Assembly: GCF_002804105.1 (NCBI RefSeq) | Contig: NZ_CP024964.1 | Span: 558,001 to 622,000 of the forward strand | Direction: 5' to 3' | Length of the DNA stretch: 64,000 bases | Source: Mesoplasma melaleucae | Lineage (GTDB): Bacteria > Bacillota_I > Bacilli_A > Mycoplasmatales > Mycoplasmataceae | Shown here: one piece after another, positions 1 to 64,000 of the stretch | Numbering within the stretch: the stretch's first letter is position 1 | How the letters are laid out: every line of letters begins with the position of its first letter | Notes under the pieces: model-generated | The model's input: only the letters and a program-made list of their open reading frames with translations | What the model was told of the DNA's origin: nothing | Database searches by the model: none | Translations under genes and position numbers: made by a program

Positions 1-3000
1 CCAATTGACCATACTGACATATAATGTTCTAGTTAATGCATCAATATCTTCTTTATCTTCTTCTCTGATTAACACACCTTTAGCAAACTTTTTTGATAAT
101 TTACTAAATCATATTCAATAAAATAGCTTCCTTCAATGGCTCCTGAATAAACTTCTGAATGTTCATTAGCAACCACTTCAAAGTTATATCGATCAACTAA
201 TTTAATATGTAATTCATCAAAACATACATTTTCACTTTCATGATTATTTTGAGTTTTTGTCATTAAGACATCTTTTAAACTAGTTAGCATTTTAGCTTCA
301 GTATCTTTATCAATATCTAAAACATCAATACGACCTAAATCAATTGGATCAAGAATAACTTTAGTTAATTCTTTTAGTTTAATTTGAACAGGAACTTCAA
401 TATGTTGTTCTTCTTCAGATCTTGTTTTAATATATGTAAAGCCAACTTTTAAATTATTTACAGCAGTAATTTTGCCAATCCCAATATCTGGTTCGTGAAC
501 TGTTGGAGAAGTTGTTACTTCAAATGAAATATCTTTGATATTAATTTCTATTCAACCCTTCTTGTCTTGTAAGTATTCAAAAATATCTTCAGTTTTAGTA
601 TCTTCATAGAAGATAAAAGTTTTTTGTTCAGGTGGTTCACCTGTCATATATACAAATAAATCATCTTCTGCAAGATTACGAATTTTAGGAATTTGAATTA
701 CAACTTCAACACTTAAATACTCTGAGTTTTTATTACCTTTAAGTGTAATAATTCCAAATTCATCAACTTTTGAAATTTTAATATCAATTGATAGATCAGT
801 TTCATTAACTGAACCTAAACCTAAAATTAAGTTTAAGCGATCAATGATTTGATTTTCATCAATTAGGTTTGATACTTTACTAATATTGAATTTACTTAAA
901 TCATATTTCAACTTATTTATTTAAATGGTATTAGCATCACTTACTTTAGTTGAGCTTGGACTTTCTTTTACACCAATATAACCATCAACTCCAACTTTTG
1001 CTGGATTTTTTCTTTCAATATTAATATCATCATTTCAACTCTAGTCTTGTTACTTGTTTTTGCAATGATTACATTAATTAAATTAATAATTTCATCATCA
1101 GTTGATTCATTAGTTAATTCTTCATCTTCAAAATCTAAATCTTTTAAACTAATCGCTCCACTTGCTGGTAAAACAATTGTTTGTTCACCAGTTAAATGTG
1201 TAGCTCCACTGGTTGCTTTAACAATCGCTACTCCATTTTTATCTGCTATGGTTTTGTAATTGAGATATCTGTTTGGTTAGTAATTTTATCAAGTGAAAGT
1301 AAACTATTATTTTTTTCTGATTGTTGATAAATTTCATTAACAATAATGTTTTTAAAATATTCGTCATCTTCATTACCAGTAATTATTAATGTTGGGAATC
1401 TTGTTTTTGCGATATCATAAACTAAATGTGGGATTTCAATTGTTTGTTCATTCATCACTAATCTTGAATTATTTTCAGCTGAAATTTCAATTTTACCTGA
1501 TTCATCATAACTAGCTTTTTAAATTTCAATATGAATATCATTACTTTTAATTTTAGCTCATGTTACTTCTTTTAATGCATCTAAAATTTCAATATCTTTA
1601 ATATCATTTGAAATATTAATAATATCTTTAATTGCATTCTTATCATTTGCTAAATCAATTTTGGCATTATTAGTAGGTCTTAATCTAACAATTGAAGTAA
1701 TAACATTATTTGGTTGTTTTTCTTCATCAAAGAATTGTACATATAAGTCATATCTTTTATTTGCATCTTCATCAGGAATTTGAATTTCTAATATTGATTC
1801 TTTTTATCATCTTTGTTATAAACAACGCCATTTTCAATTGGTGTTTCTGTATCTTGTTCTGTTAATAATACTTTTGTAATATATGAATTAGCTGATAGTG
1901 TTAAATTTGGTTTTGACTGATTTTGGTTATATCATACAAATACTTCACCATTAGGTCCGATATTTCAATCTAATGCATTTGCACCAAGTAAATTAGAAGA
2001 TCTTAATGTTTCTTGGAACTTATCATTATGCACTCTATTAATTTGAGCTCGTTTAGTTTTTTTCTTTTCCTTTTGAATTAGTAAATTTATATGTTTCATC
2101 TGCTTGATACATTACTCCATAATTAAACATTCCACTATATATCTTGGTGTTGTATGATATTGTGCTGTTAAATTTGGATTTTTATAAGTTCCATCAATTG
2201 TATATTTTTAACCAACATATGAATTTGCTTTAACAACTGTTTGAGAATCATAAATCACATATTTAGTAATATCATTTACTCATTGCACATCTCTAATATA
2301 TCCATCTCCATCAAGATCATCAACACCAATATTATTGATTCAATCAACTCTTTAAGTTTTTGGATTACCATCTTTAATTTTCCTAATTTATGTGCTTCAA
2401 AAGTAGTGTCCTTGAACTAGAAACTCCAATATACATTCCTTCATTATCCACAAAAAGATCATAAGCTTGTCGATCATCTTTTAATTGTGTGATATTTTCT
2501 ACTTGATTATTACTATCTTTGTAAACAGCAACTTGTCCATAAACAACAAATATGTATCATTTAAATTCATTTCAACAGATAAAGTTGGATATTGCCCTAT
2601 ACTACTTCTAGTTGCTAATACAACAGAACTTTTATCATGTTCATAGTATTTTTAATTATTCAATCATTATTATTCTTATCCAAAGTTGTATATACAATAG
2701 AATGATCATTAGCATTATAAACTGCATCTTTAACTGTTCTTCCTTGCACATTGATTGGTTTAACTTCTTGTCCTGTGACTGGAACTTGTGTTGGTGGAGT
2801 TGGAACTAATAATCCAAGTATTCCACCAATAATAACTCCAATTCCCAACCATTCCACCAATAATACCATATTCACTATAAGTGTTTTCTTGTCATTCAAA
2901 AACAAAAATTACAGACTCACTAAAATAATATGTTGATTATTCATCACCATAAAAAATAGTTTGTCCTGAAACCTCTTGTTTTTTAGTTTTTTTTAGAACC

Positions 3001-3318
3001 TGGGCTAATTGGAACTCAAGCTGTTTCTTGAGTAGCCCCTGTTAATTGCGGATTCATTTTTGATCTGTATAAATAGTTATATTTTTTATCTCCAGTTCCT
3101 GTCCAGCTTGTGTAACCAGAATTTGTTTCAAAATATGATTGTCTAATTTTTGCACCAAAAGTCAATGCTGCCCTATTCATTGCTTCGTATTCTTCAATTT
3201 AAAATTGTTTTGTGCTAGATCCTTTATTTCTTAAATTTGAAAAGTCACTAGCTTCTAAAATGCCAAATGGTCCTTGCCCTACTGTTAGGGTAGTTAAAAC
3301 TCATAATAAGTATTTCAT
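1..3318 (-). pseudogene. Large surface-exposed protein gene, heavily degraded, running off the left edge
   Basis: Starting at 3318 the reading begins MKYLLWVLTTLTVGQG, a plausible signal peptide, but reaches an in-frame TAA near 3200 and then changes frame repeatedly. Readable pieces include 2660-2905, with a Gly/Val/Trp-rich hydrophobic stretch, and 1246-1458, 552-911 and 69-290, which look like beta-rich repeated segments with shared phrases such as KITAVNNLKVGF. At least six interruptions are visible. The 3' end lies outside the window. I recognise no named domain. The size, signal-like start and beta-rich repeats suggest a former cell-surface protein; that is inference. Confidence 0.6.
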
Positions 3319-3420
3319 CTAAAGTCCTCTTTGTTATTTCTTATATTTTTTTCATTATAATAATTTTCTGCTTTAAAAGTCAAATGGTGGAAATTATTCC
3401 AAAGTAAAAAAAGTAATTTA

Positions 3421-3927
3421 TTACTCTTCTAATTCTTTTACTTTAACTTTATTAATATAGTTAGTTACGTAGTATTTAAACTTTTCTTCGTCCATGTCCA
3501 TATTATCTTTTATCTTCATGTTGGCATCACAAATATTTCTACCTGAGCATAAAATTTTTAAAATGGCAATAATTGTAAATATTATTCAAGCACCGTACAT
3601 TACTCATCCAATATATAAATCTAAATTAGCAACTGGAAATTATGTAATAATTACTGGCACTAAGTATAATTCAATCATAATAAGAAAGATGCCACATAGA
3701 AATGAAATAAAGAATACTCAATTTAATTTTAAGTAACGATCTTTTCTTTTATTTTTTACATATTGTAAATACTTTGATTATTTTTCAGTTAAATTTTTAA
3801 TTTTTCAATGTTTATTAATACTTGAAAAAACTATTAAAATGACTCAAATGATAAGTGCGCCTATTGTTGTTCATAAAAATGAATACATTAAAGCTCCTCA
3901 TAATTGTCAACCTATTGCTAAAATCAT
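3421..3927 (-). pseudogene. Multi-pass membrane protein with two in-frame nonsense codons
   Basis: From ATG at 3927, preceded by GAGGT, the frame runs 168 codons to TAA at 3421 and keeps an open length divisible by three, but has two internal TAA codons (after NLTEK and after PVIIT). Hydrophobic segments (GWQLWGALMYSFLW, WVILIVFSS, WVFFISFLCG, GAWIIFTIIAIL) alternate with charged loops and the C-terminus is acidic (KVKVKELEE). Both stops could be one-base changes from TGA, the Trp codon here. No family recognised. A recently inactivated gene is more likely than an old relic because nothing else is damaged. Confidence 0.65.
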
Positions 3928-3978
3928 AAAAAAAATTACCTCATAAGATGATTATACAATTTATTATAAAATAATATT

Positions 3979-5345
3979 CTATTTTGCTAATTTAGTAATT
4001 GCTTTTGCATATATTTGAATCATTTTTTGTAATTCTTCAATTGTTGCATATTCATTATAGTCATGCATTGGTGATTCTTCTAAACTCATAACAGCTCCAA
4101 ACGCAATTAAGTTAGGCATTGTTTTAGCATAAGTCCCTCCACCCATTGCTTGAGGTTCACTAACCATATCTCCTATAATATCTTGATAAACTTGCATAAT
4201 GTTTTTTACAACTTCACCACCTTTTGGGAAATACACAGCATTTTCAATTCTATCTTTTCTATGATCTAATCCATATTTTTCAAATGCTTTTTCAATAATT
4301 GGGAAGAATTTAGTTTTAGGTTCTGATAAAACAGGAATTCTAAAGTTAAATGTAAATATTCCTTTATTATCTTTAATATCAATAATGCCAATGTTTTGAG
4401 TTAAATCACCAGTTTCATCAGAGATGTTATCAAAAATATTTGACATATTAAAGTTTAGGTGTGCTTCTTTAGCAATAAATTGAATTAAAGGATGTTTAAA
4501 ACCTAATTGATCCATTGCGAATGCTAAATATGAAACTGCATTAACACCAACATGAGGAGTTGAAGCATGACCCAGTTTTCCTTTAACAATTAATTCATCA
4601 CCATTAATTGAAGTGTAAATATCTTTCATTGTGTCTAATTTAGACTTAATTTCATCAATTCTAGGTCCTTTGTAAGAAACCTTATCACAAATCATGTTGT
4701 AAGCTTCTCCACCCTTAATTTCAAAATCACAAGGTACATTAGCAATTACATCCATGTTGTTAATTCATTTTTCAGCATATACACAAGGGAATAATCCATC
4801 AGGCACATAACCAGCAGATGCAATTCCATGATCTGCAACATATTTTTCCATACATTCTCAAGTTGTTTCTTCACTTAAACCAAAGATCATTCTAATTTTG
4901 TATGTATCAGATTTTCATCCGTAGTCTTTTAAGTATTTTAAAGCATATAAGTTCATCATTGTTGGACCTTTGTCATCAATAGAACCACGTCCAATTAACT
5001 TACCATCTTTTTCAATTGGTTCAAAAGGATTAGTAACTCATTCAGACATATCTCCTGTTGGAACAACATCTAAGTGACATAGAATCACATATAATTCTTT
5101 TCCTTCACCATATTCTAAAAATCCATATTTATTAGTTTCATCACGATAAGTTTCAAATCCTAATTCATTTCCTAATTTTAAAATAAAATCTAACGCATCA
5201 TTAACAACGCATCATTAACACTTTTTCCAAAAGGCATATTGCCAACTGGATCAGCTAATACTGATGGAATTTTAATTAATTCTTTTGTTTTTTCTAAAGC
5301 TTCTTTAAAATATTTGTCTAATAATAATTCTTTGTTAATTTCCAT
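3979..5345 (-). pseudogene. pepV: Dipeptidase of the PepV/M20 family, frameshifted by a 14-bp tandem duplication
   Basis: Zn-dependent cytosolic dipeptidase that frees amino acids from dipeptides. All M20 landmarks are readable: metal-binding HLDVVPTGD, bridging Asp in GSIDDKGPT, the catalytic and metal-binding acidic pair in GLSEETTW, and the late His in ESPMHDYNEY. At 5192-5219 a 14-bp sequence occurs twice in tandem; after residues GKSVNDA the frame shifts and stops within a few codons. Removing one copy gives a clean 450-residue protein, the normal PepV size. The rest of the gene has no other lesion. It lies 10 bp downstream of the J-domain gene, probably cotranscribed. Either recently inactivated or switched on and off by slippage. 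Confidence 0.85.
5192..5219. repeat. 14-bp perfect tandem duplication inside pepV
   Basis: Two adjacent copies of aacgcatcattaac (5192-5205 and 5206-5219). Fourteen is not a multiple of three, so the second copy breaks the pepV frame; excision restores it exactly. Confidence 0.95.
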
Positions 5346-5355
5346 AATAATCTCC

Positions 5356-6267
5356 TTAATTAACTTTGTTAATTGATTTTAAAAATTGATAAGCTCGATT
5401 GATTTCAACCATTTTTTCTTTTGCTTCTGGCGTTTTATTTTTATCTGGGTGATAAGTCATCGCTAATTTTCGATATTGCTTTTTAATTTCTTCACTAGTT
5501 GACTTATCTGAAACACCAAGTGTTTGATAAGCTCAGTTAACATCACTAAACTGATCAGATATTTTTGATTGATTAGTTTTTTGATAATGAAAGTATTGCT
5601 GACCATTGTTACTTGTAAACTTTTTATTTTGTTTTTGAAAAATTCCTGTTTGTCGATATAACTCATGAATTAACTGGTTAATTCCGTCTGATAATCAACC
5701 TTCTAATATATTTAGCATTTCATCAACATCAATTAAACTTTCACCTTTTAAAAAATCTATTTTACCTATAATTATTCTTGGTACAAACCCTTGAATAATA
5801 ACCTTCATATATATATTTAAAGATTCATTGTAAAATTTCATCAAAAAGTTTCGATTTTCATAATTATCTGTTAATCCAGTTTGGTCAAAAGCTTTTAATA
5901 ATTTTCTTTGTTCAGTTAATCAAAAATTTAATAATTCTGATTGTGTTTTTGTTAATTCTTTTATTACATCGTTTGTTGTTGTAAATGAAAAATTGTTGTT
6001 AGCTAAATATTCTTTTGTATTATTAAAATCTGAGTTAAACGGAAAGTCTTCAAAGCTTTCAAAATAATTATATTTTTCTATCAACACTGTTCTTTTAGTA
6101 TTACGCATTCATACTTTTCGATTAGTACTTAATAACTCTTCATTACGCTTCACCTGATCATCAGTTGATTCAATCCGGTTTCGTTTAAACGTGAATAAAA
6201 ATGTTATTGATCCAATAACAAATAATGCAACAATTATACAAACTATGATAATTAACATTTTTACCAT
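5356..6267 (-). CDS. Membrane-anchored J-domain protein
   Basis: 303 residues. One N-terminal membrane helix (about residues 3-26, KMLIIIVCIIVALFVIGSI) is followed by a charged cytoplasmic region and a C-terminal J domain with its HPD signature at about 273-275 (MTYHPDKN). J domains stimulate DnaK ATPase and recruit it to clients; an N-terminal anchor with a C-terminal J domain would place this co-chaperone at the membrane. There is no Gly/Phe region or zinc finger, so it is not canonical DnaJ. Start ATG at 6267; in-frame TGA codons are Trp. It is followed 10 bp later by pepV. Confidence 0.85.
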
Positions 6268-6310
6268 GATAAACCTCTTGTTATTTATATTATTTTAACA
6301 AAAATAAGCA

Positions 6311-6338
6311 AAAAAAATTAGTCAAATATTCGACTAAT
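6311..6338 (-). terminator. Rho-independent terminator after rpmA
   Basis: On the minus strand a 7-bp stem (ATTAGTC/GACTAAT) with an 8-nt loop is followed by a run of T. It ends the rplU-prp-rpmA operon. Confidence 0.85.
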
Positions 6339-6356
6339 TATTATTTATGAATATTA

Positions 6357-6644
6357 TTATTCAGCAGTAGGTACAACTTTAACTTTTGTACGTCCTTTTC
6401 CGAATTTTTCATATTTAACAGTTCCTGATACTAAAGCAAATAAAGTATCATCTCCACCACGACCTACATTTTGACCTGGGTGTATTTTTGTTCCTCTTTG
6501 TCTAAAGATGATTGAACCTGCATTAGCAAATTGCCCATCAGCTTTTTTAGCTCCTAAACGTTTTGATTCTGAGTCACGACCGTTTTTAGTTGACCCTACT
6601 CCTTTTTTAGAAGCGAAGAATTGTAAATTTAATATAAAACGCAT
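6357..6644 (-). CDS. rpmA: 50S ribosomal protein L27 with cleavable N-terminal extension
   Basis: 95 residues. L27 lies near the peptidyl-transferase centre. Typical body motifs are [18 protein letters not shown] and [19 protein letters not shown]. The N-terminus [15 protein letters not shown] carries the Firmicutes-type extension, which is cut after the Phe-Phe pair by the protease Prp, encoded immediately upstream. Without that removal L27 cannot adopt its functional N-terminus. Third gene of rplU-prp-rpmA; 1-bp gap from prp. Confidence 0.97.
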
Positions 6645-6645
6645 A

Positions 6646-6960
6646 TTAGTATACCTCCATAATTTCTATAAATTGTTTGTATTGTGATTGAATTGTTGAT
6701 AATTGAATTTTCAACATTTCTAACATTGTTTGTAAAGATTGATTTTCTAAATTTTTATTTTTAATAATAACTTTATTTTCTAAAACTTCTAAATCAATAT
6801 CTTTTGAAAAATGAATGTCCAAAGCATTTAACGCTCCAAAAGTAATTCCTGAAACAGCTGCGCACACAAGATCTTGTCCATATGGTCCTGATTCTGCATG
6901 ACCAGATATTTCAACTTGAATAATTAATTCACTCTCATGTTTAACTTTGACTTTAATCAT
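6646..6960 (-). CDS. prp: Ribosomal-processing cysteine protease Prp
   Basis: 104 residues. Prp cuts the N-terminal extension from L27. The catalytic His and Cys are visible in [20 protein letters not shown] (His in SGHA, Cys in DLVCAAVS), the family hallmark. Encoded between rplU and rpmA as in Bacillus and Staphylococcus, with only 2 bp separating it from rplU and 1 bp from rpmA. Confidence 0.95.
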
Positions 6961-6962
6961 AA

Positions 6963-7262
6963 TTAAGCTTCAATTTTTTCAATTTTTACTTTTGTATATG
7001 GTTGTCTGTGACCATAAACTTTATTAACATTTTTCTTTGGGTGGTATCTAACTACACGAATTTTTTTACCTTTACCTTGTTTAACGATTGTACCAATAAC
7101 TTTAGCACCTTCTACTAATGGGCTTCCGAATTTTCCATCAACCATTAATACTTCTTCAAAAGTAACTTCAGTGTTTAATTCACCATTTACTTTTTCGATA
7201 AAGATTTCCATTCCAGCTTCAACTTTAATTTGTTTTCCACCTGTTTTTATAATTGCGAACAT
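6963..7262 (-). CDS. rplU: 50S ribosomal protein L21
   Basis: 99 residues. Begins [17 protein letters not shown] and ends with the basic block [26 protein letters not shown], both typical of L21, which binds 23S rRNA. First gene of rplU-prp-rpmA. Preceded by GGAGG and by a structured L21 leader that probably allows autoregulation. Confidence 0.97.
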
Positions 7263-7345
7263 ATTTATCCTCCATTTAGACTCGCCTTAATACGTGAGAT
7301 ATCAGGATATCTGCTTATGTACGTATTAGATTAAGAGCGGTTGAA
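7263..7345 (-). ncRNA. L21 leader RNA (cis-regulatory)
   Basis: In the transcript upstream of rplU, AATACGT pairs with ACGTATT around an internal hairpin (AGATAT/ATATCT with a short loop). This nested fold directly before rplU matches the position and general shape of the Firmicutes L21 leader, which mediates feedback by the ribosomal protein. The family assignment is from position and structure, not a covariance search. Confidence 0.65.
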
Positions 7346-7364
7346 ACTTGATTTCAACATTTAA

Positions 7365-7393
7365 ATGATACTACAAACCAATTTATAATTCAA
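7365..7393 (-). promoter_or_regulatory. Promoter of rplU-prp-rpmA
   Basis: On the minus strand TTGAAT, a 17-nt spacer, then TATCAT, about 20 nt before the L21 leader structure. Good sigma-A-like match in a good place. Confidence 0.6.
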
Positions 7394-7429
7394 CTAAAGA
7401 GATTAACTACTTATTAGATTTATACGTTT

Positions 7430-7822
7430 TTAACCAAAATACTTATTAAATACAAGATCTTTAACTACATTTGCATCAACATTAGCATTTAAAGCTTTTG
7501 TTGTGTCTAAACCATTACCTGTATTCATCAGACTGTTATCAAATGATCTCATTGTTTCTAATTTAACAACATTTTCAGAAATATTATTACTTGCAGTTAA
7601 TTTAACAGAAGTCGTATCATCAAACTCAAAACTAGATCCTCCAATTTTAAACTTGGCTTTATCATGACCTTTTGCTGCTTCAATATAAGCAAATGGATGC
7701 ATTGCCACATCAATTACAAAATCACCAACTTTACCAACAATTGAACCGATTCTATTTAATAAAGTTCCAGATGCTGCTACTTCTTTAATATCTTTTAATT
7801 CATTATCTTTTATCTTTTGCAT
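7430..7822 (-). CDS. Small protein of unknown function
   Basis: 130 residues, start ATG at 7822 with GAGGT upstream. The N-terminus (MQKIKDNELKDIKEVAASG) is charged and amphipathic and resembles leaders of the double-glycine type, although the end is Ser-Gly. It is followed by an alternating Gly/Val/Ile segment (RIGSIVGKVGDFVIDVAMHP) that could associate with membrane. There is no signal peptide with lipobox. No export ABC transporter with a peptidase domain is visible nearby, so a bacteriocin-type role is only a guess. The frame is intact although its 3' flank neighbours decayed genes. Confidence 0.6.
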   Translation of the reverse strand: MQKIKDNELKDIKEVAASGTLLNRIGSIVGKVGDFVIDVAMHPFAYIEAAKGHDKAKFKIGGSSFEFDDTTSVKLTASNNISENVVKLETMRSFDNSLMNTGNGLDTTKALNANVDANVVKDLVFNKYFG

Positions 7823-7954
7823 AAATACCTCTTTTCTAACTTCATCTTGTTATTACGAAAAAAAATAAATTTATTTAAGTTTATCAAAAAATAAAAAACC
7901 AGAATTTTAATTTTCGCAAAACTGTGATTAATTTATAAATATATGAAATATTTT

Positions 7955-9409
7955 TTATAATACTTCGTTTGGTACAGTTACTTGTATTTTTGAAATATTA
8001 ATTCTGGCAATATATGTGTCTCTTCATCCACCATTTTCTCAGAAAATAAATTTAACTCCACTTGAATTTTGATAATTAAGAGTGATACATAAAAAGTTCA
8101 TTTCATTTTTAAATTTATCTTTTTGTAAAAATAACTTTAATCAATTATTTAAATAAGTTGAACGGGGTTCACCCATACTAACAATTTCTTTTTCAAAGTT
8201 TTATAAAAATGTTTTTCAAAGTCTATCTTCAATTGCACGTTTCAAACTATTTTGTGCATCAGTTAAATTACCAATTTTTTTTAATTTTATTAAAAAAAAC
8301 TAACATTTCTTTTTCTTTGTTTTCTTTAAGTCATTCAGAAATTAATATTTTAGCATCGTATTTACTTCAATATCCTGTATCACCTTTAGTACCTTTGTTA
8401 CCTATTAAAGATTTTAATCAAGCTCCTTGTCACCTTCAAACCCTTGTTCAACAGCTATTTCATAAGCACTTTTACCATTGGTTCCTTTTTTACCATCAGT
8501 ACGTCTTTCACCTTTTAAAGATTTGAATCAAGCAGCACGATCACCACTAAATTCAGCTTCAACAGCTACTTCATAAGCACTTTTACATGCTTTACCATTT
8601 TTACTTGGTTTTTCAACTAATGATTCTAATCATTTGTCTTTGATACCTTGGAATCTTTGTTCAACAGCTATCTCATAAGCTGTTTTTCCATTAGTTCCAT
8701 TAATACCATGAGTCCCTCTAGATCCATCGGTTCCATTTTTACCATTTAATCATTTTTTTTTTTTTTTTGTGATCCATGAAAACCTAGTCAACTGTAATAC
8801 CGTATGCACTTTGACCATTAACTCATCAGCACCCTTGATTCCTTTTAAAGATATTAAAAAAGTATCACGTCACCACCAAAGCCAGCTTCAACAGCAACTT
8901 TATAAGCACTCTTAACTTGTTTTCCTTCTTTACCAGGTTTTCCAACTAATGATTCAAGTCACTGATCTTTACTTCCTTGAATCTTTGTTCAACAGCTATC
9001 TCATAAGCTGTTTTTCCATTAACTCCGTTTTTACCATCAGTACCTTTAACCCCTTTTAAAGAATTTAATCAAGCAGCATGACTACCTTCTTTTCCTTCTT
9101 TACCTTGACTTCAAACTAATCATTCAAGTCACTGATCTTTATTTCCAACAAAACAATTATCAACTGCTATCTCATATGCAATCTTTCCATTGTTACCATT
9201 GATTCCATCTTTTCCCATTAACGACTTTAATCAAGCATCTTGATTACCTTGAAATCCAAAATCAACAGCTATTTCATAAGCACTTTTACCAAATTTACCT
9301 TGTTTTCCTTGATCACCTTTGTCACTTTTTGTAGGCCCATATGCAACAGTCGTTCCTACTGTTGTTGCTGTTAACCCTGAAGCAGCTAAAACGTTAATAA
9401 TTTCTTCAT
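7955..9409 (-). pseudogene. Collagen-like repeat lipoprotein, degraded
   Basis: From ATG at 9409 the reading is MKKLLT, then a one-base deletion; the shifted frame continues LAASGLTATTVGTTVAYG, an obvious lipoprotein signal peptide whose lipobox Cys is now Tyr. About seven units of roughly 40 residues follow, built as Gly-x-x collagen-like linkers (DKGDQGKQGKFG) plus SAYEIAV, GFxG and AWLKSL, a unit also seen in phage fibres and surface proteins of Firmicutes. Many frameshifts and stops follow, including at a 16-T run (8753-8768). The C-terminus ISKIQVTVPNEVL ends at 7955. Probably a former adhesin-like surface protein. Confidence 0.8.
8753..8768. repeat. 16-bp homopolymeric T tract in a coding region
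   Basis: Sixteen consecutive T (A on the coding strand) in the collagen-like pseudogene, where the surrounding units would need only a few. Such tracts slip easily during replication and are also prone to sequencing error. Confidence 0.9.
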
Positions 9410-9678
9410 GTACCATCCTTCCTTTCCTTAATTTAAATAATAAAAACACGTTCCATTACTTATTACCATTGAAAAAAAGCAATTTAGAATTTTTTGAGTA
9501 CATGATTTCGCAAACATACTTTTATATCTAATCACTTATAGTTATACACCTTACTTACCTGGTTTAAACTATTTTCTTTTTTTTGCTTAAAGATAAATTA
9601 ATTGCGCAAAATTTTTATCAATTTCAAATAGACAATATCTTAAAAACTTAATATATTTTTTTCAACCGTTTAATTTTC

Positions 9679-9991
9679 TTAAAATTCAATTCCAACTTCA
9701 TTAATATCATAAAATTTTACTTTTCTTCTAAATGGTTCAAAAGTTTCACTCATTTTATATTTAAAAACTAAATCATCTAAAATTATGCCACAAGCAGTTA
9801 TTTTTTGGTACTTTTCATTTGAATATAATGAAATTTTTGGTGAATATATAAAGAAGATATCTCATTTTTTCATTCTTGATAAAGGTACTTTTTTATCATG
9901 ACAAACTTGTAATATATTATTTTTAACAGCTATCTACTATGATTTTTGATATAACAGCTATTCAAAAACTTTTATTTTGATTTGATTTCAT
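9679..9991 (-). pseudogene. EVE-domain protein fragment, frameshifted
   Basis: Starts MKSNQNKSFWIAVISK, then loses frame; the remaining frame gives LQVCHDKKVPLSRMKKWDIF, FIYSPKISLY, GIILDDLVFKYKM and EPFRRKVKFYDI before TAA at 9679. This matches EVE (PUA-like) domains: the Cys-His/Lys patch, the RMKKGD-like turn and the FxPFRR motif. EVE proteins bind modified bases in RNA or DNA. A normal EVE protein is longer (about 140 residues), so the C-terminal part is missing as well. Its ATG is 4 bp from the marR stop, so it was the third gene of that operon. Confidence 0.7.
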
Positions 9992-9994
9992 TAA

Positions 9995-10474
9995 TTAATC
10001 TTCCACCTGATTATTTTTGTTAATCTTGTTTAACAATTCTAAGAAAGTAATATTATCTTCTTCATTTAAATAAAAAAATATTTTATCAATTTTTTCAACT
10101 AAAGGTAAAACTTTTTCAAGTTTTTTAATTCCTTCTGGTGTCAAACTTATATTGTTAGATCTTAAATCATTTTCTGATTTATTAATTTCAATCAAATCTT
10201 TTTTCATTAATAATTTAAGAATTTGAGAAATTGTCATTGCATCAATTCCTGAAAAATATGAAATTTTCTTTTGATTGATTTCTTGTTCATTTTCATTTTT
10301 TTGTTTTAAATAATAAATGCTAGCTATAACAACAAATTGCGGATGAGTTAAATCGTATTTTTCAAGTTCTTTTTTAAGTTTTGAAAATCACATTGAGTAA
10401 ATTTTTATAAAATTAAATTTAACAGAATTTTTTGATTCATTTAAAAAATCAATTTGTTTATTTTGATTCAACAT
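9995..10474 (-). CDS. MarR-family transcriptional regulator
   Basis: 159 residues. A winged-helix fold is indicated by LTHPQFVVIASIYYL, the recognition region KISYFSGIDAMTISQILKLL and the wing DLIEINKSENDLRSNNISLT, followed by TPEGIKKLEKVLPLVEKID, the MarR dimerisation helix. Such regulators usually repress their own operon and a small-molecule-handling partner. The start overlaps the last 17 bp of the upstream SRPBCC gene, so the two are translationally linked; a broken EVE gene follows. Confidence 0.85.
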
Positions 10475-10859
10475 ATGTTTTCATTTTTCCCATTGCTTCT
10501 GGTGTACCTGAAAAAATTCCTAATAAAATTTGCATTGGAACTGACTCTTCAACTTCAGCTGAATGCTTGATAAATGTTTTTTCATTTTCTTCTATAATTT
10601 CAAGTTTAAAATAGATTTTACCAAAAAGTGCATTAGTCACATCTACAATCTTTGAGAATTCTTCAATTTCAACAATTTCCATATTCATTTTAGGCATTCC
10701 TTTTAATTCAAAAGTTCCTTTCGAATCTTTTTGAAAACCCTTATCTAAATGTATATCGATTAAATTTTCTTCTCATATTTTTCTTTTATCAATATTTGTA
10801 TACATTTCTCAGATATCTTTTTTATTTGCTTTAATTTCTAATTTAAAAGTTATTTTCAT
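10458..10859 (-). CDS. SRPBCC (START-like) fold protein
   Basis: 133 residues, start ATG at 10859 with AGGAGGTTAAT upstream. The N-terminus KITFKLEIKANKKDIWEMYT and the following IDKRKIWEENL resemble polyketide-cyclase/AHSA1-type SRPBCC domains (DUF3284-like), which form a helix-grip pocket for small hydrophobic ligands; the C-terminal SAEVEESVPMQILLGIFSG forms the long helix. Ligand unknown. Overlaps marR by 17 bp; a ligand-binding protein paired with a MarR sensor suggests a response to a lipid or aromatic compound (inference). Confidence 0.65.
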
Positions 10860-10930
10860 ATTAACCTCCTATTGATAAGTATACTTACTATTTTTTTAAA
10901 AAAAGATAAAATCAAATGAAATTAATATAA

Positions 10931-10963
10931 AAAGCACAGTTAAACAAATTTAGCTGTGCTTTA
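10931..10963 (-). terminator. Terminator after the broken 10987-11734 gene
   Basis: Hairpin AAAGCACAG...CTGTGCTTT followed on the minus strand by T residues; the symmetry allows activity on both strands. Confidence 0.8.
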
Positions 10964-10986
10964 TTGTATACTTAATATTTTGTTAA

Positions 10987-11734
10987 TTATAGTACTGCTT
11001 TTTTATCATTTGTTATAAACACAAACATTTCAATTCAGTTTAAAACATTAAAAGTTAAAACAGATGTGACCATAAATAAAACTCTTGCTACTTTTCCTTT
11101 AGTAATTACTAATCTAGCTGCAAAGATTATATTTAAGATATTAATAATTCCTAGATAAGTAGCTAAGATTAATAAATATACTTCTCATGTACAATAAGGT
11201 TGTAATTCTAGTTTATCAATTAGGTTTTTAATTAAGTTAAGATTTAATTGTTCTGGTAATACAACTTGTCTGTTTTGAATAAAAGTACCAATGATTTTTT
11301 TCATCTCTTCTTCATTTAATACAGACTAAATAATTCTTTAAGATCTTCTCCTGAAATCACTGTACCATTTGGTAAGGTAATTCCTGTTGAATTAATTGTT
11401 TTCATAATTTGTTTATAAATCTCATCAACATTTGTTTTATTTACTACTTTATCAATTGCTGTATTAATTAAACTTTCAATTGTAGTTCTGATTGAAGTCT
11501 CAACTGTATCAACTAATTTATTTAAATAATACTTTCTGACAAATAGAATTAAAAAGATTGCAATCAATAATAAAAGTAAGAATGCAAATAATAAAGATGC
11601 TGAACCTAATAGATTCAGAATTAACCCTACTTATGACGCTTAACCTTTGTCTTAAATTGTTTTTCTTCATGTGTATTACATGTCTTGTTTGTTGATTATT
11701 GTTTATAGTTGTTTGCCTTTTTATTTTATCCCAT
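10987..11734 (-). pseudogene. Membrane protein, frameshifted; paralogue of 19259-19969
   Basis: The putative start at 11734 is followed by two in-frame TAA codons, a charged head (EEKQFKTKVKRHK), a one-base shift, then a long hydrophobic helix (ILNLLGSASLLFAFLLLLLI), an extracellular-looking region (LPNGTVISGEDLKELF), another one-base shift near 11330 and two more membrane helices (EVYLLILATYLGIINILNII and ARVLFMVTSVLTFNVLNW). The layout of an N-terminal charged head, one helix, a soluble segment with LPNG(T/S) and paired C-terminal helices is shared with 19259-19969. Function unknown. Confidence 0.7.
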
Positions 11735-11786
11735 GTTTTATTTTATCTCAAATAAATTTTAAGCATTAGTGTTTAAAATCAAAAAT

Positions 11787-11812
11787 AAAAAACTTACTAA
11801 TAATTAGTAAGT
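11787..11812 (-). terminator. Terminator overlapping the permease stop codon
   Basis: Minus-strand stem ACTTACTAA/TTAGTAAGT with a 3-nt loop, then T6. The stop codon of the permease lies inside the hairpin. Confidence 0.85.
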
Positions 11813-12625
11813 AATTTTCATATTTCTAACTGATCAAGCTCAGATTAATAAAGCAATAAATATTAAGTTATATAAATAACCTAAGAAAATAAATCAGTGA
11901 TTTACTTTTCATCAAATGATAGCACCAGATGATACTGATGGAATCATTGTCATTAATCAAGCTAATCAAGCTTTATTATTTTCAAGTCAGATATTAGCAT
12001 AACCTGTTGAAATTCCAATTAAGAAGTATTGAACAATAAAGAATGCAATTAAGAATAATACTCTCATTATACCTTTGGGAAAAAGTCCAAGTACTAAACT
12101 AATTAATAATCCCAACATATAAGCTGATAATACTTTTAATAACAACATACTAAAGAATTGTAAGTTAACAATCCTCATTAAATTTGTAGAACTTGCTAAA
12201 CTAACAATTCCAAATACAATTACAGTTAATAACATCATTATAATAGCTTGAATCACAAGCACAATTAGATTGTAGATTAGTGCATAGTTTTTAATTTCAT
12301 TTCGTTTAAGTCCACCAAATAAAAAGATTCAATTAATATTATTCTTAATGTTATAGTTAATTGATGTGGTAGTAGCAATTCAACTAAAGATTAATAGAAT
12401 CACTCCAATAATTTCTACATAAATTTCTGTTGTTGTAATTACTTTTGATTCAAGTGCTAAGAATGTAATAATTCCTAACACCCCTAATGTAATGGCAGCT
12501 GATAATAATGTTAATGTGAATCCTGAATTACGACTACTAAAGAAATTAAATTTTAAATAAATTAAAAATTTATTCTTTGTTTGAATTTTAACACTTAAAG
12601 GTGTTTTTTTACTAACCTTTGCCAT
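11804..12625 (-). CDS. ABC-2 type transporter membrane subunit
   Basis: 273 residues with six likely membrane helices, e.g. GVLGIITFLALES, IIGVILLIFSWIA, AIIMMLLTVIVFGIVSLA, LLKVLSAYMLGLLISLVLGL, IMRVLFLIAFFIVQYFLIGI and the last near WFIFLGYLYNLIFIALLIW. It starts 1 bp after the stop of the ATPase gene, so the two form one transporter. No substrate-binding protein is next to it, which favours an exporter. Several in-frame TGA codons encode Trp. Intact. Confidence 0.8.
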
Positions 12626-12626
12626 C

Positions 12627-13334
12627 TTAAAATTCTCCGATTTCTTTTAAATCATAATATGAATTAAAACTATCTTTTAAATTAGCTTTATGTTCTTTAA
12701 GATTTACATCTTTAACAATTGTATTATCTTTAATAATTAATCCAAGTTCACAAAACTTTTCAACTTCATCAAGAATATGACTACAATAAACAATTGTTAA
12801 ATCTTTAGCTTTTAGTTTTTCCATTACTTTTTCAAATAACTCCACTGCAATTGGATCTAAACCTCTGGTTGGTTCATCAAAGATTAAAATATCTTTATCT
12901 CCACTAATCCCTAAAATAATTTTTAGCTTTTGTACCATTCCTGAAGATAAACTTCCAATTGATGATGCATCATTTAAATCAAAAGATAATACTCTAGCAA
13001 ACATTTCAATGTTAGTATTAAACTTTTCATTATTTTCTAATTCTTTAATGTAATTAACATATTCAAAAACACTTAGTTTTTTAGGAATATTTAAATTAGC
13101 TGAAATATAACCAATGCTTTTAAGATTAAAGTTTTTATCTGTTGTTTTAACACCATTAATAATTACTTCACCTTTTCTTGGTAAATGTAATCCTAATAAT
13201 AATTCAATAAAAGTTGTTTTACCAGCCCCATTAGGTCCGACTAAACCAATGTTTTCTTTGTTAATAGTAATATTAACATTCTTTAAACCTTTATTTTTAG
13301 TAAACATTTTTTCTACATTTTTAAATTCAATCAT
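12627..13334 (-). CDS. ABC transporter ATP-binding protein
   Basis: 235 residues. Walker A GPNGAGKTT (about 33-41), Q-loop region near KSIGYISANLNIPKKL, signature SLSSGM, Walker B ILIFDEPTRGLDP and H-loop YCSHI are all present. The order and the LSSGM-type signature resemble ABC-2 drug/peptide exporter ATPases. Drives the membrane subunit encoded 1 bp downstream. The signature reads LSSGM where LSGGQ is usual, a common variant. Confidence 0.92.
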   Translation of the reverse strand: MIEFKNVEKMFTKNKGLKNVNITINKENIGLVGPNGAGKTTFIELLLGLHLPRKGEVIINGVKTTDKNFNLKSIGYISANLNIPKKLSVFEYVNYIKELENNEKFNTNIEMFARVLSFDLNDASSIGSLSSGMVQKLKIILGISGDKDILIFDEPTRGLDPIAVELFEKVMEKLKAKDLTIVYCSHILDEVEKFCELGLIIKDNTIVKDVNLKEHKANLKDSFNSYYDLKEIGEF

Positions 13335-13465
13335 TTCTTACTCCTAATATATACTTATAGTTTATTATAACTTATTTTTATATTTTAAGTGTCTTTTTAA
13401 ACTAAATAACAAAGACCATGTATGATTATTTAAAAATTTTCTAAATCTTTGTCTTAAGCAAAATT

Positions 13466-13498
13466 AAAAATTCTAATAAATAACAAATTTATTAGAAT
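13466..13498 (-). terminator. Long inverted repeat, probable terminator of the DUF285 lipoprotein gene
   Basis: A 12-bp perfect stem (ATTCTAATAAAT/ATTTATTAGAAT) with a 5-nt loop, followed on the minus strand by a T-rich run. It lies about 95 bp beyond the stop at 13593; the rest of 13335-13592 shows no gene. Confidence 0.6.
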
Positions 13499-13592
13499 TT
13501 AAAATAAATATATTTTCATAAGTTCATAAATTGTTTTTTTATTATTTTTGTATACTAAAAGAATTTTATACGGCTATACGACGTTTTTATTT

Positions 13593-16093
13593 TTATTTAG
13601 TAAAATCAGGTTTTAAAGATTTTACTCAAGAAGTTGATGTTTCTGTAACAAATCAGTATAATTTGTTACTTTTAATACATCTAATTTGAAAGATCTTGAT
13701 TGAATGCAACAGCATAATAGAACATATTGCTCATATTAGTTACATTTGAAGTTTTTCAAGCGCCAATATTTTGATTAAACTTTATTGCACCATTAAACAT
13801 ATTTGACATATCAGTTACTTTTGAAGTATCTCATGCTGAAATATCATCATTAAAGCTTAAAGCATTTTTAAACACATTTTTCATGCTAGTTACATTTGAA
13901 GTTTTTCAAGAACCAATATTTTGATTAAACTTTTTTGCATTATTAAACATATTATTCATTTCAGTTACATTTGAAGTATCTCAAGCATCAATATTTTGAT
14001 TAAAACTTGATGCACCAATAAACATACTTGACATATTAGTTATTTTAGCCCTAATGCTATTTGGAACTTTTCGAACTGATGTTGGCATTTGATATGCTTT
14101 TCCTGTTGAATCATATCCTATATGTGTAATTTCACTAGTTCTTTCTGGAGCTTTTCCACCAATACTTGTTTCTTTGCCTGTTGTAGAATAAATTTAGTAT
14201 GTTAAATTATCTTGGAAAATTGTTATAGAAAAGGTTATTTCTTCAACTCGCATTTATAAATCAATGAATTTTGATTTGCTTTAGCTGTTACAGTGTAATT
14301 TTGAGATTCTATGTCAGCGGTTTGATTGATTGTTAATCTAATTTCTTCAATATTTAAATTTGGATTTTTTGTTTTTAAAGCTACTTTAACAGTTATTTCA
14401 TTTGTATTTATTAATGGCCCTAACTTTTTATAAACAATAACTTCACTTAAATTTACAATAACAGCATTATTTATTTCAAAAGTTGCACTATCTAATTCAT
14501 ATCCCGTTCTAGCAATTGCTTTAATCTTAACATCAGATTTTGACCTTCTTTTAATGTAGCAGTTAATGGTTCAATGTTTTTTAATGCATTATCTTCATTT
14601 CCATTAGTTAATTTTGAATGCAATTCTGAATTTACTTCATTAAAATTTTCTTTACCTTTAATTTCACGAACAGTAGTTTTAACATCAACTATTTTAATTG
14701 GAGTTTTATTAAGCTTATCAATTTGAATAATAACATCATTACCTTCAACTTTTGAACTTGTAGAAACTGCTTTAATTGTAATTGATCCAGTTTTATCTTA
14801 ATCAGCTTTAACTATATCAATTGTTACATCTATTGTTAATGATAATTGATCATCATCTTTTAAATCAAAATTTGTATTTAACGTATTTAAAACAATATCT
14901 ATTGTTGTATTATTTGAAATACTTAAACTTAATTTTTCTGCAGTTAAGCCTATAAGATTATCTTTTTTAAAGATTTTTGCAGCATTAACTGTGAATTTCC
15001 CATTAAAGTCTTGCTTATCTCAAACATAATCTTTATTAAGTCTTGCTGTTACCGTAAATTTTAATATATTTATTGAATCCTCTTGATCCTCTGTTAGAGC
15101 TACGTCACTAATTTTTGCACCTGAAATCTGAACAACTTTAATGCTGTCATTGCTTCTTATTGGATCATTTTATTGTTTACAGCCTCATTAAGTTTTGTTT
15201 GAACACCTGATACTTCAAGAGTTTTAGTTGTTCCAATTCAAACATTTTTAACTGTGAATGTTCCATCTCAGTTATCTTCAAATTTTGTATCAGAGGTTAA
15301 AGTAACAGCAATATTTACTTTTTCAGTTTTAACACTATAAACATTTGCAATTGTTCCAGTAATTGAAGCAACACCAACTGGTTTTGCAACATCACTTAAA
15401 GCTGCATTTAAAGCATTTTGATCAGCAAATAATTTATCATCACCTTTAATTACGGCTTCAACATCAGTTTTAACTGATGCTTGTGTAATAACGTGAATTG
15501 TTACAATTGATAAAGTAACATTTGTTTTACCATCTTTAAAATCATTTGCTAAAACATAACCTAGTTTTGCCCCAACTGTTACATTAGTATACCCACGTGT
15601 TTGAACTGGACTAGCTTCTTTTATTTCAAAAGCATCACTTGAAACAGCTTTAATTGCTTCAATTGCTTTTTCATTTGATCAATAAGTATTATTTATTAAA
15701 TTTGCTAATTCAGCATCAACTGTAGATTTAAATACTTTTTGATCAGGTATAGTAGATTCAGTGTAAAAAGTGACTCCTTCAACTTTTCCAGAATAAACAG
15801 TTGAACCATCTTTTGGTTTAACAATAACAGTGTAGTTTTTGACTAAAACTGATTTGGTTGACTGTATAATAGATAATTTTATTTCATCTGTGTTTAATTC
15901 AACATTTTTTTCTTTTAAAGCTATTTTAACAGTTGCTTCTGTAGCATCAACTAATAACCCATATCTTTAACAAGTATAAATTTATCTAATGCAGTTATTT
16001 TATTGTTAACTTATCACTGCCACAAGAAATAGCTAAAATTATTAAATTTGTAGTTAAAGTTATAGCAGCAAGAAATCCTAATAATTTTTTCAT
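13593..16093 (-). pseudogene. Lipoprotein with beta-repeat region and C-terminal DUF285 repeats, degraded
   Basis: Starts MKKLLGFLAAITLTTNLIIL with lipobox AISC, then reaches TAA within 12 codons. The next 400 residues parallel the intact lipoprotein ending at 28206 (NYTVIV, STVYSGKVEG, SVxDDELANL counterparts). The C-terminal part reads IGYDSTGKAYQMP, then five 25-residue units of the form FNQNIxxWxTSNVTxMxxMF, which are DUF285/BspA-like leucine-rich repeats common on mycoplasma surfaces. Frameshifts recur, including in the last unit, after which the expected TETSTSWVKSLKPDF tail is readable to 13593. Former surface protein. Confidence 0.85.
13700..14060 (-). repeat. Five tandem 75-bp DUF285 repeat units
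   Basis: Each unit encodes 25 residues with Phe-Asn, Trp, Ser-x-Val-Thr-x-Met and Met-Phe at fixed spacing. Units alternate two nucleotide sub-types (gaagtttttcaag and gaagtatctca starts), consistent with duplication of pairs. Confidence 0.85.
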
Positions 16094-16515
16094 GTAAACT
16101 CCTTTAAAATTTTTTATAACCATAAATAAAAACTTATAAAAATAAATTTTGCATCATTTATTACAAAATTTTTTTATGTTTTAGAATTAAACAATAGTTA
16201 ACTATGTTAGAACATATAGATTTTTATAATAAGCTATTATATTATACAATAAAGTAATACTATTGTATGATTTTTAAAATGTTTCATATTAACATTATTA
16301 ATTAACTTAATTCTCTGTATATTTTGTTTTCAAAATTCTAAATGCTAAAAAATTAAGTTACAGAGTTGCTATTTAGTTTTATTAAAATAAAAAACATAGG
16401 ATAATCTTTGTAAATTAAAAGTGTTATTTAAATATTGTTTTTAATTTTTGCTTACATATAAACATAAATTTTATTTTGATATTAATTTTAATATTATACG
16501 TTAAAGAAAAAACAC
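16094..16515. other. Divergent intergenic region
   Basis: No gene seen in 422 bp between two diverging broken genes. It is extremely AT-rich and must hold both promoters. One inverted repeat (ATACAATA 16244-16251 with TATTGTAT 16261-16268) could be an operator or just AT-rich chance. Confidence 0.4.
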
Positions 16516-18789
16516 ATGACAAAAAGACTTTTTATGAGTATTTTAATTATAATCTAAGTTTGTTTAGTTGGATTTATCGCATTTGTTAGCTTTAATCAAA
16601 GTAGAATTTAAAGAAATGTTTATTTAGATCCAGGTAGTTATGCTAAAAGTGTTAAGCCAAGTGATATCACTCCAATTTATACTTTTACAACTGATGCTTA
16701 TGAGATTTTAGCTCTTTATGAACTAGATGGTAAAAACAACTCATTAGAAAATGCTAAATTCTATAGAGAGTTTGATAAATCAATGGTTTAGTAAATGATA
16801 AAGCAAATCAATATTCAATTGATCTTTGAAAAAATGATCTTAATACAAGTCAAATAGTTGTAGTAACTAACCAAAAATTTGATCAATTAGAAGTTAAATT
16901 ATCAAATGAAGAAGAACTAAAAAGCAAAGGATTGCAAGTTGCATATGATTTAATGAATTCATTTATGCTAGTGATAATAAAACCACAACTGGATTGGCTA
17001 ATATTTATGGGATAAACAAACCTTTACTTGTTCCTGAAAAAATTACAGCTCATAAAGTATTAAATCAAGTTTATAAAGATCGAGTATATATTGTTAATGT
17101 AACTGTTAATTCAGATGAAACAATTTAAAGCGTTAGTTTAGACTTAAAATTTTTAATAACTGGAACTAATAACAAAGAAACAGCTAAAAATTATACTGAT
17201 AAACAAGCTTCAATTAAGGTTAACTTATTTACAATTAATTACAGTTCAACAGATGGTAAAGAAAATGATGTAGATTTTAATTTATTTAGTTTCTCTGAAT
17301 GAGCTTCTGATTATTGTAATCAAGCATATGGAAATGGTCATCCTGATAATATTGATCCGCTTGATTACAAACAATACATTCAATTTAATTGAGATAAATA
17401 TTGAAAACTTCAGTTTAGCTATTTAGCAAATAATATGAATATGGATTGATTCCAATTAAATAATGTAGATTCATGAAATATGAACTGAACAGATGTATTG
17501 GGTACAACTCGGGAATATCATAATGCATGAAAAATTAAAATAAAATCACTTAACTTTATTAGTTGAAAATACAAAGGTAATTTTGATACTTCAGATTGAA
17601 GAAATAGAAATATTAAACTTTCTGACATTGAAAATGGTTTAAAAATTCCTGACAGTGATTGAGAAGCATTTGATATGTATTTAAACCTAATGGCTAAGGT
17701 TGATATGAAAAGAGGAATGATTAATTCTTTAAACCAAGAAAGAGGAGCAACTGGTAAATCATTGATATTTACAATGAATCAAAGAAAAAATACTTTAAAG
17801 TTCCTTCTTCTGTTATTCAACCTGAAGGTCATGATTTTAGTAATTGATGATTTAAACAATTAAAAAACATATAGATGATAAAATAGATGATAAAAAAACC
17901 AGCATGAACAAAAGATATTACATTATATTACTATCTTAATGAAAAAGATTCATTACAAGTAAATGCAACAAATGATTTATTAAAAGAAATTAATCCAGAT
18001 AAAAAATATTTACATTTTGCAGCAACTGATTGAGAAAATGATATGGACTATACAAATGCAAGTAGATGTGACCATACTGATTATGTTTGAGTTTATATGT
18101 TAGATATATATAACTAAAACAATAAAAACTTTATGGAATTTACAAAAAGACGTAATAAAAAAGGTTTACATACTGGACAATATTCTTTAGATTCTGATAA
18201 TACATTTAATTTAGCTAGAGCAGAATCTGGTATTTCAGGATGTACACAAGCTGCTTTATATAAACAAAACTCACCAAACTTTTTAAAATAATCAGTAACT
18301 GGATGAGAAGAGTGTGTTAGTTGATGATTATCAGATTTTAAAGATTATAAATTCCTTGATATAAATTATATTTCAGTAGATACTCTTTGAGCGTATGCCA
18401 AATATAATAATATGACAAAAGATGGTAAAGCAGCGATTATAAATGCTGATGTAGTTCAATTTAATCCTTCAACAAGATTAGAACAATTAGCAGTTGGAAC
18501 AAAAAACATGCAAAAAATTAATTATCTTATTAAAAATAAGGTTTTTGATAAATCATTAGTTGATAATAATGTTTCTAATGCATTAAAGTTAACAAAAAAA
18601 TTAAGTAGAACTAAATTTGACTTAAACTTTAATAAAACAACTATTGATCCATTTCTAAAGACTAAGTCTTTTGTTAAAAAATATTTAAGTAATAAAAACG
18701 GACCTGATGAAATTGAAGGTTACAAAATTATTATTAATAATTTAAAACAAGTAACACGAAGTTACATTAATACAAAAGAGGGTTTATAA
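16516..18789 (+). pseudogene. Large membrane-anchored extracellular protein, degraded
   Basis: Start ATG at 16516 gives MTKRLFMSILIII, an N-terminal anchor, interrupted by TAA at codon 14 and again soon after. The body is readable with a few shifts: ITPIYTFTTDAYEILALYEL, a Trp-rich centre (DYKQYIQFNWDKYWKLQF, NNVDSWNMNWTD, ISWKYKGNFDTSDW) and an intact final 125 residues to TAA at 18787-18789. It has no lipobox Cys. The family is unknown to me. It is followed directly by a second membrane gene on the same strand, so the two were probably one operon. Confidence 0.7.
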
Positions 18790-18790
18790 A

Positions 18791-19209
18791 ATGATAAAAT
18801 GATATTTAGTTGATGTAGAAATATTATGCTATATAAAAATTGTTTTCTTTGGTTTAACATTTTTATGATTATTTATAAATTACCTTTTATTATTTTTAAA
18901 AAGGATAAATATATCTCAATTAAGTGATTAGTTCCTAATATTATTTTAACATTAATATTAACTGATCTTTTAATCTTTTGATTTATTAGTTTATATATAC
19001 CTGAAACAATAATTTGTTTTGATATTACTAACCAAAAAGAGATTTTATTCTTTGTTAAAATAACAATTGTTTTCTTAGCATCATCAGTTGTTTATTTAAT
19101 TTATTTAATGATTTGTTCAAGATTTTTTGGATATTGAATAAAAGATGAAAAGAAAATCCATTTTGCAAAAACAAAAGCAAATAAAGTAAAAAATGAAAGC
19201 AAATACTAA
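18791..19209 (+). pseudogene. Small membrane protein, probably frameshifted
   Basis: ATG at 18791, 1 bp after the previous stop, opens MIKWYLVDVEILCYIKIVFFG and stops after 46 codons. A second frame, usable from ATG at 18826, runs 127 codons through hydrophobic helices (WLVPNIILTLILTDLLIFWF, KITIVFLASSVVYLIYLMI) to a basic tail (KTKANKVKNESKY) at 19209. The total length is not a multiple of three from 18791. Either a frameshifted gene or a shorter intact one using 18826. Function unknown. Confidence 0.5.
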
Positions 19210-19237
19210 AAAAGACCAAATCTAATTGGTCTTTTTT
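19208..19237 (+). terminator. Terminator after the 16516-19209 gene pair
   Basis: Stem AAGACCAA/TTGGTCTT with a 6-nt loop and T6 on the plus strand. Confidence 0.9.
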
Positions 19238-19258
19238 ATTGGTTATAAAACGATTAAA

Positions 19259-19969
19259 CTATTTGCTTTTTATATTAGTAACATAAACTAATGTTTCAAT
19301 TCAGTTTTATAGATTAATTGATAATACTGAAGTAATAATAAATAATGATTTTGAAATTTTACTTTTAGTTACAATTAATCTTGAAACAAATATCATGTTT
19401 AATAAGTTAATAATTGCTAGATACGCACAAACAATTAATCCAATCTTAACAAACATCATGTATTTATCTATGTTAAATTATTTAGCTAAGTTATTAACAA
19501 AGTTTAAACTTAATGAATCAGGTAAAGTAATTGTTTAATTATTTAAAGCTTGATTAATCATAGTTATTACATCTTCTTTTTTTTAATAGTTCATTAGATA
19601 ATTCTTTAACTTTATCTAAAGTTAAAATACTTCCATTTGGTAATTTAACATCACCAGAATTAATTGATTAAATAATCTTATTATAAATCTCATCTGCTGA
19701 CATTGCTTTTAATAGTGTTTGTTTTTGTGCTTGCTCAATTAAATCCTGTAATTTTGTTGTAACTGTACCTTCTAAACTTTCTGCTATTTTTGGAATAATA
19801 AATTTTCTACACCAATTATAGCTACTACTAATAAAATTATTAATATTAAGAACAATAGAATTAATGATGATGATCCAACTACATTTAAAATTTATCCTGT
19901 TTTACGTTTCTTAGTATTTCTACTAAACTGATTTTCTTCTGAAGTGATTACTGATTGTATTTTTGTCAT
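19259..19969 (-). pseudogene. Membrane protein, degraded; paralogue of 10987-11734
   Basis: Start ATG at 19969: MTKIQSVITSEENQFSR then KKRKTG and an in-frame TAA where Trp (TGA) would fit, then ILNVVGSSSLILLFLILIIL as membrane helix. The soluble segment with KLPNGSILTLDKVKELSNEL and the paired C-terminal helices match the other copy segment by segment. At least four stops or shifts are visible. Function unknown. Confidence 0.7.
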
Positions 19970-20118
19970 AGTCTACTACTTTCTATTTTTGAATATTACT
20001 GATTATTAAAATAATATAAATATATTGTATACTTAAAAGAATAAATATACCTTTATAGTTGGAATTAAAATGAAAATAAATCTACTAATATTAGTTAAAA
20101 TAATTTATAAAATTAATC

Positions 20119-20150
20119 AAAAAGCCATTTCACTAACGAAATGACTAATT
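20119..20150 (-). terminator. Terminator after the 20167-21639 lipoprotein relic
   Basis: Minus-strand stem GTCATTTCGTTAGTGAAATGGC (6-bp core CATTTC/GAAATG) followed by T5. It lies 17-48 bp after the stop. Confidence 0.75.
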
Positions 20151-20166
20151 TTTATTTTATTTTATT

Positions 20167-21639
20167 TTATTTAAATGCAGCATAATAAATACCTTCAGTA
20201 TTACTTCCTTGACTTGTTACATCAATAAGCGCTTTTGATAATTTATTAGATCTTCTAACTTCAACCTTATCAATAGTACCAATATCAGTCACTATATTTT
20301 TAAATGCAGCAATAATAGTTTGATTTTTAGTATCTGCGATAATACCTAAATCATAAGTTTTCATATTGTAAGAAATAAAATAAATTATTAACTCATTTGT
20401 TATAGTATCAGTAATTTGAATTTGTGTTTTATCTTTTGGACTTAATTGATTTTTATTTGAATTAACATTTATAGTTTTGTCTTCTAATTTTATGTCAGCA
20501 TTTTCTGCTTTAAAAGCAGCAATAATTTCTTTTTCTGTATAATAATCAAATTGATTTTCTAATGTATATGTTTTATAACTAAATGAAGCATAATAAGTGC
20601 TTTTACCATCAACTAAGATATTTGCTTATCCTTTTTCGTTTGAGTCACTATAACTATCAATTTTGACTGTTAAAGTTTTTCTTTACTTTTTTCAGGATAC
20701 TTTTGCTTAAATTTAGTTAAAACTGAAGTTTCATTTATTTGTTCTAAATTACCTAATTAATAATTAGTAACACTAAATAAAACAAAATAACTTATACCAC
20801 TAATTTCAATATGTGCTTCTAAAGGTGAAAGTGGGTCTTCATAATCATCTATATACGTAATTTGTATGTTTCCCTTAGCAGACAGATTTTGATATTTTGC
20901 TTGAACTTGTATGAAATATTTTTTTTATTTGCATCTTCGTCTTTTATATCTTTAATTTCTTTAATAACTCCTAAATCATAAGTTTTACCTAATTGTTCTG
21001 TTTATATTGTCCCTCATATTTAGTAGTATTTTTTGAATAAATACTAAACGTCCTTTCTGAATTAAAGTTTGTTAAAATAATATCTTTATCTTTAAAAATT
21101 TCAACTGCTTTTCGAAGTTTTGCTTGTAATTCAATATTATTGTCAACAACTTCAAATTCTATTTCTTTTAACGAATTACAATCTTGATCAAAATATGACT
21201 GAGTAACTTTACCTGATTCTATTGTTTCTTTAAAGAAAGCATCTCATTCGGTTTTTTTGGTATCAGTCATTTCGTTCTAAAAATATTTCATGCTTGTATG
21301 TCACTAATTGATGTATCATCATAAATTTCAGTTCCTATTTTATCTGCACCTCATGTTAATAATAAAAGTGGATAAAGTGCTTTAACTTTGACATCGCTTT
21401 CTTCTTCATCAGAGCTTTTTACTAAAATTTCTAAACTCTAGAAAAATCATTAATATTTACTTTGTCTGTGGTTCCACCACCTGATTCACCGTTTCCTCCA
21501 GATTTTCCGTTTCCGTTTCTACTTCCTCCAGATTTTCCGTTTCCACCATCTGTGTCTTTATTATTGCTACATGCAATCACAGTTGATGTTGCATTTCAGT
21601 TAGTCCGATTGTTGCCAATATTGTTAAAAGTTTCTTCAT
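20167..21639 (-). pseudogene. Gly-rich-linker lipoprotein with repeated domains, degraded
   Basis: ATG at 21639 gives MKKLLTILATIGLT, then a one-base shift; the corrected frame continues ATSTVIACSNNKDTDGGNGK, a clear lipobox (VIAC), and a linker made of GGNGKSGG- and NGNGKSGG-type units. Further in, several similar segments recur, each with YDLG or YYASF-like phrases and KIEV/DIKVT strands, ending EGIYYAAFK at 20167. Stops and shifts occur throughout, for instance just after the linker. Former surface protein; no family assigned. Confidence 0.75.
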
Positions 21640-21866
21640 TGTAATCTCCTTTTATTTAAAACATTCAACTTCTATTTTTTATGCTGATTAAATTTTTAAA
21701 CTTTAAAAAAGATATATTTTAGTAAAACATAAGATTGTTAATATTTTAATTTTACATAAAAATCAAACTAAAAGGGTTATTATAATATATAAAGTATAAA
21801 ATATTTTAATACTAAATTAGTAATATAACAATATTTAAAAAGGATACTAATTAAAATTGGCAACCT

Positions 21867-22649
21867 TTAATTAATCTTTGTTATGCTTTTATAAAGCACT
21901 TCCATATAAGTATAAATTAGTTTAAACCCAATTTTCTCATACATTAGTGTACCATCTTCTGTTCCAAATAATAACACTTCAGACTTATTCATTTGTTTAG
22001 CATATGAGATTAAATAAACATAAACATTTTAGCAAGCCCTTTACCTCTTGCTTCTACTAATACTGAAATATCATCAATAATCAAATGTTCAGCATCAAAA
22101 TAGATGTTACCAGTACCAACATATTGATCATGTTCATCTTTAATTAAGATCATATGGTTAACTTGACTTGCTAAGTTATATTCATGAATTGGATGATATT
22201 TATCCAAATCAATTGTTTCTAAATTAAAGGTGTTTTTAATAATGTCAGTAAAAATATCAACTTCAGTTTGAGTTTCAACTACTATTAATTAATGGATTAT
22301 TTAAACTATCATTAATTGCTCATGTATCAGTGTTTAATAACATTACTTGATAAACATGCAAAAGTTTAAAATCATTATTTATTAATATTTGATGATTTTG
22401 ATTTCCTAACTTGTTTGAAAAATTAATTCAAGCAATGTTATAATGATTGTTTGTAATGTTATTTACTTGTTTAATATTTAATTTTAATAAATCATTTGAA
22501 ACAACAATAAACGCATCAGCTTTAACTTTATCAATGATACAAACATAATCAGTGATTTAATTAAAATTAGCTTTAATATATTGATCAAATGGACTAGCAT
22601 AATATTTTGTAAAGTTATTAATTAAATTACTTCCATATAAATTATGCAT
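21867..22649 (-). pseudogene. GNAT-family acetyltransferase, degraded
   Basis: Start ATG at 22649 (MHNLYGSNLINNFTKYYASP). An in-frame TAA follows after KANFN, then a shift near 22290 and another near 22015. The C-terminal half shows the GNAT core: NHMILIKDEHDQYVGTGNIY, IIDDISVLVEARGKGLAKMF (acetyl-CoA-binding R-x-x-G-x-G/A) and, after the last shift, LFGTEDGTLMYEKIGFKLI. The full protein would be about 260 residues with an extra N-terminal domain. Substrate unknown. Confidence 0.8.
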
Positions 22650-22955
22650 TTTAATTACTCCTTAATTACACAGTGATTATAGCATAAGAGAGTAAATCAA
22701 AAACAACGTGCTTGTCTTATAATTTTAATAAATCAGTGTATCTAATATACAAAAAGACCTTATCTTTTAAATTATTTTAAGTTTTTTAAAATTGTAATAC
22801 TAAAAATCAATGAACAACTTTTTATAAAAACTAAAGTTAAAATATAGTTAATATATTTTCAAGCAAATAAACATTATTGTCAAATTCTAGATCTTCAAAA
22901 ATGCAATGATAATCATTAAATAATGCAAAAAATAATTAAATTAAAATCTACAAAT
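22650..22955. other. AT-rich intergenic spacer
   Basis: No open frame, tRNA or strong terminator seen. It separates the GNAT relic promoter side from the end of the OLD-family relic. Confidence 0.4.
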
Positions 22956-24364
22956 TTATTTTATAAAATCTTTAAAAACTTTTTCTAACTCTAAAACTAA
23001 TGGATTGTTTACATTATGATTCAGTTTTTCCCTCTATCTTTTCATGCATGATTTTTTTGAATTATGTCGCCTGTTCCTGTATTTGTTGTATTAAAAATTG
23101 CTTTTTCAAATTCTTCATGACATTTAATAAGTTCATAGTTTTCTAGCTTTGAAAAATCTAAATAAAATTCTAAACATTTTCTTTTTAAACAATAAACAGT
23201 TTTATTTTCTTCTTTTTTGTGTACTGTTCTTCATTTTTATCACCATTCAAAATTTTTAAAACTGGTATATTCGAATTTAAAAGAATTTGATTTTTAATCA
23301 AAACATTTTTAAAGTTTTCTGCTCCATTCAACGGAATAAAGAAAACTTTTTTCTTCTTATATTCATCAATATCTGCGCAGTAATTATTTAATATATTTTT
23401 AAGCACACTCATATCTTCATTCGATTCTACAAAAATATAATAATCAGGTTTAGATTATGTTATAAAACTGAACAAATCTAATAGCAAACAATTTATTACA
23501 AAGTTTTGATTTTTATTATCTTCATTTTCTTCAGTAAATATAAACTCAGTTTCTTCAAATTTTGTCTTTGCTAAAATATTCATTACAATAGGTGAATGAG
23601 TAGAAAGTATAATTTGATTGTAATTATTTGATAAGATTTTTGTAAGTATTAACTCAATTTTATTTAAAGATAAATTATTTACAACTTCATCAATTAATAA
23701 AGTTGTATTTTGCATTTTAGAATTCATGCACAATAAAGAATATATTAAATTTTTCTTTATACCTGACCCTATTAATTCAATATTTTCATCATCATTTAAT
23801 TTTGGTTTAATTATTTTATATGATTTTATTAAGTGAGAAGAAGAACTTAAATTAAAATTTTTACGAATAGTTTCTTTATCTTCAAATGCAAAGATATCTT
23901 CTTTCATAAAATTATTAGAAATTTCAAAAATACTTTCTTGAAAAGCTTTGTTTAATAAATTATATGCTTCTTTTAATTTGTTGTCATATCTATTCTGTTG
24001 TAAAAATAATTATTTACAACATTATTAATAGTGCTTGTATAATCTATATTTTCTGATTCAATAAAAATTAAATTGTTTGCCACAAAACTTGTTTTAATTT
24101 CATTATATTCTTTTTCATTATCATAATTTGGTAAGGTTTCATTAATATTAAATTCTAAAACAAATTCTTTTTTATTATCAAACAAAAATTTAAACTTAGT
24201 TAAATTTGTTTTATTTTTTGAAAAATAACTAAATAAATCATTTAAAGCTTGTAAAATTGTTATTTTTTCAGAATTATTTTTTCCCATCAACGAATTTATT
24301 TTTTTAAAGTGAAATGTTGCTTCTTCTATTTTTTATAATTGTATATTGTTATTTTAGATATCAT
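22956..24364 (-). pseudogene. OLD-family AAA ATPase/TOPRIM nuclease, degraded
   Basis: Start ATG at 24364 gives MISKITIYNYKK before the first shift. The reading resumes EEATFHFKKINSLMGKNNSE: the P-loop is recognisable but GKNNSGKT has become GKNNSEKI. Further pieces include TTLLIDEVVNNLSL and IILSTHSPIVMNIL (Walker B and H-loop of ABC-type ATPases), then IFVESNEDMSVLKNIL (TOPRIM VEGxxE counterpart), FFIPLNGAENF and ILNGDKNEEQY. This order is that of OLD-type ATP-dependent endonucleases. Several shifts and the altered P-loop mean it is dead. Members of this family act in phage defence. Confidence 0.75.
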
Positions 24365-24418
24365 TTAAATAACCTCTTTTCATATTTATAAATTTTTTAA
24401 TTTTGTTTTAAATAAAAA

Positions 24419-24456
24419 ATAAAACAATGTTTAATTTAAAACATTGTTTTAAATAT
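24419..24456 (-). terminator. Terminator after the repeat lipoprotein gene
   Basis: Minus-strand AAAACAATGTTT...AAACATTGTTTT stem followed by a T-rich run; the stop codon of the original gene (24436-24438) lies in the loop. Confidence 0.8.
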
Positions 24457-25731
24457 TTTATTGTTAACAATTGAAACAGTTGCTGATCCATCATATATTG
24501 TTGAATTAGCTACTGGAGTAATTGTTGCTGTATTTCCACTAATACTAATTTTAACATCTTCTGCATTAATACCTTTTTCTGTTAACAATCCTTGAACTGC
24601 TGATTTAATTGCTGTTTCATCTGCATCACTTGCAACATTTACAGAAGCGTTAGCACCAACTTTTGTTGCTAAATTAACTTTATCAACTTGTGGATTTGAA
24701 ACTGTAAATATAACATCGATTGAACCTTGATTGTAAACTTTGCTATTAGCATTAACTGTTACTTTTGCACCAGTTGTTATAATATTTATTTATATTAATG
24801 TCTGAAACATTTAAGTTTGAGTTAACTGAGTCAGTTTTTAAAACTGCTAAAACTTGTTTTTTAGAAGGAGTTTTACTTGTTTCTTTTAGATCAATATTTC
24901 CTAAATCCTTTGTAGCTAAATCATTTGCTAACTCAACTCTAGTTTCTACACTAAAAGTTACAGGAACTGCACCGCCTTTATAAACAGTACTTTCAGATTT
25001 AACAGAAATTGTCGCACCTGTTGTTGTAATTTCTCCAGTTACTTCAATTTCATCTTTATTTAAACCTGAGTTTAAATCAACTGCTCTTTCAATAATTTGC
25101 TCAGCTGTTGGTTTTGCATCAAATGTTCCTAAAGCTTTATTTGTTAAAACTGTGTTGATAATTCTTTTTTTGTATCTACTGGTTTATACATATAAATTAA
25201 CTGTAATTTGAACAATTGTATCTTTTGTAACTAATGTTGATCCATCTTTTCCAGTAACTGTAACTGTTAAAGTTTTGTTAGTTTCATTTACTTTATTTGG
25301 AATTGTTATAGTTCCAATTGTATAATCAGTATCTTTTACAACACTATTAAACAGATTTGGAATTACACCTTCAATATATTCTTTTGTATTGTTAGTTTCT
25401 GAATCAATAGTTACAGTTTTCGCATTAGCGTCTTTTAAGAAAACTGATAATTCTTTTCTTGTATCAGATGCTTTAATTGCACCAGTAATATCAAAAGTAG
25501 TTGAATCTAATTTGTATCCTTCTTTTTCAACTGCTGTAACTGTTACATCAGTTTGTAAACCAGCTTTTAATGATGCTGATAATGAAGAAATATTTTTTAA
25601 TACACTACCATCAGTTGCACTACTTAATTTTGATTCTAATTCTGTATTAACAGCGACTAAATCAGCTTTATCTTTAATATCACCAACTGCGTCTTTAACT
25701 GATTCAATTGTAATTGGAGTATCAGCAACTT
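24436..25731 (-). pseudogene. Detached, decayed C-terminal part of the repeat lipoprotein
   Basis: After the 11-bp duplication at 25728-25749 the old frame continues ADTPITIESVKDAVGDIKDK and runs through several more beta-repeat units (AGLQTDVTVTAVEKEGYKL; TIPNKVNETNKTLTVTVTGK). A one-base insertion near 25190 and others near 25160 and 24785 break it further. The final NNKIFKTMF ends at 24436. It belonged to the same gene as 25732-28206 and would have added about 430 residues. Confidence 0.8.
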
Positions 25732-25749
25732 TTACAGTACTTTTACAGT
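25728..25749. repeat. 11-bp perfect tandem duplication in the repeat lipoprotein gene
   Basis: acttttacagt occurs at 25728-25738 and 25739-25749. The extra 11 bp shifts the frame and creates the stop at 25732; removing one copy rejoins FTVKV to ADTPITIES. Confidence 0.9.
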
Positions 25750-28206
25750 AAAAGTAACAATAACACCTTGTCCATTTGTATCTTTATATATTGAATTTTC
25801 ACCAGCTTTAATTGTAGCTGATGTTGAATCATTTGATAAAGTTCCTTCAACACTTAAATCTGTTGTATTTAAACCTAAATTTTTATCAACTAATGCTTTT
25901 AAAATGTCTTGTGCTGACAATGCTGCATCATGAGCTACTTCAATGTCTCCTAATGCAGTTATTTGAATAGCAGTTGATAATTCATTTCTTGTATCAGCTT
26001 TTTTAATTGTAAAGCTTCCTGATATTGTTGCTTCACCATTTAATGCAAATCCTGTTTTAGCTGTTAATACAACTGAATAACTTCCTTTTGTTTCATTGCT
26101 TTGATCAACACTTACATTAACATTTCCTGTTACTTTATCTTTTCAAGCAGCATCAGTTAAAACACCTTCAATAGCTGTTTTAGCAGCATCTGAATTTTCA
26201 TATACTTGCCCACTTGCGCTTATTACATTATCAATAGCTGTTTTAACATCAGCTGTTTTAACTTTTTCATCAGCTTTTTTAATTGTAAAGCTTCCTGATA
26301 TTGTTGCTTCACCATTTAATGCAAATCCTGTTTTAGCTGTTAATACAACTGAATAACTTCCTTTTGTTTCATTGCTTTGATCAACACTTACATTAACATT
26401 TCCTGTTACTTTATCTTTTCAAGCAGCATCAGTTAAAACACCTTCAATAGCTGTTTTAGCAGCATCTGAATTTTCATATACTTGCCCACTTGCGCTTATT
26501 ACATTATCAATAGCTGTTTTAACATCAGCTGTTTTAACTTTTTCATCAGCTTTTTTAATTGTAAAGCTTCCTGATATTGTTGCTTCACCATTTAATGCAA
26601 ATCCTGTTTTAGCTGTTAATACAACTGAATAACTTCCTTTTGTTTCATTGCTTTGATCAACACTTACATTAACATTTCCTGTTACTTTATCTTTTCAAGC
26701 AGCATCAGTTAAAACACCTTCAATAGCTGTTTTAGCAGCATCTGAATTTTCATATACTTGCCCACTTGCGCTTACTACATTATCAATAGCTGTTTTAACA
26801 TCAGCTGTTTTAACTTTTTCATCAGCTTTTTTAATTGTAAAGCTTCCTGATATTGTTGCTTCACCATTTAATGCAAATCCTGTTTTAGCTGTTAATACAA
26901 CTGAATAGCTTCCTTTTGCTTCATTGCTTTGATCAACACTTACATTAACATTTCCTGTTACTTTATCTTTTCAAGCAGCATCAGTTAAAACACCTTCAAT
27001 AGCTGTTTTAGCAGCATCTGAATTTTCATATACTTGCCCACTTGCGCTTACTACATTATCAATAGCTGTTTTAACATCAGCTGTTTTAACTTTTTCATCA
27101 GCTTTTTTAATTGTAAAAGTAACTTGAATTGGATTAGTTAAAGCATTATAAACAGTTGAATTTTCTTTAACTCCAATTTTTGCACCTGTATCAGTAATAT
27201 CTGTAATTACTAATTCAGCTTCAGCAACATTTGAATTTTTTGTTTTAATTTCAGCTAAAATTGTTGCTTCTGATTTATCTTTTAATTCACCCAAAGCATT
27301 AACAGTTAAATCTGTTGATAAATCTTTTAATGTTGGCGCAACAGTTACTTTAACACCAATTACAGTTTTACCATCTCAATCACCTAAAGTGTATCCAGCA
27401 GCTGCTACAACACTAACTTCTAAGTTTTTATCTTCTGAGCTTCTTCGAGCTTGTTTTTCAACTGCTGTAATTGATTTAATTCCAGTAATTGATTTTGTTT
27501 GAACTTTATCAATAGCTGCTTGTAAAGATGCAAACTCTTGATCTTTAACTTCTTTTTCTAATTCTGCTACAACAGTATCTCTAACTACTGCAACATCTGC
27601 TTTACCAATTGATAAAGTAACACTTGTTTTACCATCAAATCCATCTAAAACATAACCTGATTTAGCCACTACAGTTACATCAAATGCTTGATCAGCAAAA
27701 CTTCTAACTGAGTCAGCTGATTTAACTGTTGCATCTTTAACTTCAAAACCTTCGCTTGAAACTGCTTTAATTGCTTTAATTGCATCTTCATTTGATGCAT
27801 ATGTGTTTTTTCTTAAATTTGCTAATTCATCATCAATAACTGATTTAGATAATTTTACATCATCTACACCTGTTTCAGTATTAAATTTAATCCCTTCAAC
27901 TTTACCTGAATAAACTGTTGAATCAGTTTTTGGTTCAACAATCACAGTATAGTTTTTAACTTCAGCTGCTTTTAATGCAGTAATAGTTAATTTAATTTCA
28001 TCTGTGTTTAAAGTAGTGTTTTTTGCTTTTAAAGCTGCTTTAACAGTTGCTTCTTTAGCATCAGTTAATTTACCTAAGTCTTTTACGTTTATAACCTTAC
28101 TTAAGTCAGTTTTTTTATCATCTACATCATTACTACATGACACAGCTAAAATAACCCCATTTGTAGCTAATGTCACTGCAGCAAGAAATCCCAATAATTT
28201 TTTCAT
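25732..28206 (-). CDS. Repeat-containing surface lipoprotein
   Basis: 824 residues. Signal peptide MKKLLGFLAAVTLATNGVIL with lipobox AVSC (Cys24), so it is diacylglyceryl-anchored on the outer face of the membrane. The body is a chain of about 90-residue beta-rich units, each ending in a phrase such as GSFTIKKAD or VTFTVKV. Four consecutive units (26005-27108) are nearly identical 92-codon repeats. In-frame TGA codons (TLGDWDGKT, AAWKDKV) are Trp. The stop results from an 11-bp duplication; a longer ancestral gene continued to 24436. Likely adhesion or antigenic variation. Expression is probably controlled by the leader at 28250-28380. Confidence 0.85.
26005..27108 (-). repeat. Four tandem 276-bp (92-codon) repeats
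   Basis: aattgtaaag recurs at 26005, 26281, 26557, 26833 and 27109, exactly 276 bp apart. The units differ by only a handful of bases (e.g. gcttattac vs gcttactac; gaataact vs gaatagct). The period is a multiple of three, so copy-number change keeps the frame. Confidence 0.97.
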
Positions 28207-28253
28207 ATATTTGCCCCTTTTAAATTAATCAACCCCATTAAAAAAATCTTAAT

Positions 28254-28285
28254 AAAAAAGGTCTTGCATTTTTATGCAAAAAACC
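28254..28285 (-). terminator. Intrinsic terminator inside the lipoprotein leader (attenuator)
   Basis: In the transcript GGTTTTTTGCAT pairs with ATGCAAGACC around AAAA and is followed by T6, all 48 nt or more before the ATG at 28206. A terminator between promoter and gene implies conditional read-through. Confidence 0.75.
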
Positions 28286-28360
28286 TATTTTATCCTTATA
28301 GTCTCAAGATCGGTCTTAAGGCGGATCAGTAACCCATTATGTTACCATGTATAAGTTTTT
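28286..28360 (-). promoter_or_regulatory. Candidate three-way-junction leader RNA with antiterminator potential
   Basis: P1 CUUAUA/UAUAAG (28350-28355 with 28295-28300) encloses P2 GUAAC/GUUAC (28341-28345 with 28329-28333) and P3 CUUAAGA/UCUUGAG with loop CCGA (28314-28320 with 28303-28309). The AAGACC at the P3 5' side repeats the AAGACC of the terminator 3' strand and could pair with its GGUUUU, so folding of P3 and of the terminator are linked. I recognise no named riboswitch class. Confidence 0.5.
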
Positions 28361-28384
28361 TCATATTAAAGTTGTTAAGTTTAT

Positions 28385-28413
28385 TGTATATAAAAGTGGA
28401 CAAAAAATGTTAA
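28385..28413 (-). promoter_or_regulatory. Promoter of the repeat lipoprotein gene
   Basis: Minus-strand TTAACA, 17-nt spacer, TATACA. The transcript would start about 170 nt before the ATG and include the leader structure. Confidence 0.55.
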
Positions 28414-28430
28414 CTATCTTGTGAATTTAC

Positions 28431-28492
28431 AAAAAAAAAAAAAAATGTCACATTTTTGGTTCTATTTCACCCAAAAATATGACACTTTTTTT
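28431..28492 (-). terminator. Strong terminator after the Pr6Pr-like gene
   Basis: A 15-bp near-perfect stem (GTGTCATATTTTTGG/CCAAAAATGTGACAT) with an 11-nt loop and a long T run on the minus strand. Confidence 0.9.
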
Positions 28493-29251
28493 CTAAACCG
28501 AACACACAATTCTTTTACGTTCTTTAATACGATAAATTAAGTTATTATTATAAACTAATCATAAATGATGTAATGAGAATCAAATAAAAAAAGCAATAAT
28601 TAAATACAATACATATAAAATAACTGAATTACCAATAAACAGATATTGAAAGTCAACAAATGGATAAGGATATAACCCAATCTTTTTTCCACTAGCTAAA
28701 TATAACTCTCCTCTAACATATACATAAGCTAAATAACTAGCTGCATATATAAATACTAAATAGATATCTCACTTTTTATAAAAGTTATATGAGTATTGTT
28801 CATTACCCATACTAAATTGATAAATAATAAATAACATAATAGGGCAGATCATATGAGTAACTATTGTACAAATGATTTGATTAGTAGAGTAATTAACAAT
28901 ACTGTCTTCTCCTGTTTTAATATAATAAACAACACCCATTCAAAAGATTAAAAACACTAGCATGTTTCAATTCATAATAACCATTCTAAAACGATCAGTT
29001 ATAATCCCATGTTTTTCTTTTTTATCAAAGTTAATAATATAAACAATTAATCATACAATCGTCATTAAATTAACTTGCACAGAAAAGAAACTAACTAAGA
29101 TATCATAATTAGTAAATGCATTATCACTATATCAATGCTCAACAAAACTTGATAAATAAAATCCTCAACTTAAAAAGCCAATAAATAATAAACAAGCAAC
29201 TAAATGATAGTATCAAATTCAGTTTTTATAAAATGGTTTATATTTTTTCAT
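28493..29251 (-). CDS. Pr6Pr-like multi-pass membrane protein
   Basis: 252 residues with about six membrane helices. Features resembling the Pr6Pr family are a short basic N-terminus (MKKYKPFYKNW), acidic/His motifs between helices (FFSVQVNLMTIVWLIVYIIN, THMICPIMLFIIYQF) and a conserved-looking YVYVRGELYL with YPYPFVDF. Function unknown; a role in lipid or sugar chemistry at the membrane has not been shown. Intact frame, unlike the surface genes on either side. Confidence 0.65.
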
Positions 29252-29272
29252 AATTAGATTTTAACATAAATA

Positions 29273-29298
29273 CAAAAAAAGACTCAATGTGTCTTTAA
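29273..29298 (-). terminator. Terminator after the 29321-31932 relic
   Basis: Minus-strand AAAGAC/GTCTTT stem with a 7-nt loop then T7, 25 bp after the stop. Confidence 0.8.
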
Positions 29299-29320
29299 TT
29301 ATAGTTTTTAAATATCTTAA

Positions 29321-31932
29321 CTAATTAGTTAAAGTATTTGTTTGATAGGTTGAATGGAATGCAGTAACTTGAGTTTCGCTTCCTTCACCACTACCACTAT
29401 TTGAGTTATCGTCAAACTTAGTAATTGTTAAAGTTACTGAACCTTCAGTTTTAGCTGGTTCACTTGTCATTGTAACAACTGCTGTTTTAACTTCAGCAAC
29501 AATTGTTGGATCAGTTTCTTCAGTTTCACCTTTTAAAACAATATCAAATTTACTAGTATCAGCTCCATCATTTTTTTCATTAACCTAAGTTGTTATTAAA
29601 GTTCTAATTGCTTCTAAAGAGTTTTTTGTTGCAATTAATTGAACTTTTAAATCATGTTCAGCAAATTTTGATGATAATTGAACTTTTTCATTAGCAGCTT
29701 TAATTGTAAATGTTACGTCATAAATTGTTGTTCCATCAGTTAAAGTAGAGATGTAGTTGTTTTTGCAGAAACAACTGTTGTATCTGAAACAGTATGTTCT
29801 AGATTTAATTTATTAAACGCAGCAATAATTGTTGCATCTTGATGATTATCTAATTCACATAAAGCTTTAACAATATTAACTTCATTTGCACCAATTTTAA
29901 CAGTTAATTCAATTGCTTGAGTATATCCTGTTAAAGAAGTTCCAGCAGTTTTTGGTGCAATAACAACTTCAAAAGTTGTATCATTTGTTGCATCACCACC
30001 AGCAGTTTTATCATTAACTGTAGCTGTTACTTCTAATGTGCCAACTAATTCAGTAACTTTTATTTGTAAGGCTGCTTTATCAGCAAAAGTTTGACCAGCT
30101 AAGGCATTAATTGCTGAAACCAATGTAGTAACATCAATAGGTGCTGCGGCTTCTTTTTTATTCATTTACATTGATCCAATTAAGTATTCTGAAGTTAATT
30201 TAGCTTGAATATTAATATCTCAGTATTTTTCTTCTAATTCAGCTCTAACTGAATCTGTTGCAGGTTTTGATGAAAGAGTAACTGTAATGTTTCATCATTA
30301 GCAGTAACTACTGATAAACCTTTTTGTTTTTGAATTAATTATAAAACTTCTGCTTGAATTGAAGCTTCTGTTGATCTATTTTTTGGTTTATATAAAGCGA
30401 ATGAAGTATTTGCTCCACCTTTATTTCAATCTTGTAAGTTTTTCTTTGTAATTTTTGCAATTGTTAATTTTACTTCACCTTCAATTAATTTTGAAGTTGG
30501 TTTTGCTTTAACAACGATTGAACCTTCTGCTTTTGAAGTTGAAGTGTTTTAGTAATGTCTAAGTCAGCTGCAGTAATTTGAACACTTGCTGTTGCTTTTA
30601 CTGATGCTTCTGGATCTGTTTGACCTTCACCAGCAATAGCTTTGTTAATGATAGCATTGATTTCTTCATTAGTTGTATCATTTGTAACTGTTTGATTAGC
30701 TGCTAATAATTTTGTTAAATCTAATTTTGGTAATGTTGGAATTGCTAAGTCAGCTGTTCCAGTTACTAATTTTGATTCTTCTGCTACTGGAAGTGTAGTT
30801 TTACTTCCTCAACCAGTTTCACCTTCAAATAAACTTGCAGCTGTATAACCTTTAGCTGTAACAGTTAAAGTACCTACTTCACTAATTTGATGCTTTTGAT
30901 TATGTAATTGTTAAATCAGTTCGTGCAATTTTTGTTCCTTCAGTTAATACCTTAGAATATTTAGTATTAATGTGATTTAAGATTTGTTCTTCATATCAAG
31001 GAATTTTTGTTAATTCTGTATATGTAGTTGTTGGTGTTTGTAAAGTTAAGTCGCTTAAAGCTTCTTTTTAAATTAATTTTTGCTAAAGCATCAGTTTTAA
31101 TTTCAACACTTCCTGATACTTTTTTATTACTGTCTTTTGCTGTAACAGTAATTGAATTTTGATCTCCAACTTTACCTTCTTTTCTTGTAATTGTTACATC
31201 ATCTTTAGTAATTATTTTTTAGAATCTGGTTTGCTGTTTTTCAAGCTTGATTAATTGCTGCTGCAATTTCTTCATCAGTTGATTTGTCAGTTAATCCTGT
31301 AACTTTGTCTTTTAAACTTTCTAAACTAATTACTGATAAGTCAACAATAATGTTTCCCTTACCTGTAACAATTTTAGCTGAAGTTGTTGCTTAAACTTCA
31401 CAGTGTAAATTCCTTTAGTTGATTTTATTGTAGATTCACCGTTTCTTGTTCCAGGTTTTTCAGTTAATGAAGATAAATCAAATCAACTTCATTTGCTTCT
31501 AAATGTTTTAATCCTTTAATTTGTCTTAAAGCATCAATAACATCTTGATCACTTGGTTTTTTATAAAGTAAACATCTTTTAATGCTGTTGATAAATCAAC
31601 TGGTTGTGTTTCTCCAATGTTTTATACGATTTCCCCTGAAATCAATGTTGCTTCGTCAGTTGCATGAAACATACACTTCTCTTAGCGTCTGCAGTTGCAA
31701 CTGTTGTAACAACTGCTATTTATTTTTTATCAAGTTTTTCTAATCCCTTAACTTTTTGTAATTTGCTAATAATCTCCTGCTAATCAGTGTCATTTGTAGC
31801 AGTGTATCCATTAAGTGCTTTACTTAAGTCTACAGCTGCTCCAGTTTCATCTTTTGGTCCACAGGCTACTACTAGGCTCGCGCTACTAGCTGCTATACCA
31901 GTTGCAGCTAAAATACCTAATAATTTTTTCAT
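29321..31932 (-). pseudogene. Large beta-repeat lipoprotein, degraded
   Basis: Start MKKLLGILAATGIAASSASL, lipobox VVAC, then GPKDETGAAVDLSKALNGYT and a TAG after 49 codons. The remainder contains many shifts. The longest clean piece (29740-30165) reads DVTTLVSAINALAGQTFADK and VTATVNDKTAGG. The C-terminus is Ser/Gly-rich (SNSGSGEGSE) with TAG at 29321. The organisation of repeated V-x-A-L...TV domains parallels the 25732-28206 protein, so both probably derive from one family. Confidence 0.8.
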
Positions 31933-32102
31933 TATTTTGTGTTCTCCTAGAATATTCTATTTTTTAATAGTAAATAAGAACTATTTTACTACCATTTTAT
32001 ATAAAGAAAAATATTCCTATAAGGGTCTTTTATGTAAAATTTATTAAATTTTTTAAGCTTTATTTTGTATAATTATCCTATTTTTAAACTAAATTAAAGC
32101 AA

Positions 32103-32132
32103 AAATAAAAGAGATTTAGTTATCTCTTTTAG
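32103..32132 (-). terminator. Terminator after the 32144-33446 relic
   Basis: Minus-strand AAAAGAGATAACTAAATCTCTTTT stem, then T-rich sequence. Confidence 0.8.
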
Positions 32133-32143
32133 TTTTTATTCAA

Positions 32144-33446
32144 TTAATCATCTCAATAATATTTTAGTAATGTATTTTCAAAGTACTTATCATCATTTTT
32201 ATTAACTTTAATTACAGCTTGATATAGATTAGTTGTTTCTAATTTAATTCCTGACACATAAATTCTATTAGTTAATTCAGGATATTTTAAATAAATACTT
32301 GCTAATACTCCTTCTTTTGAATTCTCTTTAACTGTAATCATTGTAGGACTTGGAATTAAAGTTCTAATGTTGACTGGAAGCTGAGGTATTTCTTCTTCTT
32401 TAAACTGTGTGACATACAAATCAACACTACCTTTATAGTCTATACAAGCTTCTGTTACACTTAATTTTCATTCATTGTCTTGTAGAAGTTCTAAAATCAG
32501 ATCTTCAATCTTTAAGACAGGATAATTATTAATTATTTTATTTAAGATATTTTCTTTAATTATTTCTTCATTTTCTCGTAATAATATAATGAGGGTTAAT
32601 AATTAATTTTTTAACTCTTGTTTTATATTTACATTTCAATAATACTTTACTAACGTATTCCCAAAGTATTTGTCATCATTTTTATTAACTTTAAGCAAAG
32701 CTTGAAATAGATGTGTTTCTAGTTTATCTACTTTCACAATTCCTACATCATCAATTTTTGAGACATATAATCTTGATTGTAAGTATGGGAATTGATCATA
32801 TACACTATTTAATATTCCAATTTCTAAATTCTCATTAACTGAATCATTGTAGGACTTGGAATTAAAGTTCTTAAATTAATTAATGTTTCTTGAAAATACT
32901 TTATTTCTAAAATTACACTACCTGAATATTGTTGGTTCTGTTAATGCTGGTCTTATTTCCCATTTATTATAAGCTATTAATTCAAGTTCTAATTTGGCAT
33001 CAACTAATTTAGGGTATAAACTTAAAACTTTAGCTAAAATAACATTTTCTGCGGCTTGTTCATTTTTAGCTAAAATAATTTCTGGGTTTAAAATAATTTC
33101 ACTTAAATCTTTTTTCCTATTTGGGTTTTCTTCTACAATAACATAAAATATTTATGCCTTTATAATATAAATCGCTTTAATCTACATATAACTCTCAACC
33201 AGGTGAAAATCTCACCAATCTTAATTTACTTTTATTTAACTCTGGGTATAAAGTACGAATCAAATTTAAAAGATTTTCTTCATTTAAATCCATTCAATTA
33301 GGAACAGTGATGAAGTCTTCTTTAAATACTTCATTAAGTTATTTTTTAACTTTGATTTCTGTTCGATTTTTACTACAACATATCATACTAGCACAACTAC
33401 CAACAACTATTGTTGCGCTAGCCATCAAATATAATAAATGATTCAT
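32144..33446 (-). pseudogene. Lipoprotein with two related domains, degraded
   Basis: Starts MNHLLYLMASATIVVGSCAS, an unusual leader with VVGSC as lipobox, and stops in frame after KVKK. The C-terminal half holds two similar domains: both end with VNKNDDKYFxxTLLKYY-like phrases (32150-32220 and 32630-32700) and both contain LIPSPTMI-type and LYV/IYVSG segments, about 480 bp apart, so an internal duplication. Several shifts between them. A third, more distant copy may precede them. Surface role inferred from the leader only. Confidence 0.7.
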
Positions 33447-33535
33447 ATGTATTTCCTTTGCGAGGTATATTTCCTCATTAATATTTTAGAAAAATAAAAA
33501 ATGGTTTTGTATCATTTTAGTTGGATATTTTTAAA

Positions 33536-34171
33536 TTATTTTGATTCACTTAAAACTTCGCCATTTATGATAACTTCAATATCTTTAATTTCTAAAGTGC
33601 CTTTTGTATAATCTGCTCACATTGCATCAGTTTTTCCTTTACTTGGAATTGGTGTTGCTGATATAGTAAATATGCTTTTATTATCTTTTACTATAGCTTC
33701 AATTTGATTTGTAATTTTAAATTCAACATCCATTAATTGCAATTTTAAAGCTGAGATAATTGCATCTTCATCTTTAAAGGTTTTATCTTTTAAACCTTCT
33801 ATTACATTAATTGCGTGTTCTTTAACAACTATTGTTGTTTATTAACAACATTAATTTCAACTACAACTAGTCTCGTGTATTTTTTATTTAAACGTTTAAC
33901 TTGATATGTGTAGTATGGATTTGTTTGTTCAGGATGATCAGTCAAACTTGTATACACTAATTTAACTTCCATTTCCTTTTACCATACGTTTGATCAAGTA
34001 GCAATTGAATACCTTCTTGTGTTTTATCTTCAGCATGCTCTACCATTTTAGTAAATTCAAAAACATATCTATTTACATCAGTTTTTCCTTTGGAAGCTTT
34101 ATTATTTCCACAACAGTTGAACTTGTTGCAGCTAGTGAAACTGCTCCTAACATACTTAATAACTTTTTCAT
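33536..34171 (-). pseudogene. Small lipoprotein, degraded
   Basis: ATG at 34171 gives MKKLLSMLGAVSLAATSSTVV, then a shift at the lipobox; the other frame continues CGNNKASKGKTDVNRYVFEF and soon ends. Further segments (VKRLNKKYTRLVVVEINVVN, DAIISALKLQLMDVEFKI) lie in changing frames, ending IEVIINGEVLSESK at 33536. About 200 residues originally. Confidence 0.75.
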
Positions 34172-34267
34172 ATAACTCCTTAATTATCCAAACAAACTTA
34201 TTTAGTTTATTTAATAAAAATAAGTATAGTTTAAATTACTTATTGTCTCAACCAATTATAGTGTTAG

Positions 34268-34293
34268 TAAAAAGCACACATGTAGTGTGCTTA
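34268..34293 (-). terminator. Terminator after the 34322-35093 relic
   Basis: Minus-strand AAGCACAC/GTGTGCTT stem with a 5-nt loop and T5. Confidence 0.85.
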
Positions 34294-34321
34294 ATTAGTT
34301 TAGAAAAATTTATTAATGGAA

Positions 34322-35093
34322 TTAAAGTGTACAACTACCATAATAAAGGATTCCTGCTTCTGAAATGATAAATGTTCAATGAGTTTCATCGATTTGTTCT
34401 ATGATTAAATTAACTTTACTAAGTTCAAGATATTGTTCTTTAATCATTCATTCTACTTCTATTTCATGTAAGTTTATGTCATTAACTTTAATTATCGTTT
34501 CAGTAATTATTTCACTAATATGTTTAATTAATTGAATATTTATAATAATTTCTCCATCATATAACAAATTAGATTTATCAACTGTGATCACTCATTGGTC
34601 ATCTTTATAATCACATTCAAGTGATATATTTATTAATGTTTGATTATTAGTTTTAAAAGCTGTTAAAATGTTTGTTTTATTTACATCAACTATTTTAAAC
34701 GTAATATTAGGATCAAATGTGTTTGAATTTGTTTTTTGTGAAATGTCCAACTTAATTTGATTTATATAAATTTCTTCATTTAAACTTACTAGTCAAAAAC
34801 CTTGGTTATTGATTATTGTTAAATATTCTCATTTTAATTCTAAATTTTGATTGATCATTATTAATTCATTTTTAATAATTTGTTCATTTATATCTACACT
34901 ACTTGAAAAATTTAAATTAGTTTAAAGATTAAAAGTAGTTAAATCAACTGGTTTACTTGTTTTAGGGGATTAGTTTCATTTTTCTCGTTTTACTTGTCTA
35001 TTTCTGTTGTGGTGTAACTGTACAAGATATTACTGTGCTTAATGCAATAATATATAAACTTGCACTAGCTAATAATGTAATTAATTTTTTCAT
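34322..35093 (-). pseudogene. Lipoprotein, damaged only near its N-terminus
   Basis: Starts MKKLITLLASASLYIIALST with lipobox VISC, then TAG after TPQQK, a one-base shift and a TAA after TTFNL. From about 34920 to the stop at 34322 the frame is clean: SSSVDINEQIIKNELIMINQ, EYLTIINNQGFWLVSLNEEI and ETHWTFIISEAGILYYGSC. The latter part looks like two beta-rich domains. Damage restricted to the first 60 codons suggests recent loss of expression. Confidence 0.75.
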
Positions 35094-35175
35094 TCTTTAT
35101 TCCTTTCATAAGTTTCAACATATTATTAAGAAATAAAAAATAAAAGTATTACTACTTTTACTAAAAAATATTAAA

Positions 35176-35619
35176 TTATTTATTTGTTACTAGCTCATAT
35201 TTGTCTTGATAATATTTAACCTGTTCTTTTAGTTCAACAATCTCAGCTTTTAGCACTGCAATCTCAGCTTTTAGCACTGCAATCTCAGCTTTTAGTACTG
35301 CATTCTCAGCTCTTAATTCATTTATAACATTGATTGCAAATTCTTTAAATTCATCAAATTCTGCTTTAAGTTTAAAATACTCTGCTTTTCAATTAATTCG
35401 ATTTTCTTTTGGTTTAACATTTTTAACTCTTGTTGTAGTGACTTTCAAAGGATCTGTTAGTTGTTTTGTAATCATTTTAATTTCTTGACTCATTTGTAAC
35501 TTCTTCTTATCATTTAACAACTTTATTGTATCACTTATATTTTTAGGATTCATTGCAAATACATTTCTAATTTCTTTATGATCTAAATCAACTTCAATTA
35601 GTAAACTTAAATTAATCAA
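35176..35619 (-). CDS. Coiled-coil protein of unknown function
   Basis: 147 residues, intact. The N-terminal half (LLIEVDLDHKEIRNVFAMNP) is mixed; the second half is a long coiled coil built of near-identical heptads (AEIAVLK three times, with NAVLKAE and VELKEQ flanking), encoded by 21-bp DNA repeats. There is no signal peptide, so it is probably cytoplasmic. The in-frame TGA at 35389 is Trp. Sits between the lipoprotein relics and hpt; partner unknown. Confidence 0.7.
35238..35320 (-). repeat. 21-bp repeats encoding coiled-coil heptads
   Basis: The unit gcaatctcagcttttagcact recurs about four times with increasing divergence at the right end. The period equals one heptad, so unit gain or loss lengthens the coil without breaking frame. 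Confidence 0.9.
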
Positions 35620-35652
35620 AGCATCACCTTAATATGTAATTAAAATTTTATT

Positions 35653-35680
35653 AAAAAAATGAAAGCAAAATGCTTTCATC
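35653..35680 (-). terminator. Terminator after hpt
   Basis: Minus-strand ATGAAAGCA/TGCTTTCAT stem, 3-nt loop, T7. Confidence 0.9.
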
Positions 35681-35681
35681 A

Positions 35682-36251
35682 TTATCATTTTCAATCTGCT
35701 AGTTTATCAGTATCACAAACTGCAATATATGGTAAGTTTCTTAATTTTTCTTGATAATCTAATCCATATCCAATTAGGAAATTTTTTGGAATAGTAAAAC
35801 AAGTTCAATCTGGTTTAACAGCTACCTTGCGTTCTGTTGGTTTATCTAACATTGTTAAAATTTTAACTGACTTAGCACATTTATTTAATAAATATTTTTG
35901 TACAAATTCTAAAGTATAACCAGATTCAACAATATCTTCAACAATTATAATATTACGATCTTTAACAGACATATTAATATCTAAATTAATTTTTGGTTCT
36001 CCATTACTTTTTGTTCCACCTAAATATGAACTAACAACCATGAAATCCATATCAATCAAGAAATCAAAGTTCATGCAGAATGTTTGATAAAATGGAACGC
36101 ATCCTTTTAATAAACCTATTACTAAAATTGAATTGTCATTTTGATAGTTTTCTTCATAATAGGCTTTAATTTCTTTAGCCACTTCAATAGTTCTTTCTTT
36201 AATTTGTTCTTCAGTAAATAAAACTTCTTTTACTAATGGGTGTAATTTCAT
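35682..36251 (-). CDS. hpt: Hypoxanthine-guanine phosphoribosyltransferase
   Basis: 189 residues. Converts hypoxanthine or guanine plus PRPP into IMP or GMP; salvage is essential in mollicutes, which lack de novo purine synthesis. PRPP-binding motif [14 protein letters not shown], the flexible-loop region [13 protein letters not shown] and the base-site [14 protein letters not shown] are all visible. Ends TDKLADWKW with both W as TGA/TGA-type codons. Downstream terminator at 35653-35680. Confidence 0.96.
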
Positions 36252-36326
36252 TTGTACTCCTTTTGTTTAATTTGTAATATAAAAATAATACCTATAATTG
36301 AATGCTTAATCAATAGGTGAATTATA

Positions 36327-36755
36327 TTATTTATTAATTTTTTCTAAATATGTTTCTAAAATCAGCTGTGCAGCTAAAGTATCCTTATTCTCTTTTTGTT
36401 TTTGGCGTGTCAACCCTGCTTCTATCATAATTGATTTAGCCATTTTAGTTGTTCTTCTTTCATCAATACGAATAATTTGATCTGCTTTTATTTGTGGGTT
36501 ATATATTAAAAAGCCTTCAATAAAATAATCAACCATTTCAGCGCGTTCACCAATACTACCATCCATGTTTTTTGGATAACCAAAAACAAAAGTATCAAAA
36601 GTTCTATCTTTAATAAATTCTGTTAAGCTTTCAACTCCAGCTTCAAAGTTTCATTCTTCAAACTTTAAATTAACTTCTTTTTTTGCAACTGTTCCTGTTG
36701 AAGAAGCTAGTCCAATTGTTTTACTTCCAAGATCTAATCCTAAAATATTACTCAT
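36327..36755 (-). CDS. ruvX: Putative pre-16S rRNA nuclease / Holliday junction resolvase RuvX (YqgF)
   Basis: 142 residues, RNase H-like fold. N-terminal [15 protein letters not shown] carries the first catalytic Asp; [11 protein letters not shown] is the conserved basic motif, followed by a C-terminal helix with [17 protein letters not shown] holding the last Asp. The family matures the 5' end of 16S rRNA and was earlier proposed as a resolvase. Its SD (AGGAGG) overlaps the end of the PAP2 gene; 2-bp gap. Confidence 0.9.
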
Positions 36756-36757
36756 GA

Positions 36758-37660
36758 CTACCTCCTAGTTTTTTGTTTACTAGTTTTAAAAAAACAATTT
36801 TCAAATAGTAAATATCAACTAACTGCAATAATTGTTGCAAATGTAATATCTGTTAAGAAATGTTTTCCTAAAATCATTCTTGAAGTTCCAACTAAAATTG
36901 CAAATATGAAAGAAATTAAAATTATTCCGTAATAATATAATGAATCTTTCTTAAATAATAATGCTAGCCCCAAAATAGTAATCGCACTAGTTGTATGTCC
37001 TGATGGGAAAGATTTGTTTTTACCAAACCCATATGTATAAGTAATATTTCATCATTCCCTAAAATCTATTTCACTTTCTGAATTTAAAATGTTTGTAGTA
37101 ATTGGTCTTGGTCTTGAAAAAATGTTTTTTAAAAGTTCTGTTGTTAATATGATTGCAATAATATAACAAATTACTAATCCCACTTTTCAAGCAAAGTTCT
37201 TTTGATCAGTAAAGTTTGCATTTAATTTATAAAAAATTGATGTAGCTATAAAGATTAATCAAAATACAATAGTGTTAAAAATATCAACGCTTAGTTCATG
37301 AATATGTAGATTTTGATTTTTTCTCATTAAAGGTGTAAACAAGTAAAATAAAGTTGCTGCATAAATTACTGTAAAATAAACTACTTTAAAAATAAAAGTT
37401 TGTACTGAATATTCTTTGTATTTATTTTCTAATCATATGATAATCCCAACAATACAAAAATTGACTGGAATTAAAAATGTTAACTGCCCAAATTTATCAA
37501 ACGCATAACCAAAACATGATTCTTTTTGATAAATTTCTTTTGCAATTTGTGCATCTAAAAAAGTACCTACCATGAAAATAGTAAATAATGCTATACCAAT
37601 GCTTATAAATAAATATAAATATGATTTCTTTCAATTTTCTCTATCAATTCGTAGTTTCAT
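36758..37660 (-). CDS. PAP2-family membrane phosphatase
   Basis: 300 residues with six or more membrane helices. The three phosphatase motifs are K..(7)..RP (KNIFSRPRP), SFPSGHTTSA and SRMILGKHFLTD, giving the catalytic Arg, Ser-Gly-His and Arg/His residues. Such enzymes dephosphorylate phosphatidic acid or polyprenyl pyrophosphate outside the membrane. Mollicutes have no wall, so phospholipid turnover is the likelier role. Its last codons (ACTAGGAGGTAG) double as the ribosome-binding site of ruvX. Confidence 0.85.
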
Positions 37661-37740
37661 ACATTTAATTATACTTAAATTATTTTTTTTAAGATATCTA
37701 GTGTTAAAATATATTTCCAAAGAGGTAGTTTATAATAAAT

Positions 37741-38136
37741 TATGAAAACTTATTAGATTTCCTAAAAAAAGTGTATGACGAGAGTTTGTTACAGAAAAAG
37801 TTACTGCTGGAGCTGTTGCTTGCGTAATTGTAACAAAAGATAACAATATTTATACAGGAGTTTCTGTTGTTATGGATTGTGCACTTGGAACTTGTGCTGA
37901 AAGATCTGCTGCTTATCAAATGATCAAAAATAACGAAACAGAAATTCAAACAATTTTAACAATCGGAAGAAGTAGTTATATCTACCCACCTTGTGATGCA
38001 TGTTTAGGATTAATTAAATTAATTAATCCAAATAACATAAATACTAAATTTTAAATGTCAAAAAATCAAACCTTATCATTAAAAGAATTAATGATTAAAA
38101 ACTGACAAGATAAAGAAAGTATTAAAAAGTATTAAA
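37741..38136 (+). pseudogene. cdd: Cytidine deaminase, frameshifted near the start and truncated
   Basis: Zinc-dependent deaminase turning cytidine into uridine. The zinc site is intact: CAERSAA (Cys, catalytic Glu) and PPCDAC (two Cys). The N-terminal frame reads ENLLDFLKKVYDE, as expected for the first helix, then must shift by one base to reach FVTEKVTAGAVACVIVTKDN. Near the end, TAA after NTKF interrupts the frame; the same frame then continues MSKNQTLSLKELMIKNW to TAA at 38136. If translation starts elsewhere a shorter protein might survive, but no ATG fits the deaminase frame. Confidence 0.65.
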
Positions 38137-38149
38137 ATTAATACATTTT

Positions 38150-38180
38150 AAAAAATGGAAGTACTCTACTCCCATTTTTC
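38150..38180. terminator. Bidirectional terminator between cdd and the GH85 gene
   Basis: Stem AAAAATGG...CCATTTTT with inner AGTA/TACT pairing; A-rich and T-rich flanks on both sides, serving two converging genes. Confidence 0.75.
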
Positions 38181-38193
38181 TATATTTAAATAG

Positions 38194-41034
38194 CTATTTA
38201 TAATTATATTTTGTACTGAAATCAGCAAAATTAATTTTTCCTATTTTTCCATTTTTATATTTAGGTTGAACACCAACATAAATATTTTCATTAGATGATT
38301 CATCTAATTCTCTTAGATAATACCTGTTTTGTGAAGTTTGACCAACTCTATATCAGTTATTTTTATCTGTTGAATAATATACTTGATAATAATCAACTGC
38401 TTCTTGGTTTTTATCATTTCAATTAAATCTTATATTTATATTATTTTTTGAAGATTTTCTTTTTACAATATATTCATTTTTAATATTAACAATTTCATCT
38501 TGAATATCTTCATACGGTTCAGTATTGTTTTTGTCAATCTTAAATCCACCTACATTAAAAATAAACGGTGTCTCAGATCCATTTTCTCCAGGATTAATTT
38601 CTATTCCTAATTTTGCTATTCTTTTGTCCTTTGAAATGCCATTTAACTTTGATAAATCAGAAGATATTTTATATCAACCATCTTGATTTTCTTCTACTGT
38701 TGATTCTAAAACTATTGGTTGAGCATCATCATTTTCAGAAGTTAACTCAGAAGTTATTACAGTTATTTTGGTATTTTCGGCAATTTTTTTTATCATTTCA
38801 TTAGATGAAGCTTTATTTGTATCTTCATCTGTTGACTTAACATAAAAACTAACTGTATAATCATTATTTTGTAAATTAGAACCCATTATATTTCAATAGT
38901 AAGGATTATTTTCTCAGTTTCCTGGTTTTACTGTTCCTTCTTTATCAAAATCATATCCCATACCTATTGCTAGTGAATTTCCTTTTTGATATGCATCATA
39001 ATAATCATAGTATCCTGTTAATTGACCCTGATTAGTAATTTTACTTACATTTTTAATTCCATCTGATGTTACAACTTTAGTTGTATTAGGATTTTCTTTA
39101 CTTGACCAAAAATCCCATTGATAAGTTGGCGAAACATCAGCTAACCTTGAATTTGTTCATGGATATATTTTATCATTTATTCTTAGCCCATTAAAATCTC
39201 TATTAACAAATTGAATACCAGAACCAGTAGAAAAATAAGTTTCTAAAGTTGGATCATTTTCAATTTCCTTAACTTCAGTAGAATCTAACTGACTATAGTC
39301 ATTTGAAATAACGCTGTCTGCAACAACTGTTTTTTCTCAGTAAACATTTCCTATTCCATAACTGTTAATTTTTTTACCTTCATTTTCTTTTCCTATATCG
39401 CCCATTGAAAATTCATATGAAATAGTGTTATTTTTTTTATCAAATTTTTCATATTTAAGTCTAGGATCATTTTGATAAATTCCTGCAATTGACTGTTTAC
39501 CTTGTGAAATTAATTTATCATACCCATCAGCATTGTTTTCTAAGTAACTATTTGATCCAAAGAATTGATATCCTGAATATAAATTTGAAACTTCTTGTTG
39601 CATTAAGTAAACTTTATAATCATCATTTTTTTTATTTGAAGTACTTAAATAGTAATTTTTGAAATCCTTTGCATATTCATTTGCTCCACCTGAACCAAAA
39701 ATTGAAAATGAGTTATTAGCTTTTCCAAAACCATTAATATTTCCATTTTCGTCTTTTGTTTTTTCAAATATCAAATTTCTTACATCATAGTTACCAACAC
39801 CTGGAATATTTGTACTTTCATTTAGAAGTGAATAAATTGTTTTTCTTTTAGATTCATCTCCATTTCAAATATTATTTAAGTATGTCTCAAAATTTGAAAC
39901 ATCATTAGTAATAGTAAAATCGAGTTGCATTTCACTAGCATATCTTGCAGCATCAATTGTTTTTTTTGAGTATGGTTTATTGTTTACAGGATCATAATCA
40001 AGCGTTCCATCATTGGTGTAATATACAATATGCAATCTTTTTCCCAATTCAGACTCTAAATCAATTGCTCTCTTATTGAAATCATGCATTATTTCATTAA
40101 TTTCAGAATTCTTAATGACGTAGCCATCACCTTGAGATCCATTAGCTTCATTGTTGATCATTCAACCATCAAAATTATACTTTAAACATTGCTCAATTAA
40201 AATATCAACTATTTTAAAATCTCCTTTGGAATTTTTTTCTAAAAGATTTTTTAAAGATTCACGCGTTAAATCTTCTCACCCTGACATGTACCATAGACCT
40301 AGTACAGGTATACCATTTTTATGCATGTAATCAGTGTAATCTGCAAATGAAGCTGTAATTCATCCTTTATTTGTAATTGCAGGCCATGTGTACATTTCAT
40401 GAATATATGAAAGATTAGATAGATTTCCACCAAAAGGGTTTTTAGTTCCAACCATAGAGCTAGAAGCATTTGAGGGATCATGAAACATATTAAAAAATGT
40501 ATCTTTTTGTTGAGATTTAACACTATTTTTGGCTACATAATTTCTTCCTCTTAAATCATAAGAAGCTTGATTATAATAAAGATCTAAATCTGATCCATCG
40601 TTTCAATTCAGAATTGAATTTATATACGAATGTTTTCTAGCTTTTGAACTTAAGCCAAAGTCTAATCATTTATTTCCATTAGGTCTATAAGATTTAATAA
40701 CTGGTGCTCCTGTTGTTGCTTGTTTTTTAACAAAATTAGCACCTTTATAAGATGTTGAATAAATATCATAATTAAAAATATTATCAACAGGCCCCTGGAT
40801 TCCAGAAATTTGATTAAGTTGTGAATTTTCAAGTTTCATACCATTTTTTACAAAATCATCATACTTTCAGTTATATCCATCACCATCTTGGGTCTGGCCT
40901 TTTGATCAATCAAAATCTTCAAATGTTTCCAAATAATCTCTTGTCGAAGAATCTCCAATATTACATGAAACAACATTGAAAACAGTACTTGCAACTATTG
41001 TGATTGTTGCTGCTAAAGTTAGTATTTTTTTCAT
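38194..41034 (-). CDS. GH85 endo-beta-N-acetylglucosaminidase lipoprotein
   Basis: 946 residues. Lipoprotein leader MKKILTLAATITIVASTVFN with VVSC (Cys24) anchors it outside. GH85 features: MYTWPAITNKGWITASFADY, NGIPVLGLWYMSGWEDL, and YNFDGWMINNEANG, where N294 and E296 match the catalytic Asn-x-Glu pair. These enzymes cut the chitobiose core of N-linked glycans. The C-terminal part has beta-sandwich modules (e.g. TVSFYVKSTDED) and a fibronectin-like end (VDYYQVYYSTDKNNWYRVG). Its ATG overlaps the previous stop (TAATG). Fifth gene of an intact operon. GH85 assignment good; target glycoproteins unknown. Confidence 0.88.
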
Positions 41035-41954
41035 TATCATATACCTTTCTTATTAAAAATTTGAATTAGCATGAAAAAAGCTATAGTTCAAACTGTAGAA
41101 AAAAATAGAGTAGTTGGCAAAATCATTCAAATTTTATTTGTTAAGAATGTGTAAGGAACTTCAAGGTTAGGGCTAACTATTGTTTCTAATATATTATAAT
41201 TTGCAAATGTAGTATTGGTAAATAAGGAAATGAATAATCATTGAAATGATTTTGCAGGTATTAAGTAACCAAAAATATTATAAATCATTTGCGCACGTTT
41301 ATTTGTAACTAAATTTATATCTAAAGCAACATCTGCTAGACCAAAAAATAATATTATTAAAACAAAGTTTATTGCTTGTATTAAAACAATTGATTTTATT
41401 TTTAATGATGTAATATAAGAAATGTTAAAAATTAAAAACAAATATAATGTGAAAAATAATATTAACAATATAATAGCAGATAGAAAAGTTAAATATTCAT
41501 AAAAATTTCCTTTAATTATATAAAAACCTGCCATGTTTCAAAATGTTACTGTAAAATTTTTAATTTCTAAAAAGTAATCAATTATAAATAGTGAAAATAT
41601 TGAAAAAATAAGTGAAATTAAAGTTAATAAAGAAATTGAAATAAAAATTGAAAAGTAAAAATTAGTTTTGCTTATTGAAAAAAATTTAGATTGTTTTATT
41701 AATATACTTTCTTTTCAGTTAACTAATGTTGAAGAAAAAGCAAATAGTGAAAAAGTAAAAGGTATAATCAAAAGATTATATATTTGTCCAGATTTTTCTG
41801 AAAAATCGTCTTGTCCAAAAGAAGTTTTTATTAAATATATTGCTAAAACGATAAAAATAGGCAATATAATTGAAAATAAATAATTTCTAAATGATTTAAA
41901 AGTTGAATATAATGTGTAAACTAATACATTTTGAAATGGAATTTTATCTTTCAT
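41034..41954 (-). CDS. ABC-type transporter membrane subunit (second permease)
   Basis: 306 residues with about six helices: LFSIILPIFIVLAIYLI, LIIPFTFSLFAFSS, LLTLISLIFSIFSLFIIDYF, AIILLILFFTLYLFLIFN, AINFVLIILFFGLADVALD and IWMILPTTLFFSTVWTIAFF. ABC-2-like layout with a large loop after helix 1. Ends GIW-TAA with the stop overlapping the GH85 ATG, so translation is coupled. With 41968-42840 it likely makes a heterodimeric channel. Confidence 0.75.
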
Positions 41955-41967
41955 ATTTTTTCCTTTC

Positions 41968-42840
41968 TTACTTTCATTTAAAAAATTTAACTGATAAATA
42001 ACACATTACAATTATAAATAATACTGAAATGGCTAAAAGAATTCACAAATTTGAAATAAACAGTGTTGTCTCAGAATGAGACTCATCAAAAATTATTTGT
42101 TGTATTCCACCTTTAAAATCAATAAATGTGTATGACGAAACAATTAGCAAACTTCAAACTACGTATTTTGAAATAAATAAATAGCCTAAATAATTAAAAA
42201 TACCTCATCTTGCAGAAATAAATGAAGGAATAACTGTGTCTGACATTGTTAAAAATAGTAAAAATAAAATTAAAGGCACTGACATTCTAATATTCTTACT
42301 TTTAAATAAATCTGATATTGTTGAGGATAAAAGAAATGCAGAACTGACACAAATAAATGATACTCCAAAAAACCAAATTCACATTCATCAGTTTAAATCT
42401 AAAATGTAATAAAATTTAACTCTTATGAACAGTAGAGATATTAAGTATGTCGCAAATATAACAATAATTTCAGAAACAAATGTAAAAAAAGCAGCACATA
42501 ACATAAATGAAAAAACAATAGATCATTTCTTTATACCCAAAAATTTAATTCGTTTTAAAAGCGAAGTATCTTTTCATTCAATTAAAAATATTACAAAATA
42601 GGTTGCTGATACAAAAGAAGGAATAATGAAAATAGCTAGCATTTGAGGTGGTAATAATTCATAAGAACTATAAAAAGTTGAATATCCTATAAAACAAATT
42701 ATTGTTATTATTAGTGAACCTAAAATAATAAAAACTCATGCTCTTTCATTTTTAATTGATGAAATAAAACTAGCTCTAAAGATTTTTGAAAAATTATTGG
42801 TGCTAGTTTTAAAACTTTGATTATAATTTACCTTATCCAT
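41968..42840 (-). CDS. ABC-type transporter membrane subunit (first permease)
   Basis: 290 residues, six or so helices (WVFIILGSLIITIICFIGY, MLAIFIIPSFVSATYFVIF, WSIVFSFMLCAAFFTFVSEI, WIWFFGVSFICVSSAFLL, VPLILFLLFLTMSDTVI, LWILLAISVLFIIVMCYL). ABC-2 exporter-like. The start overlaps the ATPase stop by 8 bp. No periplasmic-type binding lipoprotein is adjacent except possibly the secreted protein upstream. Confidence 0.75.
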
Positions 42841-43543
42841 TTATTTTTCCTTCAAAATAAAGTGTTAAAAAGTTTCTAATTGAACCATATTGCTTTTTTA
42901 GTTGATCTACTGTTTTATCAATAAACAGAGTTCCACTATTTAATACTACTACTCTTTTACAAATTTGTTCTATTTCTTCAGGGATATGAGATATAACTAT
43001 TAAAGTTATTTTTTCTGTTTTTCTCATTTTATCAAAAAAATTAATTAATTTGATTTGCATTTTTAAATCTAAACCAGTAATCAATTCATCTAATATTAGC
43101 ACATTTGGTTTATTTATAACTGACAGCATCGAGTTGAATCTTTGTTGCTCTCCTCCTGAGCAATCAGATATTCTTTTTTTAATAATTGTTTCAACTTCAA
43201 ATATATTTATTAGATCCAAAATATAATTATCTTTTTTTCATTTTTTACCAACAAAAAGATTTAGTAAATCAATTCCTCTAGTATTGAATGGTCAACTACC
43301 ATTTTGAAATTGCATACCAATTTTTTCCTGTACCGAATTGTCCTTTTTATTTTCAGAATTATAAAAATTAATTTCTCCTTCTGAATATTCACTAACTCCA
43401 GAGATTATTTCAACTAATGTTGTCTTACCTGCTCCATTTGCTCCTAATATACCAATAGATTCTCCATCTTTAATATTCAAATTAATTCTGTCAAGAACAA
43501 CATTATTTCCATATTTTTTGGTAAGATTTTTAATTTCTATCAT
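42833..43543 (-). CDS. ABC transporter ATP-binding protein
   Basis: 236 residues. Walker A GANGAGKTT (about 35-43), Q-loop MQFQNGSWPF, signature SDCSGGEQQR, Walker B VLILDELITGLD and H-loop VISHIPEE. The Glu usually following the Walker B Asp is present (LDE), so it should hydrolyse ATP. The C-terminal region is short. Its ATG lies 1 bp after the stop of the secreted-protein gene. In-frame TGA codons near 43250 and 43295 are Trp. Confidence 0.92.
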
Positions 43544-43544
43544 A

Positions 43545-44816
43545 CTAGCTCATTTCCTCCATCGTAAACATTAACAGATTTCATGTTTTTTCAACAAAAC
43601 CACGCATTGTTTTGTTTAAATCTATTCAAGGGTTGAACGATAATCTTTCTCTATTTTCTTTATTATTATTTGTTTCTTTTAAATGTTTATCTATAATTGG
43701 CTCATCTGTACTTTTGTTATATTCAAGTTCATTATTTTGATCATAACTAACATAAACTATTCTCTGATTGTTGTTTTCAACAGTAAACATAAAAATTCTT
43801 AAATCATAGTATGAATTATATTTATATGCGTAATATAATAAGGAACCAGGTGTTGCTCCTGAATATTTAAATGGGTCATTTGCGCCTGTTAAAGGACTTC
43901 CTTTTTGTTGATAATTTGGTGATTTTGAATCTATGAAATCTATATAACTTAAAGCTATTTCGCAATAAATCTTAATTAAATTGTTAGCTATATAGCAATT
44001 TAAATCCAAATCGTTTGAATTGTATTGGTTTCAATCTCACACTTTGTATTGAAGCATTTCATCAGAATCATATGCTCTTATTTGAATTTCTAACTTATTT
44101 CTTAAATATCCAGGATCATAAATATCAAGTATTTCGTCACCTTTTTTTGCTTTAAAGTATACTGGTATATCTGAATTTGATTGATTTGAAACATTTTCAC
44201 TAGTTATAAGTTCTGTAGTTCTAAAGAATATATTATCTGTTCCTTCTTTGTTACTTAATTTAACATAGTCCTTTTGTCCGTCATTATATAAATCACTTTT
44301 ATCTGTATATAATATTTCAAGCCTTGGATCAGAATTGCTTACATAAATGGTATATCCAGCATTCTCTAAAGCTGTAAAATTTGCTATTTCATATCTACCA
44401 ATTTCATGTAATTCTGAAGCTGTTGGTTTATTGTGACCCATAACTTGTAAACCTAAATAAATAGCATCAGTTAAACTTGTTTTATTTCTGATTGGTTTTT
44501 TATCAAAATTAGCATTCAATGCATTCGTATCTTTTTTTAAAATTGATTTTACTAATCTTTCCATTTTTAATTTATATTGTCAATCATATGCTGCAGAAAA
44601 TGAACTTGAGTCACTTAATAATTTTTCCCAACTTTTTCTAAATAAAGGTGATAATGGAATATCATTAAAATTTAAAAGATTTTCTAATTGATTACCAGAA
44701 AATTTTCCTTCTTTTTTAAAAGAATTTTCTATTAAAGAATATGCTGAGTATACTGGTAGTGAACTTACAATTAAAAAAGCAGCAATAGTAGGCAATATAA
44801 TTTTATTTTTAAGCAT
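43545..44816 (-). CDS. Secreted or membrane-anchored protein of unknown function
   Basis: 423 residues. I chose ATG at 44816, preceded by GGGAGATGTGGAA, over an ATG 15 bp upstream that overlaps this site. MLKNKIILPTIAAFLIVSSL is a signal peptide or anchor without a lipobox Cys. The ectodomain is hydrophilic, rich in Tyr, Asn and Asp (AGYTIYVSNSDPRLEILYTD; QYNSNDLDLNCYIANNLIKI). No catalytic motif recognised. First gene of the GH85 operon; may bind glycan or glycoprotein, or help the transporter (inference). Confidence 0.7.
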
Positions 44817-45045
44817 TTCCACATCTCCCATTTATAATACAGTGTATATTTTCAATTATAAATTACTATATCAAAAAAAGCTTATAAATGTTACAAGATA
44901 TACAAAAAACCAAAAAATGAGACAAAAACTTACTTTAAAGTATTTTATATAAGATAAAAAAAATAAGAACTAAAATAATTATTATTATCATATTATTTTT
45001 GAATTAATTATTGCATTTTATTTTGCATAAATATTATTTAAGTTA

Positions 45046-45071
45046 ATAAAAAAACCAAGCATTGCTTGGTT
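45046..45071 (-). terminator. Terminator after eno
   Basis: Minus-strand AACCAAGC/GCTTGGTT stem with a 3-nt loop and T7. Confidence 0.93.
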
Positions 45072-45094
45072 AGAATAATTATTTTTTAAATTAA

Positions 45095-46456
<1,362 letters not shown>

Positions 46457-46585
46457 ATAATTTCCTCTCTTTATTTAAAATTGTGTATTTATCTCCTTAA
46501 TTATATTCTTTTTTTAAAAAAAATTAAATAAAAATTATCCCTTAAAATATGATATTATTTAAAAGTTATATAAAAGGAGAACAAA

Positions 46586-48424
46586 ATGTCAAATCAAAAA
46601 ATTATTAACATTGCGGTTATTGCCCACGTTGATGCTGGTAAATCAACATTAGTTGATGCACTTTTAAAGCAAGGTGGAGCTTTTAGAGATAACCAAGAAG
46701 TTGTAGAACAAATTATGGATTCAAACGATCAAGAAAGAGAACGTGGGATTACTATTTATTCAAAAAACTGTGCTATTGAGTACAAAGGAACAAAAATTAA
46801 CATCGTCGATACTCCAGGTCACGCTGACTTTTCAAGTGAAGTTGAACGTATTATGAAAACTGTTGATACTGTTATTTTATTAGTGGATTCAAGTGAAGGA
46901 CCAATGCCTCAAACACGTTTTGTTTTATCTAAAGCATTAGAGTTAGGATTGAACCCAATCTTAATGATTAATAAAATAGATAAAAAAGATCAAAGAGCAG
47001 AAGAAGTTGTTGAAGAAGTATTAGAGTTATTTATGGAATTAGACGCTACTGATGAACAATTAAACTTCACTACATTATATGGAATTGCTCGTGAAGGGAT
47101 TGCTCAATTAAGTTTAGATGAAAAAGGAATTGATCTTTCACCAATGTTTGAAACTATTATTGAACAAATTGGAACATACCCAATTGAATTAGCTGACAAA
47201 CCATTAAAAATGCAAGTTAGCTCATTAGCTTATGATTCATTTATTGGAAGATTAGGAATTGGGAGAATCTTTGAAGGCAAAATTACTGAAGGACAAACTG
47301 TTAGTGTTGTTAAAAATAATAGTGAAGTTAAACAAGCTAAAATTTCTAAATTAACAGTTTATCAAGGTTTAAATAAAGTTAATGTTAAAGAAGCATATGC
47401 TGGAGACATTATTACTTTTGCTGGAATCGATCATATTTCAATTGGAGATACTATTAATGAATTAAATAATATTAATCCAATGGAACCAATTACAATTGAA
47501 GAACCTACAATGAGTATGAACTTTTTGGTTAACACTTCTCCTTTCGCTGGAAAAGTTGGTAAGTTTGTTACTTCAAGAAATATTAAAGAACGTTTAGAAA
47601 AAGAATTAGAAGTAAACGTTGGTTTAAAAGTTAAACCATTAGACAACCCAACTATTGAAGGGTTCAAAGTTTTAGGGCGTGGAGAACTTCATTTATCTGT
47701 TTTAATTGAACAAATGAGAAGAGAAGGTTTTGAATTAGCTATTTCTAAACCAGAAGTTATTTTCAAAAAAGGTGAAAATGGAACTTTATTAGAACCAATG
47801 GAAAAAGTTATATTAAACATTCCAACAGAATATTCAGGAACTGTTATTAATAAGTTAAACCAACGTAAAGGTTTAATGACAGATATGGATTCAGATGGTG
47901 TTAGAGATAAAATCGTTTATAACATTCCTTTAAGAGCATTAATTGGATTCAGAAGTGAATTTACAAATGATACTCATGGTGAAGGAATCATGGTTAGAAG
48001 CTCAAACGGATTTGAAGCATACAAAGGTGAAATTGAATCACGTAAAAATGGAGTACTTATTTCAATGGCAGCTGGTAAAACATTGCCTTATGCTTTAAAT
48101 AACTTAGAAGAACGTGGAATTCTATTTGTTGGACCTCAAGTCGAAGTTTATGATGGAATGATCGTTGGACAACACTCAAGAGACAATGATTTAGAAGTTA
48201 ATCCAACAACTGGTAAAAAATTAACTAACACTCGTGCGAGTGGTAGTGACGACTCAGTTAAATTAACTCCACCAAAATTAATGACTTTAGAAGAAGCATT
48301 AGAATACATTGAATGAGATGAGTTAGTTGAAGTTACACCAGAAGATATTCGTTTAAGAAAAAGATGATTATCAAATACTGAAAGACGTCAACACAGAAAC
48401 GATAATAAAAAAGTTTTTGAATAA
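46586..48424 (+). CDS. typA: GTP-binding protein TypA/BipA
   Basis: 612 residues. Ribosome-associated translational GTPase. G1 AHVDAGKST, G2 region RERGITI, G3 DTPGHADF, G4 NKIDKKD are present, with EF-G-like domains III and V and the TypA C-terminal domain. The end is reached only when TGA is Trp (IEWDELVEVTPEDIRLRK...RWLSNTERRQH). SD AAAGGAG 7 nt before the ATG. Promoter lies in the 46457-46585 spacer shared with eno. Only large intact plus-strand gene here. Confidence 0.97.
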
Positions 48425-48427
48425 AAT

Positions 48428-48459
48428 AAAATGAACTTATATTGAGTTCATTTTATTTT
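48428..48459 (+). terminator. Terminator after typA
   Basis: Stem AAATGAACT/AGTTCATTT with a 7-nt loop and T-rich tail. Confidence 0.88.
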
Positions 48460-48524
48460 GCTTTCTTACATTGTTATTAATTAAAATAATTATATATTCT
48501 AAAATAATGAAATATAAATCCATG

Positions 48525-49092
48525 TTAATCAATTTTTGGAGGATTAATGATCTTAGAGCATAAACCATTATACTTTTCATTTTTATTTTCAACTTTAATA
48601 GAAAACTTTGAATCGTTGATGAAACCAATATTTAAATTTGTTTCATCATCAGTTAATAATTTTAATAATTTTCCAAAATTACTGATATCTTTTTCACTTT
48701 AATTTTCATATTGTATACCATATTTTTCATCGTTTCGTTCATATCAATAATGCTTACCCTTTTGTTTTAAATTATTTAATTCATTATTTTCAGCTGATTT
48801 TAATCATGTTTTTAATTCATTTTGATTATTTGGTGTAACTGATTCATTGATTATTTCATTTTCAGCTGACCATATAAAAAATATAGCTTCAATAAGTGGA
48901 TATTGCATACTCTCTTTTGTATTTAAACTTGAGTCATTATATTCATATATTTATAAGATCTTTTATTAAATTCTGTACTCTTTCATTATTTTGCTAACTA
49001 ATGAATTGTCATTTTGTCCACATGAAATAACAGTTGTTGTTCCTGTGGCTACCAACCCAAGCGCTCCTAATATTGCTATTAATTTTTTCACA
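48525..49092 (-). pseudogene. Lipoprotein, degraded
   Basis: Begins with GTG: VKKLIAILGALGLVATGTTT, lipobox VISC, GQNDNSLVSKIMKEYR then stop. The shifted frame reads DSSLNTKESMQYPLIEAIFF and continues, with further stops (after YEN) to CSKIINPPKID at 48525. The GTG may itself be a mutated ATG since every related lipoprotein here starts MKK. An isolated member of the same lipoprotein class away from the main cluster. Confidence 0.75.
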
Positions 49093-49281
49093 ATATTATC
49101 TCCTTTTCTTATAAAATAGACATACGTCCCAAAATGATTATTACAAAAAACTCGTTTAATACGTAAAATTTCAAAAGTAATTTAATTTTTTTATAAGATA
49201 ATAGCAAAAAAATAAAACTACAACACTTCTAATTTTAATTTACATCTAAATGCTTTTACATTGTCTTCTTTAATATATAAT

Positions 49282-49687
49282 TTAAATTTTCTTCAATATA
49301 GAAATATACATAAAATTTTGTGATGCTTTAAAATCATAATTATTTTTAAAATCTTTGTATTTTAAAGGTTTCTTAAATTCTTTGTAATCTAAAATTTCCA
49401 TTACATACCAACCTTCTCTATGTGCTATTCACTCATTCATTACATTATAAGCATTAATAGAATTTTTAACTTAATTTAAATAAAATACTGAAGCATCTTC
49501 CTTATTCATTCAAATTTTACTTTTAATTTTTATATATCCATAAATCCTTGCATCTATTTTTTGGAATATAAATGTATATTTTAGTTTATTCATTAACTTG
49601 CGGAAATTTAAATCTATATTCGTATTTCTTTTTTCCTTCTTTAATTAGGTCAAAATATTCCTTTTTCATTGATATTAAAATATTCAT
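49282..49687 (-). pseudogene. ASCH-like (PUA-fold) protein, degraded
   Basis: Start MNILISMKKEYFDLIKEGKK then YEYRFKFPQVNE and a TAA; after shifts the reading gives DARIYGYIKIKSKIW, YNVMNEWIAHREGWYVMEIL and DFKNNYDFKASQNFMYI. The start closely resembles ASCH proteins (KILLSIKPEYFxxIxxGxKxYE-like), which bind RNA or nucleotides. It follows the Nudix gene with a near-overlap (TAATTATG), so the two formed an operon. Confidence 0.6.
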
Positions 49688-49689
49688 AA

Positions 49690-50211
49690 TTAATTTCCTT
49701 TATAAGAACTATCTGTGTCTTTAAATGTAAACATCATTTCAATAATAGATTCATGTAATGGTATAAACTCATTTGTATTAGTCATTTTTATTATTTCAGC
49801 TTTACTAGCTCATTTCACTTCAGCAACTTCTTCTTTTTGTAAAACTAAATCATTTAGATTTAAATCTTTTTTAATTAAATAAATATCATTAAAATCTTCA
49901 TAGAAATTAATTGTAAATGCTGGTCTAATCTTTGAGAAATCTATATTTATCCCTAATTCTTCTTTTGCTTCTCTTGCTGCTGTTTGTTGACTTGTTTCAC
50001 CAGTTCAAACTGATCCACTAACTGATGGAGTTCATTTGTTTGTTCAATAAGTTCTTTCTTTTGCAACTTTTTGAATAAGCATTTCATTATTTGAATTAAA
50101 GATTCCGATTACTATTTTTCTTTTGTAACAACCTTCAGGAACTTTAGTTCCTCTTATCATTGTTTTGTCTGTTTTTATTCCATTCATATCATATAAATCT
50201 AAAACTTCCAT
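49690..50211 (-). CDS. Nudix hydrolase
   Basis: 173 residues. Complete Nudix box: GSVWTGETSQQTAAREAKEE followed by LGI (G-x5-E-x7-REUxEExGU), giving the Mg-binding Glu cluster. Preceding KRKIVIGIFNSNNEMLIQKV and the TNKWTPSVSG lead-in are typical of the IPP-isomerase/MutT-like clade (YfcD-type). Hydrolyses a nucleoside diphosphate linked to another group; substrate not deducible. Start ATG at 50211. Next gene is the ASCH relic. Confidence 0.9.
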
Positions 50212-50239
50212 AAGCACCTCATTATTTTAAGATAATAAC

Positions 50240-50265
50240 AAAAAATAGCGCTTATGCGTTATTTT
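50240..50265 (-). terminator. Terminator ending the proS-lepA operon
   Basis: Minus-strand AAATAACGC/GCGCTATTT stem with a 4-nt loop then T residues. Confidence 0.85.
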
Positions 50266-50271
50266 TATTTA

Positions 50272-51078
50272 TTATTCTTCATTAATTATTTTAAATGCTT
50301 CAAGTTCTTTATATCGATCAATGATATTAACTCGATAAAAGTTTTCAGGTAACCCTTTAGTTTCAACATATTGATATTCAAGATGTTCTTTTAATAAAAT
50401 TAAACGATCAAAAATGATTTCATATTTAATTAATACAGCAATAAATTTATTTGCACTTTCAATCATGTCATCAAGTAAATCAATTACTAAATCATCAAAT
50501 CCATCAATTGTATTTGATAGGTATTCTAATAATTGATATGCTATATCTAACTTGTCATCTTTTTCAGTATATTTACTGAATCTCTTAATTAGTTCAATTA
50601 GGTCATCTCAACAATATTTAAATTCAGCAGGAACTTCAGTATTTCTAACTAAAGTAATTAGTTCTTCATAATATTTTTCAGTTAGTTCTAAAAATGCTTT
50701 ATTAATAGAAACATCTATTCCATTTTCATCAATCGCATTATATGAATTTTTGCTGATTTCATTATAAACTTTAACAAAATCACAAGTGACCTGATATAAA
50801 CCACTCATTCTTAAATGAAATACTCCGCTAATAAAAGATTTAATGTATTCTTTTGTTTTACAAATTTCTTCACTTTCAAGAAAACCGGGTAAATTATCTA
50901 CTTCAAATGCTGATCTGTTATTTTCAATAAAAGTGTAATAATTTGGATTCTGTGATCAAATTACTTTTAAATCATAAACTTCATCAAAAATAATATTATT
51001 TTCTGTTGTATTAATTTGAATATATCAATCATCATTTAAAAATTGCATTAGTCAATCTTCATATTTAAATTTACTCAT
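50272..51078 (-). CDS. Conserved-looking cytoplasmic protein of unknown function
   Basis: 268 residues, acidic, mostly helical (ELTEKYYEELITLVRNTEVP; KLDIAYQLLEYLSNTIDGFD; DDLVIDLLDDMIESANKFIA). No signal peptide or membrane segment. I recognise no domain. Last gene of the proS-rnhA-hydrolase-lepA operon, 15 bp after lepA, and followed by a terminator. Intact with several TGA Trp codons, so it is under selection. Confidence 0.8.
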
Positions 51079-51093
51079 TATTGTCATTCCTTT

Positions 51094-52896
51094 CTAATCG
51101 TCAAGTTTTAATACTGCAATGAATGCTTCTTGTGGTACTTCAACACTACCAATTTCTTTCATTTTCTTTTTACCTTCTTTTTGTTTATTAAGAAGTTTCT
51201 TACGTCTTGATTTATCAGCTGCATGAAGTTTTCATGTAACATCTTTTCGATATGCTTTAATTGTTTCACGAGCTAAAACTTTATTTCTTATTGTTGCTTG
51301 TACAGGTACTTCGAAGTTTTGACGTGGAATTAATTCTTTTAACTTTTTAGTTAATGCAGCTCCCCTTTGATAAGCAAAGTGTTTATTTACTATCATAGAA
51401 AACGCATCAACCATATCTCCATTTAATAAAATATCCATTTTAACTAATTGAGATTCTTGATATCCAATCATGTCATACTCAAATGATGCATAACCTTTTG
51501 AAATAGATTTTAATTTGTTAAAGAAATCAAAAATAATTTCAGCTAATGGCATGTCATATACTAGCATCATACGATTATCATCAACAACTTGTAAATCTTT
51601 ATATGTTCCTAATTTGTTTTGACATAAACTCATTAAGTTTCCAACTGAATCTTTTGGTGTCATAATTTTTACATTTACAAAAGGTTCTTCAATAAACTTG
51701 ATTTTTTGAGGGTCTGGTAATTTAGCAGGGTTGTCAATTTCAATCATTGTTTGGTCTGTTAAGTGTACACGATAAATTACTGATGGAGCGGTTGCAATCA
51801 AGTTTAGATTATATTCTCTTTCTAATCTTTCTTGCACAACTTCCATATGTAATAAACCTAAAAACCCTACTCTAAATCCAAAACCTAAAGCTTGTGATGT
51901 TTCTGATTCATAAACTAATGATGAATCAGATAATTCCATTTTTTCTAAAGCATCTTTAAAATCTTGATATTGATTTGTATCAACTGGATAAATTCCACAA
52001 TAAACCATTGGTTTAAGTTTTTTGTATCCATCTAATGGGTATAATGCTGAATTTGTTACAGTTGTAATTGTATCTCCAACATTAATATCTTTAATTGTTT
52101 TAATTGAAGCTGCTACTCACCCAACTTCTCCAGCTGTTAATTGTTCTCTTTTGATAATCTTAGGATTTTTAACTCCTAGTTCAGTTACTTCGTAACTGCT
52201 ACCATTTGCCATCAGTTTAATTCGATCACCAACTTTAATTGAACCTTCTCTTACTCTAATAGACATAACTACACCTAAATATTTGTCATAATAGCTATCA
52301 AAGATTAATGCTCTTAATGGTTTTGCATCATCAGCATCATAAGGTGGTGGGATTTTATTTACAATTGCTTCTAATACATCTTCAACCTTTAGTCCAGTTT
52401 TAGCACTAATTAAAGGTGCATCACTACAATCAATTCCAATTGTATTTTCAATTTCCTCTTTTACACGTTCAGGATCTGCACTGGGTAAATCAACTTTATT
52501 AATAACAGGGATAACTTCTAAATTATTGTCAATTGCTAAATATACGTTTGCTAATGTTTGGGCTTCAATTCCTTGAGTTGCATCTACAACTAACATTGCT
52601 CCTTCACAAGCAGCTAAACTTCTTGATACTTCATATGTGAAGTCAACATGGCCTGGTGTATCAATTAAATGGAAAGTATATTCTTCTCCATCTTTTGCTT
52701 TGTAATTCAATTGAACAGAGTTTAATTTAATTGTGATTCCACGTTCTCTTTCAATATCCATTGAATCTAGTAATTGCTCTTGCATTTCACGTTTAGCAAC
52801 AGTGTTTGTCATCTCTAAAATACGGTCAGCCAATGTTGACTTACCGTGATCGATATGAGCAATGATACTAAAATTTCTAATTTTTGATTTATCCAT
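51094..52896 (-). CDS. lepA: Elongation factor 4 (LepA)
   Basis: 600 residues. Ribosomal back-translocase GTPase acting under stress. G1 AHIDHGKST, switch [10 protein letters not shown]3 DTPGHVDF, G4 [10 protein letters not shown], then LepA-specific [20 protein letters not shown] and the C-terminal domain ending [12 protein letters not shown]...[16 protein letters not shown]. Two TGA Trp codons split it if the standard code is used. Followed by the 50272-51078 gene. Confidence 0.97.
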
Positions 52897-52913
52897 GTTA
52901 TCTCTTTCTATTA

Positions 52914-53846
52914 TTAATAGTTTTCTTTATATTTCTCAATAAATTTTACTAAGTCTTCAATTACAGCTTCATTTACGTCTTCTTCTAATAATTTGTTTTT
53001 AAGGTTTTGATACAATTTAAAATCAGTATCTAATCCGATTCTTGTGAATCTGTAAAATAACTTTTGTGAATCTTTTCCTAGTTTTGTATAGTTATCTAAA
53101 CCACCACTTTGAATTAAGATTGGTAGGTCTTTTGTAATGAATTCATTGTTTGCATTTTTTGAAATAAATTTATTTCCATAAGCAATATCTTTAAATGCTG
53201 ACAAACTTAATTTTAAATTACATAATGGGTCATTATTGTATTTTTCAACAAATTTTAAATTGCTAGATAATCATTGATTATCAATTTTTAACATTATGTT
53301 ATGTCCGCGGTTTAATCTTTTTGCTCTGATTTTATTTAAAAATTTAGCTTCTGATTTTGTATTGAAAATAACTTGATTCAAATTCATATATTTTAAAAAC
53401 AAGTTAGACAATAGATAACTATAGTCACGAGTATTCATCAGAATTAAACCAGATATCTCTTCTGAGTATTTAATTGCAAATGCTCTTGCTAAATTTCCAC
53501 CTAAACCTTGTCCTAACATGAAGATTGGTAAATCTGGGTGATATCTTTTAATTCAAGTATTAATGTTTTTGATATCTTCAACCATTTTACTTCAACCTTG
53601 CCGTTTTTCAAAGAAGATAGTTTCTGGTGTGTCATTTTCATTTCTACTTTCACCAAGACCTCTTAATTCAGTTCCAATTAATAAAATATTATGATCTCGC
53701 ATTAATTTAGCAAAGCCATCATACATTGTCATGTGTTCATCAAAATTTGGCACAATTTGAATTACAGCAATAGGTTTTTTGGGTGTTTTTCATTCAAAAT
53801 TAATTAATTCTTTTCCATCAATCATTTGTAGTTGAAATTTTCTCAT
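52914..53846 (-). CDS. Alpha/beta-hydrolase of the monoacylglycerol lipase type lacking its nucleophile
   Basis: 310 residues. The fold is clear: [35 protein letters not shown] (HGW/RGHG-type), [14 protein letters not shown] and the nucleophile elbow [15 protein letters not shown]. In the elbow G-x-S-x-G reads G-Q-G-L-G: Gly114 replaces the catalytic Ser. The usual C-terminal YxxxRHExLNE reads [11 protein letters not shown], so the His is Asn too. The frame is intact and it sits tightly between rnhA and lepA, so it is expressed but probably not a hydrolase; possibly a binding or regulatory protein. Confidence 0.85.
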
Positions 53847-53848
53847 TT

Positions 53849-54466
53849 TTAAACCTCCTTAACGTATTCTTCAAATGTTGCTTTAGCTGCCAATTGGTCA
53901 GCTAAATCATTATAATAATCATTACTATGTCCCTTGACTCAAATAAACTCGATTTCTACTTTAGCTCTGATTTGATCAACGAATTTAATATATTCATTTC
54001 CTTCATCAGATTTTGCTTTTCATTCATGATTAGCTCATTTAGCTATTCCTTCATAATCGTGATATAAATATAATTTTTGAATATTGTTAGCATATGCAAA
54101 CAACATTACTCTTTTTGCTCCTTGTAATTCTCCGCTTACATTTCACATTGATTTTAATTCATGCTCACGATATCTTTTTGAAAAGTGAAATTCTTTATTC
54201 TTTCAAATTACTACAGCTCCATATGAGTAAGTATTATCTTCTTTAATAAAACTTCCATCACTATAAGCTACTGCAGTATTTTCATTTGAAGTTATTTTTT
54301 TAGTTTTTGATTTTGGTGTTATACCAATAATATATGCTTTTGCATCTTGTTTATTAGTAAATGATTTGTAAAGCGCACCAGTAAATCCTTCTACTTGTGC
54401 TTTGCAATCTTCTCAACTAGTATAAACACCAATGTTTCTACCTTTTTTAACAGCATAATACTTCAT
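53849..54466 (-). CDS. rnhA: Ribonuclease HI with N-terminal viroplasmin (RNA-DNA hybrid binding) domain
   Basis: 205 residues. N-terminal KYYAVKKGRNIGVYTSWEDC with GFTGALYKSFTNKQDA is the caulimovirus VI/viroplasmin domain that binds RNA/DNA hybrids; then RNase H: VAYSDGSF (Asp), SGELQGAKR (Glu), LYLYHDYEGI (Asp), NDLADQLA (Asp). Degrades RNA in hybrids. Its last codons (AAGGAGGTT) contain the SD of the next gene, 2-bp gap. Confidence 0.93.
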
Positions 54467-54494
54467 AAACTAAATCCTCCTTTGTAATTAACAA

Positions 54495-55916
54495 TTAATA
54501 AGCTCTTGCAAAATAAACTTTTAAATTAGTTTCTTTATTACAATTAAAACAATTTTCAGTTTTGTTGTCTTGTTCAAATGGAATACAACGTGAATTTGTT
54601 GATGTTTGTTTTTTAACATCTTTTTCACATGCTATTTCCCCACAAAATGGAACTAAAACAAATCCTTGGTTTTCAGCTAATATTGTTTTGTATTCTTCAA
54701 TTGTTTTTGCTTTTGAAGTTCTATCCTCACGATTTTTTAATGCCTTAGCATATAAGTTTACATCGTATTCTTTAATCATTTGATCAACAACTTTTTCAAC
54801 TTCATTTACATTAACTTGAACTTTTTCTCTTGTATCTCTTCTTGATATTATTACTTGATTATTTTCTAAATCTCTTGGGCCAACTTCAATTCTTAATGGA
54901 ATTCCTTTAATTTCGGCTTCACTTATTTTAAACCCGAATGATTTATCTGTTTTATCAATATCTACACGGTATTTTGATTTTAATAAGTTTTTAATATCTT
55001 CTGTTACTTTAATTACTTCATCAGTTTCTTTAATTTGAATTAATCTTACTTGAATTGGTGAAATCACTGAAGGCAACACTAAACCATTATCATCTGAATG
55101 TGTCATAATAATAGCTCCAATTAATCTTGTTGAAACTCCTCAACTTGTTGAGTAAGCATACTCTAATTTTCCTTCTTTATTTTTAAATTTAATTTCATAA
55201 GGTTTTGAGAAGTTATCTGCAAAGTAATGAGATGTTCCACATTGTAATGCTTGCCCATCATGCATCAATGATTCAATTGTATAAGTTGAATCAGCTCCAG
55301 CAAATTTTTCTCTTTCAGTTTTCTGACCTGCTATAACTGGTAGTAATAATGCGTTTTCTGCAAATTCAGTATAGATATCTAAAATTTTTAAAGTTAAATT
55401 TGATGCTTCTTTTCGTTCTGAGTGAACTGTGTGACCTTCTTGTCATAAAAATTCACTTGTTCTTAAAAATGGTCTTGTTGTTTTTTCTCAACGCATAACA
55501 TTTGCTCATTGATTAAATATTAATGGTAAATCACGATATGACTTAACTTCATTTTTGAAAAAGTTAGCCATTAACACTTCACTAGTTGGTCTTATAAATA
55601 AAGGTTCAGGTAATTGAGTATCTCCAACTCTTGTTACCGTTGCTATTTCAGGTGAAAATCCCTCAATGTGATCTTTTTCTTTTTGGAATAATGATTCTGG
55701 AATTAGAAGTGGAAAATAAACATTTTCAACACCTATTTCTTTAAACTTTGTATCTAAGTATTTTTGTATTAACTCTCAAATAGCATAACCATAAGGTCTA
55801 AAAATAATAGTTCCTTTAACTGGTCCATAACTTGCTAATTTAGCATTTAATACTGTGTCTGTATATCATTGTGAAAAATCTACATTTCTTGGGGTTATTT
55901 TATCTAGTTGTTTCAT
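54495..55916 (-). CDS. proS: Prolyl-tRNA synthetase
   Basis: 473 residues. Charges tRNA-Pro. Class II motifs: FRPYGYAIWELIQKY, motif 2 FNQWANVMRWEKTTRPFLRT, EFLWQEGHTVH and LQCGTSHYFADNFS; motif 3-like [20 protein letters not shown]. C-terminal anticodon domain and zinc-binding-like CNKE tail indicate the short archaeal/eukaryal-type ProRS (ProS3), used by many mollicutes. Start ATG at 55916. Confidence 0.96.
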
Positions 55917-55919
55917 TTT

Positions 55920-56534
55920 TTATTCTCCTATTTTTACTAATCCATCATGACTTAAATATAATTCTATTTCTAAGCCTAATTCATAAATTATCTTTTTAGC
56001 ATAATTATAATATTGTTCATCTCTTATTAAAATTCATTTAATTGTATCAAAGTGAATTGATTCAATAATATTAATCATTCCAAATGATCTGTCAAAAATT
56101 CAGTCTTTTGTAGTTGTTTTAGCTAATTTTTGTGGATCTATTGCAATCACACAAAATTTATTTGTTTCAATATTTGTATCGCCTGCTCATTTTCAAAAAT
56201 GAGCTCTTGATGAAATATCGAAATCCAAATTGTTTGAATCTTGTTTTTGGTGATATCCTCAAACATAATAATTTTCATCTTCATTTAAAATTATTTCTTG
56301 GGTTGGTTGAATTCCATTTTTTAAAATGTATCAGATATTACGCACATCTGTGTAAAATAAAAAGCTTTTAATTCCTCTTTTTTTAATTAATTCTAAAACT
56401 ATTTCTTTTTCTGAACCTGCGTTAACAAATAATGTTTTAAAAAAGCTATCTAATTCATTTTCATTTAAGATATCATCTTTATCTGCTCTTCAAAATAAAA
56501 ATTTATCTTTCAAACTTTTTTTATCTGATTTCAC
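55920..56534 (-). CDS. Hypothetical protein with weak ADP-ribosyltransferase-like (DarT-like) pattern
   Basis: 204 residues, GTG start at 56534 after GGGTGG. The core IKSFLFYTDVRNIWYILKNG, followed by WGYHQKQDS, SSRAHFWKWAGD, KFCVIAIDPQKLAK and IHFDTIKWILIRDEQYY, resembles in order the DarT/DUF4433 fold (Y-xH-x-x-NL-x-x-IL-x-x-Gl ... vvil ... W), though the His and catalytic Glu are not secure. It ends 4 bp before proS. The similarity is weak; call it hypothetical. Confidence 0.55.
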
Positions 56535-56586
56535 TATACCACCCCAGACTATATAATATTATATAATTTTTTAACTACTTTTGATA

Positions 56587-56617
56587 TAAAAAAGCTACCC
56601 ATTAAGGTAGCTTTTTT
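56587..56617 (-). terminator. Terminator after tRNA-Ser
   Basis: AAAAAGCTACC/GGTAGCTTTTT stem with T-run, symmetric, ends the ffh-rlmH-tRNA unit. Confidence 0.9.
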
Positions 56618-56625
56618 ATTTTTAC

Positions 56626-56717
56626 TGGCGGGTTAAAAGAGACTCGAACTCTTGCGCCGGAAACCGACCTAACACCTTAGCAGGGTGTCCTCTTCACCAA
56701 CTTGAGTATTAACCCAC
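56626..56717 (-). tRNA. tRNA-Ser (anticodon GCU)
   Basis: 92 nt, CCA encoded. Acceptor GTGGGTT/AACCCGC, anticodon loop CTGCTAA (GCU, reading AGC/AGU), a long class II variable arm and TTCGAGTC in the T arm. Follows rlmH and precedes the terminator. Confidence 0.97.
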
Positions 56718-56763
56718 GAATACACTTAATTATTATAACAATTAAGTGTGATATATTCAAAAA

Positions 56764-57231
56764 TTATTTGTGATATTTTTCATTGTTTATAATTTTAAAA
56801 GCACGATAGATTTGTTCTGCTAATATAACCCTAAATAATTGATGTGGTAAGGTAATATTCCCAAAAGAAACCTTCTTATAGTTCAATTCTAAGAACTTAT
56901 CACTATACCCATCACTTGGTCCAATTATAAATACAATTTTTGCTTGTTTTAAATTTTTATTTGTTTCAATAATTGATGTAAATTCTTCTGTTGAATAATT
57001 TTTTGAATTTACATCCATACAAATAATTTCATGATCTGAAAATCATTTTAGTTTTTCAATTAGTAAATCTGAATTAATATTTTTGTTTACTATATCTTCT
57101 TTTTGATATTCTTCTTTTAATTGAATAACTTGAAAATTGACATACTTTGAAATTCGATTGGCATATTCATTAAACGATTCAATAAAGAACTTTTTATCTA
57201 ACTTACCAAAACAAATGATTTTTATATTCAT
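56764..57231 (-). CDS. rlmH: 23S rRNA pseudouridine-1915 N3-methyltransferase RlmH
   Basis: 155 residues. SPOUT methyltransferase acting on the assembled 70S ribosome. Typical IKIICFGKLDKKFFIESFNE start, the SAM-knot FIIGPSDGYS (usually GGSxG) and LPHQLFRVILAEQIYRAFKI. GPSDG instead of GGSLG is a minor variation. Encoded 12 bp after ffh. Confidence 0.93.
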
Positions 57232-57243
57232 TAACTGATTTGA

Positions 57244-58596
57244 TTAAAAACCAAATCCTCCTTTTCCCATTCCAGGCTTTCCTGGTATACGTCCACTTTT
57301 CATCATTTTACCCATTTCAAGTACTTGTTTTTTTCCTTTTTCAAATGAATTTATTAATTCATTTAATTCTTTTTCAGTACGTCCTGATCCGCTAATTATT
57401 CGATTTTTTCTAGTTAATGATTTTAAAAGCTTTGGTTCTCTTCTTTCTTTTAATGTCATTGAATCCATTAAAATTGAAAACACTACTAATTTTCTTTGAG
57501 CATCAGAAATTTGGTTTTCTGAAATTTTTGCCCCTGGCATCATTTTCATAATTCCACCAATGTTACCCATTTTTGAAACTTGAACTAATTGATTTCTTAA
57601 ATCTTCTAAATCAAATTGACCCATGAACATACGTTTCATTGTTTTTTGCATTGAACGTTCGTCAATGTTATCAACAACTTTTTCAAAAAGTGTTTCGATA
57701 TCTCCCATTCCAAGGATTCTATCAGCCATTCTTTTTGGATAGAATGGAGCAAGTGCAGAAACACCTTCTCCTTCCCCAATAAACTTAATAGGTAGTTTAG
57801 TCATGTATCTAATTGATAATGTTGCTCCCCCACGAGCATCACCATCTAATTTAGTTAGAATAACACCTGTTAGTTTTAATTGATTATTAAATTCATTTGT
57901 TACATTAATAATTTCTTGACCAATCATTCCATCAACAACTAATAATGTTTCGTTTGGAGATGCAATTTTTCTTAATTCATTTAATTCATTCATTAAATCT
58001 TTATCAATTTGCAAACGCCCAGCAGTATCTAAAATAACTACATCATGACCATTTTTTACAGCATAGTCTAAAGCTTGTTTTGCTGTTTTTAATGGAGATT
58101 GTTTTCCTTGTTCAAATACTGGAATATTATTTTTGTTTCCTAATTCAACTAATTGATCAATCGCCCCTGGTCGATAAATATCTAATCCAACTAGTAAAGG
58201 TTTTTTAGCTTCTTTTTTAGCTAAGTAATGTGCTAGTTTAGATGATGATGTAGTTTTCCCTGATCCTTGTAGTCCAACCATCATAATTACAGCAGGTTTT
58301 TTAGAAAGGTTTAATGGAGCTTTTTCAGTACCTAAAATGTCAATTAATTCTTCATGAACAATTTTTAGCATTTGTTGGTTAGAAGTTACACCTTCTTGAA
58401 TATATTCTCCAACTGTTTTTTCTTTAATTTTACTTACTAATTCTTTTACTACTTCAACATTAACGTCAGCTTCTAATAAAGCTAATCGTATTTCACGAAG
58501 TGTTTCTTGAATGTTTTCTTCAGTCAATGTAGATTTTTTAATATTTTTCTCCATTGATTTTTTCATTCTTTTTGTTAAAAAATCTCCGAATGCCAT
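57244..58596 (-). CDS. ffh: Signal recognition particle protein Ffh
   Basis: 450 residues starting MAFGDFLTKRM (ATG at 58596, TGGAGG upstream). GTPase NG domain: VGLQGSGKTTSSSKLA (P-loop), DTAGRLQIDKDLMNEL, TKLDGDARGGATLS; the M domain is Met-rich (MKRMFMGQFDLEDLRNQL, GGIMKMMPG). Targets membrane and secreted proteins, including the lipoproteins here, cotranslationally to YidC/SecYEG via FtsY. Confidence 0.97.
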   Translation of the reverse strand: MAFGDFLTKRMKKSMEKNIKKSTLTEENIQETLREIRLALLEADVNVEVVKELVSKIKEKTVGEYIQEGVTSNQQMLKIVHEELIDILGTEKAPLNLSKKPAVIMMVGLQGSGKTTSSSKLAHYLAKKEAKKPLLVGLDIYRPGAIDQLVELGNKNNIPVFEQGKQSPLKTAKQALDYAVKNGHDVVILDTAGRLQIDKDLMNELNELRKIASPNETLLVVDGMIGQEIINVTNEFNNQLKLTGVILTKLDGDARGGATLSIRYMTKLPIKFIGEGEGVSALAPFYPKRMADRILGMGDIETLFEKVVDNIDERSMQKTMKRMFMGQFDLEDLRNQLVQVSKMGNIGGIMKMMPGAKISENQISDAQRKLVVFSILMDSMTLKERREPKLLKSLTRKNRIISGSGRTEKELNELINSFEKGKKQVLEMGKMMKSGRIPGKPGMGKGGFGF

Positions 58597-58686
58597 ATAC
58601 ATACCTCCAGTTTAAATCATTATTTATTATACCAAACATAAGAATTAAAATAAAAATGCCGTAGAGAATTTTTTAATTATTCATGA

Positions 58687-60051
58687 TTAATATAGTAATG
58701 TTTTAGGTGTTCTTGGAAATGGAATAACATCTCTAATATTAGCAGCACCAGTAATGTACATAATTAATCTTTCAAATCCTAAACCAAATCCAGCTGATTT
58801 GTAGAATCCATATTTTCTTAATCCAATATATCAATCTAATTCTTCAGGATTAATTCTAAAGAACTCACATCTTTCAAGGATATTATCTAGACTTGATTCA
58901 CGTTCACTTCCACCGCATAATTCACCAATTCCTGGAACTAATAAGTCAGCAGCTGCAACAGTTTTACCATCTTCATTTAGTTTCATATAAAATGATTTAA
59001 TTTCTTTTGGATAGTTAACTACAAATGTAGGACATTTGTTAATTTGTTCACAAATAAATCTTTCATGCTCTGTTCCTAAGTCTAAACCAAAATGAATGTT
59101 GTTTTCTTCAAATTTATGACCGTTATCAATTGCTTTTTGTAGAATATCTAAAACTTCTTCATATGTATTAATTTTAAATTTAGAATTAACTATTCCAGTA
59201 ATTTTTTCAATTAATCCTGGTTCTAATTGTTCTTGTAAGAATTCCAACTCTGCTTTATTTTGTTGTAATACGTAACTAATAACACTTTTTAACATATCTT
59301 GCATTAATTGAATGTTTTGATTTAAATCAGCAAAAGCAACTTCTGGTTCGATCATTCAAAATTCAGAAGCATGTTTTGTTGTATGTGAATTTTCTGCTCT
59401 AAAAGTTGGACCAAAAGTATATATCTTTTTAAATGCTTGAGCAAATGCTTCACCATTTAATTGTCCTGATACTGTTAAACTTGCTTTTTTACCAAAATAA
59501 TCATTAGCATAATCCTTGTTTTCATTAACTGTTACAATAAATTGTTCTCCAGCACCTTCAGCATCATTTGATGTAATGACTGGTGTTGTTACATAAACAT
59601 AATTATTTTCTTGAAAAAATTTGTGAATTGCATAAGCTGCGGTTGAACGTACTCTAAAAATTGCTTGGAATGTTTTTGTTCTTGCTCTTAAATGAGAAAT
59701 TTCTCTTAAAAATTCAGGAGAATGTTCTTTTTTTTGTAATGGGTAATCTTGAATTGCTTGATCTAATAATGTAATTGTAGTTGCGTAAATTTCAAAAGGT
59801 TGAGCTCTTGATGGGGTTGGAACTAAGATTCCTTCAACTTCAACAATTGAACTAACTCTTGATTTTGTTCCTTCATCAAATCCTTCAGTTTCTTCTTTAT
59901 AAACTACTTGTAAATCATTCAAAGTAGTTCCATCATTTAAAACCATAAAACTAACAGCTTTTCCTTGACGATTTGAACGCACTCTACCAATAATTGTAAT
60001 TTTTTGTTCTTTTAAAGTTTCATGTTTATAATATAAATATTTAATATCCAT
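58687..60051 (-). CDS. asnS: Asparaginyl-tRNA synthetase
   Basis: 454 residues. OB fold ([20 protein letters not shown]), class II motifs ([20 protein letters not shown], then [12 protein letters not shown], and [14 protein letters not shown] with FPRTP at the C-terminus). The Asn-binding signature is typical. The gene reads continuously only with TGA as Trp (SEFWMIEPEV). Last gene of the tsaD operon. Confidence 0.97.
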
Positions 60052-60063
60052 TTTAATTTTCTC

Positions 60064-60909
60064 CTATTTTTCTAAAACATATTTTTCAATAAATTTACCA
60101 ACACCACCATTTAAGTTAGTATCAGTTTCATATTTTGCTATTTGTTTAATAGCAGGAACAGAATTTCCCATTGCAACTGAATTAGGTACAACTTCAAACA
60201 TACTCATATCATTCATGTTATCTCCAAAAACTAATACATCATCAATGCTAATATTTAATAATTCCGCTAATTTTAAAACTCCATTACCTTTACTTGCTTT
60301 TAAATTAATAAATTCATAAATTGGTATTGTTTCAACATTACTTCTCATTTTATTTAAGAATTTAGCTTTATGTGTATTTTCAAATCATTCAAGCATTGCT
60401 GCTTCTTCTTTTTGTTCAACAAATATCATTAATTGAATTACATCTTGATAGTTTGTAAATGTTTTAATGTCTACATTCTCAACATTATATTTATTAACTC
60501 ATTGTCTGTCTACTAAAGATTTAACTTTAATTTCTAAACCATTTGAATAACAATGAGCTGGAATTTTTGTATATGCTAATGTAGGAATATTTAATTCATA
60601 CATTTTAAGCATAAATTCCTTAACTAAATCACTATCAATAGTTTTACAGTATCCTGGTTCAAAACTTGAAACTTTTGAGATCACTGATCCATTTGAAAAA
60701 ATTGAAACATCAGCGTGTTTGTCTACATCAAACATTTTAGCTCTAACTGATCCACTTGATCATCCTTGCCCAGTAACTACAGCAATTTGTATACCTTGTG
60801 CTGCAGCTTTTTTAAGCATTACTAAGTCGAATTCGTTAGCTATTTCACCATGCTCTAAAACTGTTCCATCTAAGTCTGTTGCAATTAATTTGATATTTGT
60901 TAATTTCAT
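60064..60909 (-). CDS. HAD-superfamily (Cof-type) phosphatase
   Basis: 281 residues. Motif I IATDLDGTVL, motif II region VVTGQG, motif III Lys in NLKASKGNG and motif IV VFGDNMNDMSMF, with a C2B cap between. Cof-type enzymes dephosphorylate sugar phosphates and nucleotides; substrate not deducible. Gap of 4 bp from the upstream hydrolase, 12 bp to asnS. Confidence 0.92.
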
Positions 60910-60913
60910 TTAT

Positions 60914-62068
60914 TTAATTTCCTTTTTTCTTATGATTTGTTGAATTTACATATAGTGTGTTAACTTCATATTTTTCTAAAAAATTATTGTCAATAATTTC
61001 TTTACTGATACCAAGATTTCTTAAAGCTCTCTCTGTTGCTTCATCATCTTTCATAATTTTGTTTTCAAATTGTAATCATCGATAAACTGTTTGATAGTAA
61101 TGATGTTTTAATGATAAACAGTGTGTTGAATAATCATAAATTAATATTTCATCATCTTTTGAGAAAATTGATCTTTTTACAAATAATTTCATTGAATCAT
61201 CAAATGGTGTTACATTATCGTTTCGACAATGTAAGAAAAACATTGGGAATATTAATTTTAAATTTGAATCCAATTCATAATATTGAAAAACATTTAAGTC
61301 TTCTCAATCTAAGCCAGTATCTTGAATTTGATTTTTTATAATTTTATTAATTGATTTAAGTACTTTTTTATGGCTTACAAAATGTTTTAATCACATATTT
61401 CTTGTATGTACTAGAAGTGTTTTAATACTTCCATAGTATGAGTCAGAAATTGCTCACTTAATATTATATTTTACAAACTCTTCGTTGTATTTTACAACAC
61501 CATATTGCATTGTAAATCCACCCATACTCATTCCCATTAATCCTACTGTTTCAGGCTTATGGTTTTCATATAGTCATTTCATAGCTGCTCTAAAATCTTT
61601 AACTTCACTTGCTCCCATAGTAACAAATTTAGTATTTTGAGATTCACCATGATTTCTAAAATCAAAAACTAAGATATTATATCCTAGTTCAATAAAAGGT
61701 CTAGCTTCATATAAAGATCAATATTTATGTCCAGCAAATCAGTGTAATGATACAACTCACTTTTTAGAATTTGGATCAGTGATATATTTTAATGCAGAAA
61801 TCACAACACCATCTTCTGTTTCAAAGTTAAAAGGAATCAAGTTATCAGTTGCTTTTAATTGCAGCTGAGGACTTTTATAAAATTTACGCATAATTTTATT
61901 CATACGCCTTATCTCAGGATAATAATATTTAGTCTTATTTGAATTACCCATTAAAGCTTCTAAAGTTTTATATAAGAATTTAAAACGTAAATTAACCCTT
62001 TTAAATATTCTTGTTCCTAACTTTGACCTTGATTGTTTATTTATTGTATTTTTTTTACTTTTGGACAT
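60914..62068 (-). CDS. Alpha/beta-hydrolase (serine esterase/lipase-like)
   Basis: 384 residues with an N-terminal helical, basic region before the hydrolase. Oxyanion HWFAGHKYW, FDFRNHGES, nucleophile elbow GMSMGGF (Ser about 181), acid LHCRNDNVTPFD and His STHCLSLKHH: the triad is complete, unlike the 52914-53846 protein. Likely acts on lipid or ester substrates. Operon member between rpiR and the HAD gene. Confidence 0.85.
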
Positions 62069-62087
62069 ATATTTAATCTCCTTATTT

Positions 62088-62870
62088 TTATTTTTTTTCG
62101 CTGTTTAAGTAATGGTAAATTAATAAATCATTAAAATAATGGAATGGTAATGATTTTGAAATTAAAACGCTTTTATCATTAATTTCAACTCCATCAACAA
62201 TTAATGTATGAATTAAGCTCGCATTTAATTCAACATCTTTTGAAGGAACTTTTCCTGAAATAAAAATTGATTTACCTTTTTCTTTTTTAATTGCTTGAAT
62301 AACTTTTGCTAAATGAGTTGAAGTCCCATATTTTGTAAAGAATATATATAAATCATTTGTTTGAGTATTTTTAATTCTATTATTGATTGAATCTCAATCA
62401 GAATCTAATAAAGTTACATTTAAACCATGATTATAGAAGAAGTTTGATAGATCCATAGCTGGTCCACGTAATACAGCTTCTCAATAACATATAACAATTC
62501 TTGGTGATGATTCAATTAGATTAATTGTTTTAACTAAATTTGATTTTTTAATTAAAGTGTAATTTTGTTTAATTAAATTAATGTAACCATTTGCTACATT
62601 TTCATCATTTTTTGCGATATTTAATTCAGCATGTTCTACGTCGTTTGCTAAACAAATCATAAAATCTCTATATCCGTCAATATTAATTTTTTTCAGTAAA
62701 TTATAAATTGCACTAAACCCTGTTTTTGCACGTTTTGCTAATTCATCAATTTTAATATTTTCTTCAACAATTTGTTTTGAATTATTTTTAATATAGTCAA
62801 CAATGATTAATTCACGTGATGTTAAATTATCTTCTTCAATTGTTGAAAGTTTTGCTAGAAAAGATCTCAT
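62088..62870 (-). CDS. RpiR-family transcriptional regulator with SIS domain
   Basis: 260 residues. N-terminal HTH (SRELIIVDYIKNNSKQIVEE; ELAKRAKTGFSAIYNLLKKI; GYRDFMICLA) and a C-terminal SIS sugar-phosphate sensor domain (PRIVICYWEAVLRGPAMDLS; FFTKYGTSTHLAKVIQAIKK). Such proteins regulate sugar-phosphate genes. The SIS phosphate loop is less typical, so ligand binding is uncertain. Gap of 19 bp to the hydrolase gene. Confidence 0.88.
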
Positions 62871-62933
62871 ATTTCCTCCATCTTTTTACGCTTAATTCAT
62901 AAATATTTATAATATTTTATCATTTTTTGGAAA

Positions 62934-63887
62934 TTATTTACTGATTTTAAGTTTTTCATATGCTAATTTAGCTATCATTGCTGCGTTATCAGTACAATAT
63001 TCCATTTTTGGAACAAAAGTATTTGAAATACCGTATTTTTGACCTAACTCAATAATGATTTTTCTGATTTCACTATTAGCACTAACTCCACCAGCAACTG
63101 TTAAAGTTTTTGGTTTAAATTCTTCAATTGCTTTTGCTAATTTTGTTTCAACAATTTTAGTTGCAGCATATTGAAAACTAGCAGCTATATCTGCTACTGG
63201 GATTTCTTCATTCTTTTGATTTAAATTATGGATTAAATTGATTACAGCTGTTTTTAATCCTGAATATGAAAAGTCATAACTTTCATCATTTTTTGAAATA
63301 GGAAACTTAAAAGCTGTTTGATTACCTTCTTTAGCTAGTTTATCAAGCTTAGGTCCACCAGGATATTCTAATCCAATTACTCTTGCAACTTTGTCATAAC
63401 ATTCTCCAATTGCATCATCTAACGTAGTTCCAACCACTTTAAAATCATTAGGTGAATTAACAATTTCAATTTGTGTATGACCACCACTAACAACCATGGC
63501 TAAAACAGGATATATAAATTCATTTTCAATAGATGCTCCATAAATATGACCTTCAATATGGTGTAAAGGCATTAATGGTTTGTTAATGTAGCTGGCAATT
63601 GTTTCAGCAACTAGTCTTCCAATAATTAAAGACCCAATTAAACCTGGTTTTTCAGTATATGCAACATAATCTATTGTTTCAACTTTTGTATTTGTTGTAT
63701 CTAATGCTGCTTTAATAACTCAAGAAATATTTTCTAGATGTAATCTTGCAGCTAATTCAGGAACAACACCACCAAAATTAACGTGTTGTTCTATTTGTGA
63801 TGAAATAATATTTGTTAATATTTTTCCATCATCAATTATTGAAATTGAAAACTCATCACAACTTGATTCAATCGCTAATATTTTCAT
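62934..63887 (-). CDS. tsaD: tRNA N6-threonylcarbamoyladenosine transferase TsaD
   Basis: 317 residues. Transfers threonylcarbamoyl to A37 of ANN-reading tRNAs with TsaB/TsaE. Motifs: [30 protein letters not shown] (metal His residues), [33 protein letters not shown] and [10 protein letters not shown]. Start ATG at 63887. First gene of the operon towards asnS. Confidence 0.97.
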
Positions 63888-63941
63888 GTGTCCTCCTTTT
63901 ATTTAGTACATTATTATAATTCTATAATATACAAATTAAAA

Positions 63942-63974
63942 ATAAAAAAACTTAAAAATTAATTTAAGTTTTTA
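63942..63974 (-). terminator. Terminator of an upstream minus-strand gene beyond the window
   Basis: Minus-strand ACTTAAATTAATTTTTAAGT hairpin followed by T7. Confidence 0.75.
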
Positions 63975-64000
63975 TTAGTTTAATTATAGATCAAAAGCAT

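What the first reader, a model, noticed from the sequence alone, without database searches (positions are those of the whole stretch)
38194..44816. Intact five-gene operon coupling a GH85 N-glycan endoglycosidase lipoprotein to its own ABC transporter
Secreted protein, ATPase, two permeases and GH85 lipoprotein are packed with 1-13 bp gaps or overlaps (TAGTATG, ATGGATAA, TAATG). All five frames are clean in a region where surface genes are decayed, so the unit is selected. GH85 enzymes release N-glycans; this membrane-anchored one with a transporter suggests removal and use of, or signalling by, host glycans, or export of the partner proteins. The unknown 423-residue first protein is the key unexplained part.
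Basis: partly seen in the sequence, partly recalled or inferred. Interest (0 to 1): 0.85.

Follow-up and report, generated by a model that had tools for sequence, protein, structure and literature searches.

The report
Sugar-cutting enzyme with dedicated ABC transporter
In these wall-less bacteria (Mesoplasma, Spiroplasma and kin), a surface enzyme predicted to cut sugar chains off host proteins is almost always encoded beside its own ATP-driven membrane transporter, and the two have evolved together, which points to an undescribed surface machine acting on host glycoproteins.

Summary
Five intact genes (X, ABC ATPase, permease A, permease B, GH85 lipoprotein) occupy 44816-38194 on the minus strand with gaps or overlaps of -8 to +13 bp. 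All are under purifying selection (dN/dS 0.10-0.16), and GH85's catalytic Asn/Glu pair is intact. The same order recurs in all 10 of 60 family genomes with an X homologue. The pattern is wider: all 53 strong hits to this permease subfamily lie within 6 kb of a GH85 gene, and 52 of 57 GH85 genes have one, in five gene orders. GH85 and ATPase trees mirror each other (r = 0.86). Ten GH85 loci from other Bacilli lack the transporter. The permeases are ABC-2 (exporter) type, without a recognisable binding protein, and this genome has no GH38, GH92 or GH125 mannosidase, so feeding on the glycans is unlikely. Best reading: a surface deglycosylation module whose ABC-2 transporter powers or serves the enzyme, analogous to mycoplasma MIB-MIP with its F1-like X0 ATPase. 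The module is well supported; the transporter's role is inferred. X is an orphan family tied to this system. I found no prior description (open-access papers only).

The parts
43545..44816 (-). X: 423-aa anchored or secreted protein of unknown fold, first gene of the operon
   Evidence: Open under table 4; no significant Pfam/NCBIfam/PDB match; hydrophobic N-terminus; 15 of 15 strong homologues in the order lie in GH85 operons
42833..43543 (-). ABC ATPase, 236 aa
   Evidence: PF00005 E 1.8e-23; Walker A GANGAGKTT, signature CSGGEQ, Walker B VLILDE readable in the sequence; tree mirrors GH85
41968..42840 (-). Permease A, ABC-2 type, 290 aa, about 6 membrane spans
   Evidence: Hydropathy; homologous to housekeeping permeases that match ABC2_membrane_3 above cut-off; own Pfam match is sub-threshold
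41034..41954 (-). Permease B, ABC-2 type, 306 aa, paralogous to permease A
   Evidence: Cross-hits with the permease A profile; hydropathy
38194..41034 (-). GH85 endo-beta-N-acetylglucosaminidase lipoprotein, 946 aa
   Evidence: PF03644 58 bits, cut-off 22.2; LP_plasma lipoprotein signal, just under cut-off; profile matches Endo-A and Endo-D structures, E 8e-50 to 2.5e-40
40147..40155 (-). Codons of the catalytic pair N294-x-E296 (motif FDGWMINNE)
   Evidence: Invariant in 20 of 20 aligned mollicute GH85; aligns with N171/E173 of Endo-A
40963..40965 (-). Codon of lipobox Cys24, the predicted lipid anchor
   Evidence: VVSC at the end of a hydrophobic signal
45053..45071 (-). Terminator of the upstream gene eno, marking the operon's upstream boundary
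   Evidence: Stem of 8 pairs plus T run

Best explanation
This is one member of a conserved module of insect- and plant-associated mollicutes: a lipid-anchored extracellular GH85 endoglycosidase with a dedicated ABC-2-type transporter and, in this subtype, an anchored accessory protein X. GH85 cuts the GlcNAc-GlcNAc core of host N-glycans outside the cell, altering host glycoproteins rather than feeding the cell. The ABC-2 ATPase and permeases form the membrane base of the machine: ATP hydrolysis in the cytoplasm drives conformational change or local transport that the GH85/X assembly needs, for example to seat, release or reset substrate. Shown by sequence: the operon, its conservation, co-evolution of GH85 and ATPase, the intact catalytic pair, the ABC-2 type, and absence of three mannosidase families. 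Inferred: N-glycan activity, a physical complex, energy coupling, and a role in host interaction.
For: Five-gene order in 10 of 10 X-bearing genomes, with differing flanking genes. 53 of 53 strong permease hits are beside GH85, and 52 of 57 GH85 loci have one. Five gene orders and a clade-by-clade match of architecture with both the GH85 and the ATPase tree; mirror r = 0.86, 0 of 2000 permutations. The smallest unit seen is GH85 + ATPase + one permease. Catalytic Asn/Glu invariant. dN/dS 0.10-0.16. GH92 and GH125 in 0 of 60 genomes; GH38 absent here and not tied to GH85 (8 of 33 with GH85, 7 of 27 without). Precedent: MIB-MIP needs a gene-linked ATPase, and Mesoplasma, Entomoplasma and Spiroplasma lack MIB-MIP (PMC12994834). 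In pneumococcus, EndoD but not glycan import mattered for virulence (PMC5215778).
Against: There is no direct evidence for a GH85/X/transporter complex. ABC-2 transporters normally move a substrate, and that substrate is unknown. X has no fold assignment: AlphaFold failed (pLDDT 33), and the GH85 model with 3 sequences failed too (pLDDT 36). Other mannosidase families were not searched. The MIB-MIP comparison is analogy, not homology.
Confidence: 0.5

Rival explanations
1. Glycan import for food: GH85 releases N-glycans and the ABC transporter takes them up, with GH85 or X acting as the capture subunit in place of a solute-binding protein.
For: GH85 genes elsewhere are linked to sugar importers: EndoD with NgtS-P1-P2 in pneumococcus and G251 beside MalF/MalK-like genes. 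X is extracytoplasmic and always in the operon in this subtype.
Against: Permeases are ABC-2, not BPD_transp_1. X matches no Pfam/NCBIfam family. No GH38/92/125 in this genome, and no GH38 tie to GH85 across the family. The GH85 beside GH38 mannosidases in G030 lacks the transporter.
Confidence: 0.22
2. The transporter is an independent exporter or expeller (host antimicrobial peptides, lipids or toxic compounds, LanFEG-like), co-transcribed with GH85 because both serve host contact.
For: ABC-2 exporters with lipoprotein partners exist (LanFEG with LanI; from general knowledge). The ATPase scores well against the lantibiotic-protection and PSM-export ATPase models.
Against: Those hits are generic and far below the curated cut-offs. 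Such tight, subtype-matched co-evolution with an enzyme and 53 of 53 linkage is more than shared regulation needs.
Confidence: 0.15
3. Glycan capture: the transporter flips a GlcNAc-bearing lipid to the outer leaflet and GH85 transfers host Man(n)GlcNAc onto it by transglycosylation, coating the cell with host glycans.
For: GH85 enzymes transglycosylate (PMC10154615); ABC-2 transporters export lipid-linked glycans in other bacteria (general knowledge).
Against: No glycosyltransferase or glycolipid-synthesis gene in the operon; no direct evidence.
Confidence: 0.06

Closest known systems
GH85 endo-beta-N-acetylglucosaminidases (Endo-A, Endo-D)
   Same: Catalytic domain, catalytic Asn/Glu pair, extracellular location
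   Different: Here in an operon with an ABC-2 transporter and X; none of 10 GH85 loci sampled in other Bacilli has this
Pneumococcal EndoD with NgtS-P1-P2 importer
   Same: GH85 paired functionally with an ABC system
   Different: That system has a solute-binding protein, importer permeases and GH38/92/125 mannosidases; here ABC-2 permeases, no recognisable binding protein, none of those mannosidases
MIB-MIP with F1-like X0 ATPase of mycoplasmas
   Same: Surface enzyme acting on host glycoproteins, gene-linked to its own membrane ATPase, often several copies per genome
   Different: Protease rather than glycosidase; F-type rather than ABC ATPase; absent from Spiroplasma/Mesoplasma. Analogy only
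ABC-2 exporters (NosFY, PmtCD, LanFEG, housekeeping mollicute paralogue)
   Same: ATPase and permease type
   Different: Separate clade from the housekeeping paralogue, always beside GH85

Membership tests
GH85 | Match to the family profile above cut-off | tested here: met
   PF03644 58 bits against 22.2
GH85 | Catalytic Asn-x-Glu | tested here: met
   N294/E296, invariant in 20 of 20 and aligned to Endo-A N171/E173
GH85 | Third catalytic residue (Tyr) | tested here: inconclusive
   Y339 is invariant, but its equivalence to the catalytic Tyr was not shown; the model failed
GH85 | Endoglycosidase activity on N-glycans | not testable with these tools
   Needs a biochemical assay
ABC-2 transporter | ABC ATPase with intact motifs | tested here: met
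   PF00005; Walker A, signature and Walker B readable
ABC-2 transporter | ABC2 membrane domain | tested here: inconclusive
   Window permeases below cut-off (E 0.44 and 0.065); 5 of 21 and 5 of 16 homologues match weakly; homologous housekeeping permeases match above cut-off
N-glycan importer of the NgtS-P1-P2 type | Solute-binding protein | tested here: not met
   X has no significant Pfam, NCBIfam or PDB match
N-glycan importer of the NgtS-P1-P2 type | Importer (BPD_transp_1) permeases | tested here: not met
N-glycan importer of the NgtS-P1-P2 type | Accompanying GH38, GH92 or GH125 mannosidases | tested here: not met
   None in this genome
MIB-MIP / F1-like X0 | F-type alpha/beta-like ATPase subunits and MIB or MIP in the operon | tested here: not met
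   The five genes are X, ABC ATPase, two permeases and GH85; the published survey found none in Spiroplasma/Mesoplasma

The most novel reading that the evidence does not exclude
An undescribed class of ATP-powered surface glycosidase machine in mollicutes: an extracellular endoglycosidase works as a dedicated subunit of an ABC-2 transporter, with an orphan adaptor family X, and modifies host glycoproteins at the cell surface.
Probability: 0.4. Interest if true: 0.88.

Novelty: new variant of a known kind. Interest (0 to 1): 0.74.

Why it matters
Spiroplasma, Mesoplasma and relatives live in intimate contact with insects and plants, yet little is known of how they act on host glycoproteins. A module kept in 31 of 60 sampled genomes of this genome-reduced family, in up to three copies per genome and diversified into five gene orders, must matter to them. 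It may be the insect-side counterpart of the mycoplasma antibody-cleaving system, where a gene-linked ATPase is needed for a surface enzyme. It also gives an unknown protein family (X) a defined context and offers a case where an ABC-2 transporter appears tied to an extracellular enzyme.

Tried and rejected
AlphaFold of X alone: pLDDT 33, unusable. AlphaFold of GH85 with two named relatives: pLDDT 36, unusable, so no fold search was made. Relatives taken from whole-genome handles were not handed to the predictor, since its rule does not list them. The genome-contig scan with the GH85 profile found only three loci, probably because back-translated patterns miss TGA-coded Trp. Chance adjacency rejected: 53 of 53. 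Housekeeping-exporter reading rejected for these permeases: distinct clade. Decayed or pseudogene reading rejected: dN/dS 0.10-0.16. A -35/-10 promoter scan was uninformative in this A+T-rich DNA (58 found, 61 expected). Attempts to name the organism from published genome sizes failed. Literature search for the GH85-ABC link found only single-gene mentions of the enzyme.

Full report
WHAT IS THERE. The window is part of a single-contig 845,295-base genome that reads TGA as Trp (table-4 frames). On the minus strand, 44816 to 38194, five genes run X (423 aa), ABC ATPase (236), permease A (290), permease B (306) and GH85 (946), with junctions of +1, -8, +13 and -1 bp. The upstream gene eno ends in a terminator at 45071-45053. 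Against the nearest relative (L042, 78-89% identical proteins where measured) all five genes have dN/dS of 0.10-0.16.

THE ENZYME. P0005 matches PF03644 (58 bits, cut-off 22.2) and carries a lipoprotein signal of the mollicute type, just under NCBIfam's cut-off. A profile of 20 homologues matches solved Endo-A (E 8e-50) and Endo-D (E 1e-40), and its FDGWxxNxE motif aligns with N171 and E173 of Endo-A. N294 and E296 are invariant in all 20. The published catalytic set of GH85 is Asn, Glu and Tyr (PMC12961652); an invariant Y339 may be the third, but this was not shown.

THE TRANSPORTER. The ATPase is a standard ABC ATPase. The window's permeases match ABC2_membrane_3 only below threshold, as do some homologues. 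They are homologous to a housekeeping permease found about once per genome near fbaA and pyrG in many relatives, which matches ABC2_membrane_3 above cut-off. So the transporter is ABC-2 (exporter) type by transitive homology. The window's genome seems to lack the housekeeping copy: only the operon's two permeases were found.

THE UNKNOWN PROTEIN. X has no significant Pfam, NCBIfam or PDB relative. A 15-sequence profile searched in 298 genomes of the order gave 15 strong matches (272-522 bits), all in GH85 operons, then a drop to 20 bits, mostly signal-peptide-length matches. Shorter proteins at the equivalent place in other GH85 operons (250-410 aa) may be distant relatives: profile comparisons link them in a chain (98.9, 93.6, 100, 89.5 and 77% probability). 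These were single-pair comparisons of shallow alignments, so this is a lead.

HOW GENERAL IT IS. The same five-gene order occurs in all 10 of 60 family genomes that have X, while the flanking genes seen in the loci differ. In one (L043) the GH85 reading frame begins downstream of the expected start. Within the window's own genus only this genome has the five-gene form; two siblings have another form and four have no GH85, so distribution is patchy. I fetched 62 GH85 loci in the order. Almost all have the transporter, in five arrangements: X-ATPase-permA-permB-GH85; ATPase-perm-perm-X-GH85; X'-ATPase-permA-GH85-permB; GH85-ATPase-perm; ATPase-perm-GH85. Exceptions are two GH85 in G030 (L069, L070), one in G037 (L078), a decayed one (L103) and the importer-linked one of G251 (L109). 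Quantitatively, 53 of 53 permease hits of 139 bits or more lie within 6 kb of a GH85 match, and 52 of 57 GH85 loci in the family have one.

CO-EVOLUTION. In the GH85 tree (60 sequences) each architecture is nearly one clade; the window's type is one clade with full support. The ATPase tree shows the same groups, with the housekeeping ATPases apart. Distances in the two trees correlate at r = 0.86 over 50 loci; the highest of 2000 permutations reached 0.13. Genomes with several copies keep the pairing by type.

IS IT FEEDING? GH92 and GH125 mannosidases are absent from all 60 genomes. GH38 occurs in 15, not in the window's genome, and is as common in genomes without GH85 (7 of 27) as with it (8 of 33). 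In G030 one transporter-free GH85 sits among GH38 genes. G251's GH85 sits beside MalF/MalK-like importer genes. Ten GH85 loci from other Bacilli have sugar-catabolic or unrelated neighbours (judged by eye from reading-frame starts) and none of these permeases. So a catabolic GH85 type exists, and it is not the transporter-linked type. In pneumococcus the GH85/importer system uses a binding protein and mannosidases (PMC5215778).

HOW IT MOST LIKELY WORKS. The best parallel is functional. Mycoplasmas cut host antibodies with the surface proteins MIB and MIP, and this needs a gene-linked, catalytically active F1-like X0 ATPase; the authors propose that ATP hydrolysis resets the surface complex (PMC12994834). 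Their survey found no homologue in Mesoplasma, Entomoplasma or Spiroplasma, the groups in which GH85 plus ABC-2 is found here. I propose that GH85, with X where present, acts at the surface on host N-glycoproteins, and that the ABC-2 transporter powers or serves that assembly. The module and its selection are shown by sequence; energy coupling is inference.

NOVELTY. The enzyme family and the transporter family are known. I found no description of their linkage in the open-access library. Papers mention Spiroplasma endo-beta-N-acetylglucosaminidase as a single gene, upregulated in a S. poulsonii variant (PMC7187355) and listed for S. mirum (PMC9666726). Subscription journals were not searched.

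LIMITS. The window's organism is inferred to be a Mesoplasma or Entomoplasma-like mollicute, not shown. Both structure predictions failed. Trees were quick maximum-likelihood trees with one model.

Noticed in passing
window 8414-9416: Two short reading frames with collagen-like Gly-X-Y repeats (GTDGSRGTHGINGT; KGDQGKQGKF), possibly remnants of a surface protein.
   Followed up: no
   Followed up: no
L085 and L110 (S. poulsonii MSRO_BK): The GH85 operon is broken into fragments (GH85 in several pieces, ATPase and permease interrupted).
   Followed up: partly
L112 (S. ixodetis SHM): A partial GH85 gene is surrounded by several copies of transposase genes.
   Followed up: no
L051 and L052 (G008, G012): In two siblings of the window's genome a GH85-ATPase-permease set sits between ksgA-like and gyrB-like genes near the contig start; in L051 the GH85 frame is split in two.
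   Followed up: no
L109 (G251): A 1286-aa GH85 protein beside MalF-like and MalK-like importer genes: a different, importer-linked GH85 arrangement in a mollicute.
   Followed up: partly
alignment A1, residues 24-27 of P0005 (window 40954-40965): The residues after the lipobox Cys (CxIG) keep the IG pair even in some homologues that have lost the Cys (AFIG, VNIG), suggesting a role beyond lipidation.
   Followed up: no
L113-L132: A two-gene ABC-2 transporter (ATPase plus one permease) of unknown function is a widespread housekeeping paralogue in the family, but was not found in the window's genome.
   Followed up: partly
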